Made by a program: the position numbers and the translations under genes
The notes under the pieces: generated by a model
Databases searched by the model: none
What the model was told of the DNA's origin: nothing
Seen by the model: only the letters and a program-made list of their open reading frames with translations
Shown here: piece after piece, positions 1 through 34,374 of the stretch
How positions within the stretch are numbered: position 1 is the first letter of the stretch
How the letters are laid out: every line of letters begins with the position of its first letter
Assembly: GCA_902786965.1 (NCBI GenBank)
Contig: CADAEJ010000004.1
Location: 1-34,374 of the forward strand
DNA: 34,374 bases
Direction: 5' to 3'
Origin: an uncultured Ruminococcus sp.
Lineage (GTDB): Bacteria; Bacillota; Clostridia; Oscillospirales; Ruminococcaceae

Positions 1-97
1 ACTCGTGTATATCTTGGCGTTGAGAAAGACGAAAAGCGTGATGTTACCAAAAACGAGGGAAGTAACCGCACGATCAGCCTGCCTCCGTATCTTTACA
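1..97 (+). repeat. 97-bp exact direct repeat, left copy
   Basis: Every base of 1-97 matches 24998-25094 in the same orientation. The repeat may extend leftwards beyond the window. Recombination between the two copies would remove or circularise about 25 kb. Confidence 0.95.
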
Positions 98-108
98 AGT
101 GTATGTAG
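1..108 (+). pseudogene. Tyrosine recombinase fragment (left copy)
   Basis: The reading frame is open from the window edge to a TAG at 106-108 and encodes the end of the first half of a phage/ICE-type tyrosine recombinase catalytic domain (...SNRTISLPPYLYKCM). Bases 1-97 are identical to 24998-25094 in the recombinase near 24.3-25.4 kb. At base 98 the homology stops and an unrelated AT-rich segment begins, so the HxxR and Tyr catalytic boxes are absent. The upstream part lies outside the window, so whether a full 5' half exists there cannot be seen. It is a truncated duplicate, probably the residue of an earlier element in the same island. Confidence 0.85.
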
Positions 109-395
109 CTGATGGTAATAATACGCCATGTAATACTGGATATACTGGAAATTTTCCTAAGTCAAATGTATACTGTATACAGTATATATAATATTTGACT
201 GATACAGAGGACTATAAAACAGAATATAAAATGTAAGAGAACAATAAATGTGATGAACGAAAAGAAATCAAAATACTGTGCAAGAAATCTATATAGCTTT
301 GTAATCTTTGAATAAATAATGCGGTCAAACAGTTTACAAATGAAAAAAGCTGTGATAAAATGGTATTGTCAAAAAAATACATGGAGGTCAAGACT
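109..395 (+). promoter_or_regulatory. AT-rich upstream region with an 18-bp palindrome and -10 box
   Basis: No gene is visible here. Bases 169-186 are a perfect palindrome (TATACTGTATACAGTATA), directly followed by a TATAAT box at 187-192. No good -35 box is present 17 bp upstream, and the palindrome covers the spacer, so it may be an operator or activator site for the lipoprotein gene downstream. The ribosome binding site GGAGG at 383-387 lies 8 bases before a GTG codon. Confidence 0.5.
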
Positions 396-1295
396 GTGTC
401 GAAAAAGATACTTGCTTTTATACTTGCTGCTTGTATGACTTTGAGTATGACTGCGTGTGGAGGTTCTGACAGCTCTGATGCCGAAACTCAATCGAGCAGT
501 TTTTCTGAATCTGAATCTTCTGAATCAGATGACACTTCTTCAGATGAGTCTTCAAATGAATCTTCAGAAACTGAATCTTTTGAAGTTGATTCTTCAGAAA
601 CTGATTCTTCTGAAGATGAATCTTCTAAGGAAACTAAGAAAACTACTAAGAAAGAAACAGACGATTCTTCTAAGGTAACTACTACAAAGACCACCGCAAA
701 GGCAGTTGAAACTACAACTCAGAAACCTGTAGTTACCACAAAGCCTGCAGTACAGACCACAAAGACTACAAATAAGACAACTACAAAGACAGTCGCTAAA
801 ACTACGACTAAGGTAACTACAAATCCAACTCCAGATTCAACACTAGTTCCTCGAAATGCATTTGATAAGCCAACAGGTAAATATATGGAGGCTATAAAGA
901 AAATATCAAAAGTAAATGCACATATAAATAAAGACTTTACAGAATCTGATTGCGCTTTGGTAAGAGAATATCTTCTTAGTTATGTGTATAAGAAATATCC
1001 TAAGTCTAAAGCACATAATGTAAAGTTTATTCCGTATTTTGATAAGAATGGTAAACCGTCATATTATGACAATGTATTAAGTAATGGCGGTAGTTATAAC
1101 GGTGCTAACTGGCAGTATTATTACAGTATTGATGAAGGCGCTGAGATGATGTTTATAGATATGATGCTTTATCTTGCTGATGTATATATGTATAATTTTG
1201 ATGGAGAACCTTGTATTAATGGTTGTACGAATTGGGATATTTTCTGGATGTATCGTAGTGATGGTGTAGTACATTTTTCACTTGCGGTATTTTAA
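396..1295 (+). CDS. Secreted Ser/Thr-rich lipoprotein of unknown function
   Basis: I chose the GTG at 396 because GGAGG lies 8 bases upstream; a longer frame from 360 has no such site. The 299-residue product begins MSKKILAFILAACMTLSMTAC, a lipoprotein signal with Cys21 as the lipidated residue. Roughly residues 22-100 are an acidic Ser/Glu/Asp-rich stretch with repeated SSE and SSD units, and roughly residues 100-155 are a Thr/Lys-rich linker (repeats of TTTK). The last 140 residues form a compact domain rich in Tyr and Asp with the pairs GGSYNG and CINGCTNWD. I do not recognise this domain. The signal, acidic linker and Thr linker parallel the GH5 lipoprotein at 31476-32885, which suggests a shared surface-display design. 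A small secreted peptide gene follows 20 bases downstream, probably co-transcribed. Confidence 0.75.
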   Translation: MSKKILAFILAACMTLSMTACGGSDSSDAETQSSSFSESESSESDDTSSDESSNESSETESFEVDSSETDSSEDESSKETKKTTKKETDDSSKVTTTKTTAKAVETTTQKPVVTTKPAVQTTKTTNKTTTKTVAKTTTKVTTNPTPDSTLVPRNAFDKPTGKYMEAIKKISKVNAHINKDFTESDCALVREYLLSYVYKKYPKSKAHNVKFIPYFDKNGKPSYYDNVLSNGGSYNGANWQYYYSIDEGAEMMFIDMMLYLADVYMYNFDGEPCINGCTNWDIFWMYRSDGVVHFSLAVF

Positions 1296-1315
1296 AAAGG
1301 AGGAAAAATTAAAAA

Positions 1316-1471
1316 ATGATTAGAAAACTTAAACGAATTTCTAAGCGAGTAGTCTCAGGGCTACTCGCTACTATTATGTGTGTATCAAGTATATGTATTA
1401 CTGCTAATGCATATTTAGATGATTATAATGCTCCATTAGGCAATCCTAATGATAATGGCGCAGCCACATAA
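1316..1471 (+). CDS. Small secreted peptide (51 aa)
   Basis: An ATG 12 bases after AAGGAGG (1297-1303) opens a 51-codon frame. The product has a basic start (MIRKLKRISKRVV), a hydrophobic core (SGLLATIMCVSSICITANA) with a likely signal-peptidase I site after ANA, and a mature part of only 19 residues ending in NGAAT. It lies 20 bases after the lipoprotein gene and shares its low GC content, so the two are probably an operon. Its stop codon lies only 4 bases before the 15-bp repeat at 1476-1490, so it may be a larger secreted protein cut off by the rearrangement that made that junction rather than a true short peptide. No family was recognised. Confidence 0.55.
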   Translation: MIRKLKRISKRVVSGLLATIMCVSSICITANAYLDDYNAPLGNPNDNGAAT

Positions 1472-1475
1472 CAGC

Positions 1476-1490
1476 TCAGATGACTACATA
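1476..1490 (+). repeat. 15-bp direct repeat shared with the broken recombinase
   Basis: TCAGATGACTACATA occurs here and at 25095-25109. In the right copy it directly follows the 97-bp repeat. In the left region the two repeats are separated by 1,378 bp (98-1475). Confidence 0.7.
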
Positions 1491-1533
1491 TACGATACGG
1501 AACTGTTTGGTATTCTCGACCTTATGCTGAAAT

Positions 1534-1627
1534 GACTCGACAAAACGCCAACTCGACAGAATTTTGTCGAGTGACTCGATAATATTTTGTCGAGTGACTT
1601 GACAAAATTCTCTTGTTGATGTATACT
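1534..1627 (+). promoter_or_regulatory. Promoter with clustered TCGAC operators
   Basis: A textbook promoter is visible: TTGACA at 1599-1604, a 17-bp spacer and TATACT at 1622-1627. Upstream and overlapping the -35 box are repeated sites: ATTTTGTCGAGTGACT at 1561-1576 and again at 1584-1599 (23 bp apart), inverted arms ACTCGACA/TGTCGAGT at 1551-1558 and 1565-1572, and arms ATTTTGTC/GACAAAAT at 1584-1591 and 1601-1608 that embrace the -35 box. This arrangement fits repression, plausibly by the regulator encoded just downstream (inference). Confidence 0.75.
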
Positions 1628-1663
1628 TTTATCGAGAGATATGCTGAATAGGAGGCGTTAAGC

Positions 1664-3136
1664 ATGGCAATTCCCGTAAATATTGAAGATCTGATAAATC
1701 AGCGTGTGGTCGAGTCCACAAGGATAGAGTTCAAGAGCGATTTTAATCCCAATGCAATTATACACTCGATATGTGCTTTTGCTAATGATATTGATAACCT
1801 TGGCGGCGGTTACATCATCGTCGGCGTTGAAGAAAAAGACGGCTCACCTGTATTTCCCGTTAAAGGCATTGAGCAAAGCCGTATAGATAATATATTAAAG
1901 GAACTTGTGGGTTATTGTCACTGCATTGAGCCGCTGTACAACCCAGTCGTAGAGCCTGTGCTGTATCAGGATGTGTATGTTATAGTGATATGGGTATCTG
2001 GTGGCTACGGACGTCCATACAAGGCTTCAAAGGATGTTTATGGTAAAGATGCTCCCAAGTCGAGCAAGTATTACTATATTCGCAAATTCAGCAGCACTAT
2101 AATAGCTTCACCAGAAGAGGAAAAAGAACTGTTCTATATTTCGACGGATATCCCCTTTGATGACCGCCCGAACCTTGCAGCACAAGTCGATGATCTGGAT
2201 ATTGGTCTGATGCGAAATCATTTGAAAGAGATAGGCAGTGCATTATATGAACGTTCAACTAAAATGAGTGCATTGGAGATAGCAACTGATATGCAGCTCG
2301 TTTCAGGTCCCTCAGAACGTATCAAACCGCTGAATGTAGGTATTCTTATGTTCTCGGAACAGCCCGAAAAATACTTTCGTCACGCACGAATCGAAGTCGT
2401 TGATATACCTGACCCTACGGGCACGAATATGACCGAGAAAGTATTCACAGGACCAATACAAAGGCAGCTGAAAGATGCTCTTGCATATATAAAGAATTAC
2501 ACTGTCAAAGAAGTTATTATCAAGGATAAGGACAAGGCTGAATCCATAAAGATCTACAACTACCCTTATGCTGCTATTGAGGAGATACTTTCTAATGCAG
2601 TATATCACCGTTCCTATCAGGTAGGAGAACCGATAACCGTAAGGATAACCCCTGAAAATATAGAGATAACCAGTTTCCCGGGATTTGACCGAAGCATATC
2701 CGATGAAAGCATTGCTAACTACTCTATCCGTGCAAGGTTATACCGCAACCGCAGAATAGGAGATTTTCTAAAGGAACTGAGACTTATTGAGGGCAGAAAT
2801 ACAGGCTTCCCAAACGCAATAAAAGCTCTGCGTGAGAACGGATCAGACCTTATGACTTTCGATATGGATGATAACAGAACATATCTGTCTGTCACGATAC
2901 CCGTGCACAGCTATTTTCTAAATAAAAGCGAGAAGAACGATAAGAAGTCTGCTTACGAAAAGAAAATAATTGATGCTCTGAAAGACAAGCCTCTCACGCT
3001 GACCGAACTTGCATTTGCTATGGGATATAAGGGCATAACCAAAAAGCTGACAAAAGCAGTCAATGATATGCTCACCAGAGGCATCATCGAAAAGACTGCA
3101 GGCGATGGCAGCACCAACAAGCTGAAAGTAAAATAA
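1664..3136 (+). CDS. AlbA-type (Schlafen AlbA_2) DNA-binding/ATPase regulator
   Basis: The start has GGAGG at 1651-1655, 8 bases upstream. The 490-residue protein has the layout of the COG2865 group of predicted transcriptional regulators. Residues about 10-150 are an AlbA_2 domain with the signature ESTRIEFKSDF followed by FANDIDNLGGGYIIVGV. Residues about 290-400 resemble a GHKL/HATPase_c_4 domain (EEILSNAVYHRSY, then IEITSFPG). The last 70 residues look like a winged helix (LTLTELAFAMGYKG). In this family the AlbA domain is thought to bind nucleic acid and the GHKL-like domain to bind nucleotide; the exact ligand is unknown. Such proteins are often auxiliary regulators in accessory DNA. 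The operator cluster directly upstream suggests autoregulation. No other gene shares the transcript. Confidence 0.85.
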   Translation: MAIPVNIEDLINQRVVESTRIEFKSDFNPNAIIHSICAFANDIDNLGGGYIIVGVEEKDGSPVFPVKGIEQSRIDNILKELVGYCHCIEPLYNPVVEPVLYQDVYVIVIWVSGGYGRPYKASKDVYGKDAPKSSKYYYIRKFSSTIIASPEEEKELFYISTDIPFDDRPNLAAQVDDLDIGLMRNHLKEIGSALYERSTKMSALEIATDMQLVSGPSERIKPLNVGILMFSEQPEKYFRHARIEVVDIPDPTGTNMTEKVFTGPIQRQLKDALAYIKNYTVKEVIIKDKDKAESIKIYNYPYAAIEEILSNAVYHRSYQVGEPITVRITPENIEITSFPGFDRSISDESIANYSIRARLYRNRRIGDFLKELRLIEGRNTGFPNAIKALRENGSDLMTFDMDDNRTYLSVTIPVHSYFLNKSEKNDKKSAYEKKIIDALKDKPLTLTELAFAMGYKGITKKLTKAVNDMLTRGIIEKTAGDGSTNKLKVK

Positions 3137-3205
3137 CAATACGAACAAACCAAAAGGTTTTTCAATAATTCTATTATAGAAAAAACATTGGAATTGTATT
3201 TGTGG

Positions 3206-3440
3206 TATAATGTGATTACAGCTTAAGGGTGTAAAAGCCGTCTTGACTTTGACCTTTAAACCTCGTGGTCGGCTTGCGAGTCTAAAAAAAGCGACAGCGC
3301 GAAGAGCGTTTGAACCCTGCGGTAAGGGGAATTATCCTAAAAAGGATCATTACCGCACCACAGTATCCGCATTTCAGATGCGGGGATATTACCTTAGCTG
3401 CCCTCCGTTCATAGAGACGGAGGGTGTTTTTTCGCCGCAG
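3206..3440 (+). ncRNA. Candidate free-standing structured RNA (~220 nt)
   Basis: An extended -10 box (TG-G-TATAAT, 3203-3211) precedes about 190 bases of hairpin-rich sequence ending in a strong terminator. Visible helices: AAGCCG 3235-3240 with CGGCTT 3270-3275; AGGGT 3225-3229 with ACCCT 3314-3318, which encloses it; TGCGGTAA 3318-3325 with TTACCGCA 3350-3357, containing ATCCT/AGGAT at 3334-3338 and 3343-3347; CGCAT/ATGCG at 3368-3372 and 3378-3382; and the terminator. No plausible protein starts in it, and the next gene points the other way, so it is not an ordinary leader. I could not match it to 6S, tmRNA, SRP RNA, RNase P or a riboswitch class I know. Confidence 0.55.
3401..3432 (+). 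terminator. Rho-independent terminator of the candidate RNA
   Basis: Perfect stem CCCTCCGT (3401-3408) with ACGGAGGG (3417-3424), followed by TG and a run of six T. Confidence 0.85.
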
Positions 3441-3504
3441 GAATCGACCGGCAAATAAGCACGGGAGCACAAAAAAGCCCACGGAATAATCTGTGGGTGT
3501 TTTA

Positions 3505-5160
3505 CTATACGGTATCTTTTTCAGCCTCTGACTGTGCCATATCTATTATCTGCTTTGGAAATCCGATGGCGGAGAGCAGCTTTATAGCGTTGCTTGAATT
3601 GCTTATGCCTTTGTGAAGCTCATAGTCAAAGCGGACGTCCTGCGTTCCGATGACCTCGGCGAAATGGAAGTTGTCGTAGGTCTTATCAAACGCTTTTGCA
3701 AGCTCAAGGTCATGTGTTGCGACCATAAGCATACAATGCTGCTTTGAAAAATAATCAAGCACGGCTTTTGATGCGGCGATACGCTCTTTGGTATTGGTGC
3801 CTTTGAGTATCTCGTCTATTGCAAGAAACAGCAGGCTGCCCTGTGAGAAAAGCTCAGTCATTCGTTTGAGGTATTTTATCTCACGGATATAGTAGCTCTC
3901 GCCCGAGAGCATATCGTCCTTTACCGCCATTGATGTTATGACTCCGCAGCGAGCCACGACTGCGCTTTCCGTTGTGCAGGTGTGAATGGTCTGTGCAAGG
4001 ATAAGATTTATCGCTGCTGCTTTGATAAATGTGGATTTACCCGAGGCATTGGAGCCTGTGAGGATAACGCCCCGCCTGAATTCAAAGTCGTTGGGCACAG
4101 CATTGGATATTGCAGGGTGAACGAGCTGACCAAACATAAAGCTCTTACCGTCTGTCAGCTGCGGCACGCAGCAGTCCTTGAGGCTGCGTCTGTATGATGC
4201 TGTTGAGACAGCGCAGTCTATCTCGCCGAGATACTTGAAAATGCGCATACACTCTGCTTTTTTGCTGCAAAGGGCTGTGACGGTCTTATCATATCGGATA
4301 AAATCGAGCATGAACGGTCCGAGCAGATAAGCCGAGAGCATACTGACCTCGTCAGAGTTTTCGCCTGCACGCTTTAAACCGAGTGCAATCGCTCGTTTTG
4401 AGACAGTTCTTACACTTTCGATGTCGGGTGCTGTCTGCTTGCTCAATTGCTTTGTATGATCGCTTACGTTTACGGCGGTGCCGAGCGTTTGGCAGACATT
4501 GAATATCGCTCTTATCTTTATATCCATTGTAGCTTTTTTGATGATATGCACAGTCATATTGAACAGGTATACCATCAGGCAGCCGAACAGGGCGACAGGT
4601 GTTCTGAACACTGCGGCAGCTGCTGCCGAGAGCAAAAGCAGTCCCAGCAAAAGATAATATACCCACGCGTATTTGAGCCTGTAGCTGTCGATAGAGTCTA
4701 TGGATAACGGAAAATCATAGCCTGCATAGGATTTGCCCAGCAGGCACAGGCTTTTTCTGACCTGTGAGCGCACGGGTTCGTTTTCGTCAAAATAGGATAC
4801 CTTTTCCTCAAAGGTTTCAAGCTCCTCGCTGCTTTTTGAAAGGTCGTGCAGCTTATAGTAAAGACAGGACTCCCCTGCAAAGCTGTCGGTGTGGTCTGCA
4901 AGGGCAAAGATGGTATCCATATCAAGATCGTTCCATGTTATGTCGTCCACACGCATGACATCGGGAATATTCTTTTTTTCGTATTCATAATAAGTCTGCA
5001 CTGCCTCAAGCCTTTCAAGCGGCTCGCTCGGGTGCGCACGCATCTTACCGAACGACTCACGGACATATCGCTCCAGCTTTCTTTTGCGCCGTACAAAGTC
5101 GGAAATAAGCACGACTGCGATAGCTATTATCACAAGCGGTATCGTTATGGCATAAAGCAT
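3505..5160 (-). CDS. Membrane-anchored MutS-family ATPase
   Basis: I chose the Met at 5160, with GGGGG 8 bases upstream; a Met 5 codons earlier (5175) has a weak site. The protein of about 551 residues starts with a membrane helix (MLYAITIPLVIIAIAVVLI) and has a second hydrophobic pair near residues 165-205. The C-terminal third is the MutS ATPase domain V: Walker A GSNASGKST, Walker B region LFLAIDEILKGTNTKE and the His switch VATHDLELA. It lacks the mismatch-recognition and connector domains of MutS, so it belongs to the short MutS-like group with transmembrane helices found in Clostridia, whose function is unknown. Mismatch repair itself should not be assumed. It appears to be a single-gene unit, converging on the RNA gene to its left. 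Confidence 0.85.
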   Translation of the reverse strand: MLYAITIPLVIIAIAVVLISDFVRRKRKLERYVRESFGKMRAHPSEPLERLEAVQTYYEYEKKNIPDVMRVDDITWNDLDMDTIFALADHTDSFAGESCLYYKLHDLSKSSEELETFEEKVSYFDENEPVRSQVRKSLCLLGKSYAGYDFPLSIDSIDSYRLKYAWVYYLLLGLLLLSAAAAAVFRTPVALFGCLMVYLFNMTVHIIKKATMDIKIRAIFNVCQTLGTAVNVSDHTKQLSKQTAPDIESVRTVSKRAIALGLKRAGENSDEVSMLSAYLLGPFMLDFIRYDKTVTALCSKKAECMRIFKYLGEIDCAVSTASYRRSLKDCCVPQLTDGKSFMFGQLVHPAISNAVPNDFEFRRGVILTGSNASGKSTFIKAAAINLILAQTIHTCTTESAVVARCGVITSMAVKDDMLSGESYYIREIKYLKRMTELFSQGSLLFLAIDEILKGTNTKERIAASKAVLDYFSKQHCMLMVATHDLELAKAFDKTYDNFHFAEVIGTQDVRFDYELHKGISNSSNAIKLLSAIGFPKQIIDMAQSEAEKDTV

Positions 5161-5283
5161 TTGTTTGTCCCCCATATATTTCTTTTTTATCTATTTTAAC
5201 ATAGCCATCTCACCAAGTCAAGTTGACGCTATACAGCTTTTTCTGATTTTGGGCTGTGATTCTGCCGATTTACCATATACTGT

Positions 5284-5690
5284 TAAGTTTTCTTTGCCGA
5301 GAGGTCTAAAATGGTCGTAAAACAGCTCTGAAACAGGTCACAAATGGTACTAAACGAAGGTTTTAACCAGGGGGTTAGGTAAGGTTTTTGAAGGATTTTG
5401 AAGGTTTTTTGCGAGATTTCGTTTTTGTTTTCCTTTAAGAGTAAGGTTTTAAAAAAACCTTCCCCCACGGTGCTGGAAATTAAAACCTTCGTTTCAAGGG
5501 ACAAAACGGCTGTTTTAAGGTCAAAAACAGCCGATGATTTTCCGCCCGAAATGGAAATTGCGATGCGAAATCTGAGTTTGCGTTTTCAAACATTAAAACC
5601 TTCGGCTGAATCAAGTGGTTTCTTTTAAAACCTTCGTTTTTGGAATTTAAACCTTCCGATCAGGAATTAAAACCTTCCGTTTATACATTG
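5284..5690. repeat. Cluster of TTAAAACCTTCG-type repeats in a gene-free region
   Basis: Between the MutS-like gene start and the terminator at 5717 no credible gene exists. The 12-mer TTAAAACCTTCG occurs at 5480-5491, 5593-5604 and 5625-5636, inverted at 5355-5366, and with small changes near 5447-5463, 5647-5658 and 5667-5679. Related AAGGTTTT runs fill 5378-5415. Spacing is irregular (about 20-115 bp) and the intervals are not alike, so this is not a CRISPR array. It could be a protein-binding array or a decayed repetitive element. Confidence 0.6.
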
Positions 5691-5716
5691 AATTTCCGTG
5701 GCGGATATAAACAGCA

Positions 5717-5747
5717 AAAGCCTGAGAGCAGCACGCTTTCAGGCTTT
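5717..5747 (-). terminator. Terminator (AAAGCCTGA hairpin)
   Basis: Arms AAAGCCTGA (5717-5725) and TCAGGCTTT (5739-5747), with a further AGC/GCT pairing inside. It lies just after the stop of the minus-strand membrane-protein gene. The same hairpin arms recur at 11428-11457 after a different gene pair. Confidence 0.7.
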
Positions 5748-5750
5748 GTG

Positions 5751-6452
5751 TCAGTCACTTGTTTTTTCTGTTTGGTTGGCGTGGTTTTTACTGCAGGTAA
5801 GCAGCAGGAACATAAACACGATGAACAATCCCATGCTTTGCTGTCCGAGCCCGAAAAAGCCGTTTACCAGCGGCATTTGCGGCAGCACTTTTGACAGAAG
5901 TATACATATTGCCATAAACACGAACGGGTTGATGATGCACATCCATTTTTTCGGATAAATATTGCCTTTGACGGCAGAGATGAAAAACAGTATCACCAAG
6001 ACGGCATATCCAACTGCTGCCAGTGCACCGACAATGATGAACTTATTGAACAGGTCAAGCGCAAACTGCTTTGCGTCATCATAGCCTGCTGCGGTCAGCT
6101 TATTATATGAATATGCGGCAACGGCAAACACGTTGTGGTACAGTGTTCCGACGCTGACAAACACAAACGAGGAAAGCAGAAAAGGCTTTGACAGTCGGTC
6201 ATTTCTGCTTTTCATTCTCTTGTACACGCCATAGAATCCAGCAAACATCAGCAGCAGTGATATGACGCCCAGAAAGCCTGCTGCGATAAACACGGCTGGG
6301 TCTGCATCTGCCCATTCATACGAGAAGCTGATGAACAGCAGCTTGCTGCCGAAATCAGATGCGGGCTTATAAAAGCCCAGGAGGTTATCTCCCACAAAGC
6401 AGATAACAGCGCCTGTCATCGCGATTATATATAATGTCCGTTCTTTCTTCAT
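5751..6452 (-). CDS. Multi-pass membrane protein of unknown function
   Basis: The 233-residue product starts MKKERTLYIIAMTGAVICF behind a GGGGAG site about 8 bases upstream. Six or seven hydrophobic segments are visible (near residues 7-27, 50-72, 88-112, 135-160, 172-190 and 205-222) with no soluble domain and no obvious catalytic or metal motif. It resembles the DUF6796-like small membrane proteins seen in Clostridia, but that link is from memory of the general pattern and not certain. It starts 29 bases after the stop of the P5C-reductase-like gene and reads in the same direction, so the two, and perhaps yjdF before them, probably share a transcript. Confidence 0.7.
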   Translation of the reverse strand: MKKERTLYIIAMTGAVICFVGDNLLGFYKPASDFGSKLLFISFSYEWADADPAVFIAAGFLGVISLLLMFAGFYGVYKRMKSRNDRLSKPFLLSSFVFVSVGTLYHNVFAVAAYSYNKLTAAGYDDAKQFALDLFNKFIIVGALAAVGYAVLVILFFISAVKGNIYPKKWMCIINPFVFMAICILLSKVLPQMPLVNGFFGLGQQSMGLFIVFMFLLLTCSKNHANQTEKTSD

Positions 6453-6481
6453 TGTTGTATCTCCCCTGCTCTCTATATCTA

Positions 6482-7288
6482 TCAGAATTCGCTTTCTGCT
6501 CTTTGGGCGATAAGGCGGCGTTTCTCCAAGGTCTTTTCAAACAGTTGGTCAGACACCTGCGGAAAAACGTCGTACACGACGCTTGTACCCTCCTGCGTGA
6601 TGCCGCCCTTTGTTGCGACTCTGCTCACGACGTCTTCAAAGGTCATTTGCTTTTGGAGCATAAGCTCACCCGTGGCAGTCAGAGTTGACAGCACCATACG
6701 GACTATCTGCTCTTTCGGGATAGTTGTATGCGTCTGCGCAGATGTGCAGATAACGTCAAATATTGATGCGATAAAGCCGGGCATACAGCTTACAAGCTCT
6801 GAGCCCATTCCCAGCTCTTTTTCGGGAAGTTCTATCACTGAGCCGATGCAGCCGAGGAGAGCTTTGAGGTTGTCTTTATCCTGCAGATTCACATTGGAGT
6901 CATAGCAGACCAGGGTCTGTGACCTGCCTATCTCCGCAGTCAGACTCGGAATGACCTTTGCGGTTTTATTGTCAATCACCTTGTGGAGAGTTTCAAACGA
7001 GATATTGCCATTAAGAGAGACTATAAGCGTGTCGGGTTTCAAGACGTCTCTGATTTCTTCAAGCACGGCTTTGATGTCAGACGGACGGACGCATACAAAC
7101 ACGATGTCCGCTTGCTGCGCAAGCTCCTTGTTGCTGTCTGCGATAACGGCGATGTCCTTTGCTTCATTCAGCTTTTCAATCGTTCTGTTTGACACCAGCA
7201 GGTCCTGCTTGCTGATGTTCCCCGCCTGCGAGAATTTCCAAAGCAGCATTTCCCCCATACTGCCATACCCTATAATTCCGATTTTCAT
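6482..7288 (-). CDS. Pyrroline-5-carboxylate reductase-like NAD(P)-binding protein
   Basis: The internal Met at 7288 is preferred because GGAGG lies 8 bases before it; the frame could be read from 7321 but has no site there. The 268-residue product begins MKIGIIGYGSMGEMLLWKF, a Rossmann fold with the GxGxMG dinucleotide motif, then SNRT after the second strand as in NADP-binding members. The middle (VSLNGNISFETL, KVIPSLTAEIGRSQTLV) and the all-helical C-terminal half (GGITQEGTSVV) follow the ProC/ComER family, which reduces P5C to proline. The usual MPNTPA-type motif is replaced by IPSLTAEIG, so it may be a ComER-like paralogue rather than the housekeeping ProC. Length is normal for the family (about 265-280). 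Confidence 0.8.
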   Translation of the reverse strand: MKIGIIGYGSMGEMLLWKFSQAGNISKQDLLVSNRTIEKLNEAKDIAVIADSNKELAQQADIVFVCVRPSDIKAVLEEIRDVLKPDTLIVSLNGNISFETLHKVIDNKTAKVIPSLTAEIGRSQTLVCYDSNVNLQDKDNLKALLGCIGSVIELPEKELGMGSELVSCMPGFIASIFDVICTSAQTHTTIPKEQIVRMVLSTLTATGELMLQKQMTFEDVVSRVATKGGITQEGTSVVYDVFPQVSDQLFEKTLEKRRLIAQRAESEF

Positions 7289-7314
7289 TCTTTCTGCCTC
7301 CGAATTTAATATTG

Positions 7315-7340
7315 TCCTCACAGCTTTGAAACTGTGAGGA
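7315..7340 (-). other. Perfect hairpin between yjdF and the reductase gene
   Basis: Arms TCCTCACAG (7315-7323) and CTGTGAGGA (7332-7340) with an 8-base loop. There is no T-run on either strand, so it may be a processing or weak attenuation structure rather than a terminator. Confidence 0.5.
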
Positions 7341-7357
7341 TAATTGCTGCGGAAGAA

Positions 7358-7774
7358 TCAATGTCCTTTATGTTTCTCCCTGCGTTTTTGCTGTCTGAGT
7401 TCAAACTGATGCTGCTTTTCAGCCTCGCGCTGCTGCTTTGTGAGCTGTTTGCGTTCGGTCTTGTTCTGCTCCTGCATCAATTTCAACGCCTGCTGCGACT
7501 TCGTCCCGATGCCTGCGCTTACGGTCTGCTTATGGGCATCACGCTGGCGGCGTTTGGGGTTGTCGGCAGTCTTTTTCGTTTTTGCCCCGACAGCCGGACT
7601 GAACCTGAGTTCGTAGTAATGCCTGAGTGCAAATTCCAGCACCTCGCTGTCCTTAGGCTCTGCGCCAAAGGTGACTTTTGCCGCCGAGAGCTGCCCGTTT
7701 TCCGTTCGTTCAAAAACTCCCACCCAAAAAGGTTCGTCAAAAAACACTATCAGCATACCATTCGTCTCGTCCAT
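7358..7774 (-). CDS. yjdF: YjdF family protein (DUF2992)
   Basis: The 138-residue product starts MDETNGMLIVFFDEPFWVGVFER, the typical YjdF opening with the FWVGVFE core, and continues with VTFGAEPKDSEVLEFALRHY. The second half is a very basic, Gln/Lys/Arg-rich helical tail (KQQREAEKQHQFELRQQKRREKHKGH region), also typical. The ribosome binding site GGAGGG lies about 8 bases upstream. The biochemical role is unknown; in Bacillota the gene is characteristically controlled by the yjdF RNA, which binds azaaromatic compounds (established). Here a structured leader with its own promoter precedes it, in keeping with that. The reductase-like and membrane-protein genes follow on the same strand. Confidence 0.9.
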   Translation of the reverse strand: MDETNGMLIVFFDEPFWVGVFERTENGQLSAAKVTFGAEPKDSEVLEFALRHYYELRFSPAVGAKTKKTADNPKRRQRDAHKQTVSAGIGTKSQQALKLMQEQNKTERKQLTKQQREAEKQHQFELRQQKRREKHKGH

Positions 7775-7784
7775 ATCTTTCCCT

Positions 7785-7937
7785 CCTGAAAAAATGCTAT
7801 GGACAAAGAACGGACAACCCGGAGGGCAGGTTACTTACCCTGTTTTCACAGGACGGCCGGGCTACCTACCGGCTCTGGCATACCAAAGGGTACACGTTGC
7901 GTTTTTATCTTTGTCATTTTTTCGCACATTAAGTGCC
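7785..7937 (-). promoter_or_regulatory. Probable yjdF (azaaromatic-sensing) riboswitch
   Basis: Between a strong promoter and the yjdF start lie about 150 bases of GC-rich, foldable sequence in an otherwise AT-richer interval. It includes inverted segments such as CCGG/CCGG around 7857-7873, CCTG/CAGG around 7839-7853 and CCCGGAGGGCAGG near 7818-7830, the last able to base-pair close to the translation start. Position directly upstream of yjdF is the strongest argument: this gene is the usual partner of the yjdF RNA. I did not verify the published consensus base by base. Confidence 0.7.
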
Positions 7938-7943
7938 GATAAA

Positions 7944-7972
7944 ATTATAACACATACTTATCGAACGGTCAA
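7944..7972 (-). promoter_or_regulatory. yjdF promoter
   Basis: On the minus strand: TTGACC (7967-7972), a 17-bp spacer and TATAAT (7944-7949). It stands back to back with the promoter at 7982-8010, only 9 bp between the two -35 boxes. Confidence 0.85.
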
Positions 7973-7981
7973 GACCAAGGC

Positions 7982-8010
7982 TTGACTATGCCATATCATT
8001 CGGTTATAAT
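7982..8010 (+). promoter_or_regulatory. Promoter of the PAP2/XRE gene pair
   Basis: TTGACT (7982-7987), a 17-bp spacer and TATAAT (8005-8010). The leader to the ATG at 8161 is about 145 bases long. Confidence 0.8.
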
Positions 8011-8160
8011 ATTCACAGAAGCAAATGCCTGAAACGGCGTAATTACGCATATGTTACGATTCGTGTCGCAGGTGTGATGACTCGGTTCTTTACTATTTTC
8101 AGCCGCTGTGTTACCATAAGGTCAGCCGAAAGGCGATCATCGGAAAGGAACACAAAAGCT

Positions 8161-8874
8161 ATGAAAAAGAACACAAAGAGATTACTTATCACAGGCATTA
8201 TAATGATAACACTGTTTGCCGTCTGGACGCTATTGATACAGACAGTAGATGTTCAGGCGGTGGGACAGAACGGAACAGACATTGGTTTTGCAGGACTGAA
8301 TGTATGGTTCCACAAAACGACAGGCGTACATATGTGGATATATACCGTCACAGACTGGCTGGGACTTGTCCCTGTATTTATCTGTATGGTATTCGGTGTC
8401 GTTGGTCTGGTCCAGCTTATCAGCAAAAAAAGCCTTCTTAAAGTCGATAAGGACATCATTCTGCTGGGAGTATACTATATCCTTGTTATTGTCGGTTATA
8501 TCATTTTTGAGATGATCCCGATAAATTACAGACCGATCCTTATAGAAGGACGAATGGAGGCTTCTTACCCGTCCTCGACAACACTGCTGGTTATGAGCGT
8601 AATGCCCACGCTGGCTTTTCAGGCTCGACGCAGGATAAAAAACAAAACTGTCAGGTACTGCATCTATGCGTTTACAGTTATATTCACCGCAGCTATGGTC
8701 GTGGGACGAACTGTCGCAGGCGTACACTGGCTGACAGATATAATAGGCTCGTTACTTTTAAGCACGGGATTGTACCTTATCTATCACGGCAGCGTTATGC
8801 TGATCGAAAACAATAATACACGGAGAAAAGATTATGGAATTTCACGAAAAACTGCAGGAGCTGCGAAAAGCTAA
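8161..8874 (+). CDS. PAP2-superfamily membrane protein with altered active site
   Basis: The Met at 8161 is chosen for the AAAGGA site about 13 bases upstream and because a membrane helix follows at once; the frame is open from 8074. The 237-residue product has about six membrane helices. PAP2 phosphatases carry KX6RP, PSGH and SRX5HX3D. Here the first motif reads EMIPINYRP, so Lys is Glu; the second is YPSSTT, so the acid His is Thr; the third, GRTVAGVHWLTD, keeps the Arg, the nucleophilic His and the Asp. The fold is clear but two catalytic side chains differ, so normal phosphatase activity is doubtful. The last 41 bases overlap the XRE gene, implying translational coupling. Confidence 0.8.
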   Translation: MKKNTKRLLITGIIMITLFAVWTLLIQTVDVQAVGQNGTDIGFAGLNVWFHKTTGVHMWIYTVTDWLGLVPVFICMVFGVVGLVQLISKKSLLKVDKDIILLGVYYILVIVGYIIFEMIPINYRPILIEGRMEASYPSSTTLLVMSVMPTLAFQARRRIKNKTVRYCIYAFTVIFTAAMVVGRTVAGVHWLTDIIGSLLLSTGLYLIYHGSVMLIENNNTRRKDYGISRKTAGAAKS

Positions 8875-9445
8875 AGGACTGACTCAGGAAGAGCTTGCAA
8901 AGCAGCTTTATGTTTCACGAACGGCGATCTCAAAATGGGAATCGGGGAAAGGCTATCCGAATATTGATTCCCTCAAGGAGATATCAAGGTTCTTTTCGGT
9001 CACGATAGATGAGCTGCTGTCATCTGAAGAGCTTATCACTGCTGCAAAGGACGAAAACCGCTCAAACATCAGAAGAATGATAGACCTTTTGATAGGAATA
9101 ATCGACATAGCGAGCATCATGCTTATCCTGCTTCCGCTTTACCCAAGAAAAGACGGCGGCTCTGTCACATCGGTCGCTTTGTTTGACTACATACACGAAT
9201 CACTTGCGATAAGCTATGTGTGCTTGGGATTCATCTGTGCACTTATCATCATCGGCATAGTCAAAGTGGCAATGAATTGCAAAAGCATCGAAAAAGGCAG
9301 GAACGCTGTGACGGTTATCTCATTCATACTGAGTATCACAACAGTGCTTTTAATGACAATGGCAAGGATACCGTATGCAGCTGCATCGGTTTTCCTGCTG
9401 CTTACAATCAAGGGAATCATAATATTCAAAACACCAAAGCAGTAG
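8834..9445 (+). CDS. XRE-family regulator with membrane domain
   Basis: The start has GGAG 9 bases upstream and lies inside the PAP2 gene. Residues 1-65 are a Cro/C1-type helix-turn-helix (LRKAKGLTQEELAKQLYVSR, AISKWESGKGYPNIDSLKEI). The rest has four hydrophobic helices (near residues 85-105, 125-150, 160-182 and 185-200). This layout, cytoplasmic HTH plus membrane helices, is common in Bacillota regulators thought to sense envelope or membrane conditions. The overlap with the PAP2-like gene suggests the two act together, perhaps one as lipid or envelope sensor for the other (inference). rsgA follows 33 bases downstream. Confidence 0.85.
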   Translation: MEFHEKLQELRKAKGLTQEELAKQLYVSRTAISKWESGKGYPNIDSLKEISRFFSVTIDELLSSEELITAAKDENRSNIRRMIDLLIGIIDIASIMLILLPLYPRKDGGSVTSVALFDYIHESLAISYVCLGFICALIIIGIVKVAMNCKSIEKGRNAVTVISFILSITTVLLMTMARIPYAAASVFLLLTIKGIIIFKTPKQ

Positions 9446-9478
9446 AACACAACAATTCAGAACAACAAGGAGACAAAA

Positions 9479-10516
9479 ATGAAATTAGAAAACATTCCGC
9501 CCATGTATGAGGCATACCGCGCCGAGTATCCCGACCTCACTGTCTGCCGTATTGCACTGCAGGAAAAAGGGCTTTATCATGTAATTGACAAAAACGAGAG
9601 CAAGCAGGCACAGGTATCTGGAAAATTCAGATATGATGCAAAAACAGTATCGGACTTTCCTGCCGTCGGCGACTATGTAATGGCTGATGTGAGCAATCCC
9701 GATATGGCAGTGATACATAACGTCCTGCCGAGGACAAGTGTGTTTATCCGCAAAGCTGCGGGCAAAACAAACACAGAACAGGTCGTTGCTGCCAACATCG
9801 ACACGGTGTTCTTGTGCATGTCGCTCAATAATGATTTCAACCTGCGTCGGCTCGAAAGGTATCTGACGGCAGCCTGGGAAAGCGGTGCTGTACCCGTAGT
9901 ACTGCTGACAAAGGCAGACCTCTGCGACGATACTTCCGCAAAGATAGCACAGGTAGAAAGCTCGGCGGTAGGTGTGGATATAATCAAGACATCGGTCATC
10001 GAGCAGGACGGTTATGACCAGATAAAACCATACCTGAAGCCAGGAAAGACGCTTGCGTTTGTCGGTTCTTCGGGCGTAGGGAAATCGACACTTATCAATC
10101 ATCTGCTGGGCGAACAGCGTCTTGAGACCAACGGTTTGAGAAACGACGATAAGGGCAGACACACCACGACTCACCGTGAACTGATGATACTGCCTTGCGG
10201 TGCTATGGTCATTGACACGCCGGGTATGCGTGAGCTTGGTATGTGGGATTCGGGTGACGGGCTGTCAACAGCTTTTGAAGACATTGAGAAGCTCGCTGAA
10301 CGATGCCGTTTCAAAGACTGTACCCACCGAAACGAACCAAGCTGTGCCGTTCGTGCGGCTGTGGAAAGCGGTGAACTAACCGAGGAGCGTTTGGCTTCCT
10401 ATGAAAAGCTGAAAGCTGAAAACGCTTATTCGGAAGACTCCGAGGGATATCTGGCATCAAAGAAAGAAAAATTCAAAGCGATAGCAAGGTTCAACAAAGC
10501 AAATCGTAAAAAATGA
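9479..10516 (+). CDS. rsgA: Ribosome small subunit-dependent GTPase A
   Basis: The start is 9 bases after AAGGAG. RsgA (YloQ/EngC) is a circularly permuted GTPase that helps late 30S maturation. Seen in the 345-residue protein: an OB-fold N-terminus (VSGKFRYDAKTVSDFPAVGDYV), G4 LTKADL, then G1 GSSGVGKSTLINHLLG, G3 DTPGMRELG in permuted order, and a C-terminal zinc knuckle CRFKDCTHRNEPSC. The tail SKKEKFKAIARFNKANRKK is basic and slightly longer than in the short form, as in a second-type RsgA often found in Clostridia. It may be a paralogue rather than the main copy. It is preceded closely by the XRE gene and followed by a short leader ORF and a methyltransferase gene. Confidence 0.93.
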   Translation: MKLENIPPMYEAYRAEYPDLTVCRIALQEKGLYHVIDKNESKQAQVSGKFRYDAKTVSDFPAVGDYVMADVSNPDMAVIHNVLPRTSVFIRKAAGKTNTEQVVAANIDTVFLCMSLNNDFNLRRLERYLTAAWESGAVPVVLLTKADLCDDTSAKIAQVESSAVGVDIIKTSVIEQDGYDQIKPYLKPGKTLAFVGSSGVGKSTLINHLLGEQRLETNGLRNDDKGRHTTTHRELMILPCGAMVIDTPGMRELGMWDSGDGLSTAFEDIEKLAERCRFKDCTHRNEPSCAVRAAVESGELTEERLASYEKLKAENAYSEDSEGYLASKKEKFKAIARFNKANRKK

Positions 10517-10534
10517 CACAAGGGAGAAAACAAG

Positions 10535-10567
10535 ATGATGAAACGAATTAAGTGCTCGGTGCAGTGA
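10535..10567 (+). CDS. Possible 10-residue leader peptide
   Basis: AGGGAG at 10521-10526 stands 8 bases before ATGATG, which opens the frame MMKRIKCSVQ and then TGA. The last codons (10555-10564) form one arm of two competing hairpins, the layout expected for translational attenuation of the following methyltransferase gene. It could instead be a gene remnant. Confidence 0.45.
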   Translation: MMKRIKCSVQ

Positions 10568-10613
10568 TGACGGGAACGGCTCACCGAGTAAGAAATGTTC
10601 CCTTGCTGCACCG
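10555..10613 (+). promoter_or_regulatory. Competing hairpins before the methyltransferase gene
   Basis: Structure A: CTCGGTG (10555-10561) with CACCGAG (10582-10588). Structure B: CGGTGCAG (10557-10564) with CTGCACCG (10606-10613), enclosing GGGAAC (10572-10577) with GTTCCC (10597-10602). A and B share bases 10557-10561 and cannot coexist. The 5' arm overlaps the leader ORF's end, so ribosome position could choose between them. No T-run follows, which argues for translational rather than transcriptional control. Confidence 0.55.
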
Positions 10614-10655
10614 TTATCAATGTAAAAAACACTATTTACAAAGGAGCAGTAAAAA

Positions 10656-11417
10656 ATGGACATAAACGAATTAAAGAAGATGTGGCTTGCCGAGGAGCAG
10701 GCTGCGCACATACACGGCTGGGATTTTTCATATCTTGACGGGAGATTTGATTCTTCCGATGATGACCTTGACTGGGATTACCGCCGACTTATACTTGAAC
10801 GGCTCACTCCCGAGATGAGAATTCTCGACATTGACACGGGCGGAGGAGAGTTCCTGCTTTCGCTGGGGCACCCGCACGGTATGACGGCGGCGACGGAAGG
10901 GTTCGCGCCGAATGTTGAACTGTGCAGAAAGACTCTTATTCCTCTCGGCATTGATTTTCACTACTGGCAGGAGGGCATGGCGCTGCCGTTTGGTGACGAA
11001 AGTTTTAACATGGTAATAAACCGCCACGGAAGCTATGATGTGCAGGACTTATGGCGCGTGCTGAAAAAGGGCGGTGTTTTCATAACGCAGCAGGTGGGCG
11101 GAGACAATGACCGCGAGCTTGCAGAGCTGCTTTGCCCTGACAGAAAGAATCCATTTGAGGGTCACTGTCTGGCGGCTGAGCTTGAAAAGTTCACGCGGCA
11201 GGGATTTACCATTGAGCAAAGCGGAGAGTGCTTTCGTCCCATCAGATTCTTTGACACGGGTGCGCTTGTGTGGTTTGCCCGCGTGATACCTTGGGAGTTC
11301 CCCGATTTTTCTGTGGAGAACAATTTTGACAGACTTTTAGCGGCACAGGAAATGGTCGAAAAGGACGGCTGTGTCAGCGGAAGAATTCACAGATTTATGA
11401 TAATTGCGGTGAAATAA
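10656..11417 (+). CDS. Class I SAM-dependent methyltransferase
   Basis: GGAG lies 10 bases before the ATG. The 253-residue product has the class I fold: motif I ILDIDTGGGEFLLSLG (residues about 57-72), an acidic residue after strand 2 (AATEGFAPN), motif IV-like DESFNMVINRHGSYD, and post-motif WRVLKKGGVFITQQVGG. It resembles small-molecule or rRNA-modifying methyltransferases of the broad Methyltransf_11 type; the substrate cannot be told. It is not an Erm or RlmA enzyme by motifs I can see, although the short leader ORF and alternative hairpins upstream recall the control of some ribosome-methylating resistance genes. It may be transcribed with rsgA. Confidence 0.85.
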   Translation: MDINELKKMWLAEEQAAHIHGWDFSYLDGRFDSSDDDLDWDYRRLILERLTPEMRILDIDTGGGEFLLSLGHPHGMTAATEGFAPNVELCRKTLIPLGIDFHYWQEGMALPFGDESFNMVINRHGSYDVQDLWRVLKKGGVFITQQVGGDNDRELAELLCPDRKNPFEGHCLAAELEKFTRQGFTIEQSGECFRPIRFFDTGALVWFARVIPWEFPDFSVENNFDRLLAAQEMVEKDGCVSGRIHRFMIIAVK

Positions 11418-11427
11418 CAAGATGATA

Positions 11428-11457
11428 AAAGCCTGAGAGCATAACGCTTTCAGGCTT
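11428..11457. terminator. Bidirectional terminator between convergent genes
   Basis: Arms AAAGCCTGA (11428-11436) and TCAGGCTT (11450-11457) with AGC/GCT inside; nearly the same hairpin as at 5717-5747. It overlaps the last codons of the minus-strand gene. Confidence 0.75.
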
Positions 11458-12208
11458 GTTTGTTTATTTCCGATGCTATATCAAGAGCTATCATCAGTTT
11501 TCCGATGCCGTGATTAGCTTCATTCAATCCTTCGGTCTCATAGCCGCTTTCTGCAAGGACATCACCTGCTTCGAGGAAATGATAAAGCTGAAATTTAAAA
11601 AAGTCGCACACTGCCTGCACTCCTGCAAGCTCCATTTCAACGGCTATACAACCCTCGTCCTTACGCCTGGCGACAAGTCCCTTTGTCTCACGCAGCATAG
11701 AATCCGTAGTCCACACCCTGCCCTTTACATATGGGATACCACGCTTTTCAAACAGGTCTGCAAGCTTGTCACAGTTCTTTATCTTTATGTAATCGTCAGG
11801 CGGTGCATAATAGTATGAAGCACCCTCGCCTCTATAACTTTCGGTCGGGATTATGAACCTGCCATTTGTCTTGTCATTATCAAGACTTCCGCAGGAGCCA
11901 AACATAACAAATGTCGATGCCCCCACCACCCAGTGAGCTTCATAACACATTCCCGATGCGACAGCTGAGCCTAAACCCGAAAGATAAAACGCAATATTCT
12001 CGTCCTTGTATTCAAGAGCATATATGGGTACATTTCCGTTACAGGCACCAATAACACCTATCTGTTTACACTCATAATTGTCGAGCAGATAATTATGCAG
12101 CTGCTGCGAAAACATGATAAGGCATGTATCAACGATATGTTTCTGCTTACCGTAAAAGCTCTCGCAATTAGTTATCGGTTCAGTTGCATCATAGCAATCA
12201 GTTATCAT
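11450..12208 (-). CDS. Nucleoside phosphorylase
   Basis: GAGGTG lies about 8 bases before the start. The 252-residue protein matches the PNP/UDP phosphorylase superfamily, which splits nucleosides with phosphate for salvage. Visible marks: IGVIGACNGNVPIYAL, the glycine turn LSGLGSAVASGMCYEAHW, VMFGSCGSLD, and the late VEMELAGVQAVCDFFKFQ, where the VEME motif binds the ribose hydroxyls. Whether it prefers purine or uridine nucleosides is not clear. It ends inside the shared terminator with the methyltransferase gene. It marks the left edge of ordinary sequence before the orphan-gene island. Confidence 0.88.
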   Translation of the reverse strand: MITDCYDATEPITNCESFYGKQKHIVDTCLIMFSQQLHNYLLDNYECKQIGVIGACNGNVPIYALEYKDENIAFYLSGLGSAVASGMCYEAHWVVGASTFVMFGSCGSLDNDKTNGRFIIPTESYRGEGASYYYAPPDDYIKIKNCDKLADLFEKRGIPYVKGRVWTTDSMLRETKGLVARRKDEGCIAVEMELAGVQAVCDFFKFQLYHFLEAGDVLAESGYETEGLNEANHGIGKLMIALDIASEINKQA

Positions 12209-12249
12209 TATATCTCACCTCGTCTATCTGGTTTTGATCATTATACCAC

Positions 12250-12407
12250 AGGCATGGGATATTTATACAAATATCCGATCTCATACTCTCGCAAGTCTCG
12301 CCCACTGATATCGGCTTATCATTACCATATTCTCAGCTGTCAGGGTCTGTCCATCGCAAGACTGGCTTGAGCTTCTCGATGACCCGAGATTCTATCAGCT
12401 CACGCAT
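12250..12407 (-). pseudogene. Relic of a paralogue of the 15216-15782 gene
   Basis: Read on the minus strand from 12407 the translation is MRELIESRVIEKLKPVLRW, TDPDS, a TGA, then EYGNDKPISVGETCESMRSD, ICINIP. It aligns along its length with MREFIEFNVIEKMKPLLQYT, NPESDGYGSDKPIAIGKTRE, TIRPDICITVP of the intact gene at 15216-15782. Only the C-terminal third remains and it contains one in-frame stop, so it is a decayed copy. It lies just downstream of the EEP-fold gene on the same strand. Confidence 0.85.
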
Positions 12408-12427
12408 CGTTATTATTTCTTTTTTGA

Positions 12428-13297
12428 TTAAAATTTAAGAGTACCTATCAGCATAGCATGGTCTGGATTTGGAGGTTGTATGCCTAATAAACGATCTCCA
12501 TTCTTATATATTTCTTTGGTACTCTTAGTAAAATCTCTTTCATATTTACAGTTCTCCATAAAACAGTTTTTGGTGATAAAATGATCTTCTGGTGCAGGAA
12601 TAAATTTTTTATCCCCATCCCAGCTATCCCCGTTCGGAGTGTATGGTGTATAATCACCTCTGTTGCAGGTAATCCGATTAAAATTCCACTCCTTTCTCGG
12701 CGTACCTCTTCTGTAATTGTTAAAGTCACCTGCTATCAATACACGAGCTTTATCACCTGCTTTTTTGTCTAAATGATAGTACACCATTTTCATCTCATTA
12801 TATCTCAGCTCAGCCTGTTGTATATAGAATTCTGTCAGATTGGTTTTGCCTTCAAGCACTTTATTTTGTGAAGTCATTGTTATTCTCACACCTGCCACCC
12901 ACAGTTTAAGTCTTCCCTTCCTTAATGGAATGATCAACAGGTTCGGTACATCTTCACTCTTGCTGCAATCCTGTGTGTAGATTTCTTTTTTTTCATTTTC
13001 CCACAGGTTTAGACTACTTTTTTTCCAAGCTATTAGTATTTCATTTACTCGTGGTTCTTTTTCATCCTCGTTTACCTGTGTATTTTTATCGTACATACTT
13101 TCTTTGGGATAGTAGTCATAGTCATTATCAGGAAAGGTTTTATTCAAAAAATTATTTGCATTCTCACAGAACACAAATTCTGTCAGTATGACTATATCCG
13201 CATCTTGTTCTTTGATCGCAGCGCCAACAAAATCAGGGATTATATTTTCCCCATCGCTTCTCAGATTTAGATTCCATTCCAGCACCTTAAGCTCCAT
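12428..13297 (-). CDS. Endonuclease/exonuclease/phosphatase-fold protein
   Basis: GGAGG stands 9 bases before the ATG. The 289-residue protein carries the EEP superfamily signature: VLEWNLNLRSD (metal-site Asn), VILTEFVF (catalytic Glu), a central VAGVRITMTS strand, LIAGDFNNYRRG (Asp/Asn pair) and PNPDHAMLIGTL at the end (the catalytic Asp-His pair). All key residues appear present, so a metal-dependent phosphodiesterase activity is likely; DNA, RNA, phosphoinositide or other substrates are possible in this family. It has no signal peptide. Its neighbours are an LRR protein upstream and a gene relic downstream. Confidence 0.8.
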   Translation of the reverse strand: MELKVLEWNLNLRSDGENIIPDFVGAAIKEQDADIVILTEFVFCENANNFLNKTFPDNDYDYYPKESMYDKNTQVNEDEKEPRVNEILIAWKKSSLNLWENEKKEIYTQDCSKSEDVPNLLIIPLRKGRLKLWVAGVRITMTSQNKVLEGKTNLTEFYIQQAELRYNEMKMVYYHLDKKAGDKARVLIAGDFNNYRRGTPRKEWNFNRITCNRGDYTPYTPNGDSWDGDKKFIPAPEDHFITKNCFMENCKYERDFTKSTKEIYKNGDRLLGIQPPNPDHAMLIGTLKF

Positions 13298-13440
13298 ATT
13301 ATATTACCTCCAAAATTAATCATTTGATGTATCACCGCAGTATTACTAACCAAATACAATATATCACATTTTTTCACATATTGCAATATGTCATAAAGTG
13401 AATATTACATACACCGTGGAGCTTATAGCGTGACAAAGAT

Positions 13441-13474
13441 AAATCCTATCCGAGCGTGATTTCGGATAGGATTT
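13441..13474 (-). terminator. Terminator after the LRR gene
   Basis: Perfect 13-bp stem AAATCCTATCCGA (13441-13453) with TCGGATAGGATTT (13462-13474). T-rich sequence follows on both strands, best placed to end the LRR transcript. Confidence 0.75.
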
Positions 13475-13567
13475 GTTTATTATTCATTTCTCAACCTTAT
13501 CTATATACCGTGTTTCGGGCTTGTCCGCACACAATGTGGTATGTGTAGCAAGGTAACCTTGTGTATC

Positions 13568-14947
13568 TTAAATATATTCACGCACCTCCCATATCGATAT
13601 TTTGCCTTTTGGTATGGTCAAGTATTCAAGTTTGCTGCAGCCTGAAAATGCCATCTCATCAACATGTTTAACACTATCGGGTATAATGATAGATGTCAGG
13701 TTGTCGCAGCCATCAAACGCATCATCATCAATGGTTTTGACACCATCAGGTATTACAAATTCGGTGTCTTTTATTCCAGCCGGCACCAGTATAAGTTCAG
13801 TTTTGTCTTTATTATATAAAGCACCGTTTTCAGAACAATAGTTGGAATTATTATCGTCAACATTAATAGATGTAAGGCTATCACAATCTTCAAATGCATA
13901 CGCGTAAATTATTGCAACACTGTTAGGTATATTGACGGTTTTTAGATTACAACAACCTTCAAACGCAGATTCTCCAATGTTTATAACACCATCAGAAATA
14001 ATGATAGATGTCAGGTTTTCGCAGGAGCTGAAAGCATGATTCCAAATGATCGTTACGCCATCAGGCACAACAAATTCGGTGTCTTTTCTTCCCGCAAGCA
14101 CTTTTATAAGTTCAGTTCTATGTTTATTGTATAAAGCTCCGTTTTCAGAGAGATAATAGCTGTTTTCGTCATCAACAATTATCGATTGCAGATTTTTGCA
14201 ATATGTAAAAGCGAAATCTCCTATGCTTATCACACTACTGGGAATATTGATAGACGTCAGGCTTGTGCACCCATCAAAAGCATGCTCCCCAATACTTTTA
14301 ACACTATTGGGTATATTGATGGATGTTAGGTTTACGCACTCAACAAATGCCCAATCACCAATGTCTGTAACACTATCGGGTATACTGATAGATGTCAGGC
14401 TTATGCAATCATAAAAAGCACTATCGCCAATGTTTCTAACGCTGTCGGGTATCACAAATTCGGTGTCTTCTATTCCGGGCGGCACTTGTATGAGTTCAGT
14501 TTTATTCTTATCATATAAAGCACCGTTTTCAGAGATATAATGATTGTTTTCCTTATCCACAATTATTTTATCAAGAGCATAACACCAGGTAAAAGCCCCC
14601 TTTCCTATACTCGATACGCTACTGGGTATAGTGATAGATGCCAGGCTTGCACAGCAGAAAAAAGCACACTTTCCAATGCTTATAACACTATTGGGTATAT
14701 TGATAGATGTCAGACTGTCGCAGCCGCTGAACGCACGCTCTCCAATGCTTGTAACACTATCGGGTATATTGATAGATGTCAGGTTTCTGCAGTGTTCAAA
14801 CGCACGCTCACCAATACTTGTAATACCGTTCGGTATTGTCACATCTCCGCCTTTGCCCTTATACTTTACAAGCACACGGTCTATCTCAAAATCGTTCATA
14901 TTTATAGGTGATCCTGTCGGTTTTGGCCCTGATTTAGATTTAATCAT
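13568..14947 (-). CDS. BspA-type leucine-rich repeat protein
   Basis: GAGGTG precedes the ATG. The 459-residue protein is almost entirely LRR_5 (Treponema pallidum/BspA) repeats of about 23 residues with the core SVTSIGERAFSGCDSLTSI. Three times the array is interrupted by a longer module of the form ENxxYxSENGALYxKxxTEL, then VxxGxxDTEFVxPDxV (near residues 125-175, 245-295 and 360-410). Such proteins usually mediate binding to host or bacterial surfaces, but this one begins MIKSKSGPKPTGSPINM, with no signal peptide, anchor or dockerin, so it may act inside the cell or depend on another export route. No internal stop is seen. The strand and low GC fit the island. Confidence 0.9.
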   Translation of the reverse strand: MIKSKSGPKPTGSPINMNDFEIDRVLVKYKGKGGDVTIPNGITSIGERAFEHCRNLTSINIPDSVTSIGERAFSGCDSLTSINIPNSVISIGKCAFFCCASLASITIPSSVSSIGKGAFTWCYALDKIIVDKENNHYISENGALYDKNKTELIQVPPGIEDTEFVIPDSVRNIGDSAFYDCISLTSISIPDSVTDIGDWAFVECVNLTSINIPNSVKSIGEHAFDGCTSLTSINIPSSVISIGDFAFTYCKNLQSIIVDDENSYYLSENGALYNKHRTELIKVLAGRKDTEFVVPDGVTIIWNHAFSSCENLTSIIISDGVINIGESAFEGCCNLKTVNIPNSVAIIYAYAFEDCDSLTSINVDDNNSNYCSENGALYNKDKTELILVPAGIKDTEFVIPDGVKTIDDDAFDGCDNLTSIIIPDSVKHVDEMAFSGCSKLEYLTIPKGKISIWEVREYI

Positions 14948-14995
14948 AATAACACCTCACTGTTTTCAACTTGTTATTTTTTATTTTGTTTATGC

Positions 14996-15122
14996 CGAAA
15001 ATTTTACCCTTCGATTAGATTGAAGATAACTGTTTTTAGATGATGCAAATATATATTAATTCTATGCACGACGCAGCTGCGCTCCGCAATTTGATGTCAG
15101 ATTCCATATTCTCCAAAATATA
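14996..15122 (-). pseudogene. Collapsed copy of the tails of two neighbouring genes
   Basis: Bases 15031-15122 match 17958-18050: the C-terminal codons of the 17989-18501 gene (translation LTSNCGAQLRRA versus LTSDCGALLRRA) and the intergenic spacer after it, with about six changes and a 7-base deletion. Bases 14996-15030 match the last codons and downstream of the 17398-17934 gene (about 17390-17430). The roughly 520 bp between these two parts, nearly the whole 17398-17934 gene, is missing here. It is therefore a duplicated two-gene segment reduced by deletion. Confidence 0.8.
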
Positions 15123-15148
15123 CTCCCCCGCACATTTGTGCGAGGGAG
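15123..15148 (-). terminator. Terminator after the 15216-15782 gene
   Basis: Arms CTCCCCCGCAC (15123-15133) and GTGCGAGGGAG (15138-15148) with one mismatch, then TATATTTT on the minus strand. Confidence 0.7.
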
Positions 15149-15215
15149 CTGTGTAAGTTCAATAGGCAAATATAATCATAAAACTGCTGGCATTTGAAAT
15201 TTTACAAGCGCATTT

Positions 15216-15782
15216 TTATTTTTCGGTCTGATATGCAGCTTCAGCTGCAGCGAAACGCTTATACCTCAATGGAACTGTAATGCATATATCGGGGCGAATG
15301 GTTTCCCTGGTTTTTCCGATCGCAATAGGCTTATCACTACCATAACCATCGCTTTCTGGGTTAGTATACTGCAGCAGCGGCTTCATCTTTTCAATGACAT
15401 TAAATTCAATGAATTCCCTCATGTCCCGGGACTCGATGCCAGTCGCATAAACCTTGAAACAAGCTGGCATGCCGTTTTTGTATGTGCCGCCATAAGCCGT
15501 AGCATCCGTCATAAAATTGTAGATGTGCTCACAAACCCTTAAGTATACATTGCCGCTGCTGCCTGAATAAAATGGCTGTCCGAAAATACTGTTTAAATAA
15601 CATCCTGCGACTCTCCTGTCGTTCTCCCGCTGACAAATATCGAGGTAGTCTGGATGTAATTCCAGCGTCTGTGCAAGTTCAGGTGCAATTCTCCTGATCT
15701 TTTTTAAGCCTGCCTGACTTCGAGCAAACCGCTTGACCTTAGCAATGTAAACCTGTCTTTCTCTGCGTGTCATATTAGTCAT
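15216..15782 (-). CDS. Conserved hypothetical protein with a local relic paralogue
   Basis: GGGAGG lies about 8 bases before the ATG, and a TATAAT sits some 15 bases further up. The 188-residue product begins with a basic helix (MTRRERQVYIAKVKRFARSQ), continues with QTLELHPDYLDICQRENDRR and ends with a conserved stretch KPIAIGKTRETIRPDICITV. It has no signal or membrane segment. I recognise no family or catalytic motif; the basic N-terminus could bind nucleic acid, but that is guesswork. The decayed copy at 12250-12407 keeps the C-terminal third, which shows that this gene has been duplicated within the island. Confidence 0.65.
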   Translation of the reverse strand: MTNMTRRERQVYIAKVKRFARSQAGLKKIRRIAPELAQTLELHPDYLDICQRENDRRVAGCYLNSIFGQPFYSGSSGNVYLRVCEHIYNFMTDATAYGGTYKNGMPACFKVYATGIESRDMREFIEFNVIEKMKPLLQYTNPESDGYGSDKPIAIGKTRETIRPDICITVPLRYKRFAAAEAAYQTEK

Positions 15783-15884
15783 AAATAAATCCTCCCATAT
15801 GTATTATAATTTTCAGCAGCACTCTTTGCTGCTATCAATACGATACCACAGGAGGAACGATTTTCCCATAAAGCCTAAAAAACT

Positions 15885-16406
15885 TTATTTCTTTTTGTTA
15901 TTTTTCTTCTTTTCTTTGCTTTCGTCATCATAAAGTTTTCTAAAGCCGTTAAAGATAAGGTTCACCTTATCTTTTTTGTGCTCCACAAGTCCTTTATTGA
16001 CTAATTTCTCGATTGCTTCATCTATTTCTTTGTCTTTATATCCGTAGGTTTTGCCTTCTTTTTTCAATTCTTCAACTTCTATTTCTGCTCCTGGAGCTTT
16101 TCCCTCGAAAAGCAAAAGAAGAAATAATACTCTTTTGCAGTTTGTTGATATTTTCCTGTCTGAAATGTGGCTGATGGTAAGAATCAAATCCTTTATCTTT
16201 ATATAATCAAAAGTGATATTAAATTCTTTTGATATCACATCGCGATAATGCGTAGAAGGATTATTTTTCTGATTCAAAAGATTAGATACAGCCACCGTAG
16301 ATTCCATACCTATAATCTCAGCAAGCTTTTCATTGGTTATATACTTGTCTTTAAGTTTATTGATCCATTGCGGATCAATAAATTCGGTCAGTATTTTATC
16401 AGGCAT
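15885..16406 (-). CDS. Hypothetical protein with HTH-like N-terminal half
   Basis: AAAGGAGG lies 6 bases before the ATG at 16406. An alternative in-frame start at 16448 would add MSDKKTLNLKRRIF, a stretch also found before the 17989-18501 gene. The 173-residue product has a possible helix-turn-helix in its first 70 residues (DKYITNEKLAEIIGMESTVA, VSNLLNQKN) and a second winged-helix-like part (EIEVEELKKEGKTYGYKDKE, IDEAIEKLVNKGLVEHKKD), ending in a Lys/Asn tail KEKKKNNKKK. It may be a DNA-binding regulator of the island (inference). No enzyme motif is visible. Confidence 0.65.
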   Translation of the reverse strand: MPDKILTEFIDPQWINKLKDKYITNEKLAEIIGMESTVAVSNLLNQKNNPSTHYRDVISKEFNITFDYIKIKDLILTISHISDRKISTNCKRVLFLLLLFEGKAPGAEIEVEELKKEGKTYGYKDKEIDEAIEKLVNKGLVEHKKDKVNLIFNGFRKLYDDESKEKKKNNKKK

Positions 16407-16410
16407 AAAT

Positions 16411-16479
16411 ATCCTCCTTTTTAAATTTAGTGTCTTCTTGTCTGACATCTTATGTTTTCTTTTTTCAGCGAACACCTCC
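16411..16479 (-). repeat. Shared 5' module, copy A
   Basis: About 68 bp upstream of the 15885-16406 gene is roughly 90% identical to 18508-18576 upstream of the unrelated 17989-18501 gene. It includes the main Shine-Dalgarno site and the potential short coding stretch MSDKKTLNLKRRI. Confidence 0.85.
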
Positions 16480-16620
16480 TGTATTCACCATCATAATAGA
16501 ATTTAATTCCTGCCGAATCAAGATTATTGTCATATTCTACATTTTTAGAAAAGAATAAAATGCGATCAGCTACAAATTAATTATCTATATTACTAATATT
16601 TGAAGGTCTATAATAATAAC

Positions 16621-16851
16621 TTATCGGCATATTATATCCTCCCATTCTGAAGCGACATCTTTAGCTAATGCATTAATAATTTTAGCATTAAGTGAATCAG
16701 ATTTAATCAATTCAATATAAATAGGCTCTTTTGGCTTTTCGATTTTTGAATCTACAATCTCGCTTTTAATATTATTAGCTAAGAAAAATGTTTCCTCACT
16801 AGTTCTTTTGAATTCATCAGGGTTTATAAGATCAATCATCTTTATTAACAT
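16621..16851 (-). CDS. Small hypothetical protein (76 aa)
   Basis: I chose the ATG at 16851, 6 bases after GAGGTG; a GTG at 16860 overlaps that site. The product starts MLIKMIDLINPDEFKRTSEE and is acidic to neutral with no membrane segment or known motif. It overlaps the 3' end of the next gene upstream (16832-17065) by 20 bases, so the two are translationally coupled, the compact layout of a two-gene module such as a toxin-antitoxin or an adaptor pair. Neither member is recognised. Confidence 0.55.
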   Translation of the reverse strand: MLIKMIDLINPDEFKRTSEETFFLANNIKSEIVDSKIEKPKEPIYIELIKSDSLNAKIINALAKDVASEWEDIICR

Positions 16852-17065
16852 TAAATTCACCTCTAACTATATATTCAAGATAATCATAAATGACTTTCTT
16901 CAATATATTCTTTTTATCTGTCGGCAAAGCATTGAGTTCAAGATTAATACCATCTCTTAATTTGTCTAAATCGCAAAGACATGCTCTTTCCAATCTTCCA
17001 TCGAGATCTTTAAGCCCTCCTGTTTTAAATAAAGTAATAGTTTCAGATAGAATAAGTTTATGCAT
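16832..17065 (-). CDS. Small hypothetical protein (77 aa)
   Basis: AGGAGG lies 6 bases before the ATG. The product (MHKLILSETITLFKTGGLKD ... YLEYIVRGEFNVNKDD) is predicted mostly helical, with charged helices and two Cys residues (CLCDLDKL). It overlaps the following 76-residue gene, implying a coupled pair. It resembles the small helical effector-associated or immunity-like proteins found in accessory islands only in general character; no family assignment is possible. Confidence 0.55.
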   Translation of the reverse strand: MHKLILSETITLFKTGGLKDLDGRLERACLCDLDKLRDGINLELNALPTDKKNILKKVIYDYLEYIVRGEFNVNKDD

Positions 17066-17192
17066 AGATTACCTCCTATAGAAAGTTTAAACAATATAGT
17101 CTTTATATCTCTTGATGTTAATTTATACTCTACTTATGACTTCGATTAATTATTGTTAATTAAATAATTAATGAGTTCATGCACTATGTTAA

Positions 17193-17291
17193 TTATTTAC
17201 TATTTGCCTGGAAAACAGCTTCTATTATCGCTGATTTACTCTCAGTATCTTTCGAAGTGGTAGAATGTGTATGCAGATCGTAAAGCTTCAT
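17193..17291 (-). CDS. 32-residue ORF resembling the start of a PHP-domain enzyme
   Basis: A strong promoter and a GGGAG site 9 bases upstream precede MKLYDLHTHSTTSKDTESKS and 12 more codons, then TAA. DLHTHST is the hallmark first motif of PHP phosphoesterases, which normally runs into SDG and continues for 200 or more residues. Here the frame ends after 32, in AT-rich sequence with a 10-bp inverted repeat (17145-17154 and 17163-17172). It is either the truncated head of a PHP gene or a small peptide in its own right. Confidence 0.5.
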   Translation of the reverse strand: MKLYDLHTHSTTSKDTESKSAIIEAVFQANSK

Positions 17292-17313
17292 AAAATCACT
17301 CCCTCTTAGTTCT

Positions 17314-17341
17314 ATTATAATACGGAATACCACAATGTCAA
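17314..17341 (-). promoter_or_regulatory. Strong promoter for the 32-residue ORF
   Basis: Minus strand: TTGACA (17336-17341), a 16-bp spacer and TATAAT (17314-17319). Transcripts from it could also reach the 16.6-17.1 kb small genes. Confidence 0.85.
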
Positions 17342-17397
17342 CAGCAGATCGTGTTTACAATGCACGTCATCAGTAAAAAATATCAATGCCGCAATTT

Positions 17398-17934
17398 TTA
17401 CCTTTCGATTATATGTGATTGAAGATAATCCTTGAAATCATCATAAGAAAACCTCCTTTCCAGATGAAAAATAATTGGTATGCACACATCAGCTATCTGC
17501 TGAACGCTGAAATTCAGGATATGATCCATTGTGTCCTGGAAATATGCATCCATCAATTCATAGCGTATCAGGCATCCGTTGAATATGTCGCCATACTCCT
17601 CATCGAAAAAGTAATTGTGTTCAAAAAGGGTGTTGCAGTCCCACGGCAGATGCATATTCATATAATTGCACATTCTCGCTGCCTTAACTGCCCTTTCCTC
17701 TGTTTCTGCAACAGGCTGGCAGAAATATGACTTACAATAACAATGCTCATTCATAAATATCACAGTAGTCTCGATACGACCGCCAATTACATCTTCGATA
17801 TTACACGACAGATATATTTTATCGACATCCTTTAAAGGAGTGATTTTTCCTGCCTCATTGAGCAGGGTGTATGGGATATGTTCCGCTGTCAGATAATCAA
17901 TAAACCTCTTTTTTGCTTCTGTTTTAGTCATCAT
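17398..17934 (-). CDS. Hypothetical protein, YbjN-like in character
   Basis: AAAGGAG lies 9 bases before the ATG. The 178-residue product (MMTKTEAKKRFIDYLTAEHI ...) alternates short strands and helices, with EERAVKAARMCNYMNMHLPW in the middle, a pattern that recalls YbjN/type III chaperone-like folds (FNGCLIRYELMDAYFQDTMD). That fold link is tentative. No signal, membrane segment or catalytic motif is visible. It follows the 17989-18501 gene by 54 bases and probably shares its transcript. The same gene order once existed near 15 kb, where only the tails of both genes survive. Confidence 0.6.
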   Translation of the reverse strand: MMTKTEAKKRFIDYLTAEHIPYTLLNEAGKITPLKDVDKIYLSCNIEDVIGGRIETTVIFMNEHCYCKSYFCQPVAETEERAVKAARMCNYMNMHLPWDCNTLFEHNYFFDEEYGDIFNGCLIRYELMDAYFQDTMDHILNFSVQQIADVCIPIIFHLERRFSYDDFKDYLQSHIIER

Positions 17935-17988
17935 AATTTCGATCTCCTTTGCATAAATGTTTTTAGATGATGCGAATATATATTAATC

Positions 17989-18501
17989 CTATGCACGGCG
18001 CAGCAGCGCTCCGCAATCTGATGTCAGATATACATATCCGTATTCTCCAAAATATGCGTCACAACAATCACTGCCCTGTTCGCCAAGATTCACAACATAT
18101 GCGAATAGATAATCGTCTTCAAGTCTTTGTGTTGACCAGTCTTCTTCATACGGCGATACATACAGAAATGTCAGCATTGTGATCGGTTCATTATCACCTC
18201 TTTCAAGATTACTTATCTCCACATTTCCCGTGTCAACAGCACAAACCGAACCCATTATCTTGGTTTCGATAACATGATAAACATAATTCCCCGTCTCCTC
18301 TTCAAACGCCCTCACCTCCTCTTCATAAAGCTCATCATAGTCAATGGTATCTATACAACCAAATGACCATCCTGATACTCGGTAGCTGTAATAAAGCTTT
18401 TCGTCTTCAAGATTCTTTAAGATCTTTGGGTTAAGGTCAAACTTTTCCTGTAATACCCTCATTCTTGATAAGGCTTCTTTGTGCATCTTTGACTTTTCCA
18501 T
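17989..18501 (-). CDS. Hypothetical acidic protein
   Basis: AAAAAGGAGG lies 9 bases before the ATG at 18501; an in-frame ATG at 18546 would add MSDKKTLYLKRRISI, similar to the N-terminal extension possible for the 15885-16406 gene. The 170-residue product is very rich in Asp, Glu and Tyr (YDELYEEEVRAFEEETGNYV, VSPYEEDWSTQRLEDDYLFA) and ends DCGALLRRA. Acidity of this kind is common among immunity proteins and DNA mimics, but no family is recognised. A collapsed copy of its last codons lies at 15064-15122. Confidence 0.6.
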   Translation of the reverse strand: MEKSKMHKEALSRMRVLQEKFDLNPKILKNLEDEKLYYSYRVSGWSFGCIDTIDYDELYEEEVRAFEEETGNYVYHVIETKIMGSVCAVDTGNVEISNLERGDNEPITMLTFLYVSPYEEDWSTQRLEDDYLFAYVVNLGEQGSDCCDAYFGEYGYVYLTSDCGALLRRA

Positions 18502-18507
18502 AATACT

Positions 18508-18576
18508 TATCCTCCTTTTTAAATACAGTGTTTTCTTGTCTGACATCTTATGTTTTCTTTTTCATTGACCACCTCC
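18508..18576 (-). repeat. Shared 5' module, copy B
   Basis: Counterpart of 16411-16479. Differences in the possible coding stretch are mostly synonymous (AAG/AAA, CTA/CTG), with one Asn/Tyr change. Confidence 0.85.
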
Positions 18577-18599
18577 CTATAGCCAATTCATTGCAACAA

Positions 18600-18628
18600 A
18601 AAAGAATTGCCGGTCAGACAATTCTTTT
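18600..18628 (-). terminator. Terminator after the metallophosphoesterase gene
   Basis: Arms AAAAGAATTG (18600-18609) and CAATTCTTTT (18619-18628), then TTTTTTG on the minus strand. Confidence 0.85.
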
Positions 18629-18691
18629 CATTAATATTATGTAGTTTTTCATCTTCAATTCTTTGAAGATACATCCTTCATGCACTCGAAA

Positions 18692-19405
18692 TTAATCTGT
18701 TTCCTCACATATTTCATCATAATCCTCAAACATGATACGAATATCACATTCATAACTTTCGACATGATAATGACCTGCATACCATCCTTCTTTGAGTTCA
18801 AGCCTGTCATAAATTGACTGAAGCCATTTCTCCGTGCTCTTATCCACACTCTGCTGGTCAATTCCCGGAATAAAACTCCAGACCGGTTCCGCCTCTATCG
18901 GAGCAGTGTGCGACAAGACAATATCTATCTCCCATTGTCTGGACTCAAGCTGTTTTTCAACATAGACCTTTGTTTCTTCATCGGGCTGCTCTGAATCAAA
19001 CCACTGAAGTCCGCTGCTCAGGCGATAAAACTTATCAACGCTGTATGCCCCGCCAATCGCAATTACAGATTTTCCATTAAAGTCATAAATCTCACCATCC
19101 TTAGCGAAGAGGATATTGGGATAATCTTCCTCAGCATACACCAAACCACCTTTCCATAGGATTTCTTCGTAATCGCCATTGGCTTCCAATGGTCTCGCTT
19201 CATGATTCCCGTGGATACAGAAAAGCGTGATAGGCAAGCCTAAAAGCTCATTCTTTAAATCCTCGTCTCTTTTATCAAGATAGTAATTAATCCCGGCGTC
19301 ACCGAGTATAATCATAACATCTTCGATATCCGTTCCGTTCAATTCGCAGAATTCAGCGATTCTCGAAAAGTCGCCGTGAGTGTCTCCTGTAATGTAATAA
19401 TGCAT
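18692..19405 (-). CDS. Calcineurin-like metallophosphoesterase
   Basis: The Met at 19405 follows CAGGAGG by 8 bases and begins the fold directly; a Met 10 codons earlier (19435) is less likely. All five metallophosphatase motifs are present in 237 residues: ITGDTHGD, IILGDAG, CIHGNHE, VLSHTAP and AGHYH. The enzyme should be an active, cytoplasmic two-metal phosphoesterase; members act on proteins, nucleotides, cyclic nucleotides or diadenosine compounds, so the substrate is open. It lies 95 bases downstream of the sigma-like/WYL gene on the same strand and is closed by its own terminator, so the two make a natural regulator-effector pair. Confidence 0.9.
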   Translation of the reverse strand: MHYYITGDTHGDFSRIAEFCELNGTDIEDVMIILGDAGINYYLDKRDEDLKNELLGLPITLFCIHGNHEARPLEANGDYEEILWKGGLVYAEEDYPNILFAKDGEIYDFNGKSVIAIGGAYSVDKFYRLSSGLQWFDSEQPDEETKVYVEKQLESRQWEIDIVLSHTAPIEAEPVWSFIPGIDQQSVDKSTEKWLQSIYDRLELKEGWYAGHYHVESYECDIRIMFEDYDEICEETD

Positions 19406-19499
19406 AGTGTTTTCCTCCTGTTTTTTCTGTACCATAGAAACATTTTAACATGGGCTTGCGGGTTACACTTATATTATGGAGGAATTCTTGTTCTAAAAA

Positions 19500-21128
19500 T
19501 TAAAGATATAGGTCTCCCACTTTCTTTATCTCCTCCCGTATCTTCTTTCTGATATTCTCATCCATGATCTCCACCCTCACTCCGTACTGCATTGCCCAGT
19601 GAACGATCATATTCGGTGATGTCCTTACTTTCACAATATCATATCCTACTTCATTACCCTTTTCATCTTTTCCGACAACCTCTTTCACCTTCTCGTAATG
19701 GTCGCCGAACCAGTCGTGAATAATCGTATAATCAGTATTTTTTATCTTGATCCTGATATCCTCCGGCTCATCATATGCCATATTCATATGCTCTGACATA
19801 TATTTTTCCGGATCCCAGCAAGCGTTAAATATCGGGAGTCCCTCAAAACTGCAGACCTCAATGGGAATTATCTTCCCATTTTCATCTTTGGCGATCTCTA
19901 AATCCGACATCAGATCCACACGATAATGCCAGATTCCCTTATCATAAGTCTTTAAGCCTATGCAGAAAAAATCGTCATGATATACCACCAGATGATATGG
20001 AGAAAGAGTACGGATATATTCAGAGGTCGGGATCATTTTTTTATCGTCTGTATACCTGTTATACCTGAAACGGATCTGCCCAAAGTTATTCACCGCGTAT
20101 TGTATTATTTTCAGGTTTTCAGCTAACTGTTCCCTTTTTTCTGCCCTTTGCCCTGAAAGCCTGCCGTGAATTGCTTTCGGATCAAATCTGATCTTCTCTC
20201 CATCCCAAAACGGTGTACGGTAATATGCGCTTGCAGTCCCCACAAGTTTTCTTATGAGCTCCGCCTTTTCGGCTGATGATAACATACTTGAAAAGCACAC
20301 CTGCCCTATCAGCTGATCGAGCTGTGAATCGGTAAATGTATGTACATACGAAAAGCCCGTAATATCAGGTGTTTTCCCGCAATAATCCTTGTTGATCTTC
20401 TTATTTAACCGATCCTCTTTGTATCCGTCATACTTCACACGGTATTTTTCTTCGTTTTCACCGTATTCCAACGGGTCAAGTTCCAGAAGGATGTCCTCAA
20501 GCGTGCTTGTGATAGTATTCGGTGATTCTACTGGTACGCCATTATCATATTTTGCAATGCGGTATATCTTCAGCAGATTCATAAGCTCATCTTTTGAAAG
20601 GCTTTTACTTTCATCAGTAAGTGTTTTCAATATATCCAAAATCTGAAGCGTTCTTCGCTCTGCACTGTATTTTCCGCGATCAGGAGCATCATCACGCACC
20701 TGAAAACGGTCTTCTGTTTTCTGTCTTGCGACTTTCGTTTCCGGGATTTCTTCCAATGATGCTCTTATTATACCGGTCTTTTTACCCGTTTTTGAGCGCC
20801 CTGTCAAACCAAGCGGATTTAAAAGCACATCAAGCTCTTTAGAGATCTCACCATCAATATAATAGGTAGCATATGTCGTAAATTTACCTTTTTCCGAATC
20901 ATGATTTTTCGTCGCATGTATAAAGCCCTGCCATCCCGCCATATACAGATCCTCTTCTATTTCATTCTTAAGAGAGTCTGTCATCTCTAATTTTCGCAGC
21001 TTTTTCCAACAGCATTCATGGATATACTTTTTATAATTCTCATACAGTTCTTCCCAAGCCTTGTTATCACCAGATTTTGTCCTCTCGATAAGGGCTTTTA
21101 CCCCAGGATCTGATAAATATTTATTCAT
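19500..21128 (-). CDS. Sigma-70 region 2-like domain fused to an HTH-WYL regulator
   Basis: The ATG at 21128 follows AAAAGGAG by 7 bases; a GTG directly before it is also possible. In 542 residues the order is unusual. Residues 12-100 resemble sigma region 2 (IERTKSGDNKAWEELYENYK, EDLYMAGWQGFIHATKNHDS, GKFTTYATYYIDGEISKELD), including the DLxxxGxxG and F-x-TYA-x-Y-I core-binding and -10 signature. Residues 155-235 look like the HTH that normally precedes WYL (ERRTLQILDILKTLTDESKS). Residues 340-415 are a WYL-type domain (RTLSPYHLVVYHDDFFCIGL) and 465-542 a WCX-like extension. WYL domains sense ligands or nucleic acid and control many defence loci (established). No region 4 is seen, so if it works as a sigma factor the -35 contact must come from elsewhere. 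Confidence 0.8.
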   Translation of the reverse strand: MNKYLSDPGVKALIERTKSGDNKAWEELYENYKKYIHECCWKKLRKLEMTDSLKNEIEEDLYMAGWQGFIHATKNHDSEKGKFTTYATYYIDGEISKELDVLLNPLGLTGRSKTGKKTGIIRASLEEIPETKVARQKTEDRFQVRDDAPDRGKYSAERRTLQILDILKTLTDESKSLSKDELMNLLKIYRIAKYDNGVPVESPNTITSTLEDILLELDPLEYGENEEKYRVKYDGYKEDRLNKKINKDYCGKTPDITGFSYVHTFTDSQLDQLIGQVCFSSMLSSAEKAELIRKLVGTASAYYRTPFWDGEKIRFDPKAIHGRLSGQRAEKREQLAENLKIIQYAVNNFGQIRFRYNRYTDDKKMIPTSEYIRTLSPYHLVVYHDDFFCIGLKTYDKGIWHYRVDLMSDLEIAKDENGKIIPIEVCSFEGLPIFNACWDPEKYMSEHMNMAYDEPEDIRIKIKNTDYTIIHDWFGDHYEKVKEVVGKDEKGNEVGYDIVKVRTSPNMIVHWAMQYGVRVEIMDENIRKKIREEIKKVGDLYL

Positions 21129-21131
21129 CAC

Positions 21132-21401
21132 TATTCTCCTTTTCTGAATAATCTTATCAAAGAAAAAACAGGCTTTTTCATTTGTTATCGAATTAACTAA
21201 TCAGTTGTGCTCATAGTTTTCAAACAGTATAACACGAGCAAAGTAAATTGTCAATTGTTTTCCAATATCAACAGCAGCCTGCACAATTCGTACAAACTGC
21301 TATTGGTTACTGCTGTGTCATAATCGTCTTGTTTACGCCGTTTCTGAACAAATCTAGGTTCTTCGCTAAGCACTCGGTTCTTAAATGTGTTTTTTCTTTT
21401 T
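21132..21401. other. Gene-free AT-rich interval upstream of the sigma/WYL gene
   Basis: No open frame with a ribosome binding site was found. It presumably holds the promoter of the sigma/WYL gene, but I see no convincing pair of boxes. Confidence 0.4.
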
Positions 21402-21560
21402 AATTCACCCTTGTAATATTCTTACGATAGTTTACCGGGGTATCATACCCAATAGCATAGCAGGGACGATGATTGTTGTAAAAATCAACATAGTTTTCAA
21501 GGACCTCTTTAAACTCGGCTTTTGTTTGGCACTCATCCACCCTGAAATCTATATACAGTT
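21402..21560 (-). mobile_element. IS3-family transposase remnant (C-terminus)
   Basis: On the minus strand the frame reads FRVDECQTKAEFKEVLENYV, DFYNNHRPCYAIGYDTPVNY, RKNITRVN and a stop. This is the end of an IS3/IS150-type OrfB integrase: the rve domain tail with FYNNHRP and a YDTPVNY ending. A stop lies just upstream and the DDE core is gone, so only about 50 codons persist. The fragment ends 18 bases from the 3' end of the AAA/DUF4143 gene. Confidence 0.85.
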
Positions 21561-21577
21561 ATTCATTCATGGACAAA

Positions 21578-22930
21578 CTACAGCAATCCCGTCATATATA
21601 GCGGCAGATATGTGATCCCGTTTTCCTGTTTGAGATCACTCGCATGGAGCACATACGGGATATGCGTCTGGGCAGCATATTTCTGTATAAACTTATTCAG
21701 AGAAGACAAAGTATAGTTTTTGCCTGACTTAACTTCTATTGGCGAAATATTGTGCCTGTTGCTTATCTTGCTTTTGGCAAGCAGGAAATCTATCTCCATT
21801 CTGGAATCCTTGTCATCCCTTGAAGAATTGCAGTAGAAGAATAATTTGTGCCCGCCGGCTGCAAGCATTTGAGCGACAATATTCTCGATTATCATGCCCA
21901 TATTGACTTCGAGCTTATCAAGCAAAAGTTTTTTATAGACCTCTTCACTGACTATGCCGTTTTCATCAAAGCTATGACTGACAAGCAATCCCGTGTCAGC
22001 CATATAACATTTGAGCAAAGTGCGGTCACGGTTCAGATTCAAACCTACATTCGGCTCGGTTGCGTTGTAGCAGTTGTTGACTATCATTGCATCGGACAGC
22101 CAGAACATAGCATCACGATAGTCATCAAAACGAGCGCCCTTTTCAATAGAGGAAAGCTTGAAATGACGATTCTGATTTTTCAGCTGCGATGGAAGCTCAT
22201 CAAATATAGCCTCAACTTTCATCGCATCATTGCCGGCATGCTTTCGTATGTCATCACGGTACAGTTTGAGTATTCGTCTCTTTGCTTTGTCCACCTTATC
22301 GAAATCTTTGCTGTCAGCAAAAGCCTGTACCGCCTGCGGCATACCACCAACTATCATATACTGTCTGAACAGATCCATCGCCTTTCGGTGCAGTGCCTGT
22401 CCGAGCGGCAATTTCTTATCAAAGCAGTTCCGTATAAGAGGATACATCGTTTCGTCGCCAACAGCCCAAAGGAATTCTTCGAAGTCCATCGGATACATGT
22501 TCAACGGTTCTTCTTCAGAAGGAATGAGTATGTTTTCGACATTCTTGCGGATCGAGATCAGAGAACCGGTTTCGACATAATCGTATCTTCCGTCTGCTAC
22601 AAGGTACTTTATTGCACTGCGCGCTCTCGGGAAGAGCTGTACCTCATCAAGTATTATCAGCGATTCACGCTTGTACAGCTTGGTGTTATAGTAAGTGGAG
22701 AGCTTAAGAAAGAATGTATCCATATCGGATAAGTCATGTATAAAGATGTCCTTGACCTGCTCGTCTGCAAGGTTAAAGTCGATCAGAATATAACTTTTAT
22801 ACTCTTTCTTTGCAAACTCTTCAACAACATAGCTTTTACCTACACGTCTTGCGCCCTGTACGAGCAAAGCGCTTTCTCCGTTTTCAGTATCTTTCCATTG
22901 TTTGAGCTTGTCATAGATCTTTCTTTTCAT
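21578..22930 (-). CDS. AAA_14/DUF4143 ATPase
   Basis: GAGGTGG lies about 8 bases before the ATG. The 450-residue protein is full length for this family. Residues 1-130 are the AAA_14 P-loop domain: Walker A LVQGARRVGKS, Walker B LIILDEVQLF and the sensor ETGSLIS. The second half is DUF4143 with a nuclease-like end, MEIDFLLAK followed by ISPIEVKSGK, the E-D-x(n)-E-x-K pattern of PD-(D/E)xK folds. Members are abundant in Bacteroidota, Clostridia and archaea, often in variable regions, and their role is unresolved. The promoter carries three phased palindromes. The opposite strand has a long open frame that I regard as a shadow. Confidence 0.92.
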   Translation of the reverse strand: MKRKIYDKLKQWKDTENGESALLVQGARRVGKSYVVEEFAKKEYKSYILIDFNLADEQVKDIFIHDLSDMDTFFLKLSTYYNTKLYKRESLIILDEVQLFPRARSAIKYLVADGRYDYVETGSLISIRKNVENILIPSEEEPLNMYPMDFEEFLWAVGDETMYPLIRNCFDKKLPLGQALHRKAMDLFRQYMIVGGMPQAVQAFADSKDFDKVDKAKRRILKLYRDDIRKHAGNDAMKVEAIFDELPSQLKNQNRHFKLSSIEKGARFDDYRDAMFWLSDAMIVNNCYNATEPNVGLNLNRDRTLLKCYMADTGLLVSHSFDENGIVSEEVYKKLLLDKLEVNMGMIIENIVAQMLAAGGHKLFFYCNSSRDDKDSRMEIDFLLAKSKISNRHNISPIEVKSGKNYTLSSLNKFIQKYAAQTHIPYVLHASDLKQENGITYLPLYMTGLL

Positions 22931-22963
22931 TGTGCACCACCTCGATAGTTATGTGTTTTTGTT

Positions 22964-22992
22964 AGTATAACACAAATCCAGATTTTTATCAA
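22964..22992 (-). promoter_or_regulatory. Promoter of the AAA/DUF4143 gene
   Basis: Minus strand: TTGATA (22987-22992), a 17-bp spacer and TATACT (22964-22969). The first palindrome (22974-22985) fills the spacer. Confidence 0.8.
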
Positions 22993-23051
22993 GGTCAAAA
23001 CTACACAAATCACGATTTTTATTTTGCATAATAATACACAAATCAAGATTT
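22974..23051. promoter_or_regulatory. Three phased palindromic operators
   Basis: AAATCNNGATTT, each preceded by ACAC on the plus strand, occurs at 22974-22985, 23007-23018 and 23040-23051. The starts are exactly 33 bp apart, about three helical turns. The first lies between the -35 and -10 boxes of the ATPase gene. Co-operative repression is the simple reading; the binding protein is unknown. Confidence 0.8.
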
Positions 23052-23213
23052 TTGCTTTGCCGTGTCTACTTTTATTATAGCAACATTGTCGCCGAGCGAG
23101 TCTGCGTTGCGATCATTATATGTTTTGACCAATCGCTCCAGCCACTCAACGGTAAAAGACTGCGACTTGCTGGCTGCGGTAAAGTTTGTATTTTTCTTAG
23201 GGGCATTCTGCAT
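23043..23213 (-). CDS. Small hypothetical protein (56 aa)
   Basis: AAGGA lies 7 bases before the ATG. The frame (MQNAPKKNTNFTAASKSQSF ... NVAIIKVDTAKQKS) is soluble, with one amphipathic helix (VEWLERLVKTYNDR). The stop codon lies inside the third palindromic operator of the ATPase gene, so the two are adjacent on the same strand and probably transcriptionally linked. It may be a truncated gene start. No family was recognised. Confidence 0.45.
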   Translation of the reverse strand: MQNAPKKNTNFTAASKSQSFTVEWLERLVKTYNDRNADSLGDNVAIIKVDTAKQKS

Positions 23214-23246
23214 TTTGCTATCCTTATTGTAGTATCAGTTTGTTTC

Positions 23247-23431
23247 TGACCATGAACTTTGAGTTCATGGTTGCAAAGCCCGCAGGAACGGGCTTTTCTT
23301 TGTTTTTGCAGTGGTTTTTTTATATATTTTTATCAGTTTTTCAGCACAAAACGCTCGGAAGCAGCGTGTTTTCGGCGTTTTGGAGCATGAACTCAAAATT
23401 CATGGTCAACGACTTTGGAGTCTGCTATAAT
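23247..23431 (+). promoter_or_regulatory. Nested inverted repeats and promoter before the 23479 gene
   Basis: A 21-bp sequence at 23247-23267 returns inverted at 23388-23408 with one mismatch; each copy is itself palindromic (ACCATGAACT at 23249-23258 with AGTTCATGGT at 23262-23271). Between them are AAGCCCG/CGGGCTT (23276-23282, 23289-23295) followed by T-rich sequence, and CAAAACGC/GCGTTTTG (23346-23353, 23375-23382). TATAAT is at 23426-23431 and the second 21-mer covers the -35 position. This could be a paired operator, or a hairpin-rich site of the mobile element. Confidence 0.65.
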
Positions 23432-23478
23432 ATAAACAAAGAAGCAAACTAACCGATAAAACACAGGAGGTTATAATT

Positions 23479-23994
23479 ATGATGTTTCAAATCCGGCTGT
23501 ATGCCGCATACGACAGCGATCTTATCAGCATTGCATTTGGCGGGGTGTTTGATGCGACAAAAGTCTTTCGTTCAGCGATAGATGCTTTTGTCCGCAAAGA
23601 GCCACCGACATTTACAACGATACCTGCACACGCAAAGCTATGCGGGCTGCCTGCTGATGCAGGATCAAAGAGGATCTTGCTCGACTTTAAAGACAAAGAC
23701 GAGGAAGATGTTATAAACTACATAACAATTATTCCTGAGGGCTCACGCAATGAGGTGCTCAAACATATCATCAGGCGTATGATCAGCAACGATTATTATT
23801 ACTCTCTGTTTAACTTTGATGATTATTTTTCACCTTCTGTGTCGCCCGAGTGCAGCACAAAGATTAGGGACTCTCTTGATGAACTTGAGCGCAGTGTTAA
23901 GCAGCAGATCGATGAGATGCGTGGAATGCTCACCCACGAGCAGGCAAATGAAAAACACATTGAGTTTTTTGATGATGATGAAGCCATTCTGTAA
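23479..23994 (+). CDS. Mobile-element-associated hypothetical protein
   Basis: GGAGG lies 8 bases before the ATG. The 171-residue product starts MMFQIRLYAAYDSDLISIAF and includes a helical stretch RNEVLKHIIRRMISNDYYYS, then a coiled-coil-like part (KIRDSLDELERSVKQQIDEM) and an acidic end FFDDDEAIL. The helical stretch recalls ribbon-helix-helix plasmid proteins of the ParR/CopG type, but no clear match exists and no ParM partner is present. It reads directly into the next gene (10-base gap) and then the recombinase, so it belongs to the integration module. Confidence 0.6.
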   Translation: MMFQIRLYAAYDSDLISIAFGGVFDATKVFRSAIDAFVRKEPPTFTTIPAHAKLCGLPADAGSKRILLDFKDKDEEDVINYITIIPEGSRNEVLKHIIRRMISNDYYYSLFNFDDYFSPSVSPECSTKIRDSLDELERSVKQQIDEMRGMLTHEQANEKHIEFFDDDEAIL

Positions 23995-24004
23995 GGAGGA
24001 TATC

Positions 24005-24247
24005 ATGACAGCAAAAAGTGAAAAAGCCGCCCCGCTGCAAAAACTGATATGGGCGAAAATACGGTATTATCAGTCTGTTATGGACATCAGCGATACACAG
24101 CTTGCAGATTATCTTTGCGTATGCACCAAGACGCTTCGCACATACGAGAAAAATGCAGATAATCTGACCATCGGGCAAATAGAGTCGCTGCTTGTCCACA
24201 CGGGGCTTTCGATCATGGATATTATACCGAACAATATTGAGCAATAG
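24005..24247 (+). CDS. Small HTH protein of the integration module
   Basis: AAGGAGG lies 6 bases before the ATG. The 80-residue protein is mostly one helix-turn-helix of the Cro/C1 kind (KIRYYQSVMDISDTQLADYL, CVCTKTLRTYEKNADNLTIG). Small HTH proteins next to a tyrosine recombinase often act as excision or maintenance regulators. It follows the 23479 gene by 10 bases and is followed by an inverted repeat and the recombinase. Function as repressor or excisionase is an inference. Confidence 0.75.
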   Translation: MTAKSEKAAPLQKLIWAKIRYYQSVMDISDTQLADYLCVCTKTLRTYEKNADNLTIGQIESLLVHTGLSIMDIIPNNIEQ

Positions 24248-24254
24248 GGGCTTT

Positions 24255-24312
24255 ACAATCAGGCAGGATTGTGCTAAAATTTATATGTCCGAATTACATC
24301 CTGCCTGATTGT
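24255..24312. terminator. 15-bp perfect inverted repeat before the recombinase
   Basis: ACAATCAGGCAGGAT (24255-24269) and ATCCTGCCTGATTGT (24298-24312) with a 28-base loop, then ATTTTTG on the plus strand. It can end the two-gene transcript; the loop holds a TAAAAT that could serve as the recombinase -10 box, making it a regulated hinge between the two. Confidence 0.65.
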
Positions 24313-24343
24313 ATTTTTGATCTAATGAAAGGATGTAATCACT

Positions 24344-25412
24344 ATGAAAAAGAACAAAAAAAGAATGCCCGGACAGCTCAGCTCGGGCAAATTCAGAAAA
24401 CAGCTGTTTATTGGTTACGATAACAACGGTAAAAGAATAGTAAAGTCATTTTTAGCTAAAACTATGTGGGAGGCAGAGAAGATGGCTGCCGATTATAAGG
24501 CGAGACATGGCGTAGGTATTGATCCTGATGAGCTGACGGTAGCTGCGGCGCTGGAGAAATACATAAATTCCCGCAAAGACATAATCGCTCCTTCGACTCT
24601 CAACGGTTATAACATAATCCTGAACAACAGACTCCAGTCGATCATGCTGACAAAGATATCCGAGCTGAAGATACTGGACGTTCAGGCTGCGGTCAATGCC
24701 GATTACAGAGACAAGGGCAGTTCAAGAAAGACGCTTAAATCCGCATTAAGCCTTATAAACAGTGCTCTGGTTGCACAGGGCTATGACTATCATCTCTGCA
24801 AAAGGATCACGATCCCTGCAGCAAAAGCGGTGAAAAAAGAACTTCCGTCAGCGAGAGAAGTAATAAACGCTATCAAGGGTACCGAGTTTGAACTGCCTTG
24901 CCTGCTGGCAATGTGGCTCTCGCTCAGAGTGTCAGAGGTAAGAGGTCTGAAATACAGCGACATATCAAAGGATCACTCTCATATCACTGTCTGCCGCACT
25001 CGTGTATATCTTGGCGTTGAGAAAGACGAAAAGCGTGATGTTACCAAAAACGAGGGAAGTAACCGCACGATCAGCCTGCCTCCGTATCTTTACATCAGAT
25101 GACTACATAGTTGATAGGAGCTATAATCAGGTTTCGCAGAACTTCCACAGGTACATGGCAAGAAACGGCATCGTTATAACATTTCATCAGCTCCGTCATC
25201 TGTTCGCTACATCAGCTAATGATCTGGGTGTTGCCGATGAGTATATCCAGAAGCTTGGCGGCTGGGCATCAAATAATATACTCAAGCAAGTATATACGCA
25301 CACTACAAAGCCCCTTGAGGACAGATATCAGCAGATGATCGACGATTACTTTCTCGGAATACTGCATGATAAAGATGCTGAAAACAACGGTAATACGGTA
25401 GAAAACGGCTGA
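24344..25412 (+). pseudogene. Tyrosine recombinase (integrase), broken by deletion-frameshift
   Basis: GAAAGGA lies 9 bases before the ATG. The first half (24344-25102) has the N-terminal DNA-binding parts (SGKFRKQLFIGYDNNGKRIV; AALEKYINSRKDIIAPSTLN) and the first catalytic Arg in LSLRVSEVRGLKYSDI. After LPPYLY at 25094 the frame shifts and ends at 25102. The second half resumes at 25095 in another frame with SDDYIVDRSYNQVSQNF and carries HQLRH, LGGWAS and the Tyr region QVYTHTT. About 10-25 residues normally found between the halves are missing. All catalytic boxes exist but not in one frame, so the enzyme is very likely dead and the element fixed. The family is that of Tn916-like and phage integrases. 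Confidence 0.9.
25095..25109 (+). repeat. 15-bp repeat, right copy
   Basis: Same 15 bases as at 1476-1490; here it directly follows the 97-bp repeat. Confidence 0.7.
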
Positions 25413-25418
25413 AAATAT

Positions 25419-25540
25419 CGTGTGATTTTTTTAAGCGGCGAGCGAAAGTTCGGCGTCGCTCAAATCACGTAGATGCGTCGTTTCAGACACATTTTTTCGT
25501 GTGATTTTACGTTTTGCAAAATGTGTGATTTTCGTGTGAT
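25419..25540 (+). repeat. CGTGTGATTTT repeats between integrase and tRNA
   Basis: CGTGTGATTTT occurs at 25419-25429 and 25498-25508, TGTGTGATTTT at 25522-25532 and CGTGTGAT at 25533-25540. An AAATCACG inverted form lies near 25462-25469. Their place between the recombinase end and the tRNA is where arm-type recombinase sites are found in Tn916-like and lambda-like elements (inference). Confidence 0.55.
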
Positions 25541-25651
25541 CTTCATGGAAATCGAAAGGAATATTTGGAAAATGAGCATTCAAAACAGGACTTGAGTTTC
25601 CACGTAAATCACCCGCAAACCGCGTAAAATCGAGGTTTGGGCAAAGAAAAA

Positions 25652-25681
25652 CCCAAGTTCTCGGCGTTTCAAGAACTTGGG
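25652..25681 (-). terminator. Terminator of the tRNA-Ser transcript
   Basis: Arms CCCAAGTTCT (25652-25661) and AGAACTTGGG (25672-25681); on the minus strand TTTTTC follows. It lies 15 bases after the tRNA 3' end. Confidence 0.85.
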
Positions 25682-25695
25682 AAATCTTGGAATTT

Positions 25696-25788
25696 TGGCG
25701 GAGAAGGAGGGATTCGAACCCTCGATGAGCTATCAACCCATACACGAGTTCCAGTCGTGCGCCATAAACCGGGCTAGGCGACTTCTCC
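25696..25788 (-). tRNA. tRNA-Ser (GGA anticodon)
   Basis: The minus strand reads GGAGAAGTCGCCTAGCCCGG at the 5' end and closes with GGTTCGAATCCCTCCTTCTC, then CGCCA. The acceptor stem pairs GGAGAAG with CTTCTCC, the anticodon loop is CTGGAAC (anticodon GGA) on a CACGA/TCGTG stem, and a long variable arm follows, as expected for class II tRNA-Ser. The CCA is encoded. Its 3' end points to the broken recombinase about 280 bp away, the usual position for an element integrated at a tRNA gene. I found no second copy of the tRNA end elsewhere in the window. Confidence 0.95.
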
Positions 25789-25824
25789 ACGATTTATTTC
25801 TGCTGCAACTATTACAGCTTTAAC

Positions 25825-25853
25825 ATTATACCACAAACAAAAGTGCTTGTCAA
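25825..25853 (-). promoter_or_regulatory. tRNA-Ser promoter
   Basis: Minus strand: TTGACA (25848-25853), a 17-bp spacer and TATAAT (25825-25830). The -35 box lies within the hairpin that terminates the preceding gene. Confidence 0.85.
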
Positions 25854-25870
25854 TAGCGGCAAGCACTTTT
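25839..25870 (-). terminator. Terminator after the small Cys protein gene
   Basis: Arms AAAAGTGCTTG (25839-25849) and CAAGCACTTTT (25860-25870), flanked by T-rich sequence on both strands. Confidence 0.8.
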
Positions 25871-25884
25871 TTTGCGATTTTCGT

Positions 25885-26091
25885 TCAATTCTGCTTTCTG
25901 ACCACGCCGTACTCGTCATCGAGACGGAAGTACGGGCAGGCATAATTAGGCTCGTTGAGAAACCTGTAATACTCGTCTTCGTCGAGGTCGACAAGGCAGA
26001 CATACTGCTCGTAATCCTCGTCATAGGCGAAATTCACGCAGGTATCACAGCTGCCCTGCACACGCTTTTTCGCGCCGTTTTTACTGTTCAT
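25885..26091 (-). CDS. Small four-Cys protein (DUF6472-like)
   Basis: GGAGCG lies about 6 bases before the ATG. The 68-residue product contains CDTCVNFAYDEDYEQYVCLV and CPYFRLDDEYGVVRKQN, a pattern I associate with the DUF6472 family of Clostridia. Four Cys (positions 15, 18, 32 and 52) could bind a zinc ion. The function is unknown. It lies 20 bases downstream of the MarR gene and is probably co-transcribed, ending at the hairpin that contains the tRNA promoter. Confidence 0.8.
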   Translation of the reverse strand: MNSKNGAKKRVQGSCDTCVNFAYDEDYEQYVCLVDLDEDEYYRFLNEPNYACPYFRLDDEYGVVRKQN

Positions 26092-26111
26092 AAGCGCTCC
26101 TTTGAGGCGGA

Positions 26112-26489
26112 TCAGATAAGTATCTCGCCGATTTTTTCAAGGCAGTCGACCAACGTTTTTGCGTCCTCATCGCTCAACTCACTAAGCCTTTGAAGGATAC
26201 GCTGTGCAGCCGTTGCCTGCGCACCTTTTATCAGGTCTATGCCCTTTTGCGTAAGGCTTATCTCGATAGAACGGCGATTGGTCTGATTCTTCACTCTGTT
26301 CACGAAGCCGCTTTTTACAAGCTGACCTACTGCTCTTGTAGCCTGCTCGTTAGAGGTACAGATCTGCTCTGAAAGCTCGGTGAGTGACAGCTTTTTATGC
26401 AGCCACAGTGTCATAAGGATAAGCTGCTGTGTTTTGGTGAACCTGAACTCATCTCTGTCGAAAAGTCCGCAGATATTTCTTCGGTACAC
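26112..26489 (-). CDS. MarR-family transcriptional regulator
   Basis: The 125 residues shown start at a GTG (26489) and contain the winged helix typical of MarR: LTELSEQICTSNEQATRAVG, then GFVNRVKNQTNRRSIEISLT for the wing and a dimerisation helix at the end. Homologues usually have about 20 more residues before this point. The same frame stays open upstream and would give INTFNDKQKSLIKLIELYP without any ATG, so the true start may be a non-ATG codon such as the ATT near 26550 just after GGAG. Ligand and targets are unknown; the divergent or neighbouring NhaC antiporter is a candidate. A very strong promoter lies at 26605-26633. Confidence 0.85.
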   Translation of the reverse strand: MYRRNICGLFDRDEFRFTKTQQLILMTLWLHKKLSLTELSEQICTSNEQATRAVGQLVKSGFVNRVKNQTNRRSIEISLTQKGIDLIKGAQATAAQRILQRLSELSDEDAKTLVDCLEKIGEILI

Positions 26490-26604
26490 AGGATACAGCT
26501 CTATGAGCTTGATAAGACTTTTCTGCTTGTCATTAAAAGTATTGATAATATCATCTCCATATCCTCATATTCTCAATGATCTCACCATTATCCCATTATT
26601 TAGT

Positions 26605-26633
26605 ATTATATATCTTTTTCGACATTTTGTCAA
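26605..26633 (-). promoter_or_regulatory. Promoter of the marR gene
   Basis: Minus strand: TTGACA (26628-26633), a 17-bp spacer and TATAAT (26605-26610). It follows the antiporter stop codon by about 20 bases. Confidence 0.9.
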
Positions 26634-26653
26634 CCTTTTACAGAACATATAGT

Positions 26654-28315
26654 CTACGGCTGCTGTGAGGTATCGTTATCAGTCTGCGTTTCATCTGCTG
26701 TTTTGCGCGTACTACGCACCTTTATCAGCACGAGCACGCCGAGCATGACCAGCGCCGAGCTGCCCAGCACGATAAAGACATTATGCACAACGCCTGCGAG
26801 GACATACCCTGCGGCGCACACTCCTGCGACTGTCATAGCGTACGGAAGCTGCGTAGAAACGTGGTTTACATGGTCGCACTGTGCGCCTGTCGATGCCATG
26901 ATGGTCGTATCGGAGATGGGCGAACAATGGTCGCCGCAGACTGCACCTGCAAGGCAGGCGGAGATACAGATTATTACCATTGACGGTATCTGTCCCGAGG
27001 TGGTGACAGATGCAAGCTCGCCCTTGAAAACCTCGGTGACTATGGGGATAAGTATACCGAAAGTGCCCCACGATGTACCTGTGGCAAACGAAAGACCGAG
27101 AGCGACGACAAAGAGTATCGCGGGGAGCAGCACCTTAACGGCGGTCGCGCTCTTTACGAGGTCTGAAACGAAAGCGCCTGCCTCAAGGCTTGATGTGATG
27201 GTTTTGAGCGTCCAGGCAAATGTGAGGATAAGTATTGCGGGGACCATCTGCTTAAAGCCCGCAGGTACGCTGTCCATACACTCGCTGAAAGTAAGCACGC
27301 GCCTGAGCAGAAAATAGATAACGATGACAAGCAGCGCGCCCAGTGAACCAAGTGCGAGTCCGTAACAGGCATCGCAGTTGGCAAAGGCATTGACAAAGCT
27401 CTCGCCGCTGAAAAATCCGCCTGTATAGAGCATTCCCAGGACGCACATAACGATAAGGATAGCCACAGGCAGCAGCAGGTCGATAACTTTGCCCTTTGAA
27501 TGCTTCGGCTGGGCATCCTCGGGATAGACTGTGCTTTTTGTTGTGAAAAGGTCACCTTTTTTAGCATTATCCTCGTGGCGCTTCATAGGGCCGTAATCGG
27601 TATCGCTCAATGCGATGAACACGACCATCATCAGCGTAAGCAGCGCGTAGAGGTTATAGGGAATGGTCCTGATAAAAAGCTGTATGCCGTTTACGTCCTT
27701 GACGGTTCCGCTGACTGCGGCTGCCCATGACGAGATAGGTGCTATGATGCACACGGGCGCGGCGGTCGAGTCAATAAGATAGGCAAGCTTTGCCCGAGAG
27801 ACCTTATGCTTATCGGTAACGGGACGCATTACCGAGCCGACGGTAAGGCAGTTGAAGTAGTCATCAACAAAGATGAGCACGCCAAGCACGAAGGTAGAAA
27901 TGCTCGCACCTGCGCGCGTTTTGATATGCTTTGCCGCCCAATCGCCGTAGGCACGGCTGCCGCCTGCTTTATTCATAAGCACGACGATAATGCCAAGTAT
28001 AACGAGGAACACGAGTATGCCCATATTGCTTTTATCTGAAAGGTTGGCGATTATGCCGTCCCTGACGACAGTATTGAACATACCTGCAAAGCCCGATGAT
28101 GACGATGCTGCAAAGACGATACCGCCTGTGAGGATACCGATAAACAGCGATGAATAGACCTCCTTGGTGATAAGCGCAAGACCTATCGCGACAATAGGCG
28201 GCAGCAGCGACCACATCGAGCCGACCGCGTCGGAGATCGGTGACTGTATAAAGCAGCCAATGACATACGCAAGTATGAACACGGCAAAGATTATTTTGCT
28301 GATATGCTTTTTCAA
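26654..28315 (-). CDS. NhaC-type Na+/H+ antiporter
   Basis: The start is a TTG at 28315, 7 bases after GGGGGAG. The 553-residue protein has about 11-13 membrane helices. Family marks: IGILTGGIVFAASSSSGFAG, LIFVDDYFNCLTVGSVMRPV, IDSTAAPVCIIAPISSWAAA and GTSWGTFGILIPIV, then CGDHCSPISDTTIMASTGAQ. The conserved Asp pair (VDDYFN) and SPISDTT belong to the NhaC/PF03553 antiporters, which expel Na+ in exchange for H+. The cytoplasmic tail is Thr/Gln/Asp-rich. No other gene shares the transcript downstream before the marR promoter. Confidence 0.9.
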   Translation of the reverse strand: MKKHISKIIFAVFILAYVIGCFIQSPISDAVGSMWSLLPPIVAIGLALITKEVYSSLFIGILTGGIVFAASSSSGFAGMFNTVVRDGIIANLSDKSNMGILVFLVILGIIVVLMNKAGGSRAYGDWAAKHIKTRAGASISTFVLGVLIFVDDYFNCLTVGSVMRPVTDKHKVSRAKLAYLIDSTAAPVCIIAPISSWAAAVSGTVKDVNGIQLFIRTIPYNLYALLTLMMVVFIALSDTDYGPMKRHEDNAKKGDLFTTKSTVYPEDAQPKHSKGKVIDLLLPVAILIVMCVLGMLYTGGFFSGESFVNAFANCDACYGLALGSLGALLVIVIYFLLRRVLTFSECMDSVPAGFKQMVPAILILTFAWTLKTITSSLEAGAFVSDLVKSATAVKVLLPAILFVVALGLSFATGTSWGTFGILIPIVTEVFKGELASVTTSGQIPSMVIICISACLAGAVCGDHCSPISDTTIMASTGAQCDHVNHVSTQLPYAMTVAGVCAAGYVLAGVVHNVFIVLGSSALVMLGVLVLIKVRSTRKTADETQTDNDTSQQP

Positions 28316-28354
28316 AATAAAGCTCCCCCTTCAGCTGAATAAAGTTGTACAAAA

Positions 28355-28383
28355 AGTATATCACAAATCAACAATAATTACAA
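28355..28383 (-). promoter_or_regulatory. Promoter of the NhaC-type gene
   Basis: Minus strand: TTGTAA (28378-28383), a 17-bp spacer and TATACT (28355-28360). Confidence 0.65.
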
Positions 28384-28462
28384 CGATTTTATGAATATTT
28401 GTGCTCTTTTCGACAAAATATACAAATTCACAAACGATTTATGACAACATCACACAAACAAA

Positions 28463-28488
28463 AAAAGTCCCGCGCGGGCAGGACTTTT
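28463..28488 (-). terminator. Terminator after the EFR1 gene
   Basis: Arms AAAAGTCC (28463-28470) and GGACTTTT (28481-28488); TTTTTTTG follows on the minus strand. Confidence 0.85.
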
Positions 28489-28497
28489 GTGAAGCAT

Positions 28498-29250
28498 CTA
28501 TTCAAGCTCTTTGCAGCGGTAACGTGTTTTGCCCTTGGTGGCTTTGCCGTACTCTATCGCCTGCTTGGGACAGTAGGCGATGCACGCCATACACTGTGTA
28601 CAGTTGTTATCCCACCGCGGCTTGCCGTCTTGCATAGTGATATTGCCCATTACGCACTTTTGCGCGCAGATGCCGCAGCCTATGCACTCGTCTGTGGCAT
28701 AGAACTTTTTCGCGCTGACGGCTGCTTTATAGAAAAGCGGATTGGACAGGTCGCTTTGCAGGAAGCTGAGGAAGCTGTATTTTTGCTTTTCAAACGCTTT
28801 GCCGCTTTTTATAACCTGTGCTGCCTTTTCTATCTCCGGGACTGCTTTTTCGATTATTCTTTCAGCCTCGTCACTTTCGGGTGCTTTGAACATCGTGATA
28901 AGGTTCTCGGGCATTACGATGCCTTTCAAGCCCTTGAACCTCAGTCCCTTTTCCTTGCAAAGCGAAAGCGCGCCGCTTGCTGCGCCGCCCACCGAGCCGC
29001 CGCAGGTCAGCACAAAATAGGCGTTTTTATTGCCCGAAAGGCTGCTCTGACGCACAAAGCTCTTGAATACCTTTGGTATCTGCCACGCATATGTTGGGGT
29101 GACGAACACCCACGGCTTTTGCGACTCGAGCTGTGCTATCTGCTTGTTTCTGATGTACTGCGCGCTGTCGATGACATTATCGCCGATACTGCGGGCGATA
29201 TATCTTGCGCAATATTCGCTGTTGCCTGTTCCGCTGAAAAACACTACCAT
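28498..29250 (-). CDS. EFR1-type flavodoxin/ferredoxin fusion
   Basis: The Met at 29250 follows GGGAGG by about 11 bases; the frame runs open to 29331 without a site. The 250-residue product starts VVFFSGTGNSEYCARYIA, an FMN-binding flavodoxin loop, with VTPTYAWQIPKVF and CGGSVGGAA also matching flavodoxin. From about residue 175 two [4Fe-4S] motifs follow: CIGCGICAQKC and CTQCMACIAYCP. This is the EFR1 family, cytoplasmic electron carriers of unknown partner in anaerobic Bacillota. It starts 19 bases after the CPA2 antiporter gene and ends the run, next to its own terminator. Confidence 0.9.
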   Translation of the reverse strand: MVVFFSGTGNSEYCARYIARSIGDNVIDSAQYIRNKQIAQLESQKPWVFVTPTYAWQIPKVFKSFVRQSSLSGNKNAYFVLTCGGSVGGAASGALSLCKEKGLRFKGLKGIVMPENLITMFKAPESDEAERIIEKAVPEIEKAAQVIKSGKAFEKQKYSFLSFLQSDLSNPLFYKAAVSAKKFYATDECIGCGICAQKCVMGNITMQDGKPRWDNNCTQCMACIAYCPKQAIEYGKATKGKTRYRCKELE

Positions 29251-29269
29251 AAGTAATGCACCCTCCCTG

Positions 29270-30514
29270 CTATGTCTGTGTATGGGCAGCCTGCTGCTGT
29301 GTCTGCTCCTTCTGTTCGCCCTGCTCGTCATCTGTACGTCTGCTGCCGTGTGAATGTCTGTAAAGCAGCTTGAGGACTATCGGTGTTGTCACGGAGGAAA
29401 CGATTATCAGAAGTATCACCGATGCGAAATACTTTGCATCGAGCATTCCGACTGAAAGCCCCTTTTGTGCGACGATAAGTGCGACCTCGCCGCGCGTCAT
29501 CATTCCCACGCCGACTTTAAGGCTCTCGTTGAAATTGTAGCCCATAAGCTTTGCGGTTAGTCCGCAGCCTATGACCTTGGTGATAAGTCCGACTGCGACA
29601 AAGCACAGCGAGAAGATCAGCAGCGAGCTTGTAAAGCCGTCAAACTGCGTTTTAAGACCGATGCTTGCAAAGAACACGGGGCCGAATATCATATACGAAT
29701 TTATATCTATCTTCCGCGCGATATACTCCGAATCGTTGAGGTTGCAAAGGATAAGCCCTGCAACGTACGCGCCTGTGATATCGGCGATACCGAAGAACTC
29801 CTCTGCGGCGAAGGCAAAGAACATACAAAGTGCAAAGCCGAGTATCGGCACCCTGCGCTGATGCGGGTGGCGCTTGTCGATGAACTTGAAAATGTAGTAC
29901 ATAAGTATGCCCACGCATATGCTGCAAGCAAAGAAAAGCAGCACGTTGCGCACTACTATCATCGGCTTTGATTCGGGATTTTTAAATCCGATAACGAACG
30001 TCAGCACGATGATGCCGATAACGTCGTCGATGATCGCGGCGCTTGTGATGAGCGTTCCGACGTGTTCCTTTATATGCCCCAGCTCCTTGAGCGTCTGGAC
30101 GGTGATGCCGACCGATGTTGCGGTAAGTATGGTACCGATGAATACTGCTTTGTAAAATCCCTCGCTGCCGACTGCTTCAAATCCGTAAAAGCAGCTGTAC
30201 AGCAGCGTACCGCCGCAAAGGGGTACGAGCACTCCGACAAGGGCTATCATAAGCGCTTTGGGACCTGTTTTTATAAGCTCGCGCAGATTCGTTTCAAGAC
30301 CTGCGCTGAACATTATCATAATAACGCCTATCTCCGCGATGAGCGAAAGATAATCCGACTGCTTTACAAAACCGAAAACGCACGGACCTATCAGAAGTCC
30401 CGCGATTATTTCTCCAACGACCTGCGGCGCTTTGAGTTTTTGCGCAACAAGACCGAAGACCTTTGCCGAAACGATTATGATGGCAAGGTCTCTGAAAAAT
30501 GCTATCCTATCCAA
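29270..30514 (-). CDS. CPA2-type cation:proton antiporter
   Basis: The 414-residue protein has about 12 membrane helices and no RCK/TrkA-N domain. The core motif AAIIDDVIGI carries the Asp-Asp pair of electrogenic CPA2/NapA-type exchangers, and TATSVGITVQTL with FGPVFFASIGLKTQ follows the family pattern. Function: Na+ or K+ exchange for H+ across the membrane. The last 25 residues (DDEQGEQKEQTQQQAAHTQT) are a Gln-rich cytoplasmic tail of unknown role. It is 14 bases downstream of the ABM gene and 19 bases upstream of the EFR1 gene. It is the second Na+/H+-type antiporter within 4 kb. Confidence 0.9.
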   Translation of the reverse strand: MDRIAFFRDLAIIIVSAKVFGLVAQKLKAPQVVGEIIAGLLIGPCVFGFVKQSDYLSLIAEIGVIMIMFSAGLETNLRELIKTGPKALMIALVGVLVPLCGGTLLYSCFYGFEAVGSEGFYKAVFIGTILTATSVGITVQTLKELGHIKEHVGTLITSAAIIDDVIGIIVLTFVIGFKNPESKPMIVVRNVLLFFACSICVGILMYYIFKFIDKRHPHQRRVPILGFALCMFFAFAAEEFFGIADITGAYVAGLILCNLNDSEYIARKIDINSYMIFGPVFFASIGLKTQFDGFTSSLLIFSLCFVAVGLITKVIGCGLTAKLMGYNFNESLKVGVGMMTRGEVALIVAQKGLSVGMLDAKYFASVILLIIVSSVTTPIVLKLLYRHSHGSRRTDDEQGEQKEQTQQQAAHTQT

Positions 30515-30528
30515 CTCGAACTGACCTT

Positions 30529-30855
30529 CTATTCTCTTATAAACTCTTTATCATTTTGATTTTCCTCTGCCTGCGTATACTTTTCAACACGCATATGCAG
30601 ATCATACTTTTCACGCAGCTGCGCGATAGTGTTCATCATCGCGGATGCGTGGTGTCTGTCTATTGCAGCCTGATCCTCCCAACTGTCTATAAGCAGTACC
30701 GTTTCGCTGTCGTTAATCGGCACAAAATACTCGTAGCGCAAATTTCCCTGCTCGGCGCGTATCTTCTGCGCTGTGCCGCTTTGCTCCATTTCCTGTGCAA
30801 AGGCTCTTGCGCTGCCGTTTTTGCCTGTATAGTATATGTTTACGGTTATGCTCAT
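30529..30855 (-). CDS. ABM-fold putative quinol monooxygenase
   Basis: The 108-residue product (MSITVNIYYTGKNGSARAFA ...) matches the small antibiotic-biosynthesis-monooxygenase fold: FVPINDSETVLLIDSWEDQA, IDRHHASAMM. The W-x-D-Q/A-H pattern near the middle is conserved in the YgiN-like group, cofactor-free enzymes that oxidise quinols or similar small aromatics. The C-terminus is charged (KYTQAEENQNDKEFIRE). It follows hpt by 61 bases and precedes the CPA2 gene closely. Confidence 0.85.
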   Translation of the reverse strand: MSITVNIYYTGKNGSARAFAQEMEQSGTAQKIRAEQGNLRYEYFVPINDSETVLLIDSWEDQAAIDRHHASAMMNTIAQLREKYDLHMRVEKYTQAEENQNDKEFIRE

Positions 30856-30916
30856 ATTTTACCGCCGCCTTTCACAAATTACGGCTCAATGCGGTGCAAA
30901 GAGCCGAATGGTAAGT

Positions 30917-31462
30917 TTAGTCCCCGCCGTACTCGGCGATATACGGAAGTGTTCTGTAATACTCCGCAGCGTCAAGTCCGTAGCCGATAACAAAGTGATC
31001 GGGGATAACGAACAGGGACATATCCGCTTTCATCTCAACAACTCGTCTGTCAGGCTTATCAAGCAGCGTGACAACGTGCAGCGACAGCGGGTTTCTGCCT
31101 TTGAGTATCTCCACCAGCTTTTTGAGTGTTCTGCCCGTATCAATGATATCCTCGGCGATAACAACGTGGTAATTGCTCACGTCGTGGTCAAGGTCCATAA
31201 CGATATTGACCGTACCCGATGAGGAGGTGCCCTCAAAATAGCTCTTTACGCACATAAAGGCGATCTCGCAGGGGACGGTTATCTCGCGGCTGAGATCAGC
31301 CATGAACACATATGCGCCTTTGAGCACGCTGACAAGCAGTATCGGTCTGCCGTCATAGATGGAGTCGATGAACCTGCCTGCTTTTTTTACAGCCTGCTTT
31401 ATCTCCTCCTGCGTGATGAGGACACGCTTTATTCCCTTTTGGTACTGCTCGATACTTTTCAT
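30917..31462 (-). CDS. hpt: Hypoxanthine phosphoribosyltransferase
   Basis: The 181-residue protein has the PRPP-binding motif VVIAEDIIDTGRTL, the flexible loop region FMCVKSYFEGTSSSG, and the purine-binding LDKPDRRVVEMKAD, FVIGYGLD near the end. It salvages hypoxanthine and guanine to IMP and GMP in the cytoplasm. Length is normal (about 175-185). It starts 13 bases after the cellulase stop codon and reads in the same direction, a curious pairing that is probably only a shared transcript. Confidence 0.95.
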   Translation of the reverse strand: MKSIEQYQKGIKRVLITQEEIKQAVKKAGRFIDSIYDGRPILLVSVLKGAYVFMADLSREITVPCEIAFMCVKSYFEGTSSSGTVNIVMDLDHDVSNYHVVIAEDIIDTGRTLKKLVEILKGRNPLSLHVVTLLDKPDRRVVEMKADMSLFVIPDHFVIGYGLDAAEYYRTLPYIAEYGGD

Positions 31463-31475
31463 TGGCTCTCTCCTA

Positions 31476-32885
31476 TCAGGCTGCGTTTGCCGCGTTTGCC
31501 CTGAACAATGTTCTTATCAGCTTGCCGCTTTGTGTGAGCTGGCTCTCGCCTGCGCTTATATTTGAAAGATTTGTACCCGTTCTGAACGCTGATGCAGTTT
31601 CTGCCTTGCCGCAGGCTGACCAGTTGAACCAGCCGACTTTAAGCTTTGAAAGCAGGCTGTACCACTGTCTTGTCTGGCTCTCGTTGAAGCCGCCGTTGCC
31701 GCTTGCATCGCAGGTACCGAACTCGGTAACGAGCACGGGCAGGCCGCTGTTGTAGCACTGCTGCAATCTCTGGCGCAGCCAATCGGTATGGGTATTGGCA
31801 TAGAAATGCAGAGTATAGGCGCAATTGCTGTCTGAAAGCTTATTGCCCACTACCTGGTGGATATCCTGGCTCCAGGTGCCTGTACCGCAGATAACGAGGT
31901 TGTTTGCTCCTGTTTTTCTTATTGCGCTGACGACTGCCTGGCAGTAGGGCTTGATGTTTGATGCCCAGTTCACGCCGCCGTTAGGCTCGTTGCAAAGCTC
32001 GAAGATGACGTTGCTCTGGTTTTTGTATCTGTTCGCCATTTCGGTAAAGAATGCTATCGCTTCGCTCTGGTGCCTCTGCGGATTGCCGTCATTGAGGATA
32101 TGCCAGTCGATGATAACGTACATACCGAGGTTAGTTGCCTGTGCTACGCCGCTTATGACCTTCTGCTTTGCCTGTGCGGCAAAGCCTGAGCCTGTGGTGT
32201 AGCCTCCCCACTCCTCTGTGTACATAGCGATCCTCACCGCGTTGCACTTCCAGTCATCACGCAGGACTTTGAGCGAATTAGCCGAGAGGATGTTTGAAAA
32301 ATCCTCCCACATAATGCCGTGGGTGGACATACCCTGGAGCATGAACACCTGTCCTTTGCTGTCAACGATATGATTGCCGCTGATATGCAGCGCACCGTGT
32401 CTTTGCACAGGTGTTCCCGAGGGGGCGGGAGTTGGCTTGGGCGCTGCTGTGGCGGCTTTGGTGGTCGCCTTTGGAGCAGCGGTGGTCTGCCTTGGTGCAG
32501 CTGCGGTCGTCTGCTGCTTTGCAGTGGTCGCTGCCGGTGCTGCTGTGGTATTCTCGCTCTGCTTGTGCGAGCTGTCGGAGCTGCTTTGCGATGAACTGTC
32601 GGAGCTGCTCTGCGAGCTGTCCTCCTGCGGCTTGGTATTGCCGCTGGGATCGGGAACGTCATAGTCCCACGGGATAACATCGGGTACGTCTGCGCCCGAG
32701 GTGCTGTCATCGCCCTCATCGGCGCTGTCAGAGCTGTCTGCATCGGACGAGGACTCGGTTTGCGACTGTGACGAGCTTTCGGTCTTTTTGCTGTCACTGC
32801 TCGATGAATCGCTCTCGGAACAGCCTGCAAGCAGCATTGTCATCGCTGCGAGCAATGCAAGTATTCTGGTAGATATTTTTTTCAT
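31476..32885 (-). CDS. GH5 endoglucanase lipoprotein
   Basis: GGGAG lies about 12 bases before the ATG. The 469-residue protein begins MKKISTRILALLAAMTMLLAGC, a lipoprotein signal with Cys22. Residues 23-110 are Ser/Asp-rich, then a Thr/Ala/Pro/Gln linker to about 160. The rest is a family-5 glycoside hydrolase: RIAMYTEEWGG, IIDWHILNDGNP, FELCNEPNGGVNW with the acid/base Glu, YTLHFYANTH, and VLVTEFGTCDASGNGG with the nucleophile Glu. Both catalytic Glu residues are present, so it should cut beta-1,4-glucan (cellulose or similar), held on the cell surface by lipid. No dockerin or carbohydrate-binding domain is seen. It is the first gene of the minus-strand run ending at EFR1. Confidence 0.93.
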   Translation of the reverse strand: MKKISTRILALLAAMTMLLAGCSESDSSSSDSKKTESSSQSQTESSSDADSSDSADEGDDSTSGADVPDVIPWDYDVPDPSGNTKPQEDSSQSSSDSSSQSSSDSSHKQSENTTAAPAATTAKQQTTAAAPRQTTAAPKATTKAATAAPKPTPAPSGTPVQRHGALHISGNHIVDSKGQVFMLQGMSTHGIMWEDFSNILSANSLKVLRDDWKCNAVRIAMYTEEWGGYTTGSGFAAQAKQKVISGVAQATNLGMYVIIDWHILNDGNPQRHQSEAIAFFTEMANRYKNQSNVIFELCNEPNGGVNWASNIKPYCQAVVSAIRKTGANNLVICGTGTWSQDIHQVVGNKLSDSNCAYTLHFYANTHTDWLRQRLQQCYNSGLPVLVTEFGTCDASGNGGFNESQTRQWYSLLSKLKVGWFNWSACGKAETASAFRTGTNLSNISAGESQLTQSGKLIRTLFRANAANAA

Positions 32886-33059
32886 ATAAGGACATACTCC
32901 CTTATTATAGTATTGTTCTTAATATACCACTTGTTTGTTTACGTTTTATGACATAATTTGCGGAAATTATTAAAATAATTTATTCACACAATATACTTGA
33001 TGAATACGCGGTTTTGTGCTATCATTCATATTTGGTAAAAACGAATGCGGAGGGAAGAT

Positions 33060-33998
33060 ATGCAGGGCAGGACTCAGGCAAAGGGTGCGCTTTTGCTTTT
33101 GCTCACGGCGCTGATATGGGGCGCGGCGTTCACCGCACAGAGCAAGGGTATGCAGAGCGTACAGGCTTTCACATTTAACGCGGTGCGTATGACGATGGGT
33201 GCGGCGGTGCTTGCGCCGTTCATACTGGTGCGCGGCAGGCTTTCGGCAAAAAAGCTGACTGCGGCGCAGCTTGCAGAAAAGAAGATATCGGACAGAAAGG
33301 CGCTTTGGCAGGGGGCGCTGCTTGGTGTGGTATTCTTTGCGGCGAGCAACATTCAGCAGCACGCATTTTTATACACGCAGTCTGGCAAGATAGCGTTCAT
33401 CACGGCGCTGTACATATTCTTTGTGCCGATATTCAGTCTTTTTATAAAAAAGCGCACGCCGCTGATGACGTGGCTGTGCGTGATACTGGGATTTGCGGGG
33501 CTGTATTTTCTTTGCGTTGACCCAAAGGACATGGGCGGGCTGAACAGGGGCGATCTGCTTGCGATAGGCTGTGCGGCGGTATTTGCCCTGCACATACTGC
33601 TGATAGAAAAGTTCACGGCAGGCTCTGACGGGCTGCGGCTTTCTGCGATGCAGTTCCTTGTGGGCGGGACGCTTTCGGGGATAGCGATGTTCATATTTGA
33701 AGAGCCGAGCATCAACGGCATTTTCGATGCAGCCGTTCCGCTTTTGTACGCGGGTGTGATGAGCTGCGGTGTGGCTTACACCTTGCAGATAATCGGGCAG
33801 AAGTACACCGAGGCAACTGTTGCATCTTTGCTTTTGTGCATGGAGTCGGTATTCGGGGTGCTTTGTGCGGCGGTCATTCTCGGTGAACGGCTTACGGTGC
33901 GTGAGATCATCGGCTGCGCGATAATGTTTACGGCGATAATTCTTTCGCAGTTTTCACAGAAGTTCACCAAGGCAGAAGAAAACAAAAAGACGGCATAA
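33060..33998 (+). CDS. EamA/DMT-family transporter
   Basis: The Met at 33060 follows GGAGGG by 5 bases; the Met 5 codons earlier (33045) lies before that site. The 312-residue protein has ten membrane helices in two EamA repeats. Marks are LLLTALIWGAAFTAQSKGMQ in the first repeat and VGGTLSGIAMFIFEEPSING, then CMESVFGVLCAAVILGERLT in the second. Such proteins export amino acids, nucleosides or drug-like compounds; no substrate can be told. The stop codon lies inside the terminator shared with nadA. Confidence 0.9.
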   Translation: MQGRTQAKGALLLLLTALIWGAAFTAQSKGMQSVQAFTFNAVRMTMGAAVLAPFILVRGRLSAKKLTAAQLAEKKISDRKALWQGALLGVVFFAASNIQQHAFLYTQSGKIAFITALYIFFVPIFSLFIKKRTPLMTWLCVILGFAGLYFLCVDPKDMGGLNRGDLLAIGCAAVFALHILLIEKFTAGSDGLRLSAMQFLVGGTLSGIAMFIFEEPSINGIFDAAVPLLYAGVMSCGVAYTLQIIGQKYTEATVASLLLCMESVFGVLCAAVILGERLTVREIIGCAIMFTAIILSQFSQKFTKAEENKKTA

Positions 33999-34009
33999 AG
34001 CCGTCTTTT
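33985..34009. terminator. Bidirectional terminator between EamA and nadA
   Basis: Arms AAAAGACGGC (33985-33994) and GCCGTCTTTT (34000-34009), T-rich on both strands. Confidence 0.85.
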
Positions 34010-34023
34010 CTTATTATGTGCGA

Positions 34024-34374
34024 TCAACCGCCCAATCTTATCATTTCGTCAATGCAGACCTTTGCTTTTGCTATCTGCTCATGAGTCATTTCTATCTCAA
34101 ACGCTTTGCCGCTGTCCTCGCCGATGCCCTCACAGGTCTTGTAAACGTCCATAAGGGTGGTTATCTTCATATTCGGGCAGATAAGGTCTTTGGACAGCAC
34201 ATAGAACTCCTTGTCGGGATAGCGGTACTGTAAATGCTCGGCGATGGATATTTCGGTGCCGATGATAAATTCCTTTGCGTCCGATTTAGCGGCGAAATCC
34301 ATTATTCCGCTTGTTGAGCCTGCGTAGTCAGCCTGCTCGGTGACCTCGGGTCTGCACTCGGGGTGAACGAGCAC
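34024..34374 (-). CDS. nadA: Quinolinate synthase A, C-terminal part
   Basis: The frame is open to the right edge, so only the last 117 codons are seen. They read VLVHPECRPEV, GSTSGIMDFA, EFIIGTEISI and SKDLICPNMKITTL, the last third of NadA, which joins iminoaspartate and dihydroxyacetone phosphate to form quinolinate for NAD synthesis. The two Cys (in HPECRPE and LICPNMK) are two of the three ligands of its [4Fe-4S] cluster. The gene start and any nadB/nadC neighbours lie outside the window. Confidence 0.93.
   Translation of the reverse strand: MLVHPECRPEVTEQADYAGSTSGIMDFAAKSDAKEFIIGTEISIAEHLQYRYPDKEFYVLSKDLICPNMKITTLMDVYKTCEGIGEDSGKAFEIEMTHEQIAKAKVCIDEMIRLGG

Follow-up and report, generated by a model that had tools for sequence, protein, structure and literature searches.

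Our results show that a protein of 542 residues, encoded on the minus strand of the window (the whole stretch of 34,374 nucleotides that we analysed), joins two kinds of transcription regulator in one chain. By sequence and by predicted fold its N-terminus is a sigma-70 region 2, and the remainder resembles a WYL regulator with helix-turn-helix (HTH), WYL and WCX-like domains. The reading frame spans 19500..21128 (-), with an ATG at 21128 and a stop codon at 19500-19502. Sigma-WYL fusions of this kind are uncommon but conserved, and the genes behind them are drawn from a shared pool that is rich in phosphoesterases. We estimate a probability of about one half that the protein is a single-protein, signal-responsive sigma-like factor that drives its own phosphoesterase operon.

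The N-terminal domain

The original prediction proposed a domain like sigma region 2 at the N-terminus. In our model this part, residues ~1-103 (20820..21128, (-)), folds into four helices (7-18, 22-45, 51-75 and 83-103). Taken alone, the window sequence is suggestive only, and it is the homologues that decide the identity of region 2. In the single window protein Pfam places Sigma70_r2 at residues 59-98 (E 7e-4, 19.7 bits, cut-off 24) and HTH_16 at 12-62 (E 2e-4, 21.8 bits, cut-off 22). When the N-terminus is scanned by itself, Sigma70_r2 reaches 23.1 bits, which is under the cut-off, and HTH_16 passes with 24.7 bits. The NCBIfam models matched by the N-terminal ~100 residues include many sigma factors, all below cut-off, the best being a SigF/SigG model at 1e-4.

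For the homologues we used a profile (A4) of 21 N-termini, 19 from fused and 2 from split proteins, with the fused member L124 left out. Compared with PDB sequences, the profile gave 93 distinct matches at E<=1; the best 60 of the 93 are all sigma factors and the top match is SigF (1l0o, 7.6e-17). At E<=1, Pfam detects Sigma70_r2 in all 21 of these N-termini and HTH_16 in 7, so the profile match that had been anticipated for this domain was obtained. In whole proteins Sigma70_r2 appears in 18 of 19 fused rows, and its cut-off is passed by three of the eight sigma-bearing proteins scanned (L026 at 2.6e-9, L114 at 2.7e-8 and L117 at 1.3e-5). The predicted structure of residues 1-115 (pLDDT 87.7) also has the fold of region 2: 48 of the 50 Foldseek matches listed are sigma factors or polymerase complexes, judged by title and chain, and the other two are the designed scaffold 3les. 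The best match has a TMq of 0.70, an rmsd of 2.2 and a probability of 1.00 at E 2.1e-3; no E-value below 1e-3 occurs among the matches listed. The profile comparison with the PDB, Pfam on the homologues and Foldseek together rule out a chance match and uphold the proposed sigma domain.

Four positions are nearly invariant among the 21 N-termini: T85 (21/21), an aromatic residue at 86 (21/21), D or E at 60 (21/21) and G65 (20/21). We take positions 85, 86, 60 and 65 to be T429, Y430, D403 and G408 of sigma70. Position 89, presumably the equivalent of sigma70 W433, varies. Neither Pfam nor NCBIfam matches sigma region 4 in the window protein, and region 4 is absent among 25 of the 27 Pfam families listed for the 19 fused rows and the two split WYL rows.

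The HTH-WYL-WCX half

The WYL domain lies at residues 337-412 (19893..20120, (-)), where PF13280 scores 32.2 bits (cut-off 21.8, E 1e-7); the PADLOC WYL model matches the protein at 1.3e-17. Residues 456-541 (19506..19763, (-)) form a WCX-like C-terminal domain according to the strand and helix pattern of the model and the Foldseek matches to DriD and PafBC. Both domains had been expected to show in profile searches. For WYL this holds above cut-off; the WCX model PF25583 has no match in the window protein at E<=1. Across the 21 rows of the alignment A3, Pfam at E<=1 finds WYL in 21 and PF25583 in 7, with 0.0023 as the best WCX value. The full-length model is of modest confidence (pLDDT 69). 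Its Foldseek matches are led by DriD (6e-10) and PafBC (1e-9) and also include CapW and BrxR, in agreement with the predicted fusion to an HTH, WYL and WCX-like regulator.

Residues 155-235 (20424..20666, (-)) correspond to a degenerate winged HTH, identified from the model (helices 156-170, 179-194 and 203-217, strand 231-234) and from the alignment with the winged HTH of sigma-less WYL proteins. Pfam HTH models have no match in residues 155-235 of the window protein, and its recognition helix (~202-217) contains no K or R. This loss of positive charge is widespread in the family. The helix has a mean net charge of -1.1 in the 22 sigma-linked proteins versus +1.6 in 45 sigma-less ones (one further sigma-less row is without the region) and on average 1.6 versus 3.6 basic residues; the charge shift has a Mann-Whitney p of 1e-7, a value that ignores relatedness and includes some near-duplicates. 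A net-negative helix occurs in 16 of 22 sigma-linked proteins, the window protein included, versus 1 of 45 sigma-less proteins. The helix is neutral or positive (0 to +2) in six fused members (L087, L091, L118, L119, L122 and L125), so DNA reading has not been lost throughout the family. On the sigma-less side, the six proteins L092-L095, L097 and L100 have helix charges of -1 to +2.

What the WYL half might bind can be approached through PafBC. According to excerpts of PMC11804915, changing R211 and R214 of PafB together (R201 and R204 in PafC) abolishes binding of single-stranded DNA (ssDNA). A weak local alignment (E 0.44) sets the PafC pair against an R-L-D-R stretch of the sigma-less protein L048. 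Mapped through this alignment, the corresponding columns hold R403 and L406 in 22 of 22 sigma-linked proteins; of 46 sigma-less WYL proteins, 34 have R in the second column and 9 have L. H401 is found in 22/22 sigma-linked versus 6/46 sigma-less proteins. Since L406 takes the place of the PafC-type arginine, the ligand may not be ssDNA.

Homologues and evolution

The family comprises 22 loci in 21 genomes in which the sigma part is visible, 20 of them fused and 2 split. A scan of GTDB contigs contributed four of the loci: L023 and L024 are fused, and L025 and L026 carry the halves as separate genes, the sigma gene preceding the WYL gene by 2 bp and 13 bp, respectively. A sigma protein that reaches into region 4 is found only in these split homologues. 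In L026 it passes TIGR02937 (NCBIfam sigma-70) over residues 3-183 with 46.4 versus 42.9 bits, and Pfam shows region 2 only; in L025 the Pfam region 4 match (3.7e-5) has 23.6 versus 24.1 bits, half a bit under the cut-off.

We searched 29 genomes of the window's own genus and 396 of its own family with the alignment at E<=1e-20. Matches other than the window start at model position 123 or later, i.e., in the WYL half, and the window protein is the only member found in these two samples. In the family of G442 (397 genomes), 9 genomes have a match at 1e-40 or better, and among these G442 and four others carry fusions. Fourteen of 188 genomes in the order of G441 have a match, one of which (G942) is cut by the contig end. 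The class sample (391 genomes) has 3 genomes with a match at 1e-60, the own genome and two that, judged by contig number and position, look like G962 and G902 again, and in the phylum sample (338 genomes) the own genome is the sole match.

A hidden Markov model (HMM) of the sigma part, built from 5 of the 22 loci, matches the remaining 17 at 2e-41 to 5.5e-7 and none of 46 sigma-less WYL rows, at E<=1 and again at E<=10. The sigma part is therefore no widespread, unrelated addition to WYL regulators; had it been one, this would have spoken against the original prediction. The tree leads to the same answer. It is unrooted and has 36 rows, including 14 sigma-less WYL proteins, and a branch with support 100/99 has the sigma-linked proteins on one side and the 14 sigma-less ones on the other. 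The nearest relative of the window protein in the tree is L088 (66%). The two split genes cluster with the fusion L091 (94/76), and the tree requires at least two changes between the joined and split states.

An assembly error or frameshift as the origin of the fusion is ruled out by the 20 fused loci and the adjacent-gene halves in 2 more. We also considered phages and plasmids as sources. No relative was confirmed in viral contigs or phages, and plasmids yield just two matches, both WYL-only, at 24-27%.

Gene neighbourhood

The fusion gene is present as a single full copy in its own genome (2.61 Mb, 125 contigs). On its 5' side lies a sigmaA-like promoter, TTGACA-N17-TATACT (21226..21254, (-)), recognised by its match to the consensus only; with so good a match, basal supply of the regulator by the housekeeping polymerase is plausible. 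The next gene encodes a calcineurin-like metallophosphoesterase of pool family c21 (18692..19405, (-); PF00149 at 1.2e-10). Its likely start is the ATG at 19405, which gives 237 residues, and it shares 83% identity over 234 residues with a gene at the L089 locus. The D-x-H, GD, GNHE and GHxH residues, which we take to be the metallophosphoesterase motif, can all be read from the sequence. The original prediction described the enzyme as intact.

The regulator and the metallophosphoesterase had also been described as a pair that stands at the head of an island and ends at a terminator. A terminator-like hairpin does follow (18599..18629, (-); -13.2 kcal/mol, z -3.55), although it is not among the matches of a terminator pattern scan. 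The description of the pair as the head of the island needs correction: an AAA_14/DUF4143 gene lies upstream on the same strand (21578..22930, (-)) and two pool genes lie beyond the hairpin. The first of these encodes a protein of family c20 (17989..18546, (-); likely true start MEKSKMH at 18501) with 54% identity over 142 residues to a gene of the L091 sigma-WYL locus; the second encodes a 178-residue protein related to family c7 (17398..17934, (-); c7 HMM 8e-11). In order, the set therefore reads sigma-WYL, metallophosphoesterase, hairpin, c20 and c7-like, without the orphan family c2. The island (11450-23300) has a GC content of 38.6% versus 46.4% in the remaining window and likely arrived by transfer. 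Integration at the nearby tRNA-Ser was rejected, as neither the window nor 34-52 kb of the contig contains a second, exact copy of a 13-mer from the tRNA end.

Genes from the same pool recur 3' of the regulator across the 22 loci, which places the fusion before phosphoesterase-rich gene sets in other genomes too. Our counts are same-strand HMM matches within 10 kb downstream, with shorter sequence at many loci and with families defined from the same loci. On this basis c2 is found at 16/22 loci, any metallophosphoesterase family (c3, c5 or c21) at 16/22, these or the HAD nucleotidase family c6 at 18/22, and at least one of c2, c3, c5, c21 and c6 at all 22. Upstream, c3, c5 and c21 have no match in the available sequence, which is short or absent at some loci. 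In 6 of the 22 loci, according to a simple ORF caller, the next gene overlaps the regulator by 8 bp.

The association can also be approached from c2. A single c2 query, run on the order of G441, hits 13 places, spread over 12 of its 188 genomes. Each of these places is 0.9-4.6 kb 3' of a sigma-WYL family gene or its remnant and shares its strand; in G942 and G960 just the WYL end is present at the contig edge, so that the sigma part is not visible there. Genomes with the regulator (14/188, at the threshold of the regulator search) and with c2 (12/188) overlap in 11 cases (hypergeometric 2e-14). The regulator is present but c2 is missing in G919, G947 and G978. A c2 gene on a Paenibacillus plasmid has no annotated WYL or sigma gene within 18.7 kb, in a gene table that is incomplete.

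Other pool or neighbour genes encode HAD_SAK_2, NT5C, HD domain, DUF6994 and SpoVK-like AAA proteins and proteins without an assigned family. In L026 the WYL gene is directly followed by one for HAD_SAK_2 (Swiss Army Knife RNA repair), and the c3 member of L025 resembles an Ap4A phosphatase below cut-off. No ligase was matched by Pfam among 26 proteins of homologous loci. A comparison of promoter motifs upstream of 21 regulators gave p values of 0.055-0.29. The original prediction suggested that the metallophosphoesterase next to the regulator could make or destroy the ligand. Families c3, c5, c21 and c6 recur, often several genes downstream, so these enzymes may equally be effectors. Pool genes also follow some sigma-less WYL genes (L092, L094, L095 and L100), and the gene set may therefore predate the sigma part.

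Discussion

We infer that region 2 would bind core RNA polymerase and open the -10 element. The WYL/WCX part would sense a nucleic acid or nucleotide and govern the availability of the sigma part, such that binding of the signal releases region 2, or orients it, for contact with the core polymerase. The winged HTH would stand in for sigma region 4, as a connector or as a weak reader of upstream DNA. Once active, the factor would switch on an operon that encodes phosphoesterases and nucleotidases along with partner proteins, whose purpose would most likely be a response to nucleic-acid or nucleotide damage or conflict. A more specific version goes further, and we hold it tentatively: the HTH would have given up DNA reading and the sigma factor region 4, leaving a sigma subunit that is gated by a signal, uses the -10 element only and serves a single nucleic-acid or nucleotide phosphoesterase operon. 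If this were true, a stepwise change would be visible, from a DNA-binding, sigma-less WYL activator through a regulator with a separate sigma (L025 and L026) to a one-protein sigma (20 loci).

One could also argue that the sigma piece is a tether, which docks the regulator on the polymerase while the WYL half activates transcription with the housekeeping sigma, as in the sigma adaptation of PafBC. Excerpts of the literature describe PafBC and DriD as WYL activators that contact sigma-bound polymerase, and three or four basic residues are kept in the recognition helix of L087, L118, L119, L122, L124 and L125. However, two sigmas that bind through region 2 are established to need one and the same site on the clamp and would compete for it, and the net-negative recognition helix in 16 of 22 members, the window protein among them, also counts against a tether. 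The partner in the split form extends into region 4, which counts against both a tether and a blocking device. We think a tether unlikely. Blocking is the role that region 2 would have if, on signal, it occupied the polymerase clamp and stopped housekeeping transcription as a dormancy or defence response. A region 2 without region 4 could conceivably do so, and excerpts of PMC4012209 link WYL regulators to defence. Yet the fusion heads a multi-gene set instead of standing alone, and PADLOC, run on ten pool proteins, returned AAA-type matches only, for one protein. Such a decoy seems very improbable to us.

It is also conceivable that region 2 has lost polymerase binding and become a dimerisation or DNA-binding addition to an ordinary WYL regulator. 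The N-termini of L087, L118, L119, L122 and L125, which are short and diverged (family sigma HMM 5.5e-7 to 4.2e-9), would suit such a change. Across 21 N-termini, however, the core motif at ~60-95 is kept, and the part that looks degenerate is the HTH helix, in the same 16 of 22 proteins. We consider this quite improbable and prefer the signal-responsive sigma-like factor.

Through a conserved fusion of this kind, the sensing of nucleic acids would act on the polymerase without an intermediary. The fusion bears on whether region 2 can suffice for a sigma factor once a different domain has taken the place of region 4, and on how an activator could become a sigma factor. A phosphoesterase-rich type of operon, found in a limited number of Clostridia, also comes to light.

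Comparison with known systems

In the open-access literature that we searched, we found no work joining WYL and sigma domains and no description of the operon type of these loci; a prior description of the fusion is possible. The survey of WYL architectures around PafBC, in the excerpts available, shows only classes of at least 100 sequences, and a fusion this rare would not appear in it. Fusions of WYL to enzymes and other domains are described in excerpts of PMC4012209, none of them to a sigma factor.

The closest counterparts of the regulator half are PafBC of mycobacteria and DriD of Caulobacter, which lead the structural matches to the full model and have the same HTH-WYL-WCX layout but are described without a sigma domain. 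Excerpts of the literature describe WYL proteins as sensors of ssDNA in responses to DNA damage. In defence and RNA-repair loci under CARF/WYL regulators, a WYL sensor also stands beside nucleic-acid enzymes.

On the sigma side, the nearest sequence relatives of the N-terminal domain are the FliA/WhiG and SigF/SigG sigmas, which to our knowledge have no WYL domain. Separate chains for sigma regions have a precedent in SigO-RsoA of Bacillus, as far as excerpts on that system go. Phage T4 gp55 is a precedent for a sigma factor without region 4, and a complex of gp55 with polymerase is among the Foldseek matches listed for the full model. We know of no sensor domain fused to SigO-RsoA or gp55. 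ECF sigmas with regulatory extensions (CorE, ECF41 and OrbS) are described with a sensor on the sigma chain, and according to excerpts of PMC8999054 CorE is regulated by a metal-sensing extension; the word "WYL" does not occur in PMC8999054. Extended ECF sigmas consist of sigma2, sigma4 and the extension, whereas in the fused form sigma2 is joined to an entire WYL regulator and sigma4 was not found. Both sensor-fused sigmas and WYL regulators that act on the polymerase were known before, and what appears to be new, as far as the literature searched goes, is their join.

Both ends of the c20 gene (17989–18546, minus strand), a member of one of the families that recur downstream of sigma-WYL regulators, are duplicated in the window. 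One end is found in the repeat pair 15026–15102 and 17953–18029, the other in the pair 16405–16464 and 18503–18562, at 92% identity. The duplicated ends flank a different pair of genes, 15216–15782 and 15885–16475. Judging from these repeats, it looks as if a second copy of the c20 gene had had its middle exchanged.

Another repeat concerns a tyrosine recombinase-like ORF at 24344–25102 (XerA model, 1e-5, below the cut-off). The first 97 nt of the contig (1–97) are an exact repeat of 24998–25094 and hence of the 3′ part of this ORF, which suggests that the genome carries more than one copy.

Upstream of the sigma-WYL fusion gene lies a short minus-strand ORF (21400–21540), recognised by eye, that resembles an IS3-type transposase at its C-terminal end. 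The AAA_14/DUF4143 ATPase at 21578–22930 matches the PADLOC candidate PDC-S01 (5e-119); a gene 51% identical to it is found outside the window, in L026/L098, upstream of the split pair, in which sigma and WYL genes are separate. Within 11450–13297, on the same strand of this island, one protein resembles nucleoside phosphorylases (PNP_UDP_1, 9e-19), and there is also a weak match to the endonuclease/exonuclease/phosphatase family (0.006, below the cut-off).

In other genomes, lone C-terminal WYL fragments occur near the recurrent downstream families (L091, 2818–3033; L096, 4760–5089), possibly as signs that these gene sets have been remodelled. An AAA protein of about 950 residues also recurs beside sigma-WYL gene sets (L090, 12149–15007; L091, 6514–9357; L098, 9381–12218), and the L098 copy passes the cut-off of the SpoVK model.
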